DNA of 64,000 nucleotides from Asticcacaulis excentricus. Lineage in GTDB: Bacteria; Pseudomonadota; Alphaproteobacteria; Caulobacterales; Caulobacteraceae. The translations under genes and the position numbers were made by a program. The DNA is taken from contig NZ_AP018827.1 in the NCBI RefSeq assembly GCF_003966695.1, positions 434,001 through 498,000 on the forward strand, written 5' to 3'. The notes under the pieces were generated by a model that saw only the letters and a program-made list of their open reading frames with translations, searched no databases and was not told where the DNA came from. Below are positions 1 to 64,000 of this stretch, piece after piece; positions within the stretch are counted from its first letter, which is position 1; every line of letters begins with the position of its first letter.

Positions 1-1182
1 GTCAGACAGCAGACGGTCGAGCAGACGAATGGCTGAATGCTTATGCCAGCGGTCGAAGGTGATCGACAGGCCAGCCCCCAGACGCTCGATACGGCGGCCA
101 TTGTCGAACTGATCGCCGAAAACTGGCGTGACCAGTTGTGGCCGCCCGGCGCGCAGGGCCTGAGCGGTGGAGCCGATGCCGCCGTGGTGGATATTGACGC
201 GGGCGCGCGGCATCAGCAGCGAGTGCGGCGCATAGGGGACGCAGAGAATATCCGGTCCGAAGTCGTCATTGAGCAGCGGGCTTTGGCCGCCGACCAGCAG
301 CACCGCGCGCTGACGCAGTGCCTTCGCCGCCTTGACCGCGGTACGGTAGAAGTCTTCGCCGTCATAGACGGCGGTAGAGCCCAGACTGAAAGCCAGTGGC
401 GCCTGACCGGCGGACAGGAAGGCCTCCAACTGCGGAGGCAGTTCGCTGCGGCGGCCGTCTTCGGAATCGAAGAAGGGGAAGCCGACGATCTCGGTATGCG
501 GCGGGAAGTCCGGGGCCACGTCGCCGATCAGGGGTGAATAGAGGCCCAGCGTCATCTGATCCGACTGCACGCCGCCCAGGCTGATTTCCATATTGACGCC
601 GTACTTGGCATAGATGGCACGGATGGGGGCGAGGCAGCCCGACAGCTTTTTTTCACCGATCCAGAAGATGGCGCGGTTATATTGCCGGCCCAACTCGGTG
701 CGTGGCGACAGCACCAGAGGCGCGTCTTTCAGCTTGGGCGGATCATAGGCCGACAGCATAACAGCCGGTTGTAAGGCGACGGTGGAGAAGGGGCGGCCTT
801 CGAGACGTGCCGCCAGATGCGCCGTATAGGCATAGGAGGAGGAGACGACCAGATCGGCCTGCCGCACAATGGGGCGCAGCTCAGACAGGCCCTGCTCGAT
901 ATAGGGGGCCACGAGGTGCTTCAGCATGAAGCCGTGGTCCTGCGAGAAGTGGCGGATGATCTGCGCGGCGTCGATACCCAGATTCTGGCGATAGGTTTCC
1001 ATGCTGGGGCCGCAGGCGAGGAATTTCAGCCCGGCGGCCTCGACCTTACCCTCATAGTCGGGGTGAGAGGCCAAGACGACGCTGACCCCACGGCGTTTCA
1101 GCGCAAGGCCCAACGCCATGAAGGGATGCAGATCCCCCAGCGAACCAAAGGTCGTCAGAACGATTTGAGGCGCGGTCGGCAT
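1..1182 (-). CDS. Glycosyltransferase, GT1/UGT (MGT-like), C-terminus cut off
   Basis: 394 codons are visible from an ATG at 1182; the gene runs off the left edge. The N-terminus (MPTAPQIVLTTFGSLGDLHP) has the GT-B start with a Gly-rich loop. Near residue 345 there is a nucleotide-sugar-binding signature: PHSLLMPRARVNIHHGG, then GSTAQALRAGRPQLVTP and a GDQFDN segment, as in the UDP-glycosyltransferase/macrolide glycosyltransferase family. Such enzymes move a sugar from an NDP-sugar to a lipid or natural-product acceptor; the acceptor cannot be read here. The start is 18 bases after the pth stop, so it is probably co-transcribed with pth. Confidence 0.82.
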   Translation of the reverse strand, partial: MPTAPQIVLTTFGSLGDLHPFMALGLALKRRGVSVVLASHPDYEGKVEAAGLKFLACGPSMETYRQNLGIDAAQIIRHFSQDHGFMLKHLVAPYIEQGLSELRPIVRQADLVVSSSYAYTAHLAARLEGRPFSTVALQPAVMLSAYDPPKLKDAPLVLSPRTELGRQYNRAIFWIGEKKLSGCLAPIRAIYAKYGVNMEISLGGVQSDQMTLGLYSPLIGDVAPDFPPHTEIVGFPFFDSEDGRRSELPPQLEAFLSAGQAPLAFSLGSTAVYDGEDFYRTAVKAAKALRQRAVLLVGGQSPLLNDDFGPDILCVPYAPHSLLMPRARVNIHHGGIGSTAQALRAGRPQLVTPVFGDQFDNGRRIERLGAGLSITFDRWHKHSAIRLLDRLLSD

Positions 1183-1200
1183 CGTCTAACCTTCTAAGTC

Positions 1201-1809
1201 CTACTGAACGACTTTTTTAGGATCGAATTTCGGAGCCGGGCTCAAACGCATCACTTCGGTCATGTATTTTTCACTTTCCCCCAAGATCGCCAGAGGTAGC
1301 GCCGTGACGCAGGCGTCACACAAACGCTCAACCCAGTCCTCGGCCTTGTAGAAGTCCGACAAGACCCAGCTATGTACCAGTTCCTTTTGTCCGGGGTGCC
1401 CGATCCCCATGCGCCCGCGCACAAAGTTCGGCCCCAGATGTCCCATAATGGAGCGTAAACCATTATGGCCCGCATGGCCACCGCCCATTTTCAGCCGGAA
1501 ACGCCCCGGAGCCAGATCCAGTTCATCATGAAATACAAGGATATGGTCGGGCTTGATCTTGTAGAAGGTCGCCGCTTCCAGAACGGCATTGCCGGACAGG
1601 TTCATGAAGGTTTGCGGCTTCATGGCCAGTATTTTCGCCGGGCCCTTGGGCGTATCGACGGTCCCTTCGGCGACTTCGGACTGAAATTTTTTGCGCACCG
1701 GGCCGAAGTTAGCCCTATCGATCAGGCGATCAATAAACATGAAGCCGATATTGTGCCGGTTCTTCGCATATTGCGTACCTGGATTGCCAAGACCAACGAC
1801 AAGAAACAA
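1201..1809 (-). CDS. pth: Peptidyl-tRNA hydrolase
   Basis: Releases tRNA from prematurely dropped peptidyl-tRNA. The 202 residues match the family length. N-terminal LVVGLGNPG, catalytic His19 in RHNIGF, Asn9, the FHDELDL segment carrying the catalytic Asp, and a GGGHAGHNGLRSI loop are all present. The start is a TTG codon at 1809, chosen because it gives the canonical N-terminus and has GGAG six bases upstream; no ATG fits. It lies downstream of rplY in the same direction, an order common in bacteria, with a hairpin between them, so pth may be read through or have its own promoter. Confidence 0.95.
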   Translation of the reverse strand: MFLVVGLGNPGTQYAKNRHNIGFMFIDRLIDRANFGPVRKKFQSEVAEGTVDTPKGPAKILAMKPQTFMNLSGNAVLEAATFYKIKPDHILVFHDELDLAPGRFRLKMGGGHAGHNGLRSIMGHLGPNFVRGRMGIGHPGQKELVHSWVLSDFYKAEDWVERLCDACVTALPLAILGESEKYMTEVMRLSPAPKFDPKKVVQ

Positions 1810-1935
1810 GGCGGGCTCCGATCAGCTCAAATCGATTCCGTACTCAATGAACGGTGATCTAATCAAAAAAATGGCAGAACGAACATGCCGAAATGCACAG
1901 ACCCGGAGCGGATTTGTCGGGTTGCACACAGAAAT

Positions 1936-1966
1936 AAGCCCTGTCCTTGGGGTAAGGACAGGGCTT
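1936..1966 (-). terminator. Hairpin between rplY and pth
   Basis: Perfect 13-bp inverted repeat (AAGCCCTGTCCTT with its complement, 5-base loop) just after the rplY stop, followed on the minus strand by a T-rich TTATTT. It looks like an intrinsic terminator or attenuator that lowers read-through into pth. Confidence 0.7.
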
Positions 1967-1998
1967 TATCCTATTCCGTGTAAAAGCCGTTATCAGGC

Positions 1999-2586
1999 TT
2001 AGGCGGAAGCTTCTTCGCTCTTTTCAGCGGCTGAGGCGGTGATCGAGGCGATCACGACGTCCTTGGCCGGAACGGCGGTGACGTCTGACGGCAAGCTCAG
2101 ATCGCCAACGTGGACCGAAGCGCCGATGTCGAGGCCCGACAGGTCAACCACAACGTCTTCCGGGATGTGACCGGCCGGAACCTGAATTTCCAGTTCGTGG
2201 AAGGCCACGGTCAGGGCGCCGCCCTTTTTCAGGCCCGGCGAGGCTTCGTGGTTCTTGAAGTGAACCGGCACGTTGATCTTGATGGTCTGGGTTTCATCGA
2301 CGCGATACAGGTCGAAGTGAACCGGCACATCGGTGACCGGATGGAAGTCGATCGCCTTGGCGATGACCTTCTGGGTCTCTTCGCCGTACTTCAGCGTGAC
2401 GAGGTGACCGGCCAGCTTGCCCGTATAGAGCGCCTTGCGGAATTCATTGAGCTTCACGGCGATAGCCACCGGAGCTTTGTCACCACCGTACAGGATGCCC
2501 GGAACCTTGCCTTCATTGCGGGTGGCGCGGGCGCCGCCGGTGCCGGTGCGCTCACGGATTTCAACGTCTAGTACGATATCGGCCAT
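1999..2586 (-). CDS. rplY: 50S ribosomal protein L25/general stress protein Ctc
   Basis: Binds 5S rRNA in the large subunit. The 195 residues from MADIVLDVEIRER correspond to the long Ctc form: an N-terminal L25 beta-barrel (RTGTGGARATRNEGKVPGILYGG) followed by the C-terminal TL5-type domain (about residue 95 onward), ending in an Ala/Glu-rich tail. The start at 2586 is preferred over an ATG five codons upstream because GAGGAA lies eight bases before it. Followed by a strong hairpin and pth. Confidence 0.94.
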   Translation of the reverse strand: MADIVLDVEIRERTGTGGARATRNEGKVPGILYGGDKAPVAIAVKLNEFRKALYTGKLAGHLVTLKYGEETQKVIAKAIDFHPVTDVPVHFDLYRVDETQTIKINVPVHFKNHEASPGLKKGGALTVAFHELEIQVPAGHIPEDVVVDLSGLDIGASVHVGDLSLPSDVTAVPAKDVVIASITASAAEKSEEASA

Positions 2587-2903
2587 TAGCCTGTTCCTCA
2601 AACAAAATGCGCCGCGTCAGTTTCAATGCCCGCCCTCTGAAACCTCCGTAAGGGAGGCGCGGGCAACACAATGGACACGGCGTGGGGAAACCCCGAAAAT
2701 CTCAAGAGGGCGCGTAGATACACGCTAACGTCCCAATACGCAACGGGTCAGAAAGCGGAAAAATCGGCTTTTTCCCGCTCAAGGCCGGGTTTTTCAGACG
2801 ACAAGCCTCATAAAGCCGAAAATCCCACACGGGCGTAGAGGTAAGCCCTTGGGGGATTTTCAATATATCAGCAGATGGTACAGGGGGGCTTCCCCCTGTC
2901 CGG
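2587..2903. other. Intergenic region upstream of rplY
   Basis: No convincing gene. It should hold the rplY promoter on the minus strand. Near 2820-2862 there is a weak inverted repeat (AAAATCCC with GGGATTTT at the ends) that could end the lipoprotein transcript coming from 2904. Confidence 0.4.
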
Positions 2904-4154
2904 TCAGGACGACTTCTTCTTGGCCGGTGTGGTGGTCTTTTTAGTCGACGTCTTCTTGGTAGACGGCTTCTTGACCGGTTCCGGCTTGATGTACGGCTTA
3001 GCGTTGGCGTACCTCAACTCTTCGGTGCCGTCGGCCCGCAGCTTGACCTCACGGTCAGGGGACAGGTTGAGCGCGTTCGAAGACAGTTCGCCGATGCAGT
3101 TGCCCGTATCCATCATGATGTGCTGACCGACGCAGAACACATCATCGAAGTGGAAGCGCGACGCCGCCAGACACTGATTGAGGTTCAGCTTTGATTCGCC
3201 AAGGCAGCGCGGCGATTGCTGCTCGTTCAGCAGGGCCACGACGGCGGCTTCGTTGGGGCCGGTTCCTTCACCCAAGATCGAGATGGCAGCGATGGCCAGC
3301 GCCCGATTTACGCCATAGGTATAGGGCGCGTTGAACAGGGCTTCCTGATCGAAGGACACCGGGGCCGTGCCGGTCGTGCTGAGCGGCTGAGCCGGGCTGC
3401 TGGTCGCTGCGGTGGCATTGTAGGCGGCGGCATCGGCGGTCGCCGTGCCCGTGCTGGCGCGCGTGGTCAGGCCCTTACCGGTGAGGGCGGCTGTTAGCAG
3501 TCGGGCGCTTTCGTCGCTCGCCACGCCGCGGCCGGTCGAAGACGACAGCTTGGTGGCGGCCAGACGGCCCGCCGGATCGCTGAGGACGCCCTTGGACCAC
3601 GCCTGTTTCTGAATCGAATAGGCGGCCTGCTTCATCGCCGTCCCCTTGGCGTAGAGCATTTCACCGTCCGAAGACAGGGCCAGAATAACGCGACGGGCTG
3701 CGATATTGGCACCGGGGATGCCCGCAGCATAGGCCGGGTTGCTGAACAGCTTGTTCACCAGTTCCTGACGCGCGGCGTCGTCGGAGGCATAGGCGCGCAG
3801 TTGCGAGCGGAAGGCCGGCTCCTGCATGGCGACGATGGCGGCATAGGCGATAGCCCCACGCGCCAGTTGTTTCGGCTCATAGGAAGCGCCCTGGCTCAGC
3901 TTGGCCTGCACCATGGAGGCGTCGTTGAAATCTGGGCTCATGCCGCGTGCCTGTTCGACGTAGGTCACATAGACCGAGGCGGCATCCGAAATGGCAGGCG
4001 CCAGCGACACGGGCGGGCCAGCGGGCGCGGGCGGCGGCGGGGGAGGTGCGGGCGGTGGCGCGTCGGTCTGACAGGCGGCCAGGCTGAGGGCCATAATCGA
4101 CGCGGTGACGGCCAAGAAGAGCGGCCTGCGGCCGGTTCCGGTCGTGAATTTCAT
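2904..4154 (-). CDS. Lipoprotein of unknown function with Lys/Thr/Ser-rich tail
   Basis: 416 residues from the ATG at 4154, with GGGGAG eight bases upstream. An N-terminal signal peptide ends in a lipobox (LSLAAC), followed by a Pro/Ala spacer, so the protein is probably anchored to the inner or outer membrane. The body is Ala-rich and probably helical. The last third has four Cys (PRCLG, NQCLA, DVFCVG, TGNCIG), which could form two disulfides in the periplasm. The final 25 residues are alternating Lys, Thr and Ser, a very basic tail that may bind peptidoglycan, lipopolysaccharide or DNA. I do not recognise the family. Confidence 0.75.
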   Translation of the reverse strand: MKFTTGTGRRPLFLAVTASIMALSLAACQTDAPPPAPPPPPPAPAGPPVSLAPAISDAASVYVTYVEQARGMSPDFNDASMVQAKLSQGASYEPKQLARGAIAYAAIVAMQEPAFRSQLRAYASDDAARQELVNKLFSNPAYAAGIPGANIAARRVILALSSDGEMLYAKGTAMKQAAYSIQKQAWSKGVLSDPAGRLAATKLSSSTGRGVASDESARLLTAALTGKGLTTRASTGTATADAAAYNATAATSSPAQPLSTTGTAPVSFDQEALFNAPYTYGVNRALAIAAISILGEGTGPNEAAVVALLNEQQSPRCLGESKLNLNQCLAASRFHFDDVFCVGQHIMMDTGNCIGELSSNALNLSPDREVKLRADGTEELRYANAKPYIKPEPVKKPSTKKTSTKKTTTPAKKKSS

Positions 4155-4554
4155 ACTAAACTCCCCAATACGGATGCCCGGAACGGCGGGCAATATACGA
4201 GACGTCGGTTGACGGGGCGCAAACCCCAGGGCGCAGACAAACAGAAGGGCGCGCGGACAAACGTCCGCATCTGTTTCTTATGTCAGATACTCTGAGCGGG
4301 CCGCAGTTCCCACCGGACGGCGAGGGCATGATACCGGCAAAACGGCCGACCACAAGGCTGTCAGGAATAATTCAACTGCCAGCAGAAGTCCTCATAAAAG
4401 CGCCAAAAATATGGCTTTTTCGCTCGCGACGGCCTCTGAGTCGCGGCGAAACGAAAATAACATTTCCGTGAGAAGGGTGCCTCTCGTCACGGTTAATATT
4501 GGCCTAATGAAAAGTAAAAAAGGCATCCGGAAGGACGCCTTTTGGGCCGGGCGC
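4155..4554. other. 400-bp gap between lipoprotein and prs
   Basis: No gene seen on either strand. It contains the prs terminator at 4518-4543 and presumably the promoter of the lipoprotein gene. The rest is unremarkable. Confidence 0.5.
4518..4543 (-). terminator. Intrinsic terminator of prs
   Basis: On the minus strand AAAAGGCGTCC, a four-base loop and GGATGCCTTTT form an 11-bp stem (one mismatch) followed by more T residues, 12 bases past the prs stop. Confidence 0.8.
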
Positions 4555-5490
4555 TTAGTCAAAGAGTTTGGAGACAGACTCTTCGTTGGCGATGCGGCGG
4601 ATCGCTTCGCCGATCAGCGGAGCGACGCCGACGATACGGACCTTGGGGTGGTTGCGGACATGCTCCGGCGCCTCGATGGAGTCGGTGATGACCAGTTCCT
4701 TGAGCACTGAGTTTTCTACGCGCTCCATCGCCTTGCCCGACAAAACGCCGTGGCTGATATAGGCCGAAACCGAGGTCGCGCCGCGGTCGATCAGCGCCTT
4801 GGCCGCATTGACCAGCGTGCCGCCGGAATCGACGATGTCGTCGAACAGGATACAGTTGCGCCCCGTAACGTCCCCGATGATGTTCATGACTTCGGATTCG
4901 CCGGCGCGCGGACGACGCTTGTCCACGATAGCCAGATCGCCGCCCAGACGGTCGGCCAGAGCGCGGGCGCGCACCACGCCGCCGACGTCCGGCGACACCA
5001 CCATGATTTCATGGGCGTTGGGATAGTTGGCCTTGATGTCCTTGGCCATGAAGGGAATGGCGACCAGATTATCGGTCGGGATGTCGAAAAAGCCCTGAAT
5101 CTGACCGGCGTGCAGGTCCATGGTCAGGACGCGGTGCGCCCCGGCACGTACGATCAGATTGGCCACCAGTTTGGCCGAAATGGGGGTGCGACCACCGGTC
5201 TTGCGGTCCTGACGGGCGTAGCCGAAATAGGGGATGACGGCGGTGATGCGCTTGGCCGAAGCCCGCGTCAGAGCGTCGATGCAGATCAGCAGCTCCATCA
5301 GGTTGTCATTGGCTGGATAGCTGGTGGACTGGATGACAAACACATCCTCACCGCGCACGTTTTCGTCGATGGTGACGAAGATTTCCTTGTCGGCGAAGCG
5401 TTCGATGCGCGCCTTGGTCAGGGGCATGTCGAGATAGTCGCCGATGGCCTGAGCCAGCAGTCGGTTGGAATTGGCCGATAGCAATTTCAT
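4555..5490 (-). CDS. prs: Ribose-phosphate pyrophosphokinase (PRPP synthase)
   Basis: Makes PRPP from ribose 5-phosphate and ATP for nucleotide, His and Trp synthesis. The 311 residues from MKLLSANSN match class I enzymes. Visible are the ATP-binding region ([10 protein letters not shown]), the divalent-metal/ribose segment ([15 protein letters not shown]), the [12 protein letters not shown] flag region and the PRPP-binding loop [10 protein letters not shown] near residue 220. The start at 5490 is favoured over an in-frame ATG 11 codons upstream by homology to the family N-terminus. Single gene with its own terminator. Confidence 0.96.
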
Positions 5491-5611
5491 GGGGAACCTG
5501 TGGGGCGGCAGGGTGGGAAACACGTACGTGTTTTACATGCGGCGGCTTTTAACAGGTGCGACCTGTGGGGCAAGCCCGATTCGTCGCAAATCCTTAAAAT
5601 TTTGACTGGAT

Positions 5612-5971
5612 TTACGGCTCTTTTGGCGTGCCCGTGATGAACCACGCCCGCTTAATCGTTTCATCCTCGATCTCGTAGATGCCGACCACATCGACCAGCC
5701 GCACACCCTCCGGGAAATTGCGGGTGACGGACTCCGTGTCGATGACGGTGTTGCCGATCACGCTGCGGCTGATCAGGCGGGCGTAAAGATCTGGCTCCTG
5801 AAAGCGGATCAGGTGGCGTTCCCGAATAGCCCTATGTCCCTTGGCCAGCAGGGTCTGCGGATGGGAGTAGATTTCCGCATCCTCGGCCCAGAAGGACAGA
5901 AACCTGTCCACATCCCTGGCATTATAGGCGTTAAGTTGCCCTTTGACGATGTCTTCCGCTGAGCGTGTCAT
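5612..5971 (-). CDS. SnoaL/NTF2-like protein
   Basis: 119 residues with the cone-shaped alpha+beta barrel pattern of NTF2-like proteins: an N-terminal helix (AEDIVKGQLNAYNARDVDRF), a FWAEDAEIY strand, and a final strand pair ending ETIKRAWFITG. It resembles the nuclear transport factor 2/steroid isomerase-like group whose substrates are usually unknown. Its ATG overlaps the pgeF stop (ATGA), so it is translationally coupled as the last gene of the lgt operon. Confidence 0.8.
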   Translation of the reverse strand: MTRSAEDIVKGQLNAYNARDVDRFLSFWAEDAEIYSHPQTLLAKGHRAIRERHLIRFQEPDLYARLISRSVIGNTVIDTESVTRNFPEGVRLVDVVGIYEIEDETIKRAWFITGTPKEP

Positions 5972-6744
5972 GGACGCAGCATGATGGCGCTGATTAGACG
6001 GCCATAGTCCGGCTCCTGCCGCAGGAAGCCCCGGCGGTTGGAATGGAACAGGGCCTCTTCGGCGCAGGTGTCGTGGCCTGTGGTCGCAACCTGCGTCAGC
6101 CCCAGCCGCTTCAGTCGCATCAGGCAGAAGCCGGGCAGGTCGAAATAGCGCTTGTCGGCGGTCTTCCCGGGAATAAAGAAGGCGGCACTGTCGGCATCCT
6201 GAGCGCGGAAGGTGTCTTCGTAATCGGTGGACACCTCGTAGGAGGCCTGCGCGATGCACGGGCCGATGACGGCGCGCAGGTGCCGGGCTTCGGCGCCCTT
6301 GGCCAGAAGCGCCGCGTATTCGGCTTCGATCATGCCGCCCAGTGCGCCCTTCCAGCCCGCGTGGCAGGCCCCGACAACGCCATTGACCGGATCGGCCCAC
6401 AGGATGGGGGCGCAATCGGCCGACAAGGCCCCCAAAATCAGGCCGGGGGTGGTGGTGACCAGACCATCGGCCTCCGGACGGTCTTCCGTGGGCCACGGGC
6501 CATCGACCGTCACGGCGATTTTGGAATGCACCTGATAACAGTTGAGCAGACGCGCCTCCGGCTGGCCAAAGCTGGCGGCGACGCGGCGGCGGTTTTCGAG
6601 GATATTGTCGAGCGAGTCCTTGGAGCCTTGCCCGACATTCAGCGACTCGTAGGGGAAGGGCGAGACGCCGCCCAGCCGCGTGAAAAAGCCGTGCTGGACG
6701 TTCGGCAGGTCGAGGAGCGGGTGCAGGATACGGGGCAGGGTCAT
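5968..6744 (-). CDS. pgeF: YfiH/PgeF (LACC1-type) peptidoglycan-editing/purine nucleoside phosphorylase family
   Basis: 258 residues from MTLPRILHPLLDLPNVQHGFFT, the typical N-terminus. The zinc site of the family is visible: CYQVHS (His), SADCAPIL (Cys) and CHAGWKG (His), with GPCIAQASYEV downstream. Members act on adenosine/inosine and, in E. coli, help keep L-Ser out of peptidoglycan precursors. In operon with lgt and midA; coupled to the SnoaL-like gene. Confidence 0.9.
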   Translation of the reverse strand: MTLPRILHPLLDLPNVQHGFFTRLGGVSPFPYESLNVGQGSKDSLDNILENRRRVAASFGQPEARLLNCYQVHSKIAVTVDGPWPTEDRPEADGLVTTTPGLILGALSADCAPILWADPVNGVVGACHAGWKGALGGMIEAEYAALLAKGAEARHLRAVIGPCIAQASYEVSTDYEDTFRAQDADSAAFFIPGKTADKRYFDLPGFCLMRLKRLGLTQVATTGHDTCAEEALFHSNRRGFLRQEPDYGRLISAIMLRP

Positions 6745-6846
6745 TATAGTGCCTGTGAAATTAAGAGCCCCCACCACCGCATCTCAGCTTGGCTTCGTGC
6801 GGTCCCCCTCCCCAGTAAACGGGTGAGGTATGAAGGCTAAGCTGTA

Positions 6847-7920
6847 CTAGGGCTCGGCGTGAATGGGCGCAAGGCCTGCCAGCGGCAGGTCGCGAGGGTA
6901 ATGGATGGCCAGCACCTTGAACAGTTCGCCCATCTCCTCCGCCGCGATCAGGCGATGGACCTGCCGCGCCAGCCGGTCGGTGTCTTCCGGGTTTTTGGCG
7001 CGCAGTTCGTCAAAGCGCTCGATAATACCGAGTCGTTGCAGGAAAACGCCCTGCGGCGTGATCTGGCTGACGCCCAGCCCCATGTTCAGCGCCGTAACCG
7101 CCAGCGACGGAAAGTCCGCCCACTGGGTCAGGTCGTGCGCGCCGGGTTCGGCCAGCGGATCGGTCTTTTCATGGCGATAGAGGGCCTGAAGCGTGTCGCC
7201 GGGTTCGGGGCGGTCGCGGCCATAGTCGATAAACAGCGCCGCCCCGGTCGCCTCGTGGATCAGCGCGCCCACCGCCTCGATCAGTCGGTTTTGCGCTACG
7301 GAGACTTCGCAGACCTGACCCCCTTCGGCGGCGAAGGGGGCTTTGAAATCCTGCGGTGCGGGGACAAGGCCGATGACCAGTTCGCCCTCGTGCAGGCCAA
7401 CGCAGCGCTCATACCAGCCGTCGGGGGTCAGTTGAAACTGCCGCGCCGGCAGACAGTCGAGTACCTCATTGGCGATGATGAGCAGAGGCGCATCGGTCGG
7501 CACGTGGTCGAGGCTGTCGTAATGGCGCACCTCACCCAGTCTGGCCGTCTGTACCGCGCGAAGCGGCTGCGAAGGCTCGATCAGACCGATCTCCACGGCC
7601 TGCGCGAAGGCGGGCAGGGCGCGAAAAGTTCTCAGCAGGTCGCTCATCAGCGTGCCGTCACCGGGGCCGATTTCAAGGACGCGAATCTTTGCGGGCGCGC
7701 CCATATCCTGCCAGGCCTGCATGGCCCACAGGGCGAGACGTTCACCGAACATCTGCGACACCAGAGGGGCCGTGATAAAGTCGCCCTCTTCGCCCAGAGC
7801 CGGGCGCGTGGCGTAATAGCCTTCCTGCGGATCGAACAGGCAGGCCCACATATAGTCGGCGATGGTCAGCGGGCCTTCGAGCCTAATCTGCTCGATCAGG
7901 CGGGTCTTAAGCGAGGCCAT
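6847..7920 (-). CDS. MidA/NDUFAF7-family protein-arginine methyltransferase-like
   Basis: 357 residues from MASLKTRLIEQIRLEGPLTI. The SAM-binding motif LEIGPGDGTLMSDLLR (near residue 85) and the IIANEVLDCLPARQ segment (near 150) are diagnostic of the SAM-dependent MidA/NDUFAF7 family, whose mitochondrial member methylates an Arg of a complex I subunit. The start overlaps the lgt 3' end by 14 bases, so it is translationally coupled. Bacterial substrate unknown. Confidence 0.9.
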   Translation of the reverse strand: MASLKTRLIEQIRLEGPLTIADYMWACLFDPQEGYYATRPALGEEGDFITAPLVSQMFGERLALWAMQAWQDMGAPAKIRVLEIGPGDGTLMSDLLRTFRALPAFAQAVEIGLIEPSQPLRAVQTARLGEVRHYDSLDHVPTDAPLLIIANEVLDCLPARQFQLTPDGWYERCVGLHEGELVIGLVPAPQDFKAPFAAEGGQVCEVSVAQNRLIEAVGALIHEATGAALFIDYGRDRPEPGDTLQALYRHEKTDPLAEPGAHDLTQWADFPSLAVTALNMGLGVSQITPQGVFLQRLGIIERFDELRAKNPEDTDRLARQVHRLIAAEEMGELFKVLAIHYPRDLPLAGLAPIHAEP

Positions 7921-8803
7921 CAGGCGCTTTCGTCTCATTTGTCGCCGTAAATCCGGCGGGCAGGGTCTTGCCGCGCAGGGCCAGCCAGATGGCGATGCCG
8001 CCGCCAATGATCATCAGCAGCGACAGGGTCTGCCCCATGGTGATAACGTGCTTGAAGAAGGGCAGCATCTGGGCGTCGGGTTCGCGCACAAACTCGACCA
8101 GCACGCGGGCAAGGCCGTAACCAGCAACAAACACGCCCATGATCAGGCCGGGCTGACGCAGTTTGCGCCAGACGTGCACCAGCAGATAGCCGACGACAAA
8201 CAGCACGATCCCTTCCAGCACGGCCTCGTAAAGCTGACTGGGGTGACGCGGCAGATAGCCAGCAACGCAACGCCCATATATATCAACGGGCGTGTAGCGA
8301 TTACAAAAGACCATGCCCCACGGCGCGTCTGTGGTACGGCCCCACAGTTCGCCATTGATAAAATTGGCGATGCGGCCAAAGAACAGCCCGATTGGCGCAG
8401 CGCAGGCCAGAAGATCGCCCAGGGTCCACGGGTTGATGCGGTGACGCCGACTATAAAGCACACCCGCGATACAGACCCCGATAAAGCCACCATGGAAGGA
8501 CATGCCGCCTTCCCACACCTTGAAGAATTGCAGCGGGTTTTTCAGGATGGGCGCCAGATCGTAGAACAGCACATAGCCAATGCGTCCGCCCAGAATGATG
8601 CCGAGCGCCATCCAGATAATCAGGTCTTCGAGGTTTTCACGCGACAGGGGGGCGGGGTAGGGCGCCCACAAAGACTCCTTGCGGATCAGTCGCGTCAGAT
8701 ACCACCAGCCCAGCGCGATACCGGCGACATAGGCCAGCGCGTACCAGCGCAGGGCCAGCGGGCCTATGTGCAAAAGGACGGGATCAATGTCGGGCAGGGT
8801 CAT
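7907..8803 (-). CDS. lgt: Prolipoprotein diacylglyceryl transferase
   Basis: Inner-membrane enzyme that adds diacylglycerol from phosphatidylglycerol to the lipobox Cys of prolipoproteins, such as those at 4154, 11926, 15866 and 16814. The 298 residues carry about seven hydrophobic segments, the Lgt signature GRIANFINGELWGR near residue 150, and the GGMSFHGGFIG loop with the essential His. The start at 8803 (MTLPDIDPVLLHIGPLALRW) matches the family N-terminus. First gene of lgt-midA-pgeF-SnoaL. Confidence 0.95.
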   Translation of the reverse strand: MTLPDIDPVLLHIGPLALRWYALAYVAGIALGWWYLTRLIRKESLWAPYPAPLSRENLEDLIIWMALGIILGGRIGYVLFYDLAPILKNPLQFFKVWEGGMSFHGGFIGVCIAGVLYSRRHRINPWTLGDLLACAAPIGLFFGRIANFINGELWGRTTDAPWGMVFCNRYTPVDIYGRCVAGYLPRHPSQLYEAVLEGIVLFVVGYLLVHVWRKLRQPGLIMGVFVAGYGLARVLVEFVREPDAQMLPFFKHVITMGQTLSLLMIIGGGIAIWLALRGKTLPAGFTATNETKAPDGLA

Positions 8804-8963
8804 GCTCAGAAACCTGTGAACTGTATTCAATGACCTAAAGGAATCATCGAAGGGGGGCAAGAATCGTGAAAAACTTTCTTTCAGTCGCCATTCGCACTAT
8901 ATGCGCACAGTGTGACAACTCATTTGAGGCTCTTTCCGGGCCTTTATCCGCAAGGATTTTCCC

Positions 8964-9200
8964 ATGCAGTCGAAAAACCCCTTCCTCGACGAATTCGCCA
9001 AGCTCTCGACCAGCGCCATGTCTCTGGCTCAGGCCGCCGGTGACGAGGCCAAGGCAGCCTTTCGCGCCCAGGGCGACCGCTTCGTCGCCGATATGGACCT
9101 TATCCGCCGCGATGAATTCGAGGCGATGAAGGAGGTCATGCTGGCCGAAATCGCCGCCTTGAAGCTGGAAATCCAGAGCCTCAAATCCAGGGCTGAGTAA
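8964..9200 (+). CDS. ubiK: UbiK-family (BMFP/YqiC) accessory protein
   Basis: 78 residues, helical throughout, with a C-terminal coiled coil (LAEIAALKLEIQSLKSRAE) and the RDEFEAMKEVM segment typical of the BMFP/YqiC family. In E. coli the protein trimerises and supports ubiquinone synthesis; the role here is by family. AAGGA lies before the ATG. Divergent from lgt. Confidence 0.85.
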   Translation: MQSKNPFLDEFAKLSTSAMSLAQAAGDEAKAAFRAQGDRFVADMDLIRRDEFEAMKEVMLAEIAALKLEIQSLKSRAE

Positions 9201-9241
9201 ACCTCACCCTTCGGACCTCTCTCAGGACACCCGTATCTCTC

Positions 9242-9775
9242 ATGGACCTGCCTCAGGCTGATTATACCGACACGACTTCCGACCCGCTCGAACTGGTCGA
9301 AGCCATCCTCACTGACGAAGGCCTGACCTTTGAGCGGACACCTGATGGCGAGGTGCTGTTCTCGCTGGCCGGGTTATGGAAGTCGCACGACATGTGGTTC
9401 TCCTGCCGCCCGGAAGGGGAGTGCCTGCAACTGTGTTCGTCGCTCGACCTGCGCTTCGATCCGGCAAAGGTGGCGCCGATCCATCAGTTGCTGTCACTGG
9501 TCAATCAGCGCGTCTGGTTCGGTCACTTTGAAATCTATGAAGACGAAGAAGGGATGCGCGAAGCGGGGCGTCTGCCCGCCGATATCGTCTTCCGCCACAC
9601 CCTGTTGTCGAGCCCGATGGAACGCCCCGGTCAGGTGCAGACGGCGCATATGATTAATGTTGCCGCCGAAGCTGTGGATCGCTTTTATCCGGCCTTCGAC
9701 TTTCTGTTCAAGGGCGCGCCTACGGCCGAAGCGGCGCTGGAAGCCTGCCTGTTTGAGACAATCGGAGAGGCCTAA
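9242..9775 (+). CDS. YbjN domain-containing protein
   Basis: 177 residues. The two-stranded, acidic alpha/beta fold of YbjN proteins (type III chaperone-like) is suggested by DPLELVEAILTDEGLTFER, LQLCSSLDLRFDP and NQRVWFGHFEIYEDEEG. Members are cytosolic proteins of uncertain role. Sits 41 bases after ubiK and before proC, probably one operon. Confidence 0.8.
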   Translation: MDLPQADYTDTTSDPLELVEAILTDEGLTFERTPDGEVLFSLAGLWKSHDMWFSCRPEGECLQLCSSLDLRFDPAKVAPIHQLLSLVNQRVWFGHFEIYEDEEGMREAGRLPADIVFRHTLLSSPMERPGQVQTAHMINVAAEAVDRFYPAFDFLFKGAPTAEAALEACLFETIGEA

Positions 9776-9777
9776 AC

Positions 9778-9909
9778 CCTTTCTCCGCCCCTGCGAAGCG
9801 GGGGAGGGGGACCACGAAGTGGTGGAGGGGGCATCTCCGGGTGGCCCCTCCGTCAGTTCGCTCATGCTCACTGACACCTCCCCCGCTGGGCAGGGGAGGA
9901 GAGAGGAAA
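9778..9909. repeat. GC-rich compound palindrome between YbjN-like gene and proC
   Basis: About 130 bases with imperfect outer arms (CCCCTGCGAAGCGGGGGAGG near 9788 against its near-complement near 9880-9900) and two inner hairpins (CCAC-GAA-GTGG and GTCAG...CTGAC). The form matches dispersed intergenic palindromic repeats of Caulobacterales-type genomes. No second copy is obvious in this window. Confidence 0.6.
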
Positions 9910-9914
9910 GTCCA

Positions 9915-10715
9915 ATGCTGGCGAAACCTATACTTCTCATTGGCGCGGGGGCGCTGGGGTCGGCCATGCTCAAGGGGATGCGCGCCGCAGGCCATATCGC
10001 GCCGCCCGACCTGATTATTCTCGATCTCAATCCCGGCGAAGAGGCGCAAGCCTATGCCGGGATGGGGGCGCGGCTTAACCCGTCGCCGGAGGTGTGGCGC
10101 GACGCCTTCACAGTCATCATCGCCGTCAAGCCGCAGAGCTGGCGCGGGGCGGCGCAGATTCTGGACGGCAATCTTAACCCGGAGGCGACGCTGATTTCGG
10201 TGATGGCCGGGGTGCGGACCGAAGACCTCAGCAGCGTGTTTGCGCCGCTGAAAGTTGCGCGCGTTATGCCGACCACCGGTGTCGCGACCGGTAAGGGCGT
10301 GGCCAGCCTCTATGCGTCCGAGGGCCTGGCCTTGCAGGCGGCTTCCGATCTCTTCTCGCCCATGGCGGCGACGGTGGTGCTGGACAACGAAGACCTGATC
10401 GACGCGGCGACCGCCGTGTCCGGGTCGGGACCGGCCTATGTCTATGCCTTTGTGGCGGCGCTGGAGCAGGCGGCGCTGGAAACCGGATTGACGGCGGCGG
10501 ATGCCAAAACGCTGGCGCGCGCCACCCTGATTTCGGCGGCCAATCTGCTGGATCAGACGGGCGAAGACCCCGAAGACCTGATCCGTAAGGTCGCCTCGCC
10601 CGGCGGCACCACCGAAGCGGCGCTGAAGGTGCTGCGACAGGAGGGGCAGGGGCTCACCGAACTTGTAACGGCGGCGGTACTGGCGGCGCAGAAACGCTCC
10701 AAAGAACTCGGATAA
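9915..10715 (+). CDS. proC: Pyrroline-5-carboxylate reductase
   Basis: Last step of proline synthesis: reduces pyrroline-5-carboxylate with NAD(P)H. The 266 residues start MLAKPILLIGAGALGSAMLKG, a Rossmann fold. The C-terminal signature is complete: SGSGPAYVYAFVAALEQAA, then RKVASPGGTTEAALKVL. The start at 9915 is fixed by the dinucleotide-binding loop; GAGAGGAAAG precedes it. Confidence 0.95.
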   Translation: MLAKPILLIGAGALGSAMLKGMRAAGHIAPPDLIILDLNPGEEAQAYAGMGARLNPSPEVWRDAFTVIIAVKPQSWRGAAQILDGNLNPEATLISVMAGVRTEDLSSVFAPLKVARVMPTTGVATGKGVASLYASEGLALQAASDLFSPMAATVVLDNEDLIDAATAVSGSGPAYVYAFVAALEQAALETGLTAADAKTLARATLISAANLLDQTGEDPEDLIRKVASPGGTTEAALKVLRQEGQGLTELVTAAVLAAQKRSKELG

Positions 10716-10796
10716 TACCAAGGTCATTGAAAATGACTCTTGGTATCGTTTCTTCAACGGCCGGAGGCGGTCAGCCTCTTCGGCCGTTGGTATAAG
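10716..10796 (+). repeat. Two inverted repeats after proC
   Basis: ATACCAAG-GTCATT pairs with AATGAC-TCTTGGTAT (10716-10746). A second hairpin (AACGGCCG and its complement around GAGGC/GCCTC) lies near 10756-10793. They lack a long T run and may form a rho-dependent or compound terminator for proC. Confidence 0.5.
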
Positions 10797-10798
10797 AA

Positions 10799-10825
10799 AA
10801 GCCCCGCCGGTTGGCGGGGCTTCGT
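10799..10825 (-). terminator. Bidirectional terminator proC/phytase
   Basis: AAGCCCCGCC-AACC-GGCGGGGCTTTTC on the minus strand: 10-bp GC stem with a T tract, four bases past the phytase stop. It can also stop proC transcripts. Confidence 0.8.
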
Positions 10826-10828
10826 ATC

Positions 10829-11926
10829 TTATTTCAGGCTGAGTTTCGCTTCGATCTCTTTCCAATCTACGATCTTGAAATTTTGCCGGGCACGGGTGGT
10901 CGAAAGCGCTTCGCCTTCGGTGTCCATGTCGTCCTGCATGACGACGATACCCTTGGCATAGGGACCGACCTGCCCGCCCAGGGCCGCGACTCCATCCGTC
11001 CCCGTCACCGCATCGATGCCGTTGCCGGGGAAGACCGAGAAACGGCCCTGATAGACGGGTGTACCCTCGACGCGCCAGACGGCAAAGGCCGAGTCGCCTT
11101 GCGACGAGGCGATCAGATAGGTCTTTTGGCCGTCCCGCAGCAGGGTCAGGCCTTCGACATCAGCTTTGAGCACGTCCGACGGCAGACTAACCAGCGCCTT
11201 GCGCTGCGACCCCGTGGCCGGATCGAGGCTGTACACCCAGATTCCGGCGTTTTCTTCGGCGATATAAAGCGTCTGCGTTACGTCATCGACCACGCAGCCT
11301 TCGGATTGCGTGCCGACAGTGAAGCGGCGCGTTTCGGTCAGGACCGGCTTGCCCGCAGCGACGCTGACCGTGGCCTGAGCCACATCGCCGTTCTTGCCCA
11401 CCATAATGGCGACCAGATCGCCCGCCGTCGTCTTACCAAGGCAGAAACCATAGGCCTCAGAGGTGGCCAGCGGCGCAAAGCCCCAGTCGCTGGTTTTCAG
11501 CGTCGCCGGATCGAGCTTGAAGAAACGCACGCCATTGCCGACGCGGTCAGAGGCGGCAACCACCACCGGCAGTTCCAGCGCGTCGTTACGCAGATCGACA
11601 TTGTTCATCGGACCGACGGTGAGGAAGTCGATCAACTTCCCATTCAGATCATAGCTGTAAAGGCCCGCCTTCTTGTCAGTGCCATAGATGACGACGCGGT
11701 TGGAGTCGGACGGATCGACCCAGATTTCGGGATCGTCAGCGGAGTCCAGATTGAGCGTGCCGACCGCCGTGGTTTCCGTCACCGCCAGAACCGGCGTGCC
11801 CGTGCCCTGCGTCATCTTGGCCGAGTCGGAGATCAGTTCCGGGTGCACGCAGGCGGACAAAGCCACTGAAGCGACACACAAAAGAGTTGATGTCATAAAA
11901 AGTTTAAATGTCTGGCTGGTAAGCAT
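10829..11926 (-). CDS. 3-phytase, beta-propeller type, lipoprotein
   Basis: 365 residues with a lipobox signal peptide (ALSAC), so exported and lipid-anchored. It matches beta-propeller phytases, which strip phosphate from calcium-phytate: DDPEIWVDPSDSNRVVIYGTDK near residue 65 (Ca-binding blade), KAGLYSYDLNGKL, GTQSEGCVVDD, IYIAEE-like LYIAEENAGIW, and the late QGDSAFAVWRVEG blade. It diverges from a TonB-dependent receptor with a Pho-box-like site in between, suggesting phytate-phosphate scavenging. A 13-bp palindrome (ACTCAATTTGAGT, 11985-11997) is upstream. Confidence 0.9.
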   Translation of the reverse strand: MLTSQTFKLFMTSTLLCVASVALSACVHPELISDSAKMTQGTGTPVLAVTETTAVGTLNLDSADDPEIWVDPSDSNRVVIYGTDKKAGLYSYDLNGKLIDFLTVGPMNNVDLRNDALELPVVVAASDRVGNGVRFFKLDPATLKTSDWGFAPLATSEAYGFCLGKTTAGDLVAIMVGKNGDVAQATVSVAAGKPVLTETRRFTVGTQSEGCVVDDVTQTLYIAEENAGIWVYSLDPATGSQRKALVSLPSDVLKADVEGLTLLRDGQKTYLIASSQGDSAFAVWRVEGTPVYQGRFSVFPGNGIDAVTGTDGVAALGGQVGPYAKGIVVMQDDMDTEGEALSTTRARQNFKIVDWKEIEAKLSLK

Positions 11927-12067
11927 TTGCGTACACCCCTATGTGCTGATTTTCGCGCTCTTAGCACGGAGAATAAAAAAGCACACTCAATTTGAGTAGT
12001 GCGTACGTAGGTTCATGCAATGTGCTGAACTGTGCATCTAATGTCACAGTGTATCTCGTTTGTGACG

Positions 12068-12096
12068 CTGTCATAAAAGCTTCACGGAACTGTAGT
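12068..12096 (+). promoter_or_regulatory. Tandem Pho-box-like site
   Basis: Three 11-bp units in phase: CTGTCATAAAA, GCTTCACGGAA and CTGTAGTCGAA. The first is a perfect PhoB half-site (CTGTCAT); the second (GCTTCAC) is close to CTGTCAC. It lies 84 bases before the TonB receptor start and faces the phytase gene. PhoB control of both genes is inferred. Confidence 0.65.
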
Positions 12097-12179
12097 CGAA
12101 CCGTCGCCCAGCCTGACTAGACGGACCTCAGGGGCTTTGACGCAAAGATTTTGCCGGGCCAGATCACTGGGGATTTGAG

Positions 12180-14897
12180 ATGAAAACCGTGAAGTTTCTC
12201 GCGATGACGGCGGCTATGGCGCCGCTCGCCGCTGTGGCTGTTCCGGCTGTGGTTCAGGCTGCTGACGCGGAAGAGGTCACCGAAGTTGTTGTGACGGCGC
12301 GCCGTCCGTTGGCCGAATCTGATGCGGCCGCCCTGAAGGCGCAGCGTCAGTCGGACTCGCTGGTCAGCGTTTTGTCGGCCGATGATGCCGGCAACCTGCC
12401 AGATCAGAACATCGCCTTTGCCATCGGCCGTCTGCCGGGCGTCGGTCTGGAGCGCGATCAGGGGCAGGCCCGCTACGTCAACCTGCGTGGTATGCCGCGT
12501 AAGTGGGCGACCATCTCGTTCGATGGCCTGTCGGTCGTTTCCGCCGAAGGCCGCGACTCGCGTTTCGACAACATCCCGTCGGCTATTGCCTCGCAGGTGA
12601 TGGTTCAGAAGGCCATCGTTCCGTCCATGCCCGGTGACACCGTTGCCGGCAATATCGACATCCGCACGCGCCGTGCTTTCGACTATAAGGGTCAGAAGAT
12701 CACGGGCAAGCTGGGTCTCGGCCACGTCACCCTGGGTGGTGGTGAAGAAGTGGATGCCAACCTCGTCTATTCCAACATCTTCATGGGCGGTAAACTGGGC
12801 ATCGTCGCTCAGGCCTCCTACTATCGCCGCAATATGGCGACGGAAAACTGGGAAACCGATCCCTACCTCGTTCAGCGTGCCGCCGCTCCAGGCAAGACCT
12901 TCGCCCGTGAGTTTGAATACAAGAACTACCGTCTGACGCGTTACAACTCTTCGGCCTCTCTGCGCGCCGACTACAAGATTGACGACAACAACACCCTGTT
13001 CGCCTCGTCGATCTGGACGATTTTCAAGGACGACGAGCTGCGCGACAACTGGATCGTGCGCCTTGATCAGGGCACCAACGCCGCCGGTGTCGCCTATAAT
13101 TCGGATGCCAATTTCACCGCCGCCGATCCCAAGTTCGGTACGGTTTATGGCGCGCGCCTGAACGGTCGTATCGACTATCGCGACTCCGAAGAAATCCTTG
13201 CCACCAACACCTTCGGCGGCGAGCACCATAACTGGTACGGCTATGACGTGTCGTGGCGCCTGAACTATACGGTGGGTCTGAACGGTGGGGATACGCCGGT
13301 TACCGCCGCCTTCCAAAGCCCGTCGTCTTTTCTTGAGCGTCCGACCGCCGTTTATGATTTCCGCAATGGCGATCAGAACATTGTGCGTCTGTACCGCACC
13401 GGTGGCACGACCTCGGCGCGTACCCAGGGCGACCGCGTTTTCTCGGCCGAAGAATTCAACACGCCGCTGACCTCGATCGGTCGCGTCGCCGGTGGTGAAA
13501 CCACTCAGGCCTACACCGCCAAGATCGACTTTGACCGTCAAACCGAGCTGTTCGGTCTGCCGACCAAGGTGGAGTTCGGTGCCCTTTACACGGCGCGTAA
13601 CAAGAAGAACGAAAACGAGACCTACACGGCGACGCCGGCGAGCCTGACCGCCAAGGGCTTTACGGTGCCGACCTGGGGCACGCTGGCCATTGACGATCCG
13701 TACAAGGGTAAGCAGGCGCTGGGTTACACCTTCCGATACACCAACCAAGCCCTGACGAACGATCTTGTCAATCAGTATATCAATGCCGGTGCCGCCGTGC
13801 GCGATATGTCGGCCACGACGTCTAACTACTGGAAGATCAACGAAAAGCAGGCGGCCGCCTACCTGATGGCCACCACGACGTTCGATTGGGGTAACATCGT
13901 TTACGGTACGCGCGTCGAAAACATCAAAAACGACGGTCGCGCCTATTCGACGGCTCTGGCAAAGTATCTTGAGACCTCCAGCGATGAAACCCTGTTCTAC
14001 CCCAGCGTTCACCTGAACTGGAACGTGACGGACAAGCTGAAGGCGCGCTTCTCGCTGAACCGCACGGCTTCGCGTCCGGACTATGACGATCTGCGTCCGA
14101 ACTTCACCTATTCCGACTCGAACCAGACGGTTTCGGGCGGTAACCCGGACGCCAAGCCCGAAAAGCAGACCGGCTTTGACGCCTATCTGGAATACTATGG
14201 CGACTCCGCTTTTGTGTCGGCGGGCTTCTTCTACAAGGACATTCAGGACGTTCTGTTCAACCAGTCGGCCACGTTTGGCTCTGACATCCTGAATTCGGGC
14301 ACCACCAACCGTTCGGACTATATCCTGACCACCCTGCGTAACGGCGGTGATGGCAAGCTGTCGGGTGTGGAACTGTTCACCTCCTACAGCGCGGAAAAGC
14401 TGGTCGAAGACCTCGGCTGGTCGGAATGGCTGGGCGGTTTCGGTGTGAAGGCTTCGGCCACGCTGGCGGACTCGGAAGTCACCCTCCCGGCCTATAATGT
14501 CGGCACCAAGGCTTCGCCAATCATCGTTCCGGCGCGTAAGGCTGACCTGCCGGGCACGTCCGAAGGCGTCTATAATCTTCAGATGATCTATGAAAAGTAC
14601 GGCCTGACCGTGCGGCTCGCCTATCAGTACCGCACGGCTTGGATTCAGGAGATTGGCGGCTACACCATGGTCGGCGGCGTGGCTGTGCCCTCCGATAACG
14701 GCGACATCTACTGGGACGACGATGAAGAAGTCGATCTGTCGGTGCGCTATCAGATCAACAAGAACCTGGAGTGGTTCTTTGACGGCTCCAACCTGCGCAA
14801 TCAGGGCGCGCGTCGTTACGGCACGGTTTCGACCAATCCGATCGAGTTTGAACGCTTTGGCCCGCGCTACGTCGCCGGCGTGAGTTTCAACTTCTAA
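12180..14897 (+). CDS. TonB-dependent outer-membrane receptor
   Basis: 905 residues: signal peptide (cleavage after VVQA near residue 28), a TonB box region EEVTEVVVTARR, a plug domain (VSVLSADDAGNLPDQN to VAGNIDIRTRR, residues about 60-165) and a 22-strand barrel ending in the aromatic YVAGVSFNF. It belongs to the Caulobacter/Xanthomonas receptor group. The divergent phytase and the Pho-box-like site suggest that it takes up phytate or its inositol phosphate products, but the ligand is an inference. GGGGATTTGAG precedes the ATG. Confidence 0.93.
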   Translation: MKTVKFLAMTAAMAPLAAVAVPAVVQAADAEEVTEVVVTARRPLAESDAAALKAQRQSDSLVSVLSADDAGNLPDQNIAFAIGRLPGVGLERDQGQARYVNLRGMPRKWATISFDGLSVVSAEGRDSRFDNIPSAIASQVMVQKAIVPSMPGDTVAGNIDIRTRRAFDYKGQKITGKLGLGHVTLGGGEEVDANLVYSNIFMGGKLGIVAQASYYRRNMATENWETDPYLVQRAAAPGKTFAREFEYKNYRLTRYNSSASLRADYKIDDNNTLFASSIWTIFKDDELRDNWIVRLDQGTNAAGVAYNSDANFTAADPKFGTVYGARLNGRIDYRDSEEILATNTFGGEHHNWYGYDVSWRLNYTVGLNGGDTPVTAAFQSPSSFLERPTAVYDFRNGDQNIVRLYRTGGTTSARTQGDRVFSAEEFNTPLTSIGRVAGGETTQAYTAKIDFDRQTELFGLPTKVEFGALYTARNKKNENETYTATPASLTAKGFTVPTWGTLAIDDPYKGKQALGYTFRYTNQALTNDLVNQYINAGAAVRDMSATTSNYWKINEKQAAAYLMATTTFDWGNIVYGTRVENIKNDGRAYSTALAKYLETSSDETLFYPSVHLNWNVTDKLKARFSLNRTASRPDYDDLRPNFTYSDSNQTVSGGNPDAKPEKQTGFDAYLEYYGDSAFVSAGFFYKDIQDVLFNQSATFGSDILNSGTTNRSDYILTTLRNGGDGKLSGVELFTSYSAEKLVEDLGWSEWLGGFGVKASATLADSEVTLPAYNVGTKASPIIVPARKADLPGTSEGVYNLQMIYEKYGLTVRLAYQYRTAWIQEIGGYTMVGGVAVPSDNGDIYWDDDEEVDLSVRYQINKNLEWFFDGSNLRNQGARRYGTVSTNPIEFERFGPRYVAGVSFNF

Positions 14898-14940
14898 AAT
14901 CCTCAAGGGTGGGGGAGGCCGAAAGGCCTTGATCCCGGGA

Positions 14941-14981
14941 AGGAAGCGCCGCATCGGTTTCGGTGCGGTGCTTCCTTATTT
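14941..14981 (+). terminator. Terminator after TonB receptor
   Basis: AGGAAGC-GCCGCAT and its complement GTGCGGTGCTTCCT form a long stem around CGGTTTCG, followed by TTATTTTT. It overlaps the 3' end of the convergent DUF4349 gene. Confidence 0.8.
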
Positions 14982-15866
14982 TTCATGTGCGGGCGTCCTG
15001 GCAAGTTTGCGTTTGCGCCACAGTGTGAAACCCCACCAGCCGAGCGGGCAGAGGACCACCGCGAACGGCAAAGCCGCTGCGACACAAATGACAAGGAAGC
15101 CTAGCGACGCCATAAGGGTATAAACTACCTGTCCCAAGGCTTCGGTCAGAGGAGCAAAGGCCGAAGGGGCCGCGCTTTGCACGTGGCTGTCGTAGGTCAG
15201 GGTCAGATGTGAGGTGGCGACCCGCTTGCGCATAACGGCCAGCGAAGACGACAGGGAATCTATATCCGCTTGTACCTGAGAGAGTTGCGTTTCAGCTTCG
15301 ATCAGTTCCGCGATCTTGCCAGGGCTTTGGCGGATGATGGCCTGAAGCCGGTCGCGCAGCGCCATTTTATTTTTCAGGCGGGCCTCGGAGTCGATGATCT
15401 CAAGGCTGAGATCCTCTGACGTCACGGTCTGTTGCGTGATGCGTGCCTTATAGGATTTGAGGTCACCCTTCAGGCTGTTTTCAAACTTTTTGAGCCATTG
15501 GGGTGTGGCCCTGAGATTGACCTCCACGCGCACCGATCCGGCTTCTGGGTTGGCGTTGGTGCTGGCGTTCAGAACCTGACACTGCGCCACACCTGCGCCC
15601 TCACACATGGCCTGATGGTGTTTGGCCATGCGCTCGGTATCTGATGCGGGTAGCAGAAAGCCATAGGTATAGTCGTAGGCCAGTTGTGGGGTACTGGCGG
15701 AAACGACGGCGGGTTCACGGACTTGCACCGGTGCGTTTGGCTCCTTGGGAAGGACGACCATCGGCGAGGATATGGCTTCCTCCGTATAGGGTTCACCGGA
15801 CGAGTCAGCGGGTCGGGCACATCCGGCAATTAGAGCTACAGGCAGCAGGATCAGGGCGTTACGCAT
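14976..15866 (-). CDS. DUF4349 lipoprotein, copy 2
   Basis: 296 residues from MRNALILLPVALIAGCARP (lipobox AGC). The DUF4349 layout is visible: an N-terminal periplasmic part, a conserved LRATPQWLKKFENSLKGDLK, a central coiled coil (SEARLKNKMALRDRL to QADIDSLSSSLAVMRKRVA), TLTYDSH, then a transmembrane helix near the C-terminus and a basic cytoplasmic tail. Members are membrane-bound and of unknown role. It is a tandem paralogue of the gene at 16814, with which it shares PQLAYDY and LRATPQW. GGGGGAAATC precedes the ATG. Confidence 0.82.
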   Translation of the reverse strand: MRNALILLPVALIAGCARPADSSGEPYTEEAISSPMVVLPKEPNAPVQVREPAVVSASTPQLAYDYTYGFLLPASDTERMAKHHQAMCEGAGVAQCQVLNASTNANPEAGSVRVEVNLRATPQWLKKFENSLKGDLKSYKARITQQTVTSEDLSLEIIDSEARLKNKMALRDRLQAIIRQSPGKIAELIEAETQLSQVQADIDSLSSSLAVMRKRVATSHLTLTYDSHVQSAAPSAFAPLTEALGQVVYTLMASLGFLVICVAAALPFAVVLCPLGWWGFTLWRKRKLARTPAHEK

Positions 15867-15882
15867 GATTTCCCCCGTTGGA

Positions 15883-15921
15883 ATGGACAACAAACTTAGC
15901 ATTGTTAAGTTTGTTGTCCAT
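15883..15921. repeat. 16-bp perfect inverted repeat between the DUF4349 paralogues
   Basis: ATGGACAACAAACTTA at 15883-15898 and its exact complement at 15906-15921, with a 7-base loop. There is no T run on the minus strand, so it is more likely an RNA-stability or processing hairpin, or an operator, than a classic terminator. Confidence 0.7.
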
Positions 15922-15926
15922 CCTCT

Positions 15927-16814
15927 TTAGAGCGCGGTCGGGTTTTCACCGGAGCGAGTCGGTTTGGACGACTTGCGCGGGCGACGGACCCACCAGATGA
16001 CGGGCGCGGCGATCAGCCCCAAAGGCAGCAGGTAGCCCGCCACGGCGACCATCACGGTCAGCACCGAGATCATATTCGGACCGACATCCGACAGCGCGGA
16101 TTTCAGAGGTGCCCAGGTGCCATCGACGGCCACCGCCGAGGCCGGGCGATAGGTTAGCGTCATCTTCGACATGGCCACGCGCTTTTTCATCGTGGCGACG
16201 GCGGTTTGCGCGCTATCGATATCCGCCTGAATCGTGGCCAGTTGCTGCTTTAACTCGATGACTTCGCTCATCTTTCCCTTATGACTGCGCAGCGTCGCCT
16301 GCAGATTGTCGCGTAAGGCCGTCTGGTTTTTGATGTGGGCCTCAGCGTCGATGAGGCTCAGGCTGACGTCTTCGGTGGCGATGCTCTGGCTCTCGATTTT
16401 CGCACCGGTGGCCTTCAGCTCGTTATTGAGATTTTTGCGGAAGAGGCCGATCCATTGCGGCGTGGCGCGCAGGGTCAGGGTGTGAAACTGCCCCTCTTTA
16501 CCCGTATTCTGACTGTTCAGGGACAGAACCTGACAGGTGGCGAGGCCGGCCACGGTGCAGGCCTCTCGATGACCTTCCATCATGCTGCCGACCGTTTTGT
16601 CGGGTGCGCTGAGGTCAAAGCGATAATCATAGGCCAGTTGTGGAACCGAGGCCGGATCGACGCGCGTTGATTTGGCTATATCGCCACCGGCATCAGCGGG
16701 GGAGGCCTCTTCGGTGAGAGGGGGTTCCTCCGCGGGTTTGGAACAGGCCGACAAGGTGAGCAGGGACGCAGACAACAAAACGACGGCCAGACGGCCGGAA
16801 CAACGCGATGACAT
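15927..16814 (-). CDS. DUF4349 lipoprotein, copy 1
   Basis: 295 residues from MSSRCSGRLAVVLLSASLL with lipobox LSAC. Same architecture as its downstream paralogue: PQLAYDYRF, LRATPQWIGLFRKNLNNELK, a coiled coil (AEAHIKNQTALRDNLQA to QADIDSAQTAVATMKKRVA), MTLTYRP, a transmembrane helix (MISVLTVMVAVAGYLLPLGL) and a short basic tail. Function unknown. The start at 16814 gives the best signal peptide. A regular 11-bp repeat array lies 66-123 bases upstream. Confidence 0.82.
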   Translation of the reverse strand: MSSRCSGRLAVVLLSASLLTLSACSKPAEEPPLTEEASPADAGGDIAKSTRVDPASVPQLAYDYRFDLSAPDKTVGSMMEGHREACTVAGLATCQVLSLNSQNTGKEGQFHTLTLRATPQWIGLFRKNLNNELKATGAKIESQSIATEDVSLSLIDAEAHIKNQTALRDNLQATLRSHKGKMSEVIELKQQLATIQADIDSAQTAVATMKKRVAMSKMTLTYRPASAVAVDGTWAPLKSALSDVGPNMISVLTVMVAVAGYLLPLGLIAAPVIWWVRRPRKSSKPTRSGENPTAL

Positions 16815-16879
16815 GAGGGGCTCCCCAAACGAAGGTTGACGCCGCACTCGAGGGCGGCGGCCTTCATGTCGCGCTGAAA

Positions 16880-16937
16880 TCACGTCATTTTCACGGCGTA
16901 ATCACGTTTACGTGATATTTGCGTGATTATAGCGTGA
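16880..16937. promoter_or_regulatory. Symmetric 11-bp repeat array upstream of DUF4349 genes
   Basis: TCACG occurs at 16880, 16891 and 16902. Its complement CGTGA occurs at 16911, 16922 and 16933. Each triplet has exact 11-bp spacing and the two arrays face each other around a 16-bp palindrome (ATCACGTTTACGTGAT, 16901-16916). A TATAAT on the minus strand (16926-16931) lies inside. Direct repeats one helical turn apart are typical of OmpR/PhoB-type regulators; the regulator is unknown. Confidence 0.7.
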
Positions 16938-17019
16938 TGATGTTGATCTGTTTCGGATTTGCCGAAAAGGGCGGCGGGCCCACAGGTCGCATTGTGTCGT
17001 CAATGCGGCCAAATCTCTG

Positions 17020-17469
17020 TCAGGCGGCGCGCAGGGTCTGTCCCAAGGCCTTAACCTGATCACGCAGGGCGATCAGGTGCGGCAGGTCCATATTGCCCAT
17101 GGCGCACAGCATGGCCTGCGGAATGGATTGCCCTTGTTTAGCCAGCGCCTTGCCCTTATCCGTCAGGGTGATGCGGGTGACGCGCTCGTCTCTGGGGTCG
17201 CGAGTGCGGTCGATTAGCCCTTGCGTCTGAAGGCGTTTGAGCAGTGGCGTCAGCGTGCCGGAGTCAAGAAACAGCGGCGTGCCCAGTTCGCTCACCGACC
17301 GGTCGTCCTTCTCCCACAGCAGCAGCATGACCAGATACTGCGGATAGGTCAGGCCCAAGGGTTCCAGCAGGGGCTTATAGGCCTGTGCAAAGGCATGGGC
17401 GGCGCTGTGAACGGCAAAGCAGATTTGATTTTCAAGCCGCATTTCCGCGGGGATGAGGGACGAGGACAT
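17020..17469 (-). CDS. ohrR: MarR/OhrR-type organic-peroxide sensor repressor
   Basis: 149 residues. The sensor Cys is at residue 17 ([11 protein letters not shown]), as in OhrR. The winged helix follows: [36 protein letters not shown] (recognition helix) and the wing [14 protein letters not shown]. Oxidation of the Cys would release ohr. It is divergent from ohr with two palindromic operators between. AGGAG precedes the ATG at 17469. Confidence 0.9.
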
Positions 17470-17524
17470 GATTTTCTCCTGACTTGGCAAAGGGATAACA
17501 TAATAATCAATTAAAACCAATTAA

Positions 17525-17569
17525 ATTGTGCACAATGCAATTGACAAAAGATTGTGCGCAATCTATCTA
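17525..17569 (+). promoter_or_regulatory. ohr promoter with two OhrR-type operators
   Basis: Palindromes ATTGTGCACAAT (17525-17536) and GATTGTGCGCAATC (17550-17563), centres 26 bp apart. The second sits in the 17-bp spacer of a promoter with -35 TTGACA (17541-17546) and -10 TATCTA (17564-17569). This places the transcription start near 17576 and supports the ATG at 17629 over an upstream one. Confidence 0.8.
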
Positions 17570-17628
17570 GGTTTCAGACACGCCACTGGCTGTTCTTCAT
17601 CGACTTCAACCGCAAAGGAAATCTGATC

Positions 17629-18087
17629 ATGACCACCTCGATCACCGCGCTCTACACCGCTCACGCTACGGCCACCGGCGGCCGCGAAGGCACCGCCTCC
17701 ACCCCTGATGGCCGCCTGTCGGTCAAGCTCTCAACGCCGAAGGAACTGGGCGGCGGTGGCGGGGAAGGCACCAATCCGGAGCAACTGTTTGCCTCTGGCT
17801 ACGCCGCCTGCTTTATCGGTGCCCTGAAATTTGTCGGCGGTCAGAAGAAGGTCGCCGTTCCCGCCGACGCCTCGATCGACGCATCGGTCGGCATCGGGCA
17901 GATCCCCAACGGGTTCGGGCTTGAAGTCACGCTGAAGGTCAACCTGCCGGGCGTCCCGGACGAGGCGGCGCGCGACCTGATCGAAGCCGCACACGTGGTC
18001 TGCCCCTATTCGAACGCGACGCGCGGCAATATCAACGTCACCCTGATCCACAAGGCGACGTCTGGCGAAGTCATCGTCGCGCAGTAG
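17629..18087 (+). CDS. ohr: Organic hydroperoxide resistance peroxidase Ohr
   Basis: 152 residues. Thiol peroxidase that reduces organic hydroperoxides using two Cys, both visible: one in [13 protein letters not shown] and one in [15 protein letters not shown]. The glycine-rich [16 protein letters not shown] segment is also diagnostic. Controlled by the divergent ohrR. Confidence 0.95.
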
Positions 18088-18112
18088 GTTTTGCGCCTAA
18101 CGGATTTAAAAT

Positions 18113-18143
18113 AAAAGCGTCGGAGGTGTCTCCGGCGCTTTTT
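18113..18143 (+). terminator. Terminator of ohr
   Basis: AAGCGTCGGAG-GTGT-CTCCGGCGCTT with one G-T pair, followed by a run of T. Confidence 0.88.
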
Positions 18144-18145
18144 TT

Positions 18146-19210
18146 TCAGGCTTTGAAGTGCGGGTTGTCGATCAGGTCCTGACCGGTGGATTTGGGCGGG
18201 GCGGTGAAAATGCCGGGCAGGGCGTCGCGGGTTAGATGATCCAGTTGCGTCAGTTCCGCCTCGCTGAAGCTGAGATTGTCCAGCGCGCCGAGGCTGTCGG
18301 TCAGTTGCTCGACCGTACGCGCTCCAATCAGGGCCGAGGTGACCCGCGCGTCCTTCAATGTCCAGGCCAGAGCCATGCGCGCCAGAGATTGCCCGCGCGC
18401 CTTCGCCAGTTCATTGAGCCGACGGATCAGGGCCAGCTTGGCGTCGGTCAGCCCCGCGCGCACCCAGTCGAGGCGGGCAGCGCGTGACTCTTCGGGCAGA
18501 CCGCTCAGGTATTTGTCGCTCAGAAAGCCCTGCGCCAGAGGGGAAAAGACGATGGTGCCGACGCCATTGCGCGCATTGGTCTCCAGCAGCGCCGGTTCGA
18601 TCCAGCGATCCAGCAGGCTGTAGTTCGGCTGGCTGATCAGCAGCGGCACGCCCAGAGATTTGAGACTATCGGTCGCCTTTTGCGTCAGGTCCGGCCCATA
18701 GTTGGAAATGCCGACATAGAGCGCCTTGCCCTGCTGGACCAGCGTCGCCAGTGCGCCCATGGTTTCTTCCAGCGGCGTGTGCGGGTCCGGGCGGTGCGAA
18801 TAGAAAATATCAACATAGTCGAGCCCCATGCGCTTCAGGCTCTGGTCGCATGAGGCCATCAGGTGCTTGCGCGTACCTGTCATGGAGCCGTAGGGGCCGT
18901 CCCACATTTGCCAGCCGGCCTTGGACGATATGATCAACTCATCACGATAAGGCTTGAAATCTTCGGCGAAAATGCGCCCAAAGTTCACCTCGGCTGAGCC
19001 CGGCGGCGGGCCGTAATTATTGGCCAGATCGAAGTGAGTGATGCCCCGGTCAAAGGCGGCGCGCAGCAGGGCGCGCTGCGTATCGAGGCGGTCGATATCG
19101 CCGAAATTATGCCAGAGCCCCAGCGATATGGCGGGCAGTTTCAAACCCGACGTGCCACAGCGGCGATAGGGCATGGCGTCATAGCGCGTGTCGGCGGCGG
19201 AATAGGTCAT
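18146..19210 (-). CDS. Aldo/keto reductase, YghZ/GprA-like
   Basis: 354 residues, a TIM-barrel NADPH oxidoreductase. The catalytic tetrad is visible: Asp and Tyr in HFDLANNYGPPPGSAE, Lys in ISSKAGWQMWDGPYG, His in FYSHRPDPHTPLEE. The GSAE and WDGPYGS motifs resemble E. coli YghZ, which reduces L-glyceraldehyde 3-phosphate and methylglyoxal. C-terminal NADP-binding SALIGARTVEQL. The start at 19210 has GGGAG upstream. Confidence 0.88.
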   Translation of the reverse strand: MTYSAADTRYDAMPYRRCGTSGLKLPAISLGLWHNFGDIDRLDTQRALLRAAFDRGITHFDLANNYGPPPGSAEVNFGRIFAEDFKPYRDELIISSKAGWQMWDGPYGSMTGTRKHLMASCDQSLKRMGLDYVDIFYSHRPDPHTPLEETMGALATLVQQGKALYVGISNYGPDLTQKATDSLKSLGVPLLISQPNYSLLDRWIEPALLETNARNGVGTIVFSPLAQGFLSDKYLSGLPEESRAARLDWVRAGLTDAKLALIRRLNELAKARGQSLARMALAWTLKDARVTSALIGARTVEQLTDSLGALDNLSFSEAELTQLDHLTRDALPGIFTAPPKSTGQDLIDNPHFKA

Positions 19211-19280
19211 GGGGCGCTCCCGGTTTTCATTGCCGCTAGGGTTAGGATGGTTTAGGGCGGTTGGGAAGTAGGGATAAGCC

Positions 19281-19946
19281 ATGAGTCTTGAAAACTGGAC
19301 GCCGCGTCCGCGACCGGCGGCGAAGACCTTTGTGGGCCGCTATGGCCATCTTGAACCGCTCGACTGGGCGCGTCACCTGTCGGGGCTTTATGCCGTGGCC
19401 GGGGGTGAGGCCAATGGCGACCTGTGGCGTTATATGCCGCTCGGTCCCTATGTGGGTGAGGCCGTTTTTCAACGCGAGTACGAAGCCAAACGCGCTCAGG
19501 AAGGCTGGGAAACGCAGGTCATCCTCAATCCGCGCGGGGTGGTCATGGGTATGGCCTCTTTCATGCGTATCCGTGAGGCGCAAGGCAGTGCCGAAATCGG
19601 CGCCGTGCTGTTTGGGCGCGCCTTGCAACGCACGGCACTGGCCACCGAAGCTGTGTTTCTGATGGCGCGCTATCTGTTCGACGAACTGGGCTATCGGCGC
19701 TTTGAATGGAAGTGCAATGCGGCCAATCGGGCGTCTATGCGGGCGGCGGAACGGTTCGGTTTTACCTATGAAGGCACCTTCCGCAACGACATGGTGACGA
19801 AGGGCGAAAACCGCGATACGGCGTGGTTTTCAATCATTGACTCAGAATGGCCGCGCATTCGCTCTGCCTACGAGGCCTGGCTCGACCCGGCCAATTTCGA
19901 TGGCACGGGTCGCCAGATTTTCCGCCTCAAGACCAAACAGGGTTAG
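19281..19946 (+). CDS. GNAT-family N-acetyltransferase, RimJ/RimL-like
   Basis: 221 residues. GNAT core from about residue 80: VVMGMASFMRIREAQGSAEIGAVLF, a variant acetyl-CoA loop (LQRTALATEAVFLM) and NAANRASMRAAERFGFTYEG, the RimJ/RimL-like motif B. Probably acetylates a small molecule or protein N-terminus; substrate unknown. Divergent from the aldo/keto reductase and overlapping the metB end by four bases. Confidence 0.85.
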   Translation: MSLENWTPRPRPAAKTFVGRYGHLEPLDWARHLSGLYAVAGGEANGDLWRYMPLGPYVGEAVFQREYEAKRAQEGWETQVILNPRGVVMGMASFMRIREAQGSAEIGAVLFGRALQRTALATEAVFLMARYLFDELGYRRFEWKCNAANRASMRAAERFGFTYEGTFRNDMVTKGENRDTAWFSIIDSEWPRIRSAYEAWLDPANFDGTGRQIFRLKTKQG

Positions 19947-21106
19947 GCCACTCGCAAGGCGCGGTCGAGGGCGGCGATCAGGTCGGACGGGTCTTCGAGG
20001 CCAATCGACAGACGCAGCAGGCCCTCGGTGATCCCCGCCGTGGCCTGCGCTTCCGGCGACATGGCCGCATGGGTCATCGACCCTGGATGCACGATCAGGC
20101 TTTCGACGCCGCCCAGACTTTCGGCCAGACTGAACAGTTCGATCACGTCAAACACGCGTTTGACGGCTTCAAGCCCGCCCGCCAGTTCGAAGCTCATCAT
20201 GGCGCCGAAGCCCTTTTGCTGACGCTTGGCCAGTGCGTGCTGCGGGTGTGAGGGCAGGCCGGGATAGAAGACGCGCGATACGGCGGGGTGGGCATCGAGG
20301 AATTCGGCAATGGCCTGCGCCGACTCCTGCTGCTGCTTGACGCGCACCAGAAGGGTGCGCACGCCGCGCAGGGTCATGTAGGAGTCAAACGCGCCCGGCG
20401 TCGAACCGAGGCAGTTGGCCCACCAGCGATAGGTGGTGACGTCTTCTGCCGTCGTGCAGACCAGCGCGCCGCCGATGACGTCCGAATGGCCATTGATATA
20501 TTTGGTCGTCGAATGGATGACGAAATCGGCCCCGAAGGCGATGGGGTTTTGCAGGGCCGGGGACAGAAAGGTGTTGTCCACGGCGACCTTTGCCCCGGCG
20601 GCGTGGCCCAGCGCGATCAGCTTTTCGAGGTCGATAAGGCGCATCAGCGGGTTGGACGGCGTTTCCAGCAGCAGCAGGCTCGCGGGCTGCGACAGGGCGG
20701 CTTCGATAGCGGTATCGTCGCCCTGATCGACATAGACGACTTCGATCAATCCTTGACGATGGCGGGCATTGAGCAGGCGCTGCGTGCCGCCATAGCAGTC
20801 GTGCGGCACGATCACGCGCTTATTGAGCAGGTCCTGCCACAGAAGGTCCAGCGCCGCGAGGCCGGAGGCGGTCATCACGGCACCCGCTCCGCCTTCCAGT
20901 TCGGCAATCACGTCGGCGATGATGTCGCGCGTCGGATTGCCGGAGCGGGCATAGTCATAGCCACGTTTTTGACCAAAACCGGCGAAAGAATAGTTGGACG
21001 ACAGGTAGATCGGCGGCATGACCGCCCCGTGCGCGCGGTCGCTGTCGATACCGATGTTAATGACCTTGGTGCCGAGTTTGGCGTCTTTGAGATAATCTTT
21101 TGACAT
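19943..21106 (-). CDS. metB: Cystathionine gamma-synthase-type PLP enzyme
   Basis: 387 residues, Cys/Met-metabolism PLP family. It has the YDYARSGNPTRD loop, GLAALDLL, LETPSNPLMRLIDL, VDNTFLSPALQNP and the PLP Lys in HSTTKYINGHSDVIGG. SLGGVESLIVHPGSMTHA near the C-terminus matches cystathionine gamma-synthase. It would join an O-acylhomoserine to cysteine. The specificity (gamma-synthase or lyase or O-acylhomoserine sulfhydrylase) cannot be fixed by eye. Directly downstream of metX. Confidence 0.88.
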   Translation of the reverse strand: MSKDYLKDAKLGTKVINIGIDSDRAHGAVMPPIYLSSNYSFAGFGQKRGYDYARSGNPTRDIIADVIAELEGGAGAVMTASGLAALDLLWQDLLNKRVIVPHDCYGGTQRLLNARHRQGLIEVVYVDQGDDTAIEAALSQPASLLLLETPSNPLMRLIDLEKLIALGHAAGAKVAVDNTFLSPALQNPIAFGADFVIHSTTKYINGHSDVIGGALVCTTAEDVTTYRWWANCLGSTPGAFDSYMTLRGVRTLLVRVKQQQESAQAIAEFLDAHPAVSRVFYPGLPSHPQHALAKRQQKGFGAMMSFELAGGLEAVKRVFDVIELFSLAESLGGVESLIVHPGSMTHAAMSPEAQATAGITEGLLRLSIGLEDPSDLIAALDRALRVA

Positions 21107-21142
21107 TTTCGTTCCTGCCGGCGCTCGCTTTGGGGACGCCGG

Positions 21143-22141
21143 CTAATCTTTAAGTGAGGTGCGAACTATATCGGACACCAGACGGATTTCTTTCAGGAAA
21201 GCATCGTGTCCATAAAGTGAGGGAAAGTCGATAAAGACGCTGTCCGTCAGCGTCTCATGCAGGGTCTGCATGTCCGAATAGGGAACCAGCCGGTCCGTCG
21301 GCACGGCGGCCAGAAACACCCTGGCCTTGATCTTTGCCGGATCGACGCGGTGACGATCGAGCGAGTCCGACATGGATATCCAGCGATTGGCGTTCGACGT
21401 ATAGGCGTCGCCGCGCGCCCGCAGATAACCGCACACCGTATAGTTTTCGCCCGCCCAGTCGGGTGCCGGGCCATCAAAACGCTCGGAAAATTCGGCTTCC
21501 GAGCGATAGGTGGTCATGGCCAGTTGCCGCGCCAGTGAAATCCCTTCCTGTTCGCGGCCCGTGTCGAGCCCGAACTTCAGCAGACGGCGTTGCAAGCCAC
21601 GCATGGCCGTGGCCATCGGGTGCGCGCGGTGCGCCGCCGAAATGCAGCAGACGCGGTCGATATAGTCGGGATAAAGCTCAGCAAAGGCCAGCCCGATCAT
21701 CGCCCCGTAAGACGCCCCGATAAAGGCAAACACATGAGCCACCTCAAGGTGATCGAGGATCAGCTTCACCAAACGCGCCTGATCGTGCGTGGTGATGGTA
21801 TAGACCTGAGAGGCGGGCAGGCGCGGCGCAAATTCGATGGACAGGACGCGAAAAACGTTGAGATCGAGCGCCTCATCGGGGCCCGCTACGCCCTCCCACC
21901 AGCCGGGGGCGGTGTCGGTCGAATCCTCCTTGGCGAACAGGATGCGCCCGGCGGAAATGCCCCCCGCGGCCACCACCACACGGCCATCGGCCGGGCCGTA
22001 GAGGCGCGCCACGACGTCGGTCTGCTCCAGCCTTTGCCCGCTTTGCAAACGGAACTCGTCCGGAATATCGACGCGGATGTCTGTCCCCATAAGATCAGGA
22101 ACCGTCAGATCGGGCTGGGTGTGCGGTTTGATAAAGCTCAT
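21143..22141 (-). CDS. metX: Homoserine O-acyltransferase, MetX family
   Basis: 332 residues, alpha/beta hydrolase fold. Nucleophile Ser in GASYGAMIGL, catalytic Asp in VPTDRLVPY and His in YGHDAFLKE. AGWWEGVAGP-like PGWWEGVAGPDEALD marks MetX enzymes. It activates homoserine with acetyl- or succinyl-CoA; which one is not clear. The ATG at 22141 is preferred because an upstream frame runs through the riboswitch. Cotranscribed with metB. Confidence 0.85.
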   Translation of the reverse strand: MSFIKPHTQPDLTVPDLMGTDIRVDIPDEFRLQSGQRLEQTDVVARLYGPADGRVVVAAGGISAGRILFAKEDSTDTAPGWWEGVAGPDEALDLNVFRVLSIEFAPRLPASQVYTITTHDQARLVKLILDHLEVAHVFAFIGASYGAMIGLAFAELYPDYIDRVCCISAAHRAHPMATAMRGLQRRLLKFGLDTGREQEGISLARQLAMTTYRSEAEFSERFDGPAPDWAGENYTVCGYLRARGDAYTSNANRWISMSDSLDRHRVDPAKIKARVFLAAVPTDRLVPYSDMQTLHETLTDSVFIDFPSLYGHDAFLKEIRLVSDIVRTSLKD

Positions 22142-22227
22142 AGCGGTAAAAGCTCGGTGGTCCGGTGCAAAACAGGGGCTCAACGGACCAGTCGGGAGAA
22201 GACACGGCCACACCGCCGCTGTCGCTT

Positions 22228-22332
22228 CTCTCATCTGTCGGAAGCGCACTTCCGCAGGAGTTGGCACCATTCCGAAGGTTCGGCGGTTGCCCCAGCGTCG
22301 TCGGGCCTGTCCCTCGGCTGGTCTCGATGAGT
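22228..22332 (-). promoter_or_regulatory. SAM-I (S-box) type riboswitch upstream of metX
   Basis: Read on the minus strand: closing stem CTCAT/ATGAG at 22331 and near 22230, then GAGACCAGCCGAGGGAC, AGGCCC, GGGGCAACC, AATGGTGCCAACTCC and ACAGATGAGAG, the conserved S-box core in order. A hairpin TGGTCC/GGACCA (22158-22190) lies between aptamer and start and could be the expression platform. SAM binding would switch off metX-metB. Confidence 0.9.
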
Positions 22333-22451
22333 TATGTGCGCTTATGCGCCGAAGCCGGCTTTGTCGTCAAGAGGGGGATGGAGATGAGGCGTATCGCATA
22401 AGACGCGCATAAACAGGTCATCCGGTTGCGACCTTCGTGCGTAGTGACGTT

Positions 22452-22982
22452 ATGACCCAAATCAAACGTCGCGCCGTTCTGGCCTCTCTGGGTGCCCTGC
22501 CCCTCTCGATCACTGCCTTTGGCGTGTATGCTGAGGTTCCGGCAGGCGTGCCTGACGGCAAGCTGGTTGGTAAGGGCCGCTACAGCGTGCTGGGCCTGTC
22601 AATCTTTGACGCCAGCCTCTATGCGCCCAATGGCCGCTACGATCCGCAAAAGCCGTTCGCCCTGCGGCTGGACTATCTCCGAAACATCACCGCGAAGCAC
22701 ATTGTCGATCATTCGGTGGCCGAAATCCGCAAGCAGGGTTATTCGGACAAGGCCAGGCTTGAAGAGTGGCGACAGCAGATGAGCGCCATTTTCCCGGATA
22801 TTCGTTCGGGCGCCTATATTACGGGTGTACGCACCGCCGACGGTCACGCCCAGTTCATTCACAACGGCCGTTCGATCGGCACCATCCGTGATACGCAATT
22901 TACGCGCCTGTTCTTCGATATCTGGCTGGGCAGCCGGACCTCGTCGAAAGCGCTGCGCTCCAAACTACTGGGGGATGCATGA
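22452..22982 (+). CDS. Chalcone isomerase-like exported protein
   Basis: 176 residues from MTQIKRRAVLASLGALPLSI. N-terminal signal peptide of twin-Arg-like appearance (KRRAVLAS) and a chalcone-isomerase-like body (GKGRYSVLGLSIFDASLYAP, FALRLDYLRN, RLFFDIWLGSRTSS). Such bacterial proteins lack known enzyme activity. A GTG five codons upstream is an alternative start. Coupled by ATGA to the SDR gene. Confidence 0.78.
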   Translation: MTQIKRRAVLASLGALPLSITAFGVYAEVPAGVPDGKLVGKGRYSVLGLSIFDASLYAPNGRYDPQKPFALRLDYLRNITAKHIVDHSVAEIRKQGYSDKARLEEWRQQMSAIFPDIRSGAYITGVRTADGHAQFIHNGRSIGTIRDTQFTRLFFDIWLGSRTSSKALRSKLLGDA

Positions 22983-23728
22983 GCCCGCGCAAGACACCCA
23001 AACGCACCTGGATCATCGGTGCTTCCAGCGGCATAGGCGAAGCTCTGGCCGAACGGCTGGCGGCGCGAGGCGAGGAAATCATCCTGTCAGCGCGCAATGC
23101 CGAGGCGCTGGAGACGATCTGCAAGCGGCTTAAAGGCCGGGGGCATCGCGTCCTGCCGCTCGATGTGTCGGATGGTCCGGCGGTGGCCCGCTCAGCCACA
23201 TGGTTGAAGGACACGGTGGGGCCGCTTGATCGTGTGTTGTTTTTTGCCGGTGCCTACACGCCGATGAAGCTGGGGCAGATCGACCTCGGTGACATGGGAC
23301 GTATCGTCGATACCAACCTCAAAGGAGCCTTTTACGTCGTGGAGGCCGCCCTCCCGGTCATGGCGGAAAAAGGTCAGATCGCCCTGTGTGCCTCAGTGGC
23401 GGGTTATCGTGGCCTGCCCAATGGTCAGCCCTATGCGGCCACCAAGGCGGGTGTGATTTCGCTGGCCACGTCTCTGCGCGCCGAACACGGCGAGCGGCTG
23501 GATATCAAGGTGATCAATCCGGGCTTTGTCAAAACGCGCCTGACGGACAAGAACGGTTTTGAAATGCCGATGATGATCACGCCGGAAAAGGCCGCCCGCG
23601 CCATTGCCCGCGAACTGGACAGCAAACGCTTCGAAATCCACTTCCCCAAGGGCTTTACGCGGATGGTCAAGCTTCTGGCCTTGCTGCCCGACGGACTTTA
23701 TTTCAATGCCGTCAAAGGGATGCGTTAG
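22979..23728 (+). CDS. Short-chain dehydrogenase/reductase
   Basis: 249 residues. Rossmann motif GASSGIGEALAE near residue 14, FAGAY in place of NNAG, catalytic Ser in CASVAGYRG and YAATK (Tyr, Lys). NAD(P)-dependent oxidoreductase of unknown substrate. In Caulobacteraceae the pairing with a chalcone-isomerase-like gene recurs near cyclopropane-fatty-acid genes (recalled, not checked), hinting at lipid modification. Overlaps the convergent transporter by four bases. Confidence 0.88.
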   Translation: MSPRKTPKRTWIIGASSGIGEALAERLAARGEEIILSARNAEALETICKRLKGRGHRVLPLDVSDGPAVARSATWLKDTVGPLDRVLFFAGAYTPMKLGQIDLGDMGRIVDTNLKGAFYVVEAALPVMAEKGQIALCASVAGYRGLPNGQPYAATKAGVISLATSLRAEHGERLDIKVINPGFVKTRLTDKNGFEMPMMITPEKAARAIARELDSKRFEIHFPKGFTRMVKLLALLPDGLYFNAVKGMR

Positions 23729-24645
23729 GTAGGTTGCGAGGCTTTCGGGCGGCCCCATTCGGCCAGCACGATACCGGCAATGACCAGAGCCAGTGCCCAG
23801 AAGTGAAACCCGTGCAGCGGCTCGCGCAGGATCAGCACCGACAGGATCACTCCGAACAGCGGGATGGTGTTGATGAACAGGCCGGCCCGGTTGGCCCCGA
23901 TCAGTTCGACGCCCCACACATAGCATACCTGTGCCACCAGTGACGGCAGCAATCCCGTATAGAGTACGATCAGCCATCCGGTGGTATCGGGCCAGACAAT
24001 GCCGGTGTCGCGCGACATCCACAGCAAATAGGGCAGGGCGGCCCCTATGGCCCCGAGGGTCGGAATGGCCATCAGGCTTTGCCAGTGGATCGCCGGCTTA
24101 TAGCGCAAGGCGATCGTATAGGCCCCGTAATTGATGACGGCCAGCAGCATCAGGACGTCGCCGAGATTGAGGTCCAGCCGCACAATATTGCGCAGATCGC
24201 CATGCGTGGCCGTCAGCATGACGCCGATGGCGGTAACGCCAAAGCCCGCCACCTGCGCCCAGGACGCTGTGATGCGATACAGCGCGTAGTTCAGCCCCAT
24301 AATCACCAGAGGAATACCGGCGTCTTCGATCACCACATTGATGGCGCTGGTGTGCTCCAGCGCGGTGTAGAGCAGGATATTGAAAGACGCGAAACCGAAG
24401 AAGCCATAGGCCAGAAGCAGGGGCAGGTGCTGACGGATGACGGGCCAGTCGCGGCGGAGCGGTTTCACCGAGAGGGCAAAGATCACCAGTGCTGCCAGTA
24501 TCCAGCGCGCGGCCGACAGCATGGCCGGGCTGATGTGTCCCACGGCCAGCTTGCCCGACACCATATTGCCCGCCCACAGGATCGAGGCGATCAGCAGGCA
24601 GGCATAGGCCCTAAGGCTCACGGATGATTTTAGATACTGTTGCAA
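23725..24645 (-). CDS. EamA/DMT-family exporter
   Basis: 306 residues with about ten hydrophobic helices in two EamA repeats (residues about 12-140 and 155-295). ILWAGNMVSGK at the start and GLFINTIPLFGVILSVLILREP in repeat 2 are typical. Likely inner-membrane metabolite exporter; substrate unknown. Confidence 0.88.
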   Translation of the reverse strand: MQQYLKSSVSLRAYACLLIASILWAGNMVSGKLAVGHISPAMLSAARWILAALVIFALSVKPLRRDWPVIRQHLPLLLAYGFFGFASFNILLYTALEHTSAINVVIEDAGIPLVIMGLNYALYRITASWAQVAGFGVTAIGVMLTATHGDLRNIVRLDLNLGDVLMLLAVINYGAYTIALRYKPAIHWQSLMAIPTLGAIGAALPYLLWMSRDTGIVWPDTTGWLIVLYTGLLPSLVAQVCYVWGVELIGANRAGLFINTIPLFGVILSVLILREPLHGFHFWALALVIAGIVLAEWGRPKASQPT

Positions 24646-24783
24646 CGATTTCTCTCCGTCGTTGCGCGCTTATCACGAAAAACGGGGCGCGCCTTATCTT
24701 TTTTCTTTGAATTCGTTGAAAAGACTTATAACGCCATCCTTACCCGCCTGCCGTAAGGGCGATAGGAATAAGGATCTGAAAAC

Positions 24784-26463
24784 ATGTCTACCCTTGTCGT
24801 GAAATTCGGTGGTTCGGTTCTGACCTCCGAAGCGGCCCTGCACCGCGCCGTGTCCGAGGTCTATCGTTATGTGCGAGACGCGCACAAGGTGATTGCCGTC
24901 ATTTCGGCCTTCAAGGGTGAGACAGACCAGCTTATGCGTCTGGCCGTTGGCTATACGCAGGCCTCGGCCTCTTCAGCGACGCCGCACCTGCTGGCGACGG
25001 GCGAGATGAAGGCCTCGACCCTGTTCGCTATGGCCTGTGAGCGGTCGGGGATCGTGACGCGCTTTCGTTCGGTGGCCGAAATCGGCCTGACCGCCGAAGG
25101 GGACCATTTCAATGCCCAGCCGGTCAGCCTGAAGACCGAGGTCCTGATCAACGACCTGAAGGCCTGCGATCTGGTGGTGGTGCCGGGTTATGTGGCCGAA
25201 AATGCCGCCGGTGAGCCCGTGCTTCTGGGGCGGGGGGGCTCGGACCTGACCGCCGTCTTTATCGGCAAGGCCTTGCGTGACGTCGGCGTCGAGGCGCGCG
25301 TGCGTCTCAACAAGGACGTCGATGCGGTCTATGATATCGACCCCAATACCTATCCCGATACAGCCAAGCCCTATGCCGCCCTGTCGTGGGATGAGGCCGA
25401 AAAGATCGCCTTCCCCGTCGTGCAGGCCAAGGCCATGAAATACGCCCACGAGCACGGGCTTGAGGTCGAGGTCGCGGGCATGGCGCGCGGCTATGAGACC
25501 GTGCTGGGGGCCAAGACGGCGGAACGCAAGACGCCGGGCTTTGCGCGTAAGATCCGCGTGGCCGTGATGGGGGCGGGGGGCGTCGGCTCAATGTTCCTGC
25601 AACGCTGTCTGGAATGGTCGGACCTGATCGAGGTCGATCGCGTGCTGGTGCGTGATCCGTCGAAGCGCCGCGACCATCCGCTGGCGGGTAAGTTTACCTC
25701 GGATGCGCGTAACTTTGCCCGTGCGGATGTCGATGTGTTTGTCGATATCGGCACTGGCGTGTCGCCTTCGGCGGAACTGCTGGAGCAGTTTCTCAAACTG
25801 GGCGTCGGCGTAACGTCCGCCAACAAGCAGGCCGTGGCCGCCGTTCAGGGCAAGCTGAAGGACGCGGCGAGGGCATCGGGCGCGGCGCTGACCTATTCAG
25901 CTTCGGTCGGTGGCGGGGCCCCGGTCATCGAAGCCTTGCTGCGCGCCGTCAAGTCGTACAAGATCAAGAGCATTGCCGGGGTGGTCAACGGCACCTCCAA
26001 CTTCGTGATTGATCAGGTCGAGGCGGGTAAGACCTTCGATGCGGCCATGGATGAGGCGCGCCGTCTGGGCTTTGCCGAGCCGGACTCCACGGCCGATCTC
26101 GATGGGACGGATGTGGGGGCTAAGCTGCGCCTGCTGCGCGAAATCGCCTTCCCAGGCGTGACGCCCGTGCACGTTGAGGTCGGGGCCATCACGGCGGAGT
26201 CGCTGGTCATCCCCAAGGGCAAGGGCCTGCGCTACGTGGCGCGCGCCATCATGACGCCTAAGGGCCTTGAGGTGTCGATGAAGCTGGAGGAACTTCCCGC
26301 CGATCACTATCTGGTGGGGGCCAAAGGCGAGCAGAACCGCGCCATTATCGAGCTGGAAAACGGTGAGTTCTGGTATGTGACGGGTAAGGGGGCCGGTGCC
26401 TGGCCGACGTCGGAATCGCTGCTGGCCGATACGCTGGAGATCGCCCGCGGTTTGAAGGGGTGA
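24784..26463 (+). CDS. Aspartate kinase-homoserine dehydrogenase fusion without ACT domain
   Basis: 559 residues. Residues 1 to about 245 are an amino-acid-kinase domain (VVKFGGSVLTSE, LLGRGGSDLTAVFIG, NKDVDAVYDIDP). Residues about 255-559 are homoserine dehydrogenase (VAVMGAGGVGS, TSANKQAVA, SASVGGGAPVIEALLRAV, GVVNGTSNFVIDQV, DLDGTDVGAKLRLL). E. coli ThrA has about 820 residues with ACT domains between the parts; they are absent here, so feedback control by threonine or lysine is probably lost or placed elsewhere. It supplies homoserine to metX. AAGGA lies before the ATG. Confidence 0.9.
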   Translation: MSTLVVKFGGSVLTSEAALHRAVSEVYRYVRDAHKVIAVISAFKGETDQLMRLAVGYTQASASSATPHLLATGEMKASTLFAMACERSGIVTRFRSVAEIGLTAEGDHFNAQPVSLKTEVLINDLKACDLVVVPGYVAENAAGEPVLLGRGGSDLTAVFIGKALRDVGVEARVRLNKDVDAVYDIDPNTYPDTAKPYAALSWDEAEKIAFPVVQAKAMKYAHEHGLEVEVAGMARGYETVLGAKTAERKTPGFARKIRVAVMGAGGVGSMFLQRCLEWSDLIEVDRVLVRDPSKRRDHPLAGKFTSDARNFARADVDVFVDIGTGVSPSAELLEQFLKLGVGVTSANKQAVAAVQGKLKDAARASGAALTYSASVGGGAPVIEALLRAVKSYKIKSIAGVVNGTSNFVIDQVEAGKTFDAAMDEARRLGFAEPDSTADLDGTDVGAKLRLLREIAFPGVTPVHVEVGAITAESLVIPKGKGLRYVARAIMTPKGLEVSMKLEELPADHYLVGAKGEQNRAIIELENGEFWYVTGKGAGAWPTSESLLADTLEIARGLKG

Positions 26464-26512
26464 TGTTTTAAGCGCCTCCCTTGAAATAGGAGGAGGTGCT
26501 ATATGTGACGTC

Positions 26513-26869
26513 ATGACCCTCGATGACCTCAATCGCTTCTGCCAGTCGCTCACCGCTGCTACCCATGTGGTGCAGTGGGGCGAACACGATGTGTGGAAGG
26601 TGGGGGGCAAGGTCTTCGTCATTGCCGGCACACAACCCGACGGGCATGTGTCGTTCAGCGTCAAGGTCTCTCCCATGACGTTTGAAATCCTGCGCGATCA
26701 TCCCGATTGCCGCCCGGCTCCCTATCTGGCGTCGCGCGGCATGAGCTGGATACAGTATTATACCGGGGATCAGATGTCCGACGAGGCGTTGCGTGGTCTG
26801 ATGACCGACTCGCATCGTCTGGTCGCCGACGGCCTGTCGAAAAAGAAACAGAAGGAATTAGGGCTTTGA
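26513..26869 (+). CDS. MmcQ/YjbR family protein
   Basis: 118 residues. DDLNRFCQSLTAAT, DVWKVGGKVFVIAG and SFSVKVSP...RPAPYLASRGMSWIQ match the MmcQ/YjbR double-wing fold. Possible DNA-binding protein; role unknown. Its stop overlaps the TTG start of rlmJ. Confidence 0.85.
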   Translation: MTLDDLNRFCQSLTAATHVVQWGEHDVWKVGGKVFVIAGTQPDGHVSFSVKVSPMTFEILRDHPDCRPAPYLASRGMSWIQYYTGDQMSDEALRGLMTDSHRLVADGLSKKKQKELGL

Positions 26870-27720
26870 ACTATCGCCACGGCTTCCACGCCGGGAACTT
26901 CGCCGACCTGTTCAAGCACGCGGTCCTGCTGAATTTTCTGCGCGCCCTGCGTGAGACGGGGCAACCGCTTCAGGTGGTGGATAGCCACGCCGGGGCGGGC
27001 CAATACGACCTGTCTGATCCGACCTTTTCGCGCTCCAAAGAGGCCGAGGCCGGAATCGGCTACCTGCTGGGGCGCGACGTGCCGCCAAGTCTCATCCCCC
27101 TGTCGGACTATGTGTGGGCCAAGAACCGCGCGGCCGGGTTCAAAACGCGCATCGGCCTCTATCCCGGTTCGCCGCTTCTGGTGCTCGATCATCTGACGGC
27201 GGAAGGCCGCTATATGGGCTGCGAGCTGCGCAAAGACGATTACGAGCGCTTGCGGGAGACGGTGACGCCGCGCGGTAAGGCGCGCCATACGGATGGCTAC
27301 GAGGCAGCGGTCGAAATGGCCGAACCGGACAAGGATTTCTTTCTGCTGATCGACCCGCCGTTCGAGCAGTTCGAGGATTATGAGCGCATCAATCTGTGCC
27401 TGCGCGACGTGCTGAAAAAACAGCCCGCCGCCAAGGCCCTGGTGTGGTTGCCGCTGAAAGACCTTGAAACCTTCGACCGCTTCCTGCGCCATATGGAATG
27501 CGAGCTTCTGGAGGACCAGACGGGGGAGGGCGGGCCGGACATTGCCGTGGCTGAGCTGCGTTTGCGCCCGCTGACCAATCCGTTGAAGATGAATGGTTGC
27601 GCGCTGGTGACGGTCAATGCGCCGGCGTCGGTGGTCGAGGCCATGCGCGACATTGCTGACGATCTGGCTCAGGTCTTTGCCGAACCGGGCGGCAAGGCGT
27701 CGGTGTGGACGTTGGATTAA
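26866..27720 (+). CDS. rlmJ: 23S rRNA (adenine2030-N6)-methyltransferase
   Basis: 284 residues starting at a TTG (26866) that overlaps the previous stop, with AAGGAATTAGGGC upstream. The translation LNYRHGFHAGNFADLFKHAV is the canonical RlmJ N-terminus, which fixes the start. The catalytic DPPFEQFEDYERI (DPPY-type) and HAGAGQYDL SAM motif are present. Methylates A2030 of 23S rRNA. Confidence 0.92.
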   Translation: MNYRHGFHAGNFADLFKHAVLLNFLRALRETGQPLQVVDSHAGAGQYDLSDPTFSRSKEAEAGIGYLLGRDVPPSLIPLSDYVWAKNRAAGFKTRIGLYPGSPLLVLDHLTAEGRYMGCELRKDDYERLRETVTPRGKARHTDGYEAAVEMAEPDKDFFLLIDPPFEQFEDYERINLCLRDVLKKQPAAKALVWLPLKDLETFDRFLRHMECELLEDQTGEGGPDIAVAELRLRPLTNPLKMNGCALVTVNAPASVVEAMRDIADDLAQVFAEPGGKASVWTLD

Positions 27721-27831
27721 TCACTGATCACGCGAATTTGCCTGCTTAGGGCGATGGGTCGCATAGGCGCCTGTGGATTTCTGTGTTAGTTTTGTGCGCT
27801 GCAATATTTTTTGAGCGCACGAGGCCACGAG

Positions 27832-28440
27832 ATGTTGACCATGACGCAATCCGATCTGCCCCCGTTTTCCCTGCCCACCTCCGAAGAGATGAAGAGCGCG
27901 ACGGAGCGCCTGACCCATTTCTGGATCGGGGCCTGTTCGCCGATGTGGGTGCCGTTTTTTGCGGCGACCAGCTTTGGCGTTTCGGCGTGGATGCTGTCCG
28001 GCGTGCCGGCGCGCCGCGCAGGCGGCAGCGACCTCTATAAGGACCTGCCCAAGGGCTTTGTCGATATGATGAGCCTGCGTCAGACCTGGTACAAGGCCAG
28101 CGAAGACGCTGCCCATGTGTTGGAAGAGGTCAATGAGGCCGTGCGTGAGGTCGCCGTTGCGCCTGTGATGGCGGCTATCGAGGTCGAGGACGCGGTGGTC
28201 GATGCCTTTACCGAACGGTCCGAGGCGACCGGAAGCGAGGCCGCGCCGGTCGCAGAGTTTGCCCCGGAGCCTGCGCCTGAAATGGATGCCGCCGAGGCGG
28301 TGGAAACCGAAATCGCATCTGCGACGCCCGAAGCGGAAACCATTGAAGATGTACTGCCGGAACCGGTCGTCGAGCCCGCCTTTGAGCCGGTGCCGGTCGT
28401 CAAATCCGCGCCGAAGCGCCGCCCGGTGCCGCGGAAATAG
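27832..28440 (+). CDS. Uncharacterised protein with acidic Pro/Glu/Ala-rich tail
   Basis: 202 residues. Residues about 20-65 have a hydrophobic segment (WIGACSPMWVPFFAATSFGVSAWML). The middle is helical, and from about residue 115 the sequence is low-complexity Glu/Pro/Ala, ending in a basic KRRPVPRK. The start at 27832 has GAGG seven bases upstream. No family recognised. The size and amphipathic N-terminal half recall granule-associated proteins, but that is weak. Confidence 0.6.
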   Translation: MLTMTQSDLPPFSLPTSEEMKSATERLTHFWIGACSPMWVPFFAATSFGVSAWMLSGVPARRAGGSDLYKDLPKGFVDMMSLRQTWYKASEDAAHVLEEVNEAVREVAVAPVMAAIEVEDAVVDAFTERSEATGSEAAPVAEFAPEPAPEMDAAEAVETEIASATPEAETIEDVLPEPVVEPAFEPVPVVKSAPKRRPVPRK

Positions 28441-29361
28441 TTATCCTGCGGGGTAAATATCCACCCGGATCGGACGGTGGTCGGAGCCGTAATAGGGGCC
28501 GGCCTTGCGATTGCGCAGGCTGAGCGCCTGACCGGCAAAGGCATTGTCGATGCCGATACGCAAGGGGGCGGGCAGGACCGCAGGCCACGTCCCGACCGCC
28601 GCTGGGGCCGGCAAAAGACCCAGACTGCGACTGAAATCCATAAGGCCTGAGGCTGAGGGGGTGGTGTTGAAATCCCCGACCAGCACTGTGCGCTCCGGCT
28701 GTTCGTCGCGCAGGTCTGCACTCAGTCGCTCCAGTTGGCGCGGTTGGTCGCCCGGTGCGCTGAACGGCCACGGGCGCGTCAGATGCGCCACGGCCAGATG
28801 AAACGCCCCGGCAGGTGCCGCGACCTCTACGGTCAGCAGGCTGTAACCAATGGGGCGGGCGCGTGGGCGCGTCAGCGGGTAACGCGAAAAGACGAAGGTG
28901 TCGTAGCGGCGGGCCATGTGGGGATAGGTCTGGCGCAATTTCGCGGCCAGTGTCGCTTCGGCCAGAGGCCCGGCTTCGACGATGGCCACGACATCGGGGT
29001 TTTCCGTCCTGACCCAGTCGAGCAGTCGCTGCGGCGTCTCGTTCTTGACGTACAGGTTGGCGAAGATCAGCCGCACCGGGGTCGCCTTCGTGTCCGTTGG
29101 CGGCTGGGGCGGGTTGATCTGCGGCCAGAAACCCACCCCCAAAAGACCGGCCGCCAGCAGGCTGATGAGGGCCGAGGCACGCTGACGCAACTGAATGAGC
29201 ACAAAGGATGCCGCTAAGGCCACGCTGAGCAGGGGCGCGGTGAAAATGTCGATCAGATAGCCGCGTGCGCCTTGCGGGTCGAGCAGGCACGTCGCCCCCA
29301 TACCCAGCAGAGCGAGGCTAAGGATGAAGGACAAAAACGAAAACAGTCTGAGAACCAGCAA
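28441..29361 (-). CDS. Endonuclease/exonuclease/phosphatase-family membrane protein
   Basis: 306 residues. Two or three N-terminal hydrophobic segments (residues 3-75) anchor a C-terminal EEP domain: FANLYVKN (metal Asn), VAIVEAG (Glu), HLAVAHLTRPW, GDFNTTPSASG and the final SDHRPIRVDI with catalytic Asp-His. Likely a periplasm-facing phosphodiesterase or nuclease. The start is a TTG at 29361 just after the ybjQ-like stop; no clear ribosome-binding site, so the N-terminus is uncertain. Confidence 0.8.
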   Translation of the reverse strand: MLVLRLFSFLSFILSLALLGMGATCLLDPQGARGYLIDIFTAPLLSVALAASFVLIQLRQRASALISLLAAGLLGVGFWPQINPPQPPTDTKATPVRLIFANLYVKNETPQRLLDWVRTENPDVVAIVEAGPLAEATLAAKLRQTYPHMARRYDTFVFSRYPLTRPRARPIGYSLLTVEVAAPAGAFHLAVAHLTRPWPFSAPGDQPRQLERLSADLRDEQPERTVLVGDFNTTPSASGLMDFSRSLGLLPAPAAVGTWPAVLPAPLRIGIDNAFAGQALSLRNRKAGPYYGSDHRPIRVDIYPAG

Positions 29362-29364
29362 GAC

Positions 29365-29682
29365 TTAGCGCAGGACGACGGCGGTCCCGGAACAGGTGAC
29401 CATCAGCATGGTGCCCTGAGAGACGGTTTCATAGTCGAGATCGACGCCGACAATGGCGTTGGCCCCACGTTGCGCAGCTTCTTCCTGCATTTCCTTCAAG
29501 GCGGCTTCGCGGGCGGCGCGCAGCACTTTTTCGTAGGAGCCGGAACGGCCGCCAATAATGTCGCGGATACCGGCAAACAGATCGCGGAAGATATTGGCCC
29601 CCAGAATGGCTTCGCCCGTAACGACGCCGATATAGGTGTCGATGCTCCGGCCTTCGACGCTGGGTGTGGTGGTGACGATCAT
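29365..29682 (-). CDS. YbjQ/UPF0145 family protein
   Basis: 105 residues from [32 protein letters not shown], the standard YbjQ N-terminus. RRGxY-like [11 protein letters not shown] and [15 protein letters not shown] follow. Pentameric fold, once called a heavy-metal-binding domain; role unknown. GGGGAATTCACC precedes the ATG. Confidence 0.88.
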
Positions 29683-29767
29683 GGTGAATTCCCCTAACGC
29701 ATGTGATTGACGCATAACCCTGCTACAGGCAATGTCTAGCCATAACGGGCGAAGGGGAGCAAATGAC

Positions 29768-30268
29768 ATGTTTGTCAGGTCGGCCTATGACGTGCAGAAG
29801 GTTTATGACTCGGTTGGCACAATCAAACGCCTATCGGATCGTATTATCGGTATCGGCCCGTTCAACCTGATCGGTCTTGACGGCCTTTTGGCGTGGCTCC
29901 CGTTTCCGATCGTTGGGGCGGTCTATTCGTTCGGGGCCTCCGCCTATATTCTGCTGAGCGGGTTTCGCGCCCGCATCAGTCCAGTCGCCTGGGTGCAGGC
30001 GGCCGTTGTTCTGGCGCTCGATCTGGGGATCAGCGGACTGGAGGAGGTGGCGCAACTTATCCTCCCGTTTTTCCCGGTGGGGGCGGTGGCCGATACCCTC
30101 TATCAGGGACACCTCTACGCCTCGCACATTGTACAAAAAGATATCGAAAAAACCCTTTATATCGAAGAAAGTGGCCGTGATGCCCACGCTTCGGGCCGCC
30201 ACAAAGAGCATCTGGCGACGATGAAGGCGACCAAGGGCAAGAAGCGCCTTGTCTATCTTTTGCCCTGA
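29768..30268 (+). CDS. DUF4112 membrane protein
   Basis: 166 residues. [23 protein letters not shown] and [23 protein letters not shown] are two membrane segments; [18 protein letters not shown]-type motif ([10 protein letters not shown]) is typical of DUF4112. Function unknown. The start at 29768 follows GGGGAG. Confidence 0.75.
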
Positions 30269-30332
30269 AATCTATCCCCGCCGTGACATTTGGGCGGACA
30301 CTGACAGGCACCATTGTCGATGAGGCCCGAAC

Positions 30333-31796
30333 GTGTCCCTGCAAAACACCCCCGCCCTTGGCCTGCCCCTGCTGCAAGCGGGACAGGCGCAAAAACATAT
30401 CACTTTCAATGAAAGCCTGTGGCGGCTCGATGCCCTGATACAGGCGCGCGTCAAAAGCCGCGCGGTGGCCACTCAACCCGCCACGCCGCAGGAGGGCGAC
30501 GCCTATATCCTGCCCGCAGGCGCATCCGGCGTGGCCTGGGATGACTTCGATGCCGGTGATTTCGCCGTCTATCAGGGTGGTTACTGGGACCTCCTCAGCC
30601 TGCCCGAAGGGGCGCTGGTGCACGTGGCCGATGAAGGCGGCTTTGTGGTCCGCGTGACGAGCGGCTGGGTGCGGCTTCAGACCACGTTTGACGCCCTGCA
30701 AAACCTTCAGCGGCTGGGCGTTGGCGCAACCGCGGATGCAACCAACCGGTTATCGGTCAGTAGCCCGCAGGTCCTGTTCAACCACGCCGGGGCGGGCTGT
30801 CAGGTCTTTGTCAATAAGGCGACCAGTACGGGGGATGCCGCCCTCGTGCTGCAAAAGGACTTTTCGAACCGCGCGATTATGGGGGTGCTGGCGGATAGCC
30901 CGGATGCCCTGACGATCAAATGTTCCAGTGACGGCGCTCATTTTGGAACCCTTCTGCGGGCCACCCGCTCGGTCGCCACCTTTTGCCCTCAGGATGAGGG
31001 GGGGCCTGCCTTTGTATATATGGGGCCTCATCAGATCGGAACGCCCTTTGTCTCAGGCTATCCCGCTATGGAGGTGTCTGAGGGTATTGCGGGCGACCGC
31101 TATGCCTTCTTTGACTTCCACGCCAGCGACGCACAGCCGGATCATTCCAGCCGTTTCATCCGCAATCCCGGTGAGAACGGTGATTTCGTTGTGTCGAACG
31201 TCGGTACAGGGAATATAAACCTGCATTCAGGCGGGAATGTATACCTGTTTGCGGCCACGGTTCCGCGCTCCGTGCAAACCGCGTCGGCCTTCATTCCCAA
31301 TGCCGATAATGCCTACGCACTGGGCGGGGCCAGCAACCGCTGGTCGGCCATATGGGCAGCCAATGGCGTCCTTCAGACCTCGGATCAGCGTGACAAGATT
31401 GTTGAAGCGACGCTCGAAGGTCCGCAGGCTCTGGCCTTTGTTGAATCCGTCAATCCGGTCTTTTTCAAATGGCGGTGTGGCGGGCAGGCAGTGGTTGAAA
31501 CCGGTCGCCATCAGGTCTTGCTGAACCCCGACGATGAGGGCAGCAAAAAGACCTGGGTGGTAGACTCTGAAACCGTAGCCGTAGCGGGTAAACGTACCCA
31601 TGCGGGCTTTCTGGCGCAGGAGGTGCGGGCGGCGATGAGCGCGCTCGGCCTTGATTTTGGGGCGTGGGGTCTCGAAGATATGGATGACCCCGACAGTCGG
31701 CAATGGCTCAGGCCCGATCAGCTTATCCCCATTCTGTGGGCGGCGGTCCAAAGCCTCAGTGACCGCGTGACGAGGCTGGAATATCCGACGGTTTAA
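30333..31796 (+). CDS. Orphan tail-fibre-like protein: DUF2793 plus C-terminal S74-type chaperone
   Basis: 487 residues from a GTG. Residues about 5-90 match DUF2793 (LGLPLLQAGQAQKHITFNESLWRLDALIQ), a phage/gene-transfer-agent tail module. The middle is beta-rich like a fibre. The C-terminus from about residue 335 (SNRWSAIWAANGVLQTSDQRDKIVEA, then HAGFLAQEVRAAM) has the S74 intramolecular-chaperone pattern. It stands alone among housekeeping genes, 6 kb from the prophage. It may be a separate locus of a gene-transfer agent. Confidence 0.8.
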   Translation: MSLQNTPALGLPLLQAGQAQKHITFNESLWRLDALIQARVKSRAVATQPATPQEGDAYILPAGASGVAWDDFDAGDFAVYQGGYWDLLSLPEGALVHVADEGGFVVRVTSGWVRLQTTFDALQNLQRLGVGATADATNRLSVSSPQVLFNHAGAGCQVFVNKATSTGDAALVLQKDFSNRAIMGVLADSPDALTIKCSSDGAHFGTLLRATRSVATFCPQDEGGPAFVYMGPHQIGTPFVSGYPAMEVSEGIAGDRYAFFDFHASDAQPDHSSRFIRNPGENGDFVVSNVGTGNINLHSGGNVYLFAATVPRSVQTASAFIPNADNAYALGGASNRWSAIWAANGVLQTSDQRDKIVEATLEGPQALAFVESVNPVFFKWRCGGQAVVETGRHQVLLNPDDEGSKKTWVVDSETVAVAGKRTHAGFLAQEVRAAMSALGLDFGAWGLEDMDDPDSRQWLRPDQLIPILWAAVQSLSDRVTRLEYPTV

Positions 31797-31815
31797 CGCA
31801 GGCCCAGATATGGCG

Positions 31816-31845
31816 AAGGCCCGGTCGTTTCCGAACCGGGCCTTC
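31816..31845 (-). terminator. Terminator of tRNA-Thr (bidirectional)
   Basis: GAAGGCCCGGTTCG and its complement with a 4-base loop lie just after the CCA of the tRNA and just after the tail-fibre-like gene on the other strand. Confidence 0.75.
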
Positions 31846-31846
31846 A

Positions 31847-31921
<75 letters not shown>

Positions 31922-32038
31922 TGAACCGGTGTGAACACCGGCTGAGGACGGGGCTAATACCCAAACCGGTGCGAAACGCAAAGCGAAAAGTGCATTTTTC
32001 GCTCGCTTTTTGTGGATGGAACGCTAAATCACCGCCTT

Positions 32039-32182
32039 ATGAGCGACTCTCCGAATAAAAATCCCAAGGACGAGAAGGCCGAGCGCCTCAATGCCGCCCT
32101 GCGCGCCAATCTCCAGCGGCGCAAGGCTGCCGCGCGGCGGCCGGAGCCTGCACCGATCCGTGAGGACGACGTGAAAAACTAG
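32039..32182 (+). CDS. Small basic protein upstream of murA
   Basis: 47 codons: MSDSPNKNPKDEKAERLNAA, then an Arg/Lys-rich helix and a PEPAPIREDDVKN end. Very short, but the composition and position just before murA fit the small conserved proteins seen there in related genomes (recalled). No function known. Ends 120 bases before murA. Confidence 0.6.
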   Translation: MSDSPNKNPKDEKAERLNAALRANLQRRKAAARRPEPAPIREDDVKN

Positions 32183-32302
32183 CTGTTGCACCTGCGGCCC
32201 GGTGATGTAGAACGCGAAATCCATTTCATTTCCAAAGCCCTGAATCGGGGCGGCCCTGTTGGCAGAAATGAAAGTTCAGAACATTCGGATCAGGCGTACT
32301 CA

Positions 32303-33604
32303 ATGGATCGTATTGCGTTGGAAGGCGGCGTGCCGCTCAAGGGGGATATTCCCGTCAGCGGAGCCAAGAATTCCGCGATCAAGCTGATGGCGGCCTCGCT
32401 GCTGACCTCTGAGCCGGTGCGCCTGACCAATATGCCGCGTCTGGCCGATACGCGCCTGCTGGGTCGCCTGCTGCAACGCTTTGGCACGCAGATTACCGAA
32501 ACCAACGGACCGGACGGGCATCAGGAAACCCTGCTGCATACGCCGGAAATCACCTCGGCCTTCGCGCCCTACGATCTGGTGCGTCAGATGCGCGCCTCGT
32601 TCAATGTGCTGGGGCCGCTTCTGGCGCGCACGGGCCATGCCAAGGTGTCACTGCCCGGCGGCTGCACCATCGGCGCGCGCCCGGTCGATCTGCACCTCAA
32701 GGCGCTGGAGGCGCTGGGGGCCCATATCGACATGCACGAAGGCTATGTCTTTGCTCAGGCACCGCGCGGCCTTAAGGGGGCGGAGATCGAATTCCCCTTC
32801 GTTTCGGTCGGCGCGACGGAGCACGCCCTGATGGCGGCGGCTCTGGCGCACGGCACGACGGTGTTCAAAAATGCGGCCTGTGAACCGGAAATCGTCGATC
32901 TGGCGAAATGTCTGAACGCCATGGGGGCGAAGATCAGCGGGGCCGGGACGCCGACCATTGTCGTCGAAGGCGTCACTGCGTTGAAGGGCACCGACTGGGC
33001 GGTCATCTGCGACCGTATCGAAGCCGGCACCTACGCGCTGGCCGGGGCGGCCATGCCGGGCAGTGAGGTGCGCCTGACGAAGGTGCGCCCGGAGCTGATC
33101 GGTATTTTGCTCGACAAGATGCGTGAGGCGGGCTGCGAGATCGAAACGACGGCCGATACAGTGACCATCCGTCGCGGCCAGGGTCGCCTGAAAGCCGTCG
33201 ATATCACAACCGAAGTCTATCCGGGCTTTGCCACCGACCTTCAGGCGCAGTTTATGGCCCTGATGACTCTGGCCGAAGGCGAGTCCACGGTCCGCGAAAC
33301 CATCTTTGAAAATCGCTTCATGCACGTGCCGGAACTGGGGCGCCTGGGGGCCAGTATCTCGGTCCAGCACGGCGGCGAAGCGAAGGTGACGGGCGTTGAG
33401 GAACTGCGCGGGGCGCAGGTCATGGCGACCGATCTGCGCGCTTCGGCTTGTCTGATCATCGCCGGTCTGGCGGCGCGCGGTGAGACCGTCGTCAACCGCG
33501 TCTATCACCTCGATCGCGGCTTTGAGAACCTTGAGGGCAAGCTGTCGGCCTGCGGGGCCAATATCCGCCGTATCAAGGGCAATGACCCGATTGAGGAAGA
33601 ATAA
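32303..33604 (+). CDS. murA: UDP-N-acetylglucosamine 1-carboxyvinyltransferase
   Basis: 433 residues. First committed step of peptidoglycan synthesis: adds enolpyruvate from PEP to UDP-GlcNAc; target of fosfomycin. [15 protein letters not shown] near residue 20, the catalytic Cys in [16 protein letters not shown] (near residue 120), and [14 protein letters not shown] plus [12 protein letters not shown] are all present. The ATG at 32303 matches the family N-terminus (MDRIALEGG). First of murA-DUF2948-UPF0262. Confidence 0.96.
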
Positions 33605-33609
33605 GCCTC

Positions 33610-34062
33610 ATGTTTGGGTGGTTTCAAAACAAGCCGAAACCGCTCCGTCTTCTCGCGCAGAGCGAAGAGGACGTGGTGCCGCTGAGCGCGCTGTTGCAGG
33701 ATGCAGCCCTGCGCGGCGAAGACGTGCGTTATGATGCGCGCGCCCGTGCCCTGACCCTGCGCTTCAATCGCTTTTGCCATGAACACAAGAGCCGGACGCC
33801 TCTGCGCGCCGCCTGCGCCTTGCAAATCGGTTCGATCACCGGCCTTCAGTCGCGCGGCTTCGACGTGCAGCGCCCGCCGCAGGGCATGACCATCCTGCAT
33901 CTGGCCACCGAACCGCTCGAAGCGCCGGCCTGCCACCTTTATCTGCGCTTTGCGGGCAAGGCCGCTGCCGAACTGAAGATCGAGGTCGAGGCCGTCGATC
34001 TTCTGCTTATGGACCTCGCCGCGCCCCATCGCGCCCGTTCGACCCCCAGCCACCCGGTGTAA
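33610..34062 (+). CDS. DUF2948 family protein
   Basis: 150 residues. LRLLAQSEEDVVPLSALLQDAAL at the N-terminus and the final IEVEAVDLLLMDLA match DUF2948, found almost only in alphaproteobacteria next to murA. Function unknown. Starts five bases after murA. Confidence 0.85.
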   Translation: MFGWFQNKPKPLRLLAQSEEDVVPLSALLQDAALRGEDVRYDARARALTLRFNRFCHEHKSRTPLRAACALQIGSITGLQSRGFDVQRPPQGMTILHLATEPLEAPACHLYLRFAGKAAAELKIEVEAVDLLLMDLAAPHRARSTPSHPV

Positions 34063-34064
34063 TC

Positions 34065-34520
34065 ATGAAGCTGGCCCGTATCGACATCGACTCCGACAGC
34101 CTGGCTTCGCCGTCGCCGGAAGTGGAGCATGAGCGTCAGGTCGCCATGTTCGACCTGATCGAAAAAAACAGCTTCAAACCCGAAGGTGGCGCGGCAGAGA
34201 CATACGATCTGCGACTGGCCTATGAAGACGGGCGTCTGGTCTTCGACGTTACGGGCGAGGGCTACGCCAAAAAATTCATGCTGTCCTTCACGCCGCTCAA
34301 GCCGATCATGAAGGACTACGCCATGATCTGCGAAAGCTATTATGAGGCGCTGAAAAACGCCACGGTGGGGCAGATCGAGTCGATCGACATGGGCCGTCGC
34401 GGTATTCATAATGACGGCGCGGACCTCCTGACCGAACGTCTGGCTGGCAAGATCGAAATTGATCATGAAACGGCGCGGCGTCTGTTTACCCTTATCCATG
34501 CCCTGCATCTGCGGGGGTGA
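34065..34520 (+). CDS. UPF0262 family protein
   Basis: 151 residues. HERQVAMFDLIEKNSFKP, PLKPIMKDYAMICESYYEA and MGRRGIHNDGADLLTERLAGKI are diagnostic of UPF0262. Alphaproteobacterial, uncharacterised; two bases after DUF2948, so one operon with murA. A hisD gene often found between them in relatives is absent here. Confidence 0.88.
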   Translation: MKLARIDIDSDSLASPSPEVEHERQVAMFDLIEKNSFKPEGGAAETYDLRLAYEDGRLVFDVTGEGYAKKFMLSFTPLKPIMKDYAMICESYYEALKNATVGQIESIDMGRRGIHNDGADLLTERLAGKIEIDHETARRLFTLIHALHLRG

Positions 34521-34585
34521 TGTCGTCTCCTGTGGGGAAAAATCAGAGTGTGGCTAAAAAGCCGCGAAGCACCTAATTTGTTGGA

Positions 34586-34603
34586 AATGAATGATCGTTC
34601 ATT
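34586..34603. promoter_or_regulatory. TetR-type palindrome in the gap before an outer-membrane protein
   Basis: AATGAATGATCGTTCATT matches its own complement at 16 of 18 positions and resembles TetR-family operators. It lies in a 293-bp gap (34521-34813) with no gene, about 210 bases before the next start. Confidence 0.5.
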
Positions 34604-34813
34604 TTGAGTTCATCAAGATGGCGGTTTTGCCGCAATCTCCTATTAAATTTATGTTTTTCTTGTAAAAAGGTCCAGAAATGGCCTTTGAGGCGGCCCAATG
34701 CGGCCCCTTTGCGGAGCAATTGTATTCGGGTCGCTGGGGCATCTCCCCCGGCGGACAACAACGAGTGCGGTTCATGAAAATCGCACGGCACACGAAGACA
34801 ATAGGAGTTCACT

Positions 34814-35341
34814 ATGAAGACCATGCTCATGGCTACTGCCGCTCTGGCTGCCGCTGCTTTCGGCGCGTCCACGGCTTCCGCGCAGTCCCTGTCGCAGCCC
34901 GAAGTGTATGGCTCGATCGGTGCGACCGCCACGAATAACAACAAGTCCGACTCCAGCCTCAACTCGATGAATGCGCGCTTCGGTACCAAGCTGACCCCGC
35001 ACTTCGGCGTCGAAGGTGAGCTGGCCGCCGGCACCAACGGCGACACGACCAATACGGGCCGTTACAAGCTGACCAACAAGAAGGCCGCCTACGCCGTGGG
35101 CTTCCTGCCGGTGTCGGATCGCATTGAGCTGATCGGCCGCGTCGGTGTTTCGGACACCCAACTGAAGAATTATAACAACTCGCCGATCGCCGAAGACGGC
35201 ACGGCGCTGGATGTCGGTGTCGGCGCGCAGATGAAGCTCAACGACGCCTACGCCATCCGCGGCGACTATACCCGCTCGGCCTTCAAGGATGACCGCGGTA
35301 ATGCCGACAACCTGTCGGTCAGCGTAGTACGCAAGTTTTAA
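34814..35341 (+). CDS. OmpA-like outer-membrane beta-barrel protein
   Basis: 175 residues: signal peptide ending TASAQS near residue 23, then alternating strands of an eight-stranded barrel (EVYGSIGATATNNN, FGVEGELAAGTN, IELIGRVGVSDT, DVGVGAQMKLND, YAIRGDYTRS) and a terminal aromatic residue in SVVRKF. Small porin or adhesin-like barrel; role unknown. AGGAG precedes the ATG. Confidence 0.8.
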   Translation: MKTMLMATAALAAAAFGASTASAQSLSQPEVYGSIGATATNNNKSDSSLNSMNARFGTKLTPHFGVEGELAAGTNGDTTNTGRYKLTNKKAAYAVGFLPVSDRIELIGRVGVSDTQLKNYNNSPIAEDGTALDVGVGAQMKLNDAYAIRGDYTRSAFKDDRGNADNLSVSVVRKF

Positions 35342-35354
35342 TCCTTAACTTGCG

Positions 35355-35375
35355 CTCAGAGGCTTCGCCTCTTGG
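35355..35375 (+). terminator. Hairpin after outer-membrane protein
   Basis: AGAGGC-TTC-GCCTCT stem within a larger CTCAG...CTGAG inverted repeat, about 15 bases past the stop. Poor T run. More hairpins follow to 35490 in this 259-bp gap before infA. Confidence 0.5.
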
Positions 35376-35600
35376 CGGCCTGAGAAGTAAAAGGACTTGG
35401 GCCTGCGCTCCCGCTTGGTCGCTAGTCGCTTCGCTCCGGGAGTGCGTACTGGATCGGCGGAGTTCCGAAAGGGGCTTCGCCTTTTCACGCGCGCTTTCCC
35501 TCTTTCCTCTGAACCCGTTTGGGTATAAAGGGAGCGCCACTGATTTTCATGGGCGACATCGCACGACGATTCGCCCTTTTCCCTTTCCATGTGGGGCCGA

Positions 35601-35822
35601 ATGGCAAAAGAAGAACTGTTGGAGTTTGCGGGTACCGTTGTCGAGCTTTTGCCGAACGCGACATTCCGCGTGACGCTCGAAGACTCAGGCCATGAAATCA
35701 TCGCGCACACCGCGGGCAAGATGCGCAAGAACCGCATCCGCGTGCTGGCCGGTGACCGTATCATGGTCGAAATGACGCCCTATGACCTGACCAAGGGCCG
35801 CATTACTTACCGGTTCAAATAA
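35601..35822 (+). CDS. infA: Translation initiation factor IF-1
   Basis: 73 residues from [20 protein letters not shown], an S1-like OB fold with [16 protein letters not shown] and [11 protein letters not shown], exactly as in the family. Essential; binds the 30S A site. First of infA-maf-RNase E/G-yacG. Confidence 0.97.
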
Positions 35823-35854
35823 GTGCTGGCCGCTACACGTAAGGGGCGCGCCTG

Positions 35855-36427
35855 ATGCTGCCCCTTATCCTGGCCAGCGCCAGTCCCCGCCGTGTGGACC
35901 TGCTGGCCCAGATCGGCCTGAAACCCGATCGTATCCTTCCCTCCGACATTGATGAAACGCCGCTGAAGGCCGAGACTCCGCGCGAACTGGCCGGGCGTCT
36001 GTCGCGCGCCAAGGCCGAGGCCGTGGCGGCTCTGGTTACGGAGCCCGCCTATATTCTGGCCGCTGATACGGTGGTCGGGGTGGGGCGGCGTATCCTGCCC
36101 AAGGCGGAGACGGATGCCGAGGTGCGCGCCTGTCTGGAGCTGATGTCCGGCCGCAGCCACCGTGTCTATACCGGCGTGGCGCTGGTCTCGCCTAAGGGCC
36201 TGTCGGCGCGCGTGGTGGAAACGCGGCTGCAATTCAAACGCCTGAGCGCCGAGGAGATCGACGCCTATATTGCCTCCGGCGAAGGTCTGGGCAAGGCCGG
36301 TGGCTATGGTATTCAGGGCCGCGCCAGCGCCTTTGTCATCCACCTGATCGGCTCCTTTCCGTCGGTGGTGGGGCTGCCGACCTATGAGACCCTGCAATTG
36401 CTGCGCGGCGCGGGTTACACGGGGTGA
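35855..36427 (+). CDS. maf: Maf-like nucleoside triphosphate pyrophosphatase
   Basis: 190 residues. LILASASPRRVDLL at the start, ILAADTVV with the catalytic Asp, and GKAGGYGIQGRASAFV, the YhdE-type triad region for dTTP/UTP pyrophosphatases. Hydrolyses non-canonical or excess nucleotides. Overlaps the next gene by four bases. Confidence 0.92.
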   Translation: MLPLILASASPRRVDLLAQIGLKPDRILPSDIDETPLKAETPRELAGRLSRAKAEAVAALVTEPAYILAADTVVGVGRRILPKAETDAEVRACLELMSGRSHRVYTGVALVSPKGLSARVVETRLQFKRLSAEEIDAYIASGEGLGKAGGYGIQGRASAFVIHLIGSFPSVVGLPTYETLQLLRGAGYTG

Positions 36428-37434
36428 AGCTTTACAGCGAACAGCGGTTTGGTCTGGTGCGTGCCTGCGTGGCGCGTGACGGACTGCCACTGCTCTATGC
36501 CGAAGGTCCGGCGCTGGATACGTCCCTGACCCTGTGGGGGACGCGCTCGATGGCGCGACTGACCGCCAAATCGGGGCGTATCGGCTTCCTTAAACTGGCC
36601 GATGGGCAAGACGCCATGACCGACCTCAGCGATCCCGATGCGCTGAACGAAGGCACGGCGGTCGAGGTCGAAATCGCTGCCGAAGCCCGTGCCGACAAAT
36701 TGCCGCGCGCCCGCCTGCTGGGTGTCAGCGAAGGCCCACCGCGACGCCTGTCCGACCCGCTGACGCTGATCGAGCGCCTGAAGCAACAGGCGCGGCGTCT
36801 GATCGACCCGCAGGTCCGGTTTGAACCCGCCGAAGACCCCGACGCCCTCGATATTGCCGAGGCACAGGCGACCCAGCCCAGCTTTGACCTGCCCGGCGGG
36901 GGCTATTTGTCTATCGAGCCGACGCGCGCCTTGATCGCCTGCGACATCGACATGGGGCGAGCGGGGGAGGGGATGATCCACACGCCGCGTCAGGCCGCCA
37001 AGCGCCTCAATGAGGTGGCGGTGGAAGAGGTGGTGCGCCGCCTGCGCCTGTCCAATCTGGCGGGGCTGGTGGTGGTCGATCTGATCGGCAACAAGCACAA
37101 TGGTGAAAAGCTGACCGGGCTAGTGCAGGCGGCGTTTGCGGCTGAGGGGCGCGCCATTGCCTGCGGGCCGATTACGCGCTTCGGGACGCTGGAATTCAGC
37201 CGGCCCTGGGGCGCACGTCCCCACACCGAAGACACGCCGCTAAGGGCCGCCCGCAGGCTTCTGTGGCGCGCCGTGGCCGAAGCCCGTTCGGATGCCGGTG
37301 GACGCCTCCGTCTGCGCGCGCCGGGACCGGTCGCCGATCAGGTGCGGCAGTGCCTGAAAGACAGCCTCGACCCGCTAACACCCCGCCTCAGCGTCGAAAC
37401 GGCAGCGATGACCGAGGTTGTTCCGCTGCGATAG
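36424..37434 (+). CDS. Short RNase E/G-family protein
   Basis: 336 residues from a GTG that overlaps the maf stop. The catalytic-core pattern is visible: GGYLSIEPTRALIACDIDMG, VEEVVRRLRLSNLAGLVVVDLIG (metal Asp) and ITRFGTLEFSRPWG. In E. coli RNase E a second catalytic Asp lies in QDRARIQ; the aligned residues here are AEGRAIA, with Glu/Gly instead. The CPxC zinc link is absent and the protein is far shorter than RNase G (489). It may be a weak or altered ribonuclease. Confidence 0.8.
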   Translation: MKLYSEQRFGLVRACVARDGLPLLYAEGPALDTSLTLWGTRSMARLTAKSGRIGFLKLADGQDAMTDLSDPDALNEGTAVEVEIAAEARADKLPRARLLGVSEGPPRRLSDPLTLIERLKQQARRLIDPQVRFEPAEDPDALDIAEAQATQPSFDLPGGGYLSIEPTRALIACDIDMGRAGEGMIHTPRQAAKRLNEVAVEEVVRRLRLSNLAGLVVVDLIGNKHNGEKLTGLVQAAFAAEGRAIACGPITRFGTLEFSRPWGARPHTEDTPLRAARRLLWRAVAEARSDAGGRLRLRAPGPVADQVRQCLKDSLDPLTPRLSVETAAMTEVVPLR

Positions 37435-37443
37435 TCGTCCTAT

Positions 37444-37701
37444 ATGGGCCACATGACCGAACGCACATGTGCCTATTGCCGCCAGACCTATCAGGTCGCT
37501 GACCAGACGCTTCCCAATGCGGCGAAGGACTATTCCCCCTTTTGCTCGAAACGCTGCGCCGATGCCGACCTGATGCACTGGCTGAAGGGCGAATACGTCA
37601 TCAGCGGCACGGGGGCGCTGGCGGCCGAAGCGCCGGAAGAGGAGGGGGCGGCACCGTCAGCGGACTTATCCTCACCTTTTGACGATAATGACGCGGTTTA
37701 G
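37444..37701 (+). CDS. yacG: DNA gyrase inhibitor YacG-like zinc protein
   Basis: 85 residues (or 82 from the ATG at 37453). Four-Cys zinc finger CAYC...[21 protein letters not shown] is the YacG signature, followed by an acidic tail. In E. coli it binds GyrB. No clear ribosome-binding site separates the two starts. Last gene before tRNA-Phe. Confidence 0.85.
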
Positions 37702-37810
37702 ACGGGTTTTTTGCGAAATTCAGGCTTTGCGCGCTTGCCAAGCCCGAATGGCTCGCTTATTAGAGCCACCTCCCGAGGCGGCGCACCAAGGTCGTTTCGA
37801 TGCAAAGAGT

Positions 37811-37886
37811 GCCTGGATAGCTCAGTTGGTAGAGCAGCGGATTGAAAATCCGCGTGTCGCTGGTTCGATTCCGGCTCCAGGCACCA
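37811..37886 (+). tRNA. tRNA-Phe (GAA anticodon), CCA encoded
   Basis: GCCTGGA acceptor, D arm GCTC/GAGC, anticodon loop TTGAAAA, T arm and TCCAGGC followed by ACCA. The prophage integrase ends 118 bases downstream, so its 3' end is the likely attachment site. Confidence 0.96.
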
Positions 37887-37963
37887 TCTACTCTCTAAAA
37901 TCTCTTATCTGTTCAACGGTTTGCGAGCCATCCGGCGAAACCTTATTGGAACAAAAGTGGTTC

Positions 37964-37987
37964 CTGTGACCGCGTTTTTGGTCACAG
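37964..37987. repeat. Perfect 8-bp inverted repeat between tRNA and integrase
   Basis: CTGTGACC (37964) and GGTCACAG (37980) around GCGTTTTT. Could be the integrase terminator or an arm-type site of the attachment region. Confidence 0.5.
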
Positions 37988-38003
37988 CAGTGACTTAGGG
38001 CGT

Positions 38004-39398
38004 TTAGCCAAGGGTTCCGTGGTAAACGTCCAGCTTTGCCGCCGCGCGGTCGGCAATGGTTCGGGTGATCTTCCCGTAGTGTTTTTCGATGACCTTCTGA
38101 ATGTGCGTCAGGCTATGCTGGGTGCGGCTGGCGATTTCCGGAAAGTCCAGACCCGCCTCCCACATGATCGTGATTGCCGTGTCGCGGAAGTCCTGAAACG
38201 TCTTCGTTGTGTCCCATGTCCAGTTCACCGAGTTGCGGATGTCGATGAATGTGTGCCGGAAATACTGACTTGACCATTGGTTGCCCACGGCGGAGCGGGC
38301 GTTATGGCCTTCGCGCTGATCCACGCGGATGACATAGTCCGACTGCATTTCAAAGATGTTGCCGCCCAACTGCGCATAGTGCGCCCGGATGCGCGCGATC
38401 AGGTCGCGTCCGTTGGCCGTCAGGGTGGTTTCGGTTTTGATCCCTGTCTTTTTGCGGGTGTTCAAAACGCGACCGTTGCGGATTTGCGACCATTTCAGGT
38501 TCAGGATGTCGGTTTGTGACCACGACAATTCCAGCGCCAGTTCGACGGCAAAGGCCACCGAATGCCAGCCGGAGCGGTGACACGCCTCAAGAAGGGCGGC
38601 AATCTCTTCGCGCGACCATATGACGATGCGGCCATCGGGTTCGGTGATGTCGATAAGTTCGACGGGGTTTGGCCAGTTGGCCCGCAGCCGCTTACGCACC
38701 CATTCCAGCCACGCGCGGGCGTAGCGCATGATGGCGGCGGCATTGGCGATTTGCGGCTTGCCCGTGCGCTCATTGACCATGCCGGCGAGGATAGAATAGG
38801 CGCGTTCAAGGTTCGACGGTTCCGGGACAATGCCGCGTTTGATGTCGTCCTCTACCTCTTCCGGCGTCTTGGGCAGGACGATCAGGGCTTCGATCGGCAG
38901 GGCCCGGACCTCAGCCATAGCGTGCCGGTAGCGCGTGAGGGCGCGGGTATAGGCGCGGCGGGGCAGACCGGCGCGTTGTGGTTCGCCGGAATGCAGCCCG
39001 CCGAAGATTTCAAACAGGCGCTTAAGCCGTTGCCGGATGTCCTTTTGCGTGTTCGGCTCCTTCGTCGTGAAGGCGGGCGAAGCGATATAGGCGTCCAGCA
39101 ATGCGCCCAGCGTGCGCCCGGACAGCACCTCCGGGGCCTTACGCAGGGACAGGGGGGCGACGTGCGCCCACGGCATGCCGTGCAGGCTTTCGCCGCGTTC
39201 CGCCGCCTGGACAAGGGCGTTGATATGTTCGCAGGCGCGCCATGCGTCGGGGAGGCTGAGGTGTTTGCCCGTGTCCGGGTCTTTGAGCGTCAGGGCCGTC
39301 CAGCCCTGCGCCCGGCGGGTTTTTGAGGGTATCCAGCGCCAGATATGCGCTGCGTCCCCCTGTTGCAGGCCCGTAGGGGCCTGTGGGGCTTTGCTCAT
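38004..39398 (-). CDS. int: Divergent tyrosine recombinase integrase
   Basis: 464 residues. N-terminal arm/core-binding part (residues about 90-240) and a C-terminal catalytic domain. FQDFRDTA (box with Arg-II), RTQHSLTHI (His/Trp) and EKHYG (nucleophile Tyr) are clear. However, the box that should hold Arg-I reads LSWSQTDILNLKW where relatives have GQRQSDIL, so Arg is replaced by Ser, and the HxxR His is Gln. The assignment as integrase is firm by position and the tail motifs. It probably integrates into tRNA-Phe. Confidence 0.88.
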   Translation of the reverse strand: MSKAPQAPTGLQQGDAAHIWRWIPSKTRRAQGWTALTLKDPDTGKHLSLPDAWRACEHINALVQAAERGESLHGMPWAHVAPLSLRKAPEVLSGRTLGALLDAYIASPAFTTKEPNTQKDIRQRLKRLFEIFGGLHSGEPQRAGLPRRAYTRALTRYRHAMAEVRALPIEALIVLPKTPEEVEDDIKRGIVPEPSNLERAYSILAGMVNERTGKPQIANAAAIMRYARAWLEWVRKRLRANWPNPVELIDITEPDGRIVIWSREEIAALLEACHRSGWHSVAFAVELALELSWSQTDILNLKWSQIRNGRVLNTRKKTGIKTETTLTANGRDLIARIRAHYAQLGGNIFEMQSDYVIRVDQREGHNARSAVGNQWSSQYFRHTFIDIRNSVNWTWDTTKTFQDFRDTAITIMWEAGLDFPEIASRTQHSLTHIQKVIEKHYGKITRTIADRAAAKLDVYHGTLG

Positions 39399-39592
39399 TG
39401 GGTTAACTCCTGAATGAGGTTGGCTTTGTCGGCTGCGTTTTCGGCGGCGGCGGACAGGGTGTGCAGGAAGGGTTTGAGGTCATCCGGCGCGGTACGCGCC
39501 AAGATCATCAGGGCAAGGCCGATATTCATGGTTATGGCCGCGACCTGATCGGCATAGGTGTTGATGTCGTGAGCGTTGTTTACACTGTGCAT
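39395..39592 (-). CDS. Small helical protein coupled to integrase
   Basis: 65 residues, ATGA-coupled to int. Sequence looks all-helical: YADQVAAITMNIGLALMILA, then LSAAAENAADKANLIQELTQ. GAGGGG lies five bases before the ATG. It weakly resembles the 75-residue protein at 51740 (same length class, similar Ala-rich last helix). It may be an excisionase-like or accessory factor, but has no clear helix-turn-helix. Confidence 0.7.
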   Translation of the reverse strand: MHSVNNAHDINTYADQVAAITMNIGLALMILARTAPDDLKPFLHTLSAAAENAADKANLIQELTQ

Positions 39593-39777
39593 ATGCTACC
39601 CCTCATTAAGAATGGGATCACAAAAGCACGGGTGAAAAATACACGCATCGCAACTCTATTCACAGGGTAGCACTCGCTTAGCGAGTGAGTCCCGGCGGTT
39701 GTATTTGTTTGAAGTGCTACGCTAAACAGTTTAGCCGCGCGGCGCGGGGGATCGGCGGCGGGTAGTCGGCTGGGCAT
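39580..39777 (-). CDS. Possible 65-codon leader ORF after RNA element A
   Basis: Starts at the ATG placed right after AAGGAAACGAGCC, directly behind the structured element, and ends 13 bases inside the next gene. The protein is Arg/Pro-rich at first and has no recognised domain. It passes over two hairpins, so it may be a regulatory leader rather than a protein gene. Confidence 0.35.
   Translation of the reverse strand: MPSRLPAADPPRRAAKLFSVALQTNTTAGTHSLSECYPVNRVAMRVFFTRAFVIPFLMRGSICTV
39667..39735 (-). promoter_or_regulatory. Hairpins with competing pairings in the leader of the int operon
   Basis: GCTAAAC-A-GTTTAGC (39721-39735), CACTCGC-TTA-GCGAGTG (39671-39687), and an 8-bp pairing GTAGCACT (39667-39674) with AGTGCTAC (39713-39720). 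The last two share bases, so they exclude each other, as in attenuators. Confidence 0.55.
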
Positions 39778-39788
39778 GGCTCGTTTCC

Positions 39789-39892
39789 TTCTCAGGGGCA
39801 CCTTTGGTGGCCGGAGGCTGAGAACACGACGAGAGGCGTGCACGCGCGCCTTTAGGCTGACGCCATTGGACATAGCGCGCGTACTCCGGCCA
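39789..39892 (-). promoter_or_regulatory. Structured RNA element A, pseudoknot
   Basis: RNA read 39892 to 39789. Stems: P1 39884-39892 with 39808-39816 (9 bp, perfect); P2 39875-39882 with 39842-39849 (8 bp); P3 39862-39864 with 39855-39857; P4 39837-39840 with 39825-39828; P5 39818-39824 with 39789-39795, which crosses P1 as a pseudoknot. UAUGUCCAA and AAAGG in the P2/P3 loop are conserved with element B. AAGGAA for an ATG at 39777 follows P5. Confidence 0.75.
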
Positions 39893-40026
39893 TAGGTAGG
39901 GAAACGGGTGGTTTCGTCACCTCAGGCCGCTCTCGTCATGTCGGGTTCTCAGGCCCGGTAACGAGAGGGTTGCGCCGTTTCGGTTTCAATGTCAAGTTGC
40001 TATCTCGCTTTTAAGGGGAGTTGGGA

Positions 40027-40407
40027 GTGCGGCCAATTGTAATTGCGGCGGTTTTGATCATGCTGGCAGGACCCGCAAACGCTCAAGGTTTGCTAAAATG
40101 TGCTTTCGCCCCCTGTAATGCTGACGAAATGACAGAAAGGGCTTCTGCATTTTTGCCTCGTATGGATGACCCTAAGTTTGTGGAGCTTTTTCCTCAGGCT
40201 GTATCGGACTATGAACGTGTCCTTAGAGCCGATAATTGGTCTAATAAGGACATCGCAAACGCCCTTAGGTATGTGGCCTATAACTACCAACAGGCTTTAA
40301 AGGATAGGCGTATGAACGTTCAAGGTTTCACCGCGGAAACCGCTAAAGGGGCCATTGCCGTATTGTCGGCCCGCGCAGATTGGCTTGATCCTTCAAATGA
40401 CCGATAA
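40027..40407 (+). CDS. Small exported protein in prophage
   Basis: 126 residues from the GTG at 40027 (AAGGGGAG upstream; a TTG two codons earlier is possible). Signal peptide MRPIVIAAVLIMLAGPANAQ, then two Cys near the mature start (KCAFAPC) and a helical body. It reads against its neighbours, is less GC-rich than they are, and may be a lysogeny cargo gene. No family recognised. Confidence 0.7.
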   Translation: MRPIVIAAVLIMLAGPANAQGLLKCAFAPCNADEMTERASAFLPRMDDPKFVELFPQAVSDYERVLRADNWSNKDIANALRYVAYNYQQALKDRRMNVQGFTAETAKGAIAVLSARADWLDPSNDR

Positions 40408-40564
40408 AGACGCCTTCAAACTTGAGGTCATGGCCGAGGTTCAGGAAGAGATTGCGCGGCGGTGTGCCGAGCGGGCTGATCTTCGGATGTTCGATTTCAA
40501 GGCCAAGGCCAAGCGGTTGCGGGATGAAGCCGCCCGCCTGAGAGACGGGCGGCGCGGGGGTTAG
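40397..40564 (+). CDS. Small coiled-coil protein
   Basis: 55 residues, mostly charged helix (EVQEEIARRCAERADL then AKAKRLRDEAARLRDGRR). The ATG overlaps the preceding gene by 11 bases, so it is coupled to the exported protein. Function unknown. Confidence 0.55.
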   Translation: MTDKDAFKLEVMAEVQEEIARRCAERADLRMFDFKAKAKRLRDEAARLRDGRRGG

Positions 40565-41127
40565 TTAATGGTGACCGTATCCCCAAGAGTTGGGGTGTCT
40601 TCGTGGCCACAGTTTATGCAGGTCAGCGTGTAGCCCGTCAGCGGCGGTTCGCTGGGATTGGCGTCTGGCATAAAGATGCGTACCCGCCAATTGCGGATAA
40701 AGTTGTTCTCAGTGTCCCTGCCGTCGCGGTCATAATTCATTGTGTCGTGCAAAACGTGAGTAATGATCACGTCCGATGCGCCGAGCGCGCTCAGCCATTC
40801 GGCCATAAGGCCTGAGTTGTTAAACTCTTCGTCCCAGATGCTCACGTAAAGGTCGAACATGGCTTCGCCTTTCGCTGAATATCCTGTGAAGTCCATAGCT
40901 GGACATTCTCCAAGTGAGCCTTCGCCTGGGCAACCGTCACGGCCTACCAGTTTGCGATTTAGTTCTTTAAACAAGTGACGATAGCGGATGTCGAGCGGTT
41001 CGGTAGGGGCAATCATAGCATTCTCCTTTTGGGGTAAACGGCAATCGCACACGCCCACGGGCTCAAGGCCCAGCGGGCCGAACGGGCGGGCGTCAAAGCC
41101 AGTGTCGTTGCAAATGGGGCAGGGCAT
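40561..41127 (-). CDS. Phage protein with N-terminal Cys cluster
   Basis: 188 residues. CPICNDTGFDARPFG...CDC at the start could bind zinc; a second pair, CINCGHEDT, sits near the C-terminus. The middle (RYRHLFKELNRKLVGRDGCPG) is unfamiliar. Last gene of the leftward early operon; coupled by ATGA to the gene above. An ATG at codon 38 is an alternative start. Confidence 0.65.
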   Translation of the reverse strand: MPCPICNDTGFDARPFGPLGLEPVGVCDCRLPQKENAMIAPTEPLDIRYRHLFKELNRKLVGRDGCPGEGSLGECPAMDFTGYSAKGEAMFDLYVSIWDEEFNNSGLMAEWLSALGASDVIITHVLHDTMNYDRDGRDTENNFIRNWRVRIFMPDANPSEPPLTGYTLTCINCGHEDTPTLGDTVTIN

Positions 41128-41573
41128 CAGAAAGGTATCCCGTCCGAAGTGCCAAAGCGCAGTTCGTTCTGACGCACCTGTAGGCGGCTGTTGCCAAGGT
41201 GGTGCATCCCTTCGCGTTCGTGGCGCATCCGCATCGAACCGCCTTTGATGCAGGCATCCACCGGAAGCCGCCAGTGGCCGCGATAGACTTCGTAGCGCCA
41301 GCGAAAGTCATGTGTGCCGTCTGACAGGACGGCATGGATTTCGTTCGGATCGGAGTAGTAACCGTAAACGATACTCCCCGGCGGAAAGTCAGCATCGGCG
41401 CAGCTTTGAAAATCGGCGCGGTTCACGCGGTAAACGGTGTATTCCGCAATGTGATCGACGTTCGAGAAGTGCCGCACGGGGCGCGGCACGCTGGGAAAGC
41501 GGCGGGGATCGGTGTCCAGATTGGCGGCGGTGAAAGCGCGGGGCCAGCCGCGATAGTAGTAAAAGCGCGTCAT
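41127..41573 (-). CDS. Uncharacterised phage protein
   Basis: 148 residues, rich in Arg and aromatics (TRFYYYRGWPRAF; SIVYGYYSDPNEIHAVLSDG; DFRWRYEVYRGHWRL). No family recognised. Overlaps both neighbours in the leftward operon. Confidence 0.6.
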   Translation of the reverse strand: MTRFYYYRGWPRAFTAANLDTDPRRFPSVPRPVRHFSNVDHIAEYTVYRVNRADFQSCADADFPPGSIVYGYYSDPNEIHAVLSDGTHDFRWRYEVYRGHWRLPVDACIKGGSMRMRHEREGMHHLGNSRLQVRQNELRFGTSDGIPF

Positions 41574-41576
41574 GGC

Positions 41577-41786
41577 TCAGGCGTCCGGCTTGTTGAGGGT
41601 TGAGCCGTGGTAGAGCCCGGCGCAATATACTTGCGTGATCAGGTCGATCCCTGCAGGGCCGCGCAAGAGGGCGGCAAAAGCAACGCGCTGGGCGAGACGC
41701 GCCATCGCCGTGCGCTGTTTGGCATAGATGCGTCGCGGGCCGTCTCCGACGGGAATAGGGGCGAGCAGGTCGATAGGCTCAGTCAT
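41577..41786 (-). CDS. Uncharacterised small phage protein
   Basis: 69 residues from the ATG at 41786; a GTG one codon upstream also fits. The ATG overlaps the stop of the tiny membrane gene above (TGATG). A helical middle (AKQRTAMARLAQRVAFAALLR). Function unknown. Confidence 0.6.
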   Translation of the reverse strand: MTEPIDLLAPIPVGDGPRRIYAKQRTAMARLAQRVAFAALLRGPAGIDLITQVYCAGLYHGSTLNKPDA

Positions 41787-41890
41787 CACAGGCCTCCGAT
41801 GGCTTTTGCGGCCAGAAGGGCGACGGCGAACGCCACCAAGGGGCCGAACATGACCAGATAGTCAGGAAGGGAAGGGCGGTAAGGTTTCAT
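41786..41890 (-). CDS. 34-residue single-pass membrane peptide
   Basis: MKPYRPSLPDYLVMFGPLVA then an Ala/Leu-rich helix: one membrane segment over most of its length. Its stop overlaps the next start. Small early phage membrane peptide, possibly related to lysis or host takeover; not known. Confidence 0.55.
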   Translation of the reverse strand: MKPYRPSLPDYLVMFGPLVAFAVALLAAKAIGGL

Positions 41891-41893
41891 GGC

Positions 41894-42313
41894 TTACGCC
41901 GCCTTCTGACTGTCTGAGGCCAGCCATTCGTAGAATTCCGGCCATTCGGAGAGGTCGCCGTTGCGCCACGCCTCGATAAATTCGCCTATCTCGTGATGGC
42001 TATAGTCCCGTGCGAAGGCGAAGCGCACGGCCTGATCGGCGGTGCCGTGGTCGCCAAACTTGCGACCCGTGCGCGGATCGGTTTCATAGGCTTTGATGGT
42101 TTCGAGCGCTTTGTCAGTGATGATGACCGTTGGTCGCAACTCGCCACGGTCCCACCGGATACCTGCCTGCTTGAGGAAACCATTAAGGATCAGGGCGTTT
42201 TGGAAGTTGTTTTGCGGGTTGTAAAACATGAAGCCGGCTTCGCTGATACTTTTGAGCAAAACGATGGTTTGCCGGTCAATCATGGGCGTGGTGAAGCAAA
42301 GACTGTTTTTCAT
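41894..42313 (-). CDS. Uncharacterised phage protein
   Basis: 139 residues. MIDRQTIVLLKSISEAGF, GFLKQAGIRWDRGELRPTVIITDKALETI and a C-terminal acidic, Trp-rich end (RNGDLSEWPEFYEWLA). Could be a small DNA-interacting protein by charge pattern, but no family is recognised. Two ATGs ten codons apart are possible starts. Confidence 0.6.
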   Translation of the reverse strand: MKNSLCFTTPMIDRQTIVLLKSISEAGFMFYNPQNNFQNALILNGFLKQAGIRWDRGELRPTVIITDKALETIKAYETDPRTGRKFGDHGTADQAVRFAFARDYSHHEIGEFIEAWRNGDLSEWPEFYEWLASDSQKAA

Positions 42314-42316
42314 GGC

Positions 42317-42697
42317 CTATCCGATCTTGCGGCTGAAAATGTGAGTGAGGCGGGCGAGGACGTGTTCGGGGTGTCGCCACGAGTGACGGCCTGCCCGTTT
42401 GGCTATGTCCTCCTGGCGATAGGCGGCGCACAGGGCGCAGATGTGCGTCCAGAGGCCGAGCTTTTTGGCAAGGCTGCGTTCAAAGCGCAGGGCCATCATG
42501 AGCTGATAGAGGGTTGCGCCGCGCTCTTTGTGGCGATTGTTGAAGGCCGTGTTGCACTCAGGCGAGCAGAACACGGCTTCGGCCCTTAGGGAGCGGAAGG
42601 GCGTCCCGCACTCCTGACAGGTACGCGCAGACGCGGCGGGCGCAGGACGCGCCACAGGGCGCGTTTGAGCGGGTTCCTGTACAGGGGTCATAATCAC
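42317..42697 (-). CDS. Zinc-finger phage protein
   Basis: 126 residues. CQECGTPFRSLRAEAVFCSPEC is a four-Cys (treble-clef-like) zinc finger near residue 27, followed by a basic helical part. Overlaps the preceding gene by four bases. Probably nucleic-acid-binding. Confidence 0.65.
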   Translation of the reverse strand: MIMTPVQEPAQTRPVARPAPAASARTCQECGTPFRSLRAEAVFCSPECNTAFNNRHKERGATLYQLMMALRFERSLAKKLGLWTHICALCAAYRQEDIAKRAGRHSWRHPEHVLARLTHIFSRKIG

Positions 42698-43104
42698 ACG
42701 CTCCGGTTCATGAGGTTGGACAGTTTGGCCGCCGGGAGGTGGACCGCGGCGGGCTTAGGCGGGCGGGGCGTGATCAGCTTCGGCGGCGGGGCCGGTTCGG
42801 CGGCGGGCTGGGCATAGAAGCGGTCCAGCGTTTGCGGATACCAGCGCGGCGGGTTCAACTTATCCGGCTTTGGGATTTTGCCTTCGGCTTCCAGCTTTTT
42901 GCGCTTGGTCTGAACGTAGGACACGCTCCAGCCGTTCAGCGCCGCCACGTCCGCAATGAATTTAAACAGCTCAGAGCGGCGGGGTTTGCGCGTCGGGTTG
43001 ACCGGCTCAGCGCCCACGAGACGCAGGTGCTGATTGACCGTTCGGGCAAGGATCGTCCGTTGACGGCGCGCCAAGCGCTCCGTCCTGATTTCAAACAGGT
43101 TCAT
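42694..43104 (-). CDS. Basic phage protein, possible helix-turn-helix
   Basis: 136 residues. The middle (ELFKFIADVAALNGWSVSYVQTKRKKLEAEG) could be a helix-turn-helix; the C-terminal third is Pro/Ala-rich. No family recognised. Confidence 0.6.
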   Translation of the reverse strand: MNLFEIRTERLARRQRTILARTVNQHLRLVGAEPVNPTRKPRRSELFKFIADVAALNGWSVSYVQTKRKKLEAEGKIPKPDKLNPPRWYPQTLDRFYAQPAAEPAPPPKLITPRPPKPAAVHLPAAKLSNLMNRSV

Positions 43105-43202
43105 GTGAGGGGGTTCCTAAGTGGCCCCGCCCGTGACAGGCGGGACGTGGGCCGGGTTATCCACAGACCCTTTTTGCGAGGGGTGGGTGGTCGGGGGCTA
43201 AA

Positions 43203-43451
43203 TCAGCCATCGCCAGAGCCAGAGCCAGAGCCAGAGCCATAGCCATCGCCATAGCCATCGCCATAGCCATCGCCATAGCCATCGCCAGAGCCATAGCCAG
43301 AGCCATAGCCAGAGCCATCGCCATCGCCATCGCCAGAGCCAGAGCCATAGCCAGAGCCATAGCCAGAGCCATAGCCAGAGCCATCGCTATGGCCAAGGCC
43401 ATGCTCGGCACTGGCTGCGCCTTCGGCGCGCAGATCAACGAGCTTCGGCAA
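43203..43451 (-). CDS. Gly-X repeat protein (X = Asp, Ser or Tyr)
   Basis: 82 residues: a normal 24-residue start (MPKLVDLRAEGAASAEHGLG), then almost nothing but Gly alternating with Asp, Ser or Tyr. The start overlaps the gene above by 17 bases, so it is translated in the same operon. It may be a flexible, sticky low-complexity protein. Functional meaning unknown. Confidence 0.65.
   Translation of the reverse strand: MPKLVDLRAEGAASAEHGLGHSDGSGYGSGYGSGYGSGSGDGDGDGSGYGSGYGSGDGYGDGYGDGYGDGYGSGSGSGSGDG
43207..43386. repeat. 30 tandem hexanucleotides
   Basis: 180 bases made of CCATCG, CCAGAG and CCATAG in mixed order. On the minus strand each gives Gly plus Asp (GAT), Ser (TCT) or Tyr (TAT). 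In-frame copy-number change is expected by slippage. Confidence 0.9.
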
Positions 43452-43740
43452 CGGGAGCCTCCTTGATCGAGGTGGCGGCTTCGTCCGTCAGCGGCAGGAT
43501 TTCGCACACGCCCAAGACGATGTGTTCCGCGACCTCCGGCGCGATCTTCGAGTCGCGTTGGTCGATACCGAAGTTACAGACGCCCGACAGGCTGATCGAC
43601 TTCGCGGCCTTCCAGTACCAAAGGCGGCGCGCCCCGGTCAGTTGCACCGTGTCGCCTTCAACCGAAGCTAGCGTGCCGTAGTGCACGCCGGATTGGCCAG
43701 AGCGGACGAGAACGGGTTTGCCGATGAAATTGGTGAACAT
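43435..43740 (-). CDS. DUF6948-like phage protein
   Basis: 101 residues. GKPVLVRSGQSGVHYGTLASVEGDTVQLTGARRLWYWKAAKSISLSGV fits the small beta-barrel of DUF6948-type phage proteins. AAGGA precedes the ATG. Next to the Gly-X gene, a pairing I recall from other phages. Function unknown. Confidence 0.7.
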   Translation of the reverse strand: MFTNFIGKPVLVRSGQSGVHYGTLASVEGDTVQLTGARRLWYWKAAKSISLSGVCNFGIDQRDSKIAPEVAEHIVLGVCEILPLTDEAATSIKEAPVAEAR

Positions 43741-43843
43741 GGGTGTTCCTTATGAAGAATGGAAAATGCGGTCTCTGCCTGCTGTCACGCCGTCGTTTGA
43801 CTGCCATAAGCTGTTATGTCGGGTCGGCGTTCACCAAACTCGG

Positions 43844-44221
43844 TCAGAGCGCGACGGCGGCGGCGATGCGGCTCAGAAGGTCGCCAATGGCCATGGCGGC
43901 GGAGAGAAACGCCATGGCAAAGAGGAACAGCGCGAAGAGGTCTTCGGCCAGTGTGGTTGCCGGGCGGTCATTAAAGGGCAGGTAGTAGCCCTGTAGATCG
44001 GACGGCTCCGGCTTTGGTTTGGGGAGCGCCGCGTCATCCGCCTTTTTCATCAGGAGGTCGCGGAATTCCGGGTCTTTGGCATGGCAGGCGGCATTCATCA
44101 GGGTGAACTCCGCCTGCTCATGTGGGGCCAGATCGGCGGCGCGTTCAACCGTGCAATCATGGCCCGGCGTCAGGCCGAGGCGGTTGCGGTAGGGGAAGAG
44201 CGAAATGACGTTGTCGGCCAT
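43844..44221 (-). CDS. Phage protein with C-terminal membrane segment
   Basis: 125 residues from MADNVISLFPYRNRLGLTPG; a charged central part and LAEDLFALFLFAMAFLSAAMAI near the C-terminus, likely one membrane helix. Function unknown. Confidence 0.6.
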   Translation of the reverse strand: MADNVISLFPYRNRLGLTPGHDCTVERAADLAPHEQAEFTLMNAACHAKDPEFRDLLMKKADDAALPKPKPEPSDLQGYYLPFNDRPATTLAEDLFALFLFAMAFLSAAMAIGDLLSRIAAAVAL

Positions 44222-44223
44222 GG

Positions 44224-44451
44224 TCAGTGCCCTCCGTGGATCGTGTAGCCCATGGCGTTCGCCAGCACCGTCAGGAACCAATGCGCCTTTGGATGCTCGC
44301 TTTTGGGATAGCTGGCAAAGGTGTAGTGAATGTCCTGTGCGTCGTCGAACTCGTCCCGCAACTTTGCCAGAATTTCGATCAGAAAATCGGGGTCGTTGCG
44401 CGCGATTTCTTCGGCGATTTCATGCGCGCCGACATAGAGGTTCAGGCCCAT
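44224..44451 (-). CDS. Uncharacterised small phage protein
   Basis: 75 residues, acidic and helical (AHEIAEEIARNDPDFLIEILAKLRDEFDDA). Its ATG touches the stop of the XRE gene. No family recognised. Confidence 0.6.
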   Translation of the reverse strand: MGLNLYVGAHEIAEEIARNDPDFLIEILAKLRDEFDDAQDIHYTFASYPKSEHPKAHWFLTVLANAMGYTIHGGH

Positions 44452-44870
44452 TACGCCGCCTCCTGCCCAAGGGCCACGGCAGCGGGGCGCAGGATGGCGC
44501 GGACCACGTTGTCAAGGCTGCGCAGCGCGTCGTCGGGGAGGGCGTGCATACGCTGGATCAGGCCCGGATTGCGGCGGTCGATTTCAACCGCCTGCGCCGT
44601 CATGCCGCGCGTGTTCAGGCCGATGACGTGATCCTGAGCCGGGAACAGATCGGCGGGGGCCAGTTGCAGGGCCTTGGCGATGTGAAACAGCTTTGAAGCC
44701 GACACGCGGTTTCGACCGCGCTCATACTTCTGGACCTGTTGGAAGGTGAGGCCAATGGCGTCGGCCAAGGCTTCCTGAGACATGCCCAGCGCTTTGCGCC
44801 GGATGCGGATATTAGCGCCAACGATCAGGTCAATCTCATCGGCGGCGCGTTCGTTCGGTTCGGTGGACAA
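44451..44870 (-). CDS. XRE-type helix-turn-helix regulator, first gene of leftward early operon
   Basis: 139 residues. HTH at residues about 18-70: [41 protein letters not shown]. The start is a TTG at 44870 (GGGAG nine bases upstream). Directly after the CI gene and its operator, in the place of the lambda left operon. Confidence 0.85.
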
Positions 44871-44930
44871 GGGTTCAGTCTCCCGTTTGGTGTGACAACC
44901 ACGGGAGGATTAACGCAGCGATGTTGCATT

Positions 44931-44963
44931 TGTCAACGCGATTTCGTTGACATGACGTTGTCA
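44931..44963 (-). promoter_or_regulatory. Left operator/promoter of prophage
   Basis: TGTCAACG-CGATTT-CGTTGACA (44931-44952) is an inverted repeat, with a third TGTCA half-site at 44959-44963. On the minus strand TTGACA (44936-44931) is 17 bases before TTAATC, a likely -35/-10 pair. The same half-sites occur at 45590-45604. Confidence 0.75.
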
Positions 44964-45521
44964 GCGGTCGCCGCGAAGTGCAATTCTGGCGACAAAATCA
45001 ACCTGATCCGATTGAACCAATTCGGTTTTATCAGGGTTCAAGACCGCGAAAAAATATGTCTGATCTTTCTGAGATACAAAGCGTCGTAGCCTAATTTCCC
45101 CAGATTTTAACCGGACGACGCATCCTTCCATTGGCTTTGGGCGGCGCGTTTTGTCGAAGAAAACCAATTCGCCTTGTTCGGCATACGGTGACATTTCACT
45201 GTTTTCGGCGCGGAATGGCGTCAAATCTTCTGGGAAGCCATCATGCCAGGTGGGGCCTGATAGAGAAAACGTTGTGCCCTGAAATTCAGCAACTCGCTTT
45301 GCTTCGCTGTAAAATTGCTCATCTGTGAATTCCAGATAAGCTAATATGCGAAGTAAATTATCTAATGGAATGTCGCTTTTCCCAAGTTCCCACTTGGAAA
45401 CAACCTGACGGGTAACCGTCAAAAGTCTGGCTATCTCTTCAAGAGATTTGTTGCGGCTGTGGCGAAGATTGCGCAACACTTGGCCGCGAATATGGCGGGG
45501 GATTTGGTCATAGGTCTGCAT
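44961..45521 (-). CDS. CI-like repressor with S24-type C-terminus lacking catalytic Lys
   Basis: 186 residues from MQTYDQIPRHIRGQVLRNLRH. HTH: NKSLEEIARLLTVTRQVVSKWELGKSD. The C-terminal half has the S24 fold pattern (SPYAEQGELVFFD, EGCVVRLKSGEIRLRRF). The catalytic Lys of LexA/CI (FKKL or VKRL) is RRF here and the SM motif is altered, so self-cleavage is doubtful. The start at 45521 is preferred because an upstream ATG lies at the operator. Confidence 0.82.
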   Translation of the reverse strand: MQTYDQIPRHIRGQVLRNLRHSRNKSLEEIARLLTVTRQVVSKWELGKSDIPLDNLLRILAYLEFTDEQFYSEAKRVAEFQGTTFSLSGPTWHDGFPEDLTPFRAENSEMSPYAEQGELVFFDKTRRPKPMEGCVVRLKSGEIRLRRFVSQKDQTYFFAVLNPDKTELVQSDQVDFVARIALRGDR

Positions 45522-45589
45522 AACCGCAGGGTGAATGTACCCGGCGACAGTGGCAAACGCTGTGTTCAAACTTTTGTGAACGAACATGC

Positions 45590-45604
45590 GTTGACAATGT
45601 CAAC
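45590..45604. promoter_or_regulatory. Right operator between CI-like and Cro-like genes
   Basis: GTTGACA-A-TGTCAAC is a perfect 15-bp palindrome carrying a TTGACA -35-like box on each strand; it lies between the divergent repressor and Cro-like genes and shares half-sites with 44931-44963. Confidence 0.8.
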
Positions 45605-45630
45605 AAATCACACACAGGTCAAGCATCGCT

Positions 45631-45861
45631 ATGACACATGCGATGCACACCACACACAAAACGCCGCTGGCTCGTTTTCTGTTCGAGAACGATCTCTCAC
45701 TGCGTGAGGCCGCGCCGCTTTTCAAGACAAACCGAACCACGCTTGCGGCGTTGTCGCGCGGCGAGAAGGTCCCAAAGGGCGAGACGCGGGAAATCCTTTC
45801 CCGCGTCCTTATTGGCGAGCTTACGCTGTCCGACCTGAAAGCGCAGGTTTGTGATGGGTAA
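45631..45861 (+). CDS. Cro-like small HTH protein
   Basis: 76 residues. FLFENDLSLREAAPLFKTNRTTLAALSRGEKVPKG reads as a Cro/CI-type helix-turn-helix. Divergent from the repressor and first of the rightward replication operon. ATGs at codons 5 also possible. Confidence 0.7.
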   Translation: MTHAMHTTHKTPLARFLFENDLSLREAAPLFKTNRTTLAALSRGEKVPKGETREILSRVLIGELTLSDLKAQVCDG

Positions 45862-46444
45862 GACTGCGCAACTCAGACAGCGGGTGATTGAAGCTGTCAT
45901 CGAATATTTAAGGGGCGCGGCGGTTGTGCGTGAGGCCGAAGTCTCGACGGGTCGTCGGATTGATTTGCTGGTACGCTGGGAAGGCCAGCGCATTGGCATT
46001 GAGCTTAAGCACGCCATAAGCCCGCGCCGTCATCAGGATCAGATTGCGGCCTATGAAGCCGCGGTTGATCGGCTTTTTGTCGTGTGCACGTGGGAAGCCT
46101 ATTCGGCGCTTAGCCGGGCCGGGCTTCTGACCCCGTCAACCCTGTGTATCAGTGACTTAGACCTTCATCTGATTTCTTTGCGGGACAGCGTTGATCCTGC
46201 TGACAATCTGGTGAGGGCAGGGCGCGAAATCGCCTTGAGACGCGCCTTACGGGCGCAGTCTTTTGAACAGCTTCTCGACCAGTGTGTCGAGCTTAACCTT
46301 CGCGGTGCGCCGGAGTCCCCCTGCTCCTCACAGGCGTCCGCAAAGGGCCGCGCCCGGCTGGGCGGTCATGGGCGCGGTCAAACTCCGGCGGCAGGCGCGA
46401 GGACCAAGGCGCAGCCTGCCGCCGCTTTTTCAGGGGAGGGGTGA
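45854..46444 (+). CDS. PD-(D/E)XK-type nuclease-fold protein
   Basis: 196 residues. VREAEVSTGRRIDLLVRWEGQRIGIELKHA gives Glu, Asp, then ExK, the active-site spacing of PD-(D/E)XK nucleases. The C-terminal 50 residues are low-complexity. Coupled to the Cro-like gene by overlap. May be a recombination, exclusion or repair nuclease. Confidence 0.7.
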   Translation: MGKTAQLRQRVIEAVIEYLRGAAVVREAEVSTGRRIDLLVRWEGQRIGIELKHAISPRRHQDQIAAYEAAVDRLFVVCTWEAYSALSRAGLLTPSTLCISDLDLHLISLRDSVDPADNLVRAGREIALRRALRAQSFEQLLDQCVELNLRGAPESPCSSQASAKGRARLGGHGRGQTPAAGARTKAQPAAAFSGEG

Positions 46445-46445
46445 A

Positions 46446-46841
46446 ATGATCGGACGTTTACTTTGCTATCTGAACGGTTGGAAGGCTATCGAACCAGACG
46501 TGCCAATCCCGGCCAAGTACGGCCAGAGGTTTGACGTTAGATTTGATGACGGCGATGAGATGTGCGGCTTGATCCGTGGCCGGTCGTTTGTGGGAAAATC
46601 TAAGCAGGGAAAGACCTTTGAATATAGCGGCGGTGTGCCTTGCTTTTGCATGGAAAACACGAAGACCAATAAGGTTTTCGGGCATCAGTCGCATTATCGG
46701 CTTTATGTCATCGACCCAAAGCAAGCCCAGATCGGTCAAACGGTCGCTCAGTTTCGCAATATCGCCAAACAGGCCGAACGCGAAGGCCGCGTAACCGTAC
46801 CGGCAGGCAAAAAGCGTAAGCGCCAAAAGGAGCCGTCATGA
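46446..46841 (+). CDS. Uncharacterised phage protein
   Basis: 131 residues. RFDVRFDDGDEMCGLIRGRSFVGKS suggests a beta-rich domain; the C-terminus is basic (GKKRKRQKEPS). ATGA-coupled to the next gene. Function unknown. Confidence 0.6.
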   Translation: MIGRLLCYLNGWKAIEPDVPIPAKYGQRFDVRFDDGDEMCGLIRGRSFVGKSKQGKTFEYSGGVPCFCMENTKTNKVFGHQSHYRLYVIDPKQAQIGQTVAQFRNIAKQAEREGRVTVPAGKKRKRQKEPS

Positions 46842-47182
46842 CCGATCATGACAAGGCGCTGTGGCTGGCCCTGTGTGAGCTGGTCCTTAACCCCAAGGTC
46901 ACGGATGTGTCGCGCATCCACCGCGCGGCCAAGCGGCTGAAAGGGCGCAAAGGCGCTATCCCGCCCGGCTGGCACTATGTGGGCTCTCCGTTTCAGTTGC
47001 TGTTTAGCAAATCGCAAAAGCTGATCGGCGGGGATCAGGCGGGCCGGGCGCGGCTTTGCGGCTTTGCGTCGAAAGTGCTGGAGGCTATCGGCGGGCACGT
47101 CGCGCCGGAGCGCGCGCCGGTTCTGCCTGCGCCGATTGTGACACATGTGCCGCGCCGCCGCCGCGCCGATATTGACGATTAA
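46838..47182 (+). CDS. Uncharacterised phage protein
   Basis: 114 residues, with a basic helical N-terminal half (VSRIHRAAKRLKGRKG) and a Pro/Arg tail. Part of the rightward early operon. No family recognised. Confidence 0.6.
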   Translation: MTDHDKALWLALCELVLNPKVTDVSRIHRAAKRLKGRKGAIPPGWHYVGSPFQLLFSKSQKLIGGDQAGRARLCGFASKVLEAIGGHVAPERAPVLPAPIVTHVPRRRRADIDD

Positions 47183-47196
47183 ACGGAGCCACGGGG

Positions 47197-47631
47197 ATGT
47201 CAGGTATACCGCAACCGGTTGGCCTTATGACCTCAACCGGTGAACAGTTTCAGCTTGTTTCGCCGCCTGCGGAGCCCATGCGGCCCAAGCGGCGCGCGCG
47301 CCGTCCGGCCACCCCCGCCGCGCGGCCCTATTTCAACGAAGAAGATTTCCGAATGGTGCTCGATATTGTGTGCCGATACGCACCGGCGCTGCTTTCGCGC
47401 AAGATGAAGCGCTATTTCAGCCGTCCGTTTGAGTTGCATGAAGCCATTCTGATCTATGCGCTGCGGACGGAGCTGCAATGGCCGCGTGAGCAGTTGCGGC
47501 GGCCTTTGGGGCGGGGGATCAAGCACATTACTGCCATGACCATGCTGATCGAAGATTTGCGCGACGATCACGACTTTATCGAGACGATTTGCACCAAGGT
47601 TGCGGGGTACGCCAATGGCCTACACCTCTAA
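47197..47631 (+). CDS. DnaA domain-IV-like DNA-binding protein
   Basis: 144 residues. After a basic, Pro-rich start, residues about 70-140 (FELHEAILIYALRTELQWPREQLRRPLGRGIKHITAMTMLI) resemble the helix-turn-helix of the DnaA C-terminal domain, without the AAA+ part. Just upstream of primase and helicase, it is a good candidate for the phage origin-binding protein. Confidence 0.55.
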   Translation: MSGIPQPVGLMTSTGEQFQLVSPPAEPMRPKRRARRPATPAARPYFNEEDFRMVLDIVCRYAPALLSRKMKRYFSRPFELHEAILIYALRTELQWPREQLRRPLGRGIKHITAMTMLIEDLRDDHDFIETICTKVAGYANGLHL

Positions 47632-48670
47632 GACCATTGATTTCAAAGGCGTGAATGACAAGCTCATGAATGATCCGTGGTCGCTTATGGATCGGCTGGG
47701 GCTCAAGTATCGCCGCGCGGGCAAGATTGCCTATGTCAAGGGCTATCCGGCCAGCGGGGACAACAGCTTTGTCGTCTTCTGTCAGTCGGGCACGTTCAAG
47801 GATTTCAGCGGCGGCAAGCAAGGCGACCTGATCGACCTTATTGGCGTGGCGCTCAATTTTTCCAATCAGCTTGAAAGCCTGAAATGGGCCAATGCCTATC
47901 TGGGGCACGGTGAGGTGACCCAGCTTGACCCAGAGGTGGCGCGGCGGGCGCACGTGCGGCGTGAACAGGAGCGCCAGCGCCATCAAGCGCAGCAAGACGA
48001 GCGGTCGCGCAAGATGGTGGGATATTGGGCGACCCTGCCCGCCATCGGGGGCACGGTGGTTGAAACCTATTTGAGGGAGGCGCGCGGCATCCCCCTCGAC
48101 CTTTTGGGTAAGTTGCCGGATGTGCTGCATTACGAGGCGCGGGCCGAACACGCCGACGATGAGACGGGCGAGGTCACCTACTGGCCCGCCATGGTCGCGG
48201 CCATTTATCGCGGTTCTCAGCCCCTTGGCATACACCGCACCTTTTTGCAGCCAGACGGCTCCGGCAAGGCCCCGGTCAGGCCGTCAAAAAAGATGTACGG
48301 GCAGATGAGGGGCGGGGCCATCCGGCTCACGCGCGGCGCGTCTGGCCTGACGCCCAAGGATGCGCTGCGGCGCGGCGTCAAGACGCCTCTGCTCCTGGGC
48401 GAAGGGATCGAGACGGTTTTGAGCGCGGCGTGCGCCGTGCCGGAATATCGCGCATGGGCGGCGGGGAGCCTTGGGAACCTTGACATCGCGTGGCCTGAGT
48501 TTGTGTCCGATGTGATCCTGCTGAAAGACAACGACTGGAAGCCGCCCGCTATGAAGCGGTTTGAGGCCATAGAGGCCCATTGGCGCCAGCTCGCCAAGGC
48601 GCGCGGCGGTCGCGTCAAAATCGCCAGCGCGGCGGTAGGGTCTGATTTCAACGACTGGATTGTGGCATGA
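47615..48670 (+). CDS. Toprim-type phage primase
   Basis: 351 residues from MAYTSKTIDFKG, overlapping the previous gene by 17 bases. The N-terminus (YVKGYPASGDNSFVVF and SGTFKDFSGGKQGDLIDLIGV) looks like a CHC2-type domain but lacks the zinc-binding Cys. Toprim residues follow: LLGEGIETVLSA near 263 and VILLKDND near 303, then GSDFNDW. Likely primase; overlapped by the helicase gene (ATGA). Confidence 0.85.
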   Translation: MAYTSKTIDFKGVNDKLMNDPWSLMDRLGLKYRRAGKIAYVKGYPASGDNSFVVFCQSGTFKDFSGGKQGDLIDLIGVALNFSNQLESLKWANAYLGHGEVTQLDPEVARRAHVRREQERQRHQAQQDERSRKMVGYWATLPAIGGTVVETYLREARGIPLDLLGKLPDVLHYEARAEHADDETGEVTYWPAMVAAIYRGSQPLGIHRTFLQPDGSGKAPVRPSKKMYGQMRGGAIRLTRGASGLTPKDALRRGVKTPLLLGEGIETVLSAACAVPEYRAWAAGSLGNLDIAWPEFVSDVILLKDNDWKPPAMKRFEAIEAHWRQLAKARGGRVKIASAAVGSDFNDWIVA

Positions 48671-50682
48671 CGGATACGCCGACACCTGAGACCCCGCCGA
48701 AAAAGCGCGGGCGGCCTTCCAATGCCGAAAAGATGCGCGCGGCGCTGATCCTTGATGACGAAGACGATATTGCGTTTGAGACGGTCAAACAGGCGGCGCG
48801 CAATGATCCGGTGATGGGCGCGCCTATGCGGTTCGTGAATGCCAATGGCGACGAGGAGTTTGTGCCCCCGGGTGAATGGATGCGCGACGAATGGGCGCAT
48901 CTGGACATTGTGGACCCGGAAACCAATCTGCCCCGCAACATGCCGGTTGAAATCCTTGGCATGGATGCAAAGGGCCTCACCACCTATGTGATCAATACCA
49001 AGGGTATGGTGGTTACCTTGCCGCCCAATGCAGGCAAGGGGCATTTTGACCTCGTGTTCGCGGGGCGGTCAAACTATCTTACGTGGTTGTTTCCGCGCTA
49101 CAACAAAAAGGGCACAAAGGTTGTCGGCTGGGAGGCCGATGAATTTAAGCGCGCCGTGGCTGATGTGGCGGGGTGGTCCGATGTGTACGACCCCGACGAT
49201 AGCCTCAGAGGCCGGGGCATGTGGCGCGATAAGTTCGGCAACCCCGTCTATCATGCCGGCGATGCGATATTGCACGGCGGTCGCTGGAAAAAGCCGGGCC
49301 GCCACGACAAGCACATCTATTCTGCCCGCACCCGCACCGGCAGGCCCCGGCTTTATGAAGACCTGAACCCAGCCGGTCAGCGGTGTTACGACATCCTGAG
49401 AACGTGGAATTGGGAGCGGCCTGATTTAGACCCTGTGTTGCAATTGGGCTGGGTTATGACGGCCAAGATGGGGGCGTTCCTGTTCCGGCGGCCTGCGGTA
49501 TGGCTCACGGGGCCGCGTGGATCGGGCAAATCCTATTTGCAGGGCTTCCTCCGCTCTTTGATGCACGAGGCGCTTCTGGCCTCGTCCAATGCGTCGCAGG
49601 CCTATATTTATCGCAAGCTGGGGCAGGACTGCGTTCCTGTGCTGGTGGACGAGCAGGAGAGCAAGGCCGATACGGCACTCACCGACCGGTTGCTTGACCT
49701 CGTCCGGGCGTCCTATTCCGGGGACGATCTGGGGCGCGCCGATAAGGACGGCGGAACGGTGACGTTCACGCTCAGGTCTTCGTTTCTGGCCTCTTCGATC
49801 GCTAAGCCCTCGACCGAGGCGTCGGACGATAGCCGCATGGCGCTTTTGTCATTGCGCGCCACGGATAAAAAGGGGGGAGCCTATACGCACGATGAAGCCT
49901 ATCGGCTGGGGCAGGTGTTGACCTATCGCGCGATACGCTGGGCCCCTCGGTGGGATGCGTTACTTGAAACCATAGAGAAGGCGCTTGCGCTCAAAAAAGG
50001 GCACACGCCGCGCTCTCTGGACACGTTCGCGCCGTTCATGGCGGGGTTTCATATCGCGCTTTATGACCAGATGCCGACCGAAGAACAATGCAGGCACTAC
50101 GCCGCGCTTGTGGACCCGTCGCAGCTCATTGAGCTGAACACGCAGATGGACGATTGGGAGAAGTGTATGCGGTTCCTGCTGGGGGCCGTGCCGGACCTGT
50201 TTAAAAACCGAACCAAAGAAAAGACCATCGGGCAGATTGTCCGCTATTATCAGGCCTGTGGCGACAAAGACGAAACCGATGCGCTGTTTAGAGGGCTTCG
50301 GGTGTCTCTGAATTTCAAGAAAAACACGCCGATGGATTGGGACCATGCGCGTCTTTTTGTGCCCAACTCTGACCCGGCTCTAATCGACCTGTTCAACGGG
50401 ACGAATTGGGGATCACGCAAAGGCAATGCCGGGACGTGGAACGGCGTGCTTAAGCAGGCCCCGCGCGATTTGTACGAAGACGCGACCAGCACCAAAGGCG
50501 GTATTGACCCCGTGCGCGGCCTTGCGTTCAGCCTGCCTAAGCTGATCGACTACCTGAACGGCGGCCATGATGAGGTCGAACCCACAGACCCCGGCATGTT
50601 CAGCGCCCCGGACCCAGAGCCGCCGGTTTTTGACCGGTTGCAGGGGTTTGAGGATGAAGATGCGTTTGGGGGTGGGCGATGA
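48667..50682 (+). CDS. Phage replicative ATPase/helicase
   Basis: 671 residues. Basic KKRGRPSNAEKM near the start, Walker A LTGPRGSGKSYLQ (near residue 280), Walker B VPVLVDEQES (near 325), and an Arg-rich sensor region (SSFLASSIAKPSTEASDDSR). An AAA+/SF3-like helicase domain with a long, unfamiliar N-terminal part. Overlapped by the primase stop. Confidence 0.82.
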   Translation: MTDTPTPETPPKKRGRPSNAEKMRAALILDDEDDIAFETVKQAARNDPVMGAPMRFVNANGDEEFVPPGEWMRDEWAHLDIVDPETNLPRNMPVEILGMDAKGLTTYVINTKGMVVTLPPNAGKGHFDLVFAGRSNYLTWLFPRYNKKGTKVVGWEADEFKRAVADVAGWSDVYDPDDSLRGRGMWRDKFGNPVYHAGDAILHGGRWKKPGRHDKHIYSARTRTGRPRLYEDLNPAGQRCYDILRTWNWERPDLDPVLQLGWVMTAKMGAFLFRRPAVWLTGPRGSGKSYLQGFLRSLMHEALLASSNASQAYIYRKLGQDCVPVLVDEQESKADTALTDRLLDLVRASYSGDDLGRADKDGGTVTFTLRSSFLASSIAKPSTEASDDSRMALLSLRATDKKGGAYTHDEAYRLGQVLTYRAIRWAPRWDALLETIEKALALKKGHTPRSLDTFAPFMAGFHIALYDQMPTEEQCRHYAALVDPSQLIELNTQMDDWEKCMRFLLGAVPDLFKNRTKEKTIGQIVRYYQACGDKDETDALFRGLRVSLNFKKNTPMDWDHARLFVPNSDPALIDLFNGTNWGSRKGNAGTWNGVLKQAPRDLYEDATSTKGGIDPVRGLAFSLPKLIDYLNGGHDEVEPTDPGMFSAPDPEPPVFDRLQGFEDEDAFGGGR

Positions 50683-51116
50683 GTTTTAATCCGCTATGGT
50701 GGTTGACAAAAGATGGTGACCTTACCTGTCTCGCGCTCTATGAGCGGCACTACTCCTGCAAAAACAAAAAAAGACGGAAAGCGCAGTTCGTCGGACCGGG
50801 CGAAGCAATTGTGCTCAGAACACTGTCCGGCGACGCTGTCTTTGTTTGGCGATACGCCAAATACCGGGCTGATGGACAATCCGGCGTCGAGTGCTCCCTT
50901 TTCAGAAACGAGAGTGGCCATACCTCATCTGAGCTTATCCGACAGGCTTGCGCCATCGCTGATAGAGCTTGGCCTTGTGAAAGGTATTACACCTATGTCG
51001 ATCCGGGCTCAGTGCGGAGTAGCAATCCCGGCTACTGCTTTATGGCCGCTGGATGGCGTCGGGTCGGATTAAATCGTGCTGGTTTGTTGCTGTTAGAAAA
51101 AACCCCCGGACGATGA
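50679..51116 (+). CDS. Phage protein, possible GNAT/Mom-like fold
   Basis: 145 residues. LALYERHYSCKN, VGPGEAIVLRT, GVECSLFRNESG, YTYVDPGSVRSSNPGYCFMAAGWRRVG. I recall this pattern from many phage hypothetical proteins and it resembles acetyltransferase-like folds, but the link to Mom DNA modification is weak. Coupled to the helicase by ATGA; terminator follows. Confidence 0.6.
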   Translation: MSFNPLWWLTKDGDLTCLALYERHYSCKNKKRRKAQFVGPGEAIVLRTLSGDAVFVWRYAKYRADGQSGVECSLFRNESGHTSSELIRQACAIADRAWPCERYYTYVDPGSVRSSNPGYCFMAAGWRRVGLNRAGLLLLEKTPGR

Positions 51117-51128
51117 TCCGGGGGTTTT
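51099..51128. terminator. Bidirectional terminator
   Basis: AAAACCCCCGGA-CGATGA-TCCGGGGGTTTT: 12-bp perfect stem with T runs on both strands. It ends the rightward replication operon and the leftward 51740-51130 operon. Confidence 0.95.
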
Positions 51129-51129
51129 G

Positions 51130-51516
51130 TTATTTGGCGGGTTTAGTGCTTCGAACAGATCGTCTTGATCCGTCCAGGTATTTAGCGACAACAATATCTA
51201 ACGCCTCCGTAGCATCGTGGGCGCGTACTGTATAAGTGCCATAAATCGTTGCGACCTCCCACTCCGGTTCTGTTTCTCGATCGGCAGGGGGCTCAACGAA
51301 CCCATATGATAAAGCGCGTTCTCTGAGACGGTCTGCAAACGTGCATATGAGAGTTACGGCAGCGTCAAAGTTGTCCGCATTTAAAACCTCTTTTCTAGGA
51401 TGATAAAGCCGAACGACAAAGCATTCTGTGTCCACAAGCTTTTTAAAGTCGCCAATCAACGCACGGCCCATGTAGGCGTACGTCCAATCGTCCATCTCGC
51501 GCCATTGCAGTTTCAT
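51130..51516 (-). CDS. Uncharacterised phage protein
   Basis: 128 residues, mixed alpha/beta. WREMDDWTYAYMGRALIGDFKK, then ATLICTFADRL-like helix and VATIYGTYTVRAHDATEALDIVV. ATGA-coupled to the gene above. No family recognised. Confidence 0.6.
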   Translation of the reverse strand: MKLQWREMDDWTYAYMGRALIGDFKKLVDTECFVVRLYHPRKEVLNADNFDAAVTLICTFADRLRERALSYGFVEPPADRETEPEWEVATIYGTYTVRAHDATEALDIVVAKYLDGSRRSVRSTKPAK

Positions 51517-51740
51517 TTCCGGCCGTTCATCATTTGCGCATCCAATGTGCCTTTGATGACTAACTCAGCCTCATTGGCGACCCATTCACATGATGCGGCA
51601 CATACGATCATAACCGACTGTGTGACAGATGCCTGATTGGACAATGATTTGAGTAACTGAGCCGTATGATACATGACCTCGGAAATCTGTTCTGCTGAGC
51701 TATACAGTTCTTTGGTAACGCTCTGATTTGAGGTGATCAT
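51513..51740 (-). CDS. Small helical phage protein behind RNA element B
   Basis: 75 residues: SSAEQISEVMYHTAQLLKSL, VTQSVMIVCAASCEWVANEA. AAAGGAA is eight bases before the ATG and overlaps stem P5 of the structured element, so its translation is probably controlled by that fold. Weakly like the 65-residue protein at 39592. Function unknown. Confidence 0.65.
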   Translation of the reverse strand: MITSNQSVTKELYSSAEQISEVMYHTAQLLKSLSNQASVTQSVMIVCAASCEWVANEAELVIKGTLDAQMMNGRK

Positions 51741-51752
51741 TTGTGTTGTTCC

Positions 51753-51856
51753 TTTCGAAGGGAAGATCTGGTGACCGGAGCTTCGAAACACGCAACACAG
51801 ACGTGCGCTCATGCCTTTGGGGTTTCCCCTTGGACATAGCATAAGCACTCCGGTCA
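51753..51856 (-). promoter_or_regulatory. Structured RNA element B, pseudoknot
   Basis: RNA read 51856 to 51753. P1 51848-51856 with 51772-51780 (9 bp); P2 51839-51846 with 51807-51814 (8 bp, one G-U); P3 GGGG/CCCC (51119+700: 51819-51822 with 51826-51829); P4 51802-51805 with 51789-51792; P5 51781-51788 with 51753-51760 (8 bp), crossing P1. Same layout as element A with base changes on both sides of stems. The Shine-Dalgarno AAAGGAA starts inside P5. Confidence 0.75.
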
Positions 51857-52527
51857 TAGGATAAGATGGTCATAACGCTGCCATTGTCGTGTGTTTGGCT
51901 TTCGAAGGCCGTGCGCGGACCTTGCATGTATAAGTCGGTGATGTCAAGACCAACTGTGTGCAAGCAGTCCTGATCTCTTTATTGCCCGACAAACTCATCG
52001 GCGCAGCGTAACGCCTTATGAAATAAGGCGGAGCGCGGTGCGCGCCGATGTCCGCTTGATCGTCACAGACGCGCCCGGACCCGTCTGTCAGGCCCGACGC
52101 GGCAGGCCTGCGGCGCGTAGCGCCATAGCGGGCCGGTGCGCCGCGTCTCCGCATATCCCAGCCGTTGCCCCAAACCCGGACCCGTCCACGCAGCGCTAAT
52201 CGTCAGCCCATACCCATACCCTCACCCCATGACTTTCAAAAAAGGTCTAATACGGCGCACTACAGAGTGCTTGTATTGGCCAAATCCTTATAAATTCAGG
52301 GTTTCCGAAGCTAATACGCCTAATACGCGCAAACGGAATTGCGTGCCTATGTAAAGGCATCATGTGCGCGCCCATGTATGCACGTATATATAAATATACG
52401 TATTAGATGTATTAGATGTATTAGAGAGCTTAAGCCTCAGAAAATGCGGAAAAAATGGTAATACAGGGCGAAATGTGCCATTGTATTAACCGTATTGAGC
52501 CGTTTTGATTAAAAAAAGGGGCGAATA
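51857..52527. other. 670-bp non-coding gap, likely replication origin or regulatory region
   Basis: No convincing gene. It holds a hairpin (CGCCTTAT-GAA-ATAAGGCG, 52012-52030), a GC-rich stretch with several inverted repeats (52070-52150), then an AT-rich part with 9-bp iterons (52248-52497) and a 20-bp palindrome (ACGTATAT-ATAA-ATATACGT, 52382-52401). Confidence 0.6.
52248..52497. repeat. TAATAC/GTATTA 9-bp iterons
   Basis: TAATAC at 52248, 52312, 52321 and 52459; its complement GTATTA at 52400, 52409, 52418 and 52483, with GTATTG variants at 52273 and 52492. Neighbouring copies are exactly 9 bp apart (52312/52321, 52400/52409/52418, 52483/52492). Confidence 0.8.
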
Positions 52528-53124
52528 ATGGAAAGCCTGTTCCCCATGGGTCTCGTGCCCCCCTCCGGCAGCGCCGAAAAAAAACGCGGTCGGCCAAAAG
52601 GCGCGCGGAACAAGGCGGGGGGCGATCTGGCGAAGTGGTTTGCCAGCCAGACCGGCACGACGCCGGGGCAGCAGCTCATTGAGCTGGTCGCGGTCACGCC
52701 GAGGGATATTCGTCTGGCGAAGGCATGGGCTAAGGACTCGAAAAACCAAGTCTTTTCAGCGGTCGGCGCTGATCCGCGCGCCTTCGCGCCGCGCGTCCTA
52801 GCTATGATCTATAAGGCCGATCAGTTCGCCAAGGTCCACCGCTGCACCTTGGGCGAGGCATGGTCGATGATTTTTCGGGGTATCGACATGCTCTTGCCGT
52901 ATTGCCACCAGAAGCAGGGCAGCGCCGAGGCCGAAAAGCCTGACCTGCGGCCCGTGCTGTTCGTGGATGGTGGCGCGCTGGGCCAGCATGGCAACCCAAG
53001 CCAAAGCCTTGATAATCAACAAGATTTGCTATTCGGTCCGATGCCGGTCACAGATGGGGGGTCACAGATACCCCCTGAAACCGTTGCGCGGCAAGGCTTT
53101 GCGGCGTCTGGCGAACAGGATTGA
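52528..53124 (+). CDS. Terminase small subunit-like protein
   Basis: 198 residues. Starts with an AT-hook-like KKRGRPKGARNK at residue 19, then a helical DNA-binding-like region (PRDIRLAKAWAKDSKNQVFSAV). Its position just before TerL and its size fit a small terminase, but homology is not evident by eye. AGGGGCG precedes the ATG. Confidence 0.55.
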   Translation: MESLFPMGLVPPSGSAEKKRGRPKGARNKAGGDLAKWFASQTGTTPGQQLIELVAVTPRDIRLAKAWAKDSKNQVFSAVGADPRAFAPRVLAMIYKADQFAKVHRCTLGEAWSMIFRGIDMLLPYCHQKQGSAEAEKPDLRPVLFVDGGALGQHGNPSQSLDNQQDLLFGPMPVTDGGSQIPPETVARQGFAASGEQD

Positions 53125-53139
53125 CAATCCGTTGACCTT

Positions 53140-53165
53140 GGCCGGGGGATCGGTGACCCCCGGCC
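53140..53165. repeat. GC-rich inverted repeat between TerS-like and TerL
   Basis: GGCCGGGGG and its complement CCCCCGGCC around 8 bases, within a 225-bp gap rich in runs of C. Could be a terminator or part of a packaging site. Confidence 0.55.
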
Positions 53166-53349
53166 CCCCTCGACCCCCCACCCCCCAATTTGACCCCCGG
53201 CCCGTCTTCAGAGTGGGGCGCGGGCTCCGCCCGATATTGGAAAAATTTAAAAAGCCCTGCGGGCGACCCCTTGGGTCCCTTTCGGCCCCCTGCCTCTGAC
53301 CGTGTGACACTGGCCAAAGTTTCCACCGTCGTACAGGGTCGGGGTTCGG

Positions 53350-54918
53350 GTGTCCGTAGCTATGTCAAAAGGGCCTATACTGAAAGACCTGCGCAACAGC
53401 GCGGGTCCGGTGGCCCTTGCGTTCGAGACCAACAACGAAACGGTGTCGGTCATCATCGGCCCCACGGGGGGCGGAAAAACGGAGAGTTCTGTCAGAAGAA
53501 TTCTTCGGATTGCACGCAGTCAGCATCCTAGCCCAAAAGATGGGGTGCGCAAGTGCCGAATTGTCTGTGTGGGGAGCACATACCGGGACCTGTGGGACAA
53601 GGCTATCCCGTCCTATCAGAAGGTGTTTGATCCGAAATGGGGGCATTGGCAGGGCGGTAAAGGTGATCCGGCCAGCCACACGCTTGATTTGATCATGCCC
53701 GAGCCTGACGGGCGCGGTGGCCTGGTTCAAGTGCCTATCCACATCGAAGTGTGGTTCCGGGCCAAATCGGGTGAGCAGTCGATCGAAGACTTTGTGCGCG
53801 GGCTGGAATGTACCGCGTGGTGGCTGCAAGAAATGGATCAGCTTGATCAGGCTATCCTTTCGCTCTGCGTCAACCGTGTGGGGCGCTATCCAGAGCCGGA
53901 TGACCGGCATACGCCGGAGCATGTGGCGGCCATGGGCTGGGCCCCAGCCTTCACGGGTGTGTGGGGCGATAGCAACATGCCCGTGGTCGATAGCTGGCTT
54001 TACAACATGGCCTTTGTCGAAAAGACCTTCGGCCCCGGCCTGTTCCTGCAACCGCCTGCCATCCTTGAGGACGGGACGGAGAACCCGCGCGCGGAGAACC
54101 TGCACAACCTCAGCAAAATCCCGATCAAGGCGCAGTACCGCAGCTATTACCACCAGCTTAGCGCCAATATGGAAGAGTACGACACCAGGCGCCTGCTTAA
54201 GCTGGTCAAGGCGTTCGACCGGCGCGGGCAGAAGGTGCACCTGAAATATAGCCCGGCGCGTCATGAGGTCTCCGGGCTTTTGATCGACACCCACCAGCCT
54301 CTGATTATCGCCTGTGATACCGGCGACACCCTTAAGCACGCCGCCGTCTTCATGCAGCCGACGGTCAACGGGCGCGTTCGTGCCCTTGACGAAATCAGCC
54401 CCAAGGACCGGCAAACGAGCCTTGAGGAATTCGCCTCTGAGATCGTCGCCAAGTATCGGATGCGGTTTGGACGTGTCCGGCACGTTCAAATCGTGTGCGA
54501 CCCGGCGGCAGAGGCCAAGATGTCCGTGCAGGGGCAAAACCGCGAGGTTAAAATTACCTATGCGCAGTATCTAGCCATGCTCACAGAAATGGATTGTGAG
54601 AAGGCCGAGACAAACGATCCGGGCTTTCGCAAGGGGGCGGTGACTGAGTTTCTGGATTTGCATGACGGGCTTCTGATCGACCCAGAGCATTGCCCCGACC
54701 TCGTGGCGGCCATGGACGGTGGCTACTGCTATCGCAAGGTTGGGAACAAGGTGTCGCCGCACGTCGAGAAAAACGACTATTCGCACCTGGGCGAAGCGCT
54801 GGAGTACGGCTGCCTTAAGCTCAAGCGCGGTGTGCTTTCGGCACCGGGAGGGTCCCAAAGCGCCCCCGACAATTGGGCGGGTTATGATCAGCAACCTAGC
54901 TATTCGACGGGTTACTGA
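53350..54918 (+). CDS. Terminase large subunit
   Basis: 522 residues from a GTG (ATG at 53362 also possible). ATPase: Walker A GPTGGGKT (residues 37-44), Walker B WWLQEMDQ. Nuclease half: LIIACDTGDTLKHA (Asp) and HVQIVCDPAAEAK (Asp). Pumps DNA into the head. Belongs with podovirus-type terminases by gene order. Confidence 0.9.
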   Translation: MSVAMSKGPILKDLRNSAGPVALAFETNNETVSVIIGPTGGGKTESSVRRILRIARSQHPSPKDGVRKCRIVCVGSTYRDLWDKAIPSYQKVFDPKWGHWQGGKGDPASHTLDLIMPEPDGRGGLVQVPIHIEVWFRAKSGEQSIEDFVRGLECTAWWLQEMDQLDQAILSLCVNRVGRYPEPDDRHTPEHVAAMGWAPAFTGVWGDSNMPVVDSWLYNMAFVEKTFGPGLFLQPPAILEDGTENPRAENLHNLSKIPIKAQYRSYYHQLSANMEEYDTRRLLKLVKAFDRRGQKVHLKYSPARHEVSGLLIDTHQPLIIACDTGDTLKHAAVFMQPTVNGRVRALDEISPKDRQTSLEEFASEIVAKYRMRFGRVRHVQIVCDPAAEAKMSVQGQNREVKITYAQYLAMLTEMDCEKAETNDPGFRKGAVTEFLDLHDGLLIDPEHCPDLVAAMDGGYCYRKVGNKVSPHVEKNDYSHLGEALEYGCLKLKRGVLSAPGGSQSAPDNWAGYDQQPSYSTGY

Positions 54919-54919
54919 G

Positions 54920-55123
54920 ATGAGTTTTTTGACGCCGAAAGCCAAACAGGTTCAGCCCGCCGCCGCGCCCTCGGTGGTGGCCTCGCCTTCCGAGACGCTG
55001 AACAGTCTGGCGAGGCTGCGCAGGCTCAGGGGAGGGCGCAACTCATTTGAGGCGTCTTCGGCGTCCAGCGCCGCCACAGGGGGCCAGACGAAGCCCAATA
55101 CGGTCACGGGGGTACAGGCCTGA
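54920..55123 (+). CDS. Small protein between TerL and portal
   Basis: 67 residues, Ala/Ser-rich, with one basic helix (TLNSLARLRRLRGGRNS). Starts one base after the TerL stop and its stop overlaps the portal ATG (TGATG). A small gene at this place is common in such phages; role unknown. Confidence 0.6.
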   Translation: MSFLTPKAKQVQPAAAPSVVASPSETLNSLARLRRLRGGRNSFEASSASSAATGGQTKPNTVTGVQA

Positions 55124-56820
55124 TGAAACTTCGTCCTGAGCCCAGAGACTTCGATTGGATCATGCGCCGTTGGGCCGACATGAAACAGGTCCGCCAGCAT
55201 CGGGAAACCGAATGGCAGATGATCGCGGACTATTTCCTGCCGCGCAAAAACTTCCTTGTGCAGTCGGTGAAAGGGGCGGGCGTGCCGCGCCGCGTCATGA
55301 CGTCCAAGCCGCAAATGGCGCTGGGGCGGTTTGCCGGTATGCTTGTGGGGTATCTGGTTGATCCGACGCGCCCCTTTATCAAGCCGAATGTGTCGCAGGG
55401 TCTTGTCAATGCGGGGCGGCGCATCGACCTTGACCGGGACAGCGCCGACTATCTGGACAATCTGGGATGGTCGATGTTTGACCGGTTCATGTTACCCAAG
55501 GCCCGCTTCATGCCGGCGCTTAATCAGGTGGCGCTTGAGCTGGGGGCATTTGGCACGGCAGTCATGTGGGTTGGCCGTAAGCGCGGCTGGGGGCCGCGCT
55601 ATATGAGCCGTCCGCTTCGCGCGTGCTGGATTGACGTTGACGACAATGATGTCGTCGATACCGTCTTTTATGAGTTCGAGTTGCCGCTTGAGCTGCTGGT
55701 GGGGCGCTATCCCAAGGCGCTGCAAAATCCTGACCTCAAAAAACTGTATGAGGACAAGGATAAGAAAAACCACACCAAGAAGATCAAGGTGCTGCATTGC
55801 ATCTATCCGCGAGAGGGCGGCGAGGCGGGGGGCATTGCCGAGCGCAAGCCTTATGCCGAGCGCATCATTGCGCATGAGTACAAGGGCGCGGACCTGTCTG
55901 AGAGCGGTTATGACAGCTTTCCCTATGCCGTGCCGCGTCTGGGGATTTCCGAGGGCAATCCTTACGGTCAGGGGCTGGCGTGGATTGCCCTGCCTTCGGC
56001 CATATCGCTCAACCGGATGCAGGACCTTGTTGAGTATGGCATCGGCACGCGGGTAGCGCCGCCCATGTTTGTGCCCACGCGCTTGTTTAAACAGCCGTCG
56101 CGTGACCTTGGCTATTTCAACTATTACGATCCAAAGCTTTTGGGTTTCAGTTCGCTCAAAGACCTTGTGCAATACATGCCCGCCGGGGGTGATGTCGGTA
56201 TCGGCGTCGATTGGATGCGCTACCTGTCTGAACACATTGACGATGCGTTCAACATCGACTGGATGAAGCTGCGCGAGGCGGGCAACGTCACGGCGGAAGA
56301 AATCGCGGAACGCCGCTCTCTGCGCATGACGGCTCAGACCGGTCTTCTGGCGGCGGTGGATCGTGACCTTATGGGTGTGCTGGGGGACCGCACCTTAGAG
56401 GTCATGAGCGAAGAGGGCATGATTGGCGAAGCGCCGCAGCAGCTCAGGGGCGTGGACGTCGATTGGGATTATGCCGGGCCGCTGGCCATCGCGCAGCAAC
56501 GCAACCAGTATCAGGCGGTTCAGTCGCTCATCGACATCACCGCCAAGATCGCCCAGATCGAGCCAGACGCCGCCGCCGCGCTTCAGGTGGAGGAATGCCT
56601 GCGGCTGGCGTCCGAGGCCCTTGGTGCGCCGCCTACGGTTCTGGAAAGCCGTGTCGTCTATCAGGAAGAATTGCAGCGCCGCCGCGCGCTCAGGGAACAG
56701 GCGCAGCAAGCCCAGATCGCCCAGGCGGGCGGCGCGGCGATGCGGGATGCGTCTCAGGGCGTGGCCACTATGGCGCAGGCCGCGCCTCAGCCCAGCATGG
56801 GCATGGCCATGGCGGCGTAG
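55123..56820 (+). CDS. Portal (head-tail connector) protein
   Basis: 565 residues. Resembles T7 gp8-type portals: WADMKQVRQHRETEWQMIADYFLP at the start, SWxYD-like SMFDRFMLPKARF, and VTAEEIAERRSLRMTAQTG in the stem region, followed by a Gln/Ala-rich C-terminal helix. Forms the dodecameric DNA channel. Coupled to the gene above. Confidence 0.88.
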   Translation: MKLRPEPRDFDWIMRRWADMKQVRQHRETEWQMIADYFLPRKNFLVQSVKGAGVPRRVMTSKPQMALGRFAGMLVGYLVDPTRPFIKPNVSQGLVNAGRRIDLDRDSADYLDNLGWSMFDRFMLPKARFMPALNQVALELGAFGTAVMWVGRKRGWGPRYMSRPLRACWIDVDDNDVVDTVFYEFELPLELLVGRYPKALQNPDLKKLYEDKDKKNHTKKIKVLHCIYPREGGEAGGIAERKPYAERIIAHEYKGADLSESGYDSFPYAVPRLGISEGNPYGQGLAWIALPSAISLNRMQDLVEYGIGTRVAPPMFVPTRLFKQPSRDLGYFNYYDPKLLGFSSLKDLVQYMPAGGDVGIGVDWMRYLSEHIDDAFNIDWMKLREAGNVTAEEIAERRSLRMTAQTGLLAAVDRDLMGVLGDRTLEVMSEEGMIGEAPQQLRGVDVDWDYAGPLAIAQQRNQYQAVQSLIDITAKIAQIEPDAAAALQVEECLRLASEALGAPPTVLESRVVYQEELQRRRALREQAQQAQIAQAGGAAMRDASQGVATMAQAAPQPSMGMAMAA

Positions 56821-56829
56821 GGGCACGGC

Positions 56830-57255
56830 ATGAGCGAAAACATTCACCCGTCTATCCTGATCGGCTGGGACCTTGTGGGGGCCGTGCGCAAGGCGCGCGA
56901 TCAGGAAAACATCCAAAGCGTCTATCAGCGCGTCTTTGCCAATGATGATGGCCGGGCCGTGCTGATCGACCTTATGGCTCGATCAGGAATGATGGAGCGC
57001 AGGCCGCCCAGCATGTCCGCCTCAGAGCGGTTTCATGCGGACGGTATGGCGTCCCTCATGATCGAGGTTTTAGACCTTGCAGGGGTTGACGTTTACGAGC
57101 GGAGCGCGGCCCTGCAAGCCGCCACCGCTCTTGATAGCCACATGGAGCGTGCACATGGACCAGATTTCTCAAGAGGCGGTTACGACCGAAGCGCCGGAAA
57201 CGAACCCAATCGATCAGACCTCGACAGCGTCACAGACCCCTTCGCGGATGATTGA
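56830..57255 (+). CDS. Bbp19-like small head-region protein
   Basis: 141 residues. YQRVFANDDGRAVLIDLMARSGM resembles the Bbp19-type phage domain found between portal and scaffold genes. Overlaps the scaffold start by 101 bases in another frame. Confidence 0.65.
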   Translation: MSENIHPSILIGWDLVGAVRKARDQENIQSVYQRVFANDDGRAVLIDLMARSGMMERRPPSMSASERFHADGMASLMIEVLDLAGVDVYERSAALQAATALDSHMERAHGPDFSRGGYDRSAGNEPNRSDLDSVTDPFADD

Positions 57256-58114
57256 CACTCTGCCTGAGGCGTTACGCAATAGTGAAACGCTGGCAAAGTA
57301 CCTCAACAAAGATACCCAAGACCTGAACCTCGAAGCTCTGGTGAACGCGCATACCCATGCGACGGGGCTTTTGGGTGTCCCTGCGGATCAGGTTATGCGC
57401 CTGCCTAAAGACGGAGACGCGGAGGGGTGGGCGAAATTCAATGAGCGCATTGCTGATCAGTTTTACGCCAATGCCCGTCCCGCCGCCGCAGACGCCTATG
57501 AGTTCAACGGCGTTGATCTCAGCAATCCGATAGACAAAGCCTTCATCGAAGACTTCCGCGGCACTGCTTTTGAAAATGGTGTGTCTCAGAAGCAAATGGA
57601 CGGCTTCATGAAATGGTTTGGCGAGGCCAATGAGCGCATCAACGCCCAGATCATAGAACAGACAAAGACCGAGCGCGCCGCCAATCAGGCCGCGCTTGAT
57701 CAGGCGTGGGGTGAAAAGGCGCAGGTCTATAAGACCGAAATTCCCAATGTGGTTGCCAAGCTGGCGGAAAAAGCGGGCCTGTTCGATCCTCAGAACGGAG
57801 AGACGGCGGAAAAGGTATTGCAGGCGCTGAACATCGAAGGCGATGCAATGGCTGACAATCCGACGCTGATGCGCCTTCTGGCCGTGGTCGCGGACATGAC
57901 GGCGGAACCGGAGGTTTTGCCGGGGACGGCCCGCACCATTCCGTCAGGGCAGGGGGCAATGACGCCTGCGCAAGCCAAAGAGGCACTTGACGCCTTCATG
58001 GCCAATAAAGACAAAACCGAGCCGTTTTATAATCCCGCTCATCAGGGGCACGCCGTGGCCAAGGCCGAATGGCAGCGCCTGATTAACGCAATGCACCCTT
58101 CGTCCGGGGGTTGA
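57155..58114 (+). CDS. Capsid scaffolding protein
   Basis: 319 residues, acidic and Gln/Ala-rich, almost all helical (residues about 90-260). IDTLPEALRNSETLAKYLN near the N-terminus and the C-terminal Lys-containing helix fit scaffolds of podoviruses. The start at 57155 has GGAG upstream. Just before the capsid gene. Confidence 0.8.
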   Translation: MDQISQEAVTTEAPETNPIDQTSTASQTPSRMIDTLPEALRNSETLAKYLNKDTQDLNLEALVNAHTHATGLLGVPADQVMRLPKDGDAEGWAKFNERIADQFYANARPAAADAYEFNGVDLSNPIDKAFIEDFRGTAFENGVSQKQMDGFMKWFGEANERINAQIIEQTKTERAANQAALDQAWGEKAQVYKTEIPNVVAKLAEKAGLFDPQNGETAEKVLQALNIEGDAMADNPTLMRLLAVVADMTAEPEVLPGTARTIPSGQGAMTPAQAKEALDAFMANKDKTEPFYNPAHQGHAVAKAEWQRLINAMHPSSGG

Positions 58115-58290
58115 CAATAAAGCGGTTTCAGGCATCATCCGTAACTGATTTGATCAGGATACCGGCTTAACGCCGCCCGGTGATCAAACCTCATCGCGCC
58201 CCGTCCCGATTTCGGGGGGATACCGCAACCCATCCAAACATCAAAAACGTTTTAGCGCTCCCGTCAAACGGGCGCGATGAGGTTGTTATT

Positions 58291-59262
58291 ATGAGCGACA
58301 GCACCGCACAATATGTGACGGCGGTCACTACCCAGCTTGGGAATGTGCCGCAGCAAATGCAATCCGTTCTGGCTTCGTGCGTTTCGTACAATCCGAACAA
58401 CACCACGGGTAAGGAAGCGATCATGTTCGATGATCGCGGTCGTACCGATCCGAAGGAAACCGACACTAAGGGCGGGCGTATCGAACCGCGCGAGCTGAAC
58501 GGTGAGCGTCGGGGCGGCTACTTCACCGGTGACGACGACTGGTTCTATATCTGGGAAGAAGACAAGGTCCGTATGCTTCTTGATCCAACCTATGCCGACA
58601 TGCAGTCGCTGATGGCCGGGAAGGAACGCAAAAAGGATTGGGACATCGTCAACAATCTGCTGTTCGGCCTGACTGCCAAATCGACTGGTGGGGTCAATAA
58701 GCCGCTGGATACCACGGAAAGTCTGGCCTCCGGCCAGATCATCGCCGCCGACAGCCGACTGCACCTGCACGCTGATGAAAAGAGCCGTGTTGCCGCGAGC
58801 GGCCCGCTGCATCTCACCATTGGTAAGCTGATCCTCGCCAACAAGCTGCTTTCGGCGGGACAGGTGCGCGGCAAGAAATACATCGCCGTCGATGAAAACG
58901 CCAAGGCCAACCTTCTGGCCTCCATCCCAGTCACGTCTTCGCTCTATACGAAGGCCGAAGCGCTTTATAACGGCACCGTCGATTTCTTCATGGGCTTTAC
59001 CTTCAAAGAGCTTTCCAGCGACGAAGGTATCATCCCGACCTATACCGAAACCGGCGATCTGGCGGCTTCGGAATATCCGGCGTGGATCGACAGCGGCGTC
59101 TATTACGAAGAACGGCCGATTACGAACGTGAGCGTTCAAAAAGACTATGGCATCCGTGGGCATCCGACGCAGGTTTACTACAAGCGCGAACGTGCCTGGT
59201 GCCGGCGTTATCGCCGCGCCGTGGTCAAAATCAAGTGCACGAACGCCGAGCAAATGGCGTAA
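58291..59262 (+). CDS. Major capsid protein
   Basis: 323 residues from MSDSTAQYVTAVTTQLGNV, GAGG upstream. Order (scaffold, capsid, decoration/tail) and size fit an HK97-fold podovirus capsid. The regions YFTGDDDWFYIWEEDKVRMLLDP, KYIAVDENAKANLLAS and EYPAWIDSGVYYEERPITNVSV resemble P-domain and beta-hinge parts. The 176-bp gap before it may carry its own weak promoter (TTGACA at 58112). Confidence 0.85.
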   Translation: MSDSTAQYVTAVTTQLGNVPQQMQSVLASCVSYNPNNTTGKEAIMFDDRGRTDPKETDTKGGRIEPRELNGERRGGYFTGDDDWFYIWEEDKVRMLLDPTYADMQSLMAGKERKKDWDIVNNLLFGLTAKSTGGVNKPLDTTESLASGQIIAADSRLHLHADEKSRVAASGPLHLTIGKLILANKLLSAGQVRGKKYIAVDENAKANLLASIPVTSSLYTKAEALYNGTVDFFMGFTFKELSSDEGIIPTYTETGDLAASEYPAWIDSGVYYEERPITNVSVQKDYGIRGHPTQVYYKRERAWCRRYRRAVVKIKCTNAEQMA

Positions 59263-59337
59263 GGCCGTGACGGCGCAAAACGCGCCGTTATCTGCCGCCG
59301 TCGTCTCAAGTTTTTCACCCTTCTGGGATTTACGACA

Positions 59338-59829
59338 ATGACTGACCGTTACGGTTCTTTTCGCGGTGCGCCGATGCAAACCACGCCGCCCCGCCCTCCG
59401 ATTGGTGCGCTGGGTGGTGAGTTCATCAAGCGCCAGTGTATCGACAGCGTCGAGCTTGCGGCGGCCCCTGTGGCTGACCGTATCTTTTTGGGTAACTTCC
59501 TTCTGGAAGCTATTCTTGACCCGTATGGGTCCGATTACTCTTACGATGCGCTGGGGGCGAGCACCACGCTTTCCATTGGCGACACCGCCAATCCCGCTGC
59601 GCTTGCCGCCGCCGCCTCGACGGCTTCGGCGGGTACGCGCAAAATCATGGCGTCTGTGGGGATTGAAAAATATCCGATGCCGCTGTGGCAAGTGCTGGGT
59701 TACGCCTCCCTTGAGGCCGCTATCGCAGCGCAATCGCGCAAGAATGGCACCGTCAACCTTTATGCCACTATCGGCGGCGCGGCAGCGACCGGCACGGTGA
59801 CGTGGCAGATCAAGGGCTGCGACGCCTAA
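59338..59829 (+). CDS. Head or neck protein, possible decoration protein
   Basis: 163 residues, Ala/Gly/Thr-rich with beta pattern (IFLGNFLLEAILDPYGS, GTVNLYATIGGAAATGTVTWQIKG). Position after the capsid gene suggests a decoration or neck protein. No family recognised. A hairpin GGCGC-AAAAC-GCGCC lies just upstream. Confidence 0.6.
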   Translation: MTDRYGSFRGAPMQTTPPRPPIGALGGEFIKRQCIDSVELAAAPVADRIFLGNFLLEAILDPYGSDYSYDALGASTTLSIGDTANPAALAAAASTASAGTRKIMASVGIEKYPMPLWQVLGYASLEAAIAAQSRKNGTVNLYATIGGAAATGTVTWQIKGCDA

Positions 59830-59886
59830 CAGAACGCGCGGGCGAAGGGATTGCACGCAAACTGTCTTTTCCGTCTGCGCTTTGGT

Positions 59887-59919
59887 GGCGGCCCCGCGTG
59901 AGTAAGGGGCCGCCATTTT
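59887..59919 (+). terminator. Terminator within the structural operon
   Basis: GGCGGCCCC (59887-59895) and GGGGCCGCC (59906-59914), then ATTTTC. It separates head from tail genes. Confidence 0.85.
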
Positions 59920-59937
59920 CATTTACAGGGGGCCGAT

Positions 59938-60528
59938 ATGGCGTCGAAAGTCGAAATCATAAACATGGTGCATGGCCATCTGGGGCAGGCGATCATCGAA
60001 ACGTCTCTGTCCGGTGACATCCGCGAGGCCACCCGCAAGGTTCTGATGTTTGCGGATACGGCCAAAGACCTTGTCCTGTCTGACCATGATTGGAAAAACG
60101 CCACCATGGATATTGAGTTGCAGCCGCTATCCGGCGTGGTGGCCGGTCGCTGGACGCATGTTTATGGCCTGCCCGAAGGTTTCCTGCGCGCCTCGGTGAT
60201 TGATGTTCGCACCGATTGGGAAGTCGGCCTTGTCCTTAAAAACGGTGTGCCGGTGCGGGCCATCAAATCCATGGCGGCGCTATCGTGGGCCAAGGTGGTG
60301 GTTTCGGTGCCGTGGGATGTCCTGCCGCTTCACCTCATGCTGGCCACGTCGCTCAAGATTGCCGAGCTGGCGTGCAATATCGTCACGGGTAAGGTGGACA
60401 AGGTTCCGTCGCTCAGGGAGGCTTATGCCGCTGCGCTTTTGGACGCGGCGCGCGTCGAAAGCTACAATCACGGCGTGGATCAGCCGGACATTCAGGGTTA
60501 CCACCTGTACCGCCGTCTGGCGGTCTGA
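59938..60528 (+). CDS. Tail tubular protein A (T7 gp11-like)
   Basis: 196 residues. VEIINMVHGHLGQAIIE at the start, SDHDWKNA, LPEGFLRASVIDV and a late helical part (VPSLREAYAAALLDAARVES) match T7 gp11-type adaptors, which sit between portal and nozzle. Confidence 0.82.
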   Translation: MASKVEIINMVHGHLGQAIIETSLSGDIREATRKVLMFADTAKDLVLSDHDWKNATMDIELQPLSGVVAGRWTHVYGLPEGFLRASVIDVRTDWEVGLVLKNGVPVRAIKSMAALSWAKVVVSVPWDVLPLHLMLATSLKIAELACNIVTGKVDKVPSLREAYAAALLDAARVESYNHGVDQPDIQGYHLYRRLAV

Positions 60529-60572
60529 GGTCCCAAAACGCCCCGTGTTGCGCGCGCGCGTAACATGGGGCC

Positions 60573-62798
60573 ATGTTCAAGAATAACTTCACATCCGGAG
60601 AGCTTTGCCCCGACCTGTGGGGCCGCTCTGACCTTGCGCAGTTTCAGAACGGCGCGAAGGAAATGCTTAACCTGATCCCGCAGGTCACCGGCCCGGCCCG
60701 TCGCCGCGCCGGTTTCTGGTTTGCCGGGGCCACGCGATACGCCGATAAGCCCGCGCGCCTGATCGAGTACGTCCGGGCGCTGGACGAGGCCTATGTCATC
60801 GAGATTGGCGACGGCTATACCGGCGTCTGGGGCGTTGATGGCGTTCGCATAAATCTTGGCGGGGAAGACGCACCCTATATTCCCGGGCCGTATGCCGACG
60901 AAGATTTAAGCGGGCTGCGCTGGAAGCAAATGGGAGATGTGATCGTCTTTTTCCATGCCGATGGCCGCAAGCCCAAGCGTCTGCAAAAGGTGTCGGAAAC
61001 CTCATGGAATTGGGGGGATTATGTGTTTGAAGACGGGCCGTGGTTCCCTGAAAACACGGATGCCAGCAAGACGATTTCTGCCTCTGCTGAAAAAGGCAGC
61101 GTGACCCTTACGGCGACCTTTCCCGCCTTTCATGCCGGGATGGAGGGTGCGTTTTTCAAGTTGCGTTCGTCAACCGGCCTGCCCGGTATTCAGACGTGGC
61201 AATCCGATTATGACCCCATCGGCAATGAAATGCGATTGTCAAATGGCCGTGTCTATTACGCGACCAACGCCGCCTCTGGCGATAAAACAGGTAATACGCC
61301 GCCGCAGCATGATCGCGGCAACGGGTCCGATGGCGTGGTGGATTGGACCTATCTGCATGACAATTCCGGCGTGGTTCAGATCACAAGCGTTCTAAGTGCG
61401 ACCTCCGCCACGGCAACCGTGATCCGCACATTGCCGACGCTAGGCGCGCTCAACGCCGGGAAGCGTGAGTACAAGCCCGTCAATACCTACGCCATTCCGG
61501 ACACACCGGCATGGTCTGAGAGCATGTATTCCGATTATCGCGGATGGCCGAGTGCATGGCCTGAGTTGCGCGAGGAGCGCCTGATCGTCGGGGGCAGCGC
61601 CAGCGCCAAAGACCGCTTCAACGCCAGCCAGAGCGCGGGCTACTATGCCGATAAGGCCACGTTCACGCCCGGCCTTGGCACCGGCACGGTGCAGGATGAC
61701 GACGCCATTCAGGGCTTTGTCGGTGACGACAGTTTCAAGGCGCAGGCCTTTGTGTCCACGTCGCTCCTGATCGCCCTGACGCACGGTGGCGAAGGCGTGA
61801 TTGTGGGGGATACGGGCGAAGCGCCGTTGACGCCGGGCGGAGCCAAGCCGCGCGCCCTCAGCCGTTTTGGCTGCGCCGATGTGCGCCCGGTCAAGGCGCA
61901 GGAAAGCGTCATTTGGGTGACGCGCGGTAGCCGATCCATCCGTGATCTTACCGTGTCGGCCTATGACTATCCCGGTGTTTCGACGGACCTCAGCTTTATT
62001 GCCAAGCACATAGCCGACAAAAAGTTTGTCGAAATCGCCTATGCCGCCGCGCCGTATTACCAGCTTTGGACGCGGCAAGCCGACAACAGCCTTGCCAGCT
62101 TTGTCTATAACCGCGAACAGAACATCAAGGGCTGGACGCAGCAACAGCTTGCCGGGGGTATGACGGTCGAAAGCCTCTGTGTCGTACCCGATGCGCTGGG
62201 CAATGATCGGCTGTGGATCGTGGCCAAGCGTCGCAAGGGCGGCGCGGATCAGCGGTTTGTGCTGTGGATGTCTGATCCGGATGATCGGATGCGCCTTGAC
62301 CTTGCCGGGCGGCGCTATGACGCCACGCCGACGGGCACGGTAACGGTTGGCGCGCACCTGAACGGAGAAACGCTTACCGTGTTGATAGGCGACGGCGACG
62401 GGCGGTTTGCCAGCGCCGGTCCCAACATTGTGGTCAGCGGCGGCAGCATCACCTTGCCTATGGAGCAGACGGCCAAAGAGATCATCTGGGGCCTGCCCTA
62501 TACCTGGCGCTATCGCAGCCTTCCCTTCACGGCTGACGATCGGCAGGGCCGCAAGTTCAGGCCCACCGAGGTCAGTGTCGCCTTTGAGGGCGTATTCGTC
62601 CGGGCGTCTGTTGAGGGCGTTGACCGTTGGGATTGGGATGTGTCGCGCGACCTTGGCGACACAGAGGCTTTGACGCCCAGACACCGGGTTGAAACTCTCA
62701 ACCTTGGCGGCGCGGATGAGGAAGACCCGTGCATCGTCATCGAAGGCGATGACGGCTTCGATTTCATACTGAAAAGCATTCAGACGGTGGCGCAATAA
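60573..62798 (+). CDS. Tail tubular protein B/nozzle (T7 gp12-like)
   Basis: 741 residues. MFKNNFTSGELCPDLWGRSDLAQFQNGAKEM is the classic start of gp12-like nozzle proteins (NNFSxGELSP). YRGWPSAWPELREERLIVGGS and CADVRPVKAQESVIWVTRGSRSIRDL are further family motifs. Overlaps the next start by one base (TAATG). Confidence 0.88.
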   Translation: MFKNNFTSGELCPDLWGRSDLAQFQNGAKEMLNLIPQVTGPARRRAGFWFAGATRYADKPARLIEYVRALDEAYVIEIGDGYTGVWGVDGVRINLGGEDAPYIPGPYADEDLSGLRWKQMGDVIVFFHADGRKPKRLQKVSETSWNWGDYVFEDGPWFPENTDASKTISASAEKGSVTLTATFPAFHAGMEGAFFKLRSSTGLPGIQTWQSDYDPIGNEMRLSNGRVYYATNAASGDKTGNTPPQHDRGNGSDGVVDWTYLHDNSGVVQITSVLSATSATATVIRTLPTLGALNAGKREYKPVNTYAIPDTPAWSESMYSDYRGWPSAWPELREERLIVGGSASAKDRFNASQSAGYYADKATFTPGLGTGTVQDDDAIQGFVGDDSFKAQAFVSTSLLIALTHGGEGVIVGDTGEAPLTPGGAKPRALSRFGCADVRPVKAQESVIWVTRGSRSIRDLTVSAYDYPGVSTDLSFIAKHIADKKFVEIAYAAAPYYQLWTRQADNSLASFVYNREQNIKGWTQQQLAGGMTVESLCVVPDALGNDRLWIVAKRRKGGADQRFVLWMSDPDDRMRLDLAGRRYDATPTGTVTVGAHLNGETLTVLIGDGDGRFASAGPNIVVSGGSITLPMEQTAKEIIWGLPYTWRYRSLPFTADDRQGRKFRPTEVSVAFEGVFVRASVEGVDRWDWDVSRDLGDTEALTPRHRVETLNLGGADEEDPCIVIEGDDGFDFILKSIQTVAQ

Positions 62799-63190
62799 TG
62801 GGAACGTGGATCAGACCCTACCGCGACGGGGACGAGGCCCGTTGCTATCTCAGGGAAGACATGCAGGCCGAATTTGATGCGCTGCAACGGCGGGTGCATG
62901 GCGGCCCGAAATGGACGCTACAGGCCGGAACCCGCATCCTTGGCATGGGTGGCCTTATTGATGATCCGGCACGCGGCACGCTCGATCTTTGGGCGCTTGT
63001 CGGTAGTCAGATGACCAAGCGGCATTGGGTACTGGTTTATCGCCACGTCACCGAAATGATCCTGAACGCCAAGATTGCCAACCCGGATAAGCAAATCTGG
63101 GTCAATGCATCCCGCTGTCCGGGGGCCGAAGCGTTTATTCTTAAGCTCGGTTTCCTGCCCAGCGCCAATGAAGGGGAATTCTATGTCTAG
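62798..63190 (+). CDS. T7 gp13-like internal protein, GNAT-like
   Basis: 130 residues. IRPYRDGDEARCYL, WALVGSQMTKRHWVLVYRHVTEMI and AFILKLGFLPSANEG resemble DUF2833/gp13-type proteins, a GNAT-like fold needed for T7 virion assembly. Overlaps gp14-like start by eight bases. Confidence 0.75.
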   Translation: MGTWIRPYRDGDEARCYLREDMQAEFDALQRRVHGGPKWTLQAGTRILGMGGLIDDPARGTLDLWALVGSQMTKRHWVLVYRHVTEMILNAKIANPDKQIWVNASRCPGAEAFILKLGFLPSANEGEFYV

Positions 63191-63794
63191 TGCAGCCTTG
63201 GCGTCTTCGGCGGGCGGATCATCGGGCGGCGCAAAAGGCGGCGGCGGTGGCGGCGGATCGTCTTTGGCCGGATCGGCAATCAATGCCTTCGCCTCGCTTT
63301 TGGGCGCGTTCAACGCCAATAACGCGGCCAAGGCCCGCGCGCGACAGCTTCGCATGGAAGCCGACCGGATCAATATGGAGGCCGGGCGCAGCGCCATGGA
63401 AGACATGCGCCAGTCGTCGAAAGCCGAGGCGTCTGGGTTTGTGAGCGCGGCGGCGGGCGGCGGTTTCACCGGATCGGCCATTGACGTGATGAATGAGTTT
63501 GTCGGGGACAGCCTCTATAACGCCCGCGCCCTGATCTATCAGGGCCAGACGCAGGCCCGGAACGCCCTTTATGAAGCCAATGTGGCGCGGGCCGAAGGCA
63601 AGAATGCGCTGATCGGCGGTGTGCTTAATGCCGGAGCCTCGTTGTTGGGGGGATATGGGCAGTACCGTGAAAGTCGCGGCATGGCCTCCACCCGTGGGTC
63701 TGAGGGTAACCCTGCCTCAGCGCCGTCGCTTACGCCGCGCCCGTCATGGAGTGGGGCGGGGTATGGCGGCTACAATAACCGGAGGATGTTCTAA
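63183..63794 (+). CDS. Internal virion protein (T7 gp14-like)
   Basis: 203 residues. Gly-rich N-terminus (GGSSGGAKGGGGGGGSS), then a long helix (NNAAKARARQLRMEADRI) and AAAGGGFTGSAIDVMNEFVGDS, as in gp14-like ejection proteins that form a pore in the outer membrane. Confidence 0.78.
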   Translation: MSSAALASSAGGSSGGAKGGGGGGGSSLAGSAINAFASLLGAFNANNAAKARARQLRMEADRINMEAGRSAMEDMRQSSKAEASGFVSAAAGGGFTGSAIDVMNEFVGDSLYNARALIYQGQTQARNALYEANVARAEGKNALIGGVLNAGASLLGGYGQYRESRGMASTRGSEGNPASAPSLTPRPSWSGAGYGGYNNRRMF

Positions 63795-64000
63795 ATGGCC
63801 AAACTGCCCGGTGTGGCGCGTCGTGACCTAAATGGCGCGTCGATTTCAACAGATGTGGTCAGGCCTACGGATTTCGGTCTTGGGGCGCTTGGCGATGCCA
63901 TGGAACGTTTCAATGCGTCTGAGGACCGCATAGCGCAGGAAAACGCGCAAAGAGCGCTGACGGGCCTAGATACGGCCTATAACGACACCTATGGCCAGCT
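63795..64000 (+). CDS. Internal virion protein (gp15-like), cut by window end
   Basis: 68 codons visible from an ATG right after the gp14-like stop: MAKLPGVARRDLNGASISTD, then LGALGDAMERFNAS. A helical start before the window ends. Position suggests gp15-like. The rest is missing. Confidence 0.65.
   Translation, partial: MAKLPGVARRDLNGASISTDVVRPTDFGLGALGDAMERFNASEDRIAQENAQRALTGLDTAYNDTYGQ

Follow-up and report, generated by a model that had tools for sequence, protein, structure and literature searches.

The locus and its genes

In the stretch of Asticcacaulis excentricus DNA analysed here (64,000 nt, the window) a tyrosine integrase gene adjoins tRNA-Phe, and a 49-bp repeat found at 37839 and again, past the end of the window, at 77213 bounds a prophage of about 39 kb. 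Within this prophage lie a CI-like repressor gene (44961-45587), primase-type genes, a head-tail adaptor and, on the minus strand, two segments whose RNAs can be folded into the same architecture, element A (39892-39789) and element B (51856-51753); their parts and neighbours are collected in Table 1. The prophage also contains, at 43157-43507, low-complexity tandem codons that read as Ala-Met in one frame and as Gly-Asp/Gly-Tyr/Gly-Ser in another.

Element A stands, as a sequence-only reading of this DNA had proposed, ahead of an integrase operon; the integrase is the last gene, and two short ORFs come between them. Upstream of its chosen start the frame of ORF1 meets no stop as far as an ATG within the RNA (39873), and its stop lies beyond the start of ORF2. 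Behind B come two ORFs, and the frame of the first likewise has no stop as far as an ATG at 51857. Relatives of these genes are scarce: ORF2 found its own match alone in 149 genomes of the family, the integrase found one relative (33% identical) in one other of 60 family genomes and none that was confirmed in viral contigs, the 75-aa ORF of B has no match outside the window among 150 genomes of the order, and the 128-aa protein of B found no relatives in viral contigs. No similarity is seen when ORF2 of A is compared with the 75-aa ORF of B. No antirepressor or icd/ant-type genes lie behind A or B, where there are ORFs without a family and the integrase, and no sigma-70-like promoter is found in the A region from 39700 to 40100.

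Table 1. Features of elements A and B, their target sites and their surroundings; "swapped" gives the share of other loci whose flanks match as well
Feature	Position	Strand	Remarks
Left attachment repeat	37839..37887	+	49 bp, 3' part of tRNA-Phe; twin starts beyond the window
Tyrosine integrase, last operon gene of A	38004..39398	-	PF00589 E 6.7e-7; phrog_1 integrase E 2.4e-19
A ORF2, 65 aa	39395..39592	-	no known family; overlaps ORF1 and integrase start
A ORF1, 65 aa	39580..39777	-	ATG just after b2 (chosen start); no Pfam match
A target b2, ACGAG	39780..39784	-	between Shine-Dalgarno and ATG; 5 nt, weak alone; swapped 57%
A target a2, CTGAGAA (P5 3' strand)	39789..39795	-	overlaps AGAAGGAA Shine-Dalgarno region; swapped 1.1%
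Element A, probable antisense RNA body	39808..39892	-	RF02221 25.6 bits; model R2 64.4 bits
A stem P1	39892-39884 with 39816-39808	-
A stem P2	39882-39875 with 39849-39842	-
A P3 hairpin		-	
A stem P4, CACG/CGTG	39840-39837 with 39828-39825	-
A crossing helix (P5), TTCTCAG with CTGAGAA	39824-39818 with 39795-39789	-
A b', CTCTCGTC	39828..39835	-	P4 loop; matches b1 over 8 nt, b2 over 5 nt
A a', TTCTCAG	39818..39824	-	junction before P1 3' arm; matches a1 over 8 nt (one further base), a2 over 7 nt
A upstream target b1, GACGAGAG	39930..39937	-	swapped none
A upstream target a1, CTGAGAAC	39945..39952	-	swapped none
B second ORF, 128 aa	51130..51516	-	no known family; ATGA overlap with first ORF stop
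B first ORF, 75 aa	51513..51740	-	no known family; ATG after b2 (chosen start)
B target b2, CAACACA	51742..51748	-	one base 5' of ATG; 7 nt; swapped 11%
B target a2, CTTCGAAA	51753..51760	-	overlaps AAAGGAA Shine-Dalgarno region; 8 nt; swapped 4.4%
Element B, second probable antisense RNA body	51772..51856	-	same prophage as A; RF02221 29.0 bits; model R2 72.9 bits
B a', TTTCGAAG	51781..51788	-
B b', TGTGTTG	51793..51799	-	P4 loop
B upstream target b1, AACACA	51890..51895	-	6 nt, weak; swapped 36%
B upstream target a1, CTTCGAAA	51900..51907	-	8 nt; swapped 3.3%
Hairpin GGCCGGGGG / CCCCCGGCC	53136-53169		directly 3' of ORF 52528-53124; about 20 bits with R2, via stem only

Structure of the two RNAs

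The sequence-only reading had described four stems, P1 to P4, and a crossing stem P5 in both elements, with one-base indels in loops from which it argued against a conserved peptide. A and B can indeed form these stems and the crossing helix, on the minus strand, and the two elements can be aligned end to end with the single-base indels confined to loops. Folded alone, B has P1-P2-P3-P4 as its minimum-energy structure, and A has the pairing of its segments a' and b' with the downstream sites a2 and b2, without P1. The crossing stem is one half of a two-site pairing, a'-a2 plus b'-b2; overlooked in the first reading were the pairing of the P4 loop with a downstream site (b'/b2) and the copies of both target sites upstream (a1/b1). 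As to a peptide conserved across the element, an open frame runs through A and B, yet the conserved ATGTCC stands in different frames relative to the downstream frame in the two, and so a conserved coding role is unlikely.

Family membership

A covariance model, R2, was built from 26 relatives (alignment A3) with A and B left out, and in the window it retrieves B (E 3e-15) and A (E 3.2e-13) as its sole strong matches, the next being a plain hairpin at 20.1 bits. The relatives came from viral and genome contigs searched with a pattern containing the conserved internal loop: 88 pattern loci (one already in the set) were found, 50 passed a P1 filter, 28 were retained after inspection by eye of motif and stems, during which the downstream sequence was visible, and 26 of them were aligned. 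Across these 26, 95.7% of cells are paired, both-side changes occur in 18 of 22 pairs, and the covariation score is 0.669 against 0.168 for shuffled and at most 0.139 for slid alignments, the pairing of P1 and the conservation of the loop being partly built in because pattern, P1 filter and eye selected the relatives; P2 to P4 were not filtered by script. An earlier model, R1, had a poor alignment in which 3 pairs were retained. The proposal of a related pair of RNAs that can form a pseudoknot and carry compensatory changes stands, and further relatives with covariation do exist.

At gathering score Rfam finds in the whole window a SAM riboswitch (RF00162, 85 bits, 22228-22333, minus strand) and two tRNAs and nothing else, so that A and B lack an Rfam match at that threshold. 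In a sensitive scan the top match of both is sRNA-Xcc1 (RF02221; E 0.029 for A and 0.0026 for B), with its consensus structure in register over positions 1-87 in each, the scores of both lying far below the gathering score of 53 bits. A known class is thereby matched over its full length, as a relative and not at gathering score. In the reciprocal direction R2 finds 23 of 32 RF02221 loci at E ≤0.1. Judged by structure, A and B are divergent relatives of sRNA-Xcc1, whose members show the same pairing logic; they differ from it in the internal loop sequence and in not lying in an integron cassette.

R2 has matches in 11 of the 40 family genomes and 16 of the 25 genus genomes scanned, the own genome being included in both counts. 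The own genome holds no third copy, with R2 giving A and B alone at E 0.01 and at 0.001; a pattern match elsewhere in it (G000:C1:512253) was rejected as such a copy, as it shows no P1 when tested by script and by eye sits inside an apparent integrase gene. A plain motif scan of viral contigs gave no convincing element among the matches listed. Across 398 genomes of the phylum, RF02221 matches 67 at E ≤0.05 and 39 pass the cut-off, in a scan with stricter filters that missed the own genome. Paired elements also occur in the genus, where three times a contig carries two of them at a distance of 19-28 kb (G640:C3:383776 and 404285; G649:C175; G649:C5), and those of G640 are perhaps on a plasmid or an integrative element since anti-restriction and methyltransferase genes are nearby.

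Target sites of A and B and of their relatives

In both A and B the complements of a' and b', sites a2 and b2, are found at the next ORF's ribosome-binding site, and a second pair of targets, a1-b1, lies upstream. Match lengths and the share of other loci that match as well are given in Table 1, from which it can be seen that b2 of A and b1 of B are the weak sites. Target sites of A and B cross-match over no more than 4-6 nt, and the two elements have different pairing specificities within one prophage.

The generality of this pairing was assessed in 91 loci, namely A, B, the phage P1 C4 locus as a control (its a' and b' segments assigned by hand) and 88 loci found with RF02221, these being what remained of 117 listed places after 89 were taken and L204 was left out for its short flank. 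The segments of each RNA were compared with the flanks of its own locus and with those of every other locus, and the longest exact match was recorded. Own flanks match for longer at all four sites, with means of 5.49 against 4.44 nt for a'-a2, 6.07 against 4.77 nt for b'-b2, 7.49 against 4.80 nt for a'-a1 and 6.69 against 5.08 nt for b'-b1, and for none of the four did any of 10,000 permutations reach the own mean. Matches of at least 7 nt are found in own flanks at a2 in 29, b2 in 36, a1 in 67 and b1 in 63 of the 91 loci; the corresponding swapped figures are 3.8%, 4.9%, 7.1% and 6.9%. The excess of own over swapped is repeated in 30 loci of the A/B subclass. A measure of RNA duplex energy over 120 nt is less specific than the exact match and is dominated by GC-rich stretches; with the phage P1 segments wrongly assigned in that run, it gives median ranks of 0.33 and 0.42 downstream (weak) and of 0.10 and 0.26 upstream.

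The order of the sites was examined in 117 loci (the 88 from RF02221, 27 found by pattern, A and B) with sites of at least 6 nt. Downstream, 50 of the 117 loci match both of their own sites, compared with 89 of some 3510 swapped pairs, and the order is a-then-b in 48 of those 50 against 52 of the 89. Upstream, both sites are matched in 80 of 117 against 155 of about 3510, the a-then-b order being found in 79 of the 80 and in 94 of the 155. Since b' precedes a' in the RNA and the targets run a then b, the two pairings make one antiparallel interaction. In the 45 loci with b2 of at least 7 nt, this site falls on or beside the Shine-Dalgarno core in 31 (20% for random sites) and has an ATG within 30 nt in 39 (52% for random sites). 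Several relatives have upstream sites only. In L224, L229, L256, L274, L296, L300 and L306, a' and b' fit a1-b1 far better than anything downstream, perhaps reflecting a different mode of action.

Comparison with known systems

The record of phage P1 C4 reads a1, b1, C4 RNA, a2, b2, icd, ant, which is the layout of A and B, and the script used for the exact matches recovers its annotated sites (from the hand-set segments). In the C4 RNAs of phages P1 and P7 (RF01695; c4-a1b1 RF03163) b' likewise occupies the last hairpin loop and a' the position before the P1 3' arm, b2 of phage P1 is also at the ribosome-binding site, and ORF1 of A overlaps ORF2 as icd of phage P1 overlaps ant1. According to PMC5320573, RNase P cuts C4 at the 5' end of stem P1, b' covers the ribosome-binding site and a' gives specificity. 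The marks of such a cut, a start of UAU/G and an ACC after stem P1, are shared by A, B and phage P1 C4, but are not general in the family: of 90 loci, 51 have a T at -1 and 33 an RCC behind P1 (11 and 5 of 27 in the subclass). Unlike A and B, phage P1 C4 has a longer stem P1 and a plain UUCG hairpin in place of P2/P3 and the conserved loop, and A and B differ in turn by having no icd/ant behind them and, in the case of A, by heading an integrase operon.

There is a strong case that A and B work like C4, whereas their assignment to RF01695 does not hold: phage P1 C4 scores 68.8 bits with that model, which matches neither A nor B up to E 10. Fourteen other family loci are also unmatched by the phage P1 C4 model, and R2 has no match to phage P1 C4. 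What ties A and B to phage P1 C4 is their layout and the logic of their pairing, which do not by themselves establish a common origin. In Rfam, sRNA-Xcc1 has no clan and C4 is in CL00128. PMC12189769 lists both in neighbouring Xylella regions, and a search limited to non-subscription papers found no report linking them, which is not a claim that none is in print.

Two further systems bear comparison. The IsrK-orf45-anrP arrangement of the Salmonella prophage Gifsy-1 (RF01394) also has an upstream RNA and a small ORF overlapping an antirepressor gene, with coupled translation, but IsrK, unlike the action proposed for A and B, activates, since on the orf45-anrP mRNA it acts in trans to make the ribosome-binding site free (PMC4825925); no isrK match at gathering score is found in the window. 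The C4-like RNAs of Acinetobacter baumannii, described in PMC5320573, are numerous within a single genome, vary in a' and have a processed 5' end at a GG before P1; they differ in having been assigned to C4 by Rfam search and in that their expression was demonstrated, that of A and B being predicted.

Mechanism and alternative readings

A and B are probably phage antisense RNAs, like the one with which phage P1 silences lysogeny genes, and not new metabolite sensors; that one temperate phage carries both as C4-type antisense RNA modules is considered quite likely. In such a scheme an RNA of about 85-90 nt would be made within the operon leader and cut out at stem P1 by RNase P, to act in trans as well as in cis. 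The P4 loop b' and the junction a' would pair with b2 and a2 in one antiparallel interaction and, these sites flanking or overlapping the ribosome-binding site of the next ORF, the pairing would block its translation, the block extending to the genes behind through overlapping frames (translational coupling) and keeping them off in the lysogen. A would by this route silence ORF1, ORF2 and the integrase, and B the 75-aa and 128-aa ORFs. The upstream a1-b1 may take up the RNA as an anti-antisense decoy and so relieve repression, a role suggested because the a1-b1 region of phage P1 resembles isrK (35.1 bits, below gathering score) and IsrK frees a ribosome-binding site in trans.

The same complementarity could instead operate purely in cis, in a leader whose a'/a2 and b'/b2 pseudoknot hides the ribosome-binding site until a protein, a ribosome or the decoy opens it, with no trans-acting RNA. 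The proximity of a2 and b2 to P1 (at most 30 nt, on the same transcript) fits this, as does the minimum-energy fold of A, which is exactly that pairing. Such a leader gives no place to the second target pair that a' and b' have upstream in most of the loci, and comparable RNAs behave otherwise: integron sRNA-Xcc1 is a real RNA that accumulates free at 88 nt in Xanthomonas, as seen by Northern and RACE (PMC2996969), and phage P1 C4 is active in processed form (PMC5320573). The cis-only leader is accordingly rated as unlikely. At the other extreme the main targets might lie in the host or in other phages, the local matches being remnants or self-control; the title of a 2011 paper does call sRNA-Xcc1 trans-acting, and some relatives retain upstream sites only, but local sites at the Shine-Dalgarno region are far above chance and make this hardly credible.

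The proposal of a new riboswitch class, in which a small ligand held by the P2/P3 internal loop (UAUGUCCAA / AAAGG) would shift P5, is not supported and is now very improbable. The element is indeed located in cis and the loop is common to A, B and the subclass, although its invariance in the subclass is built in because the search pattern required exactly those bases. RF02221 members, which were found independently of that pattern, differ in the loop, where AUACAA / GGGGAAUA is typical, and follow the same pairing logic; UAUGCAA and UAUGUCC forms occur in the genus, so that the loop which the sequence-only reading picked out is real and conserved but not invariant. P5 and the P4 loop co-vary with targets outside the RNA and do not form a fixed core, the target sites stand in antisense order at translation starts, and the genes downstream are phage regulators, SymE and unknowns with no common metabolic pathway.

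The antisense account favoured here gives the conserved loop UAUGUCCAA / AAAGG no role, and this loop is the best remaining lead. It may be tentatively suggested that A and B are antisense immunity RNAs with a built-in sensor, the subclass loop, absent from phage P1 C4, binding a phage or host factor. Were this so, a C4-type switch would respond to a signal, and one phage would run two such switches of different specificity, over an integrase operon and over a gene pair of unknown function.

Genes behind the relatives and wider significance

The antisense account would bring together the C4 immunity RNAs and sRNA-Xcc1, which has been treated in the literature as a virulence-linked sRNA; Rfam has them as separate classes. 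On this view sRNA-Xcc1 acquires a mechanism that can be tested, with symE and phage antirepressors as its local targets, and control of the C4 type would reach alphaproteobacterial phages and, through A, an integrase operon. As specificity sits in two short exchangeable segments, the family may be regarded as a natural set of orthogonal RNA switches.

First ORFs were found behind the RNA in 120 of 129 loci and 105 were scanned, with Pfam matches to Bro-N (11), Rha (7), SymE (6), P22_AR_N (1), KilA-N (1) and ORF6N (1); antirepressor-type first ORFs thus stand behind at most 21 of the 105 relatives, and anti-repressors lead in PHROGs among the best 25 of 75 families. Of the longer downstream ORFs 123 were found and 63 scanned, HTH and sigma-70 domains being commonest among the best 25 of 34 families. 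As no integrase family appears among those 25, the integrase operon of A may be unusual.

The position of sRNA-Xcc1 upstream of symE is described in PMC12444791. Directly behind RNAs of the sRNA-Xcc1 type, SymE-like ORFs were recognised by eye at L010, L030, L175, L182, L189 and L207, and in several SymE loci b2 is at the ribosome-binding site, pointing to a cis-acting antisense control of symE.
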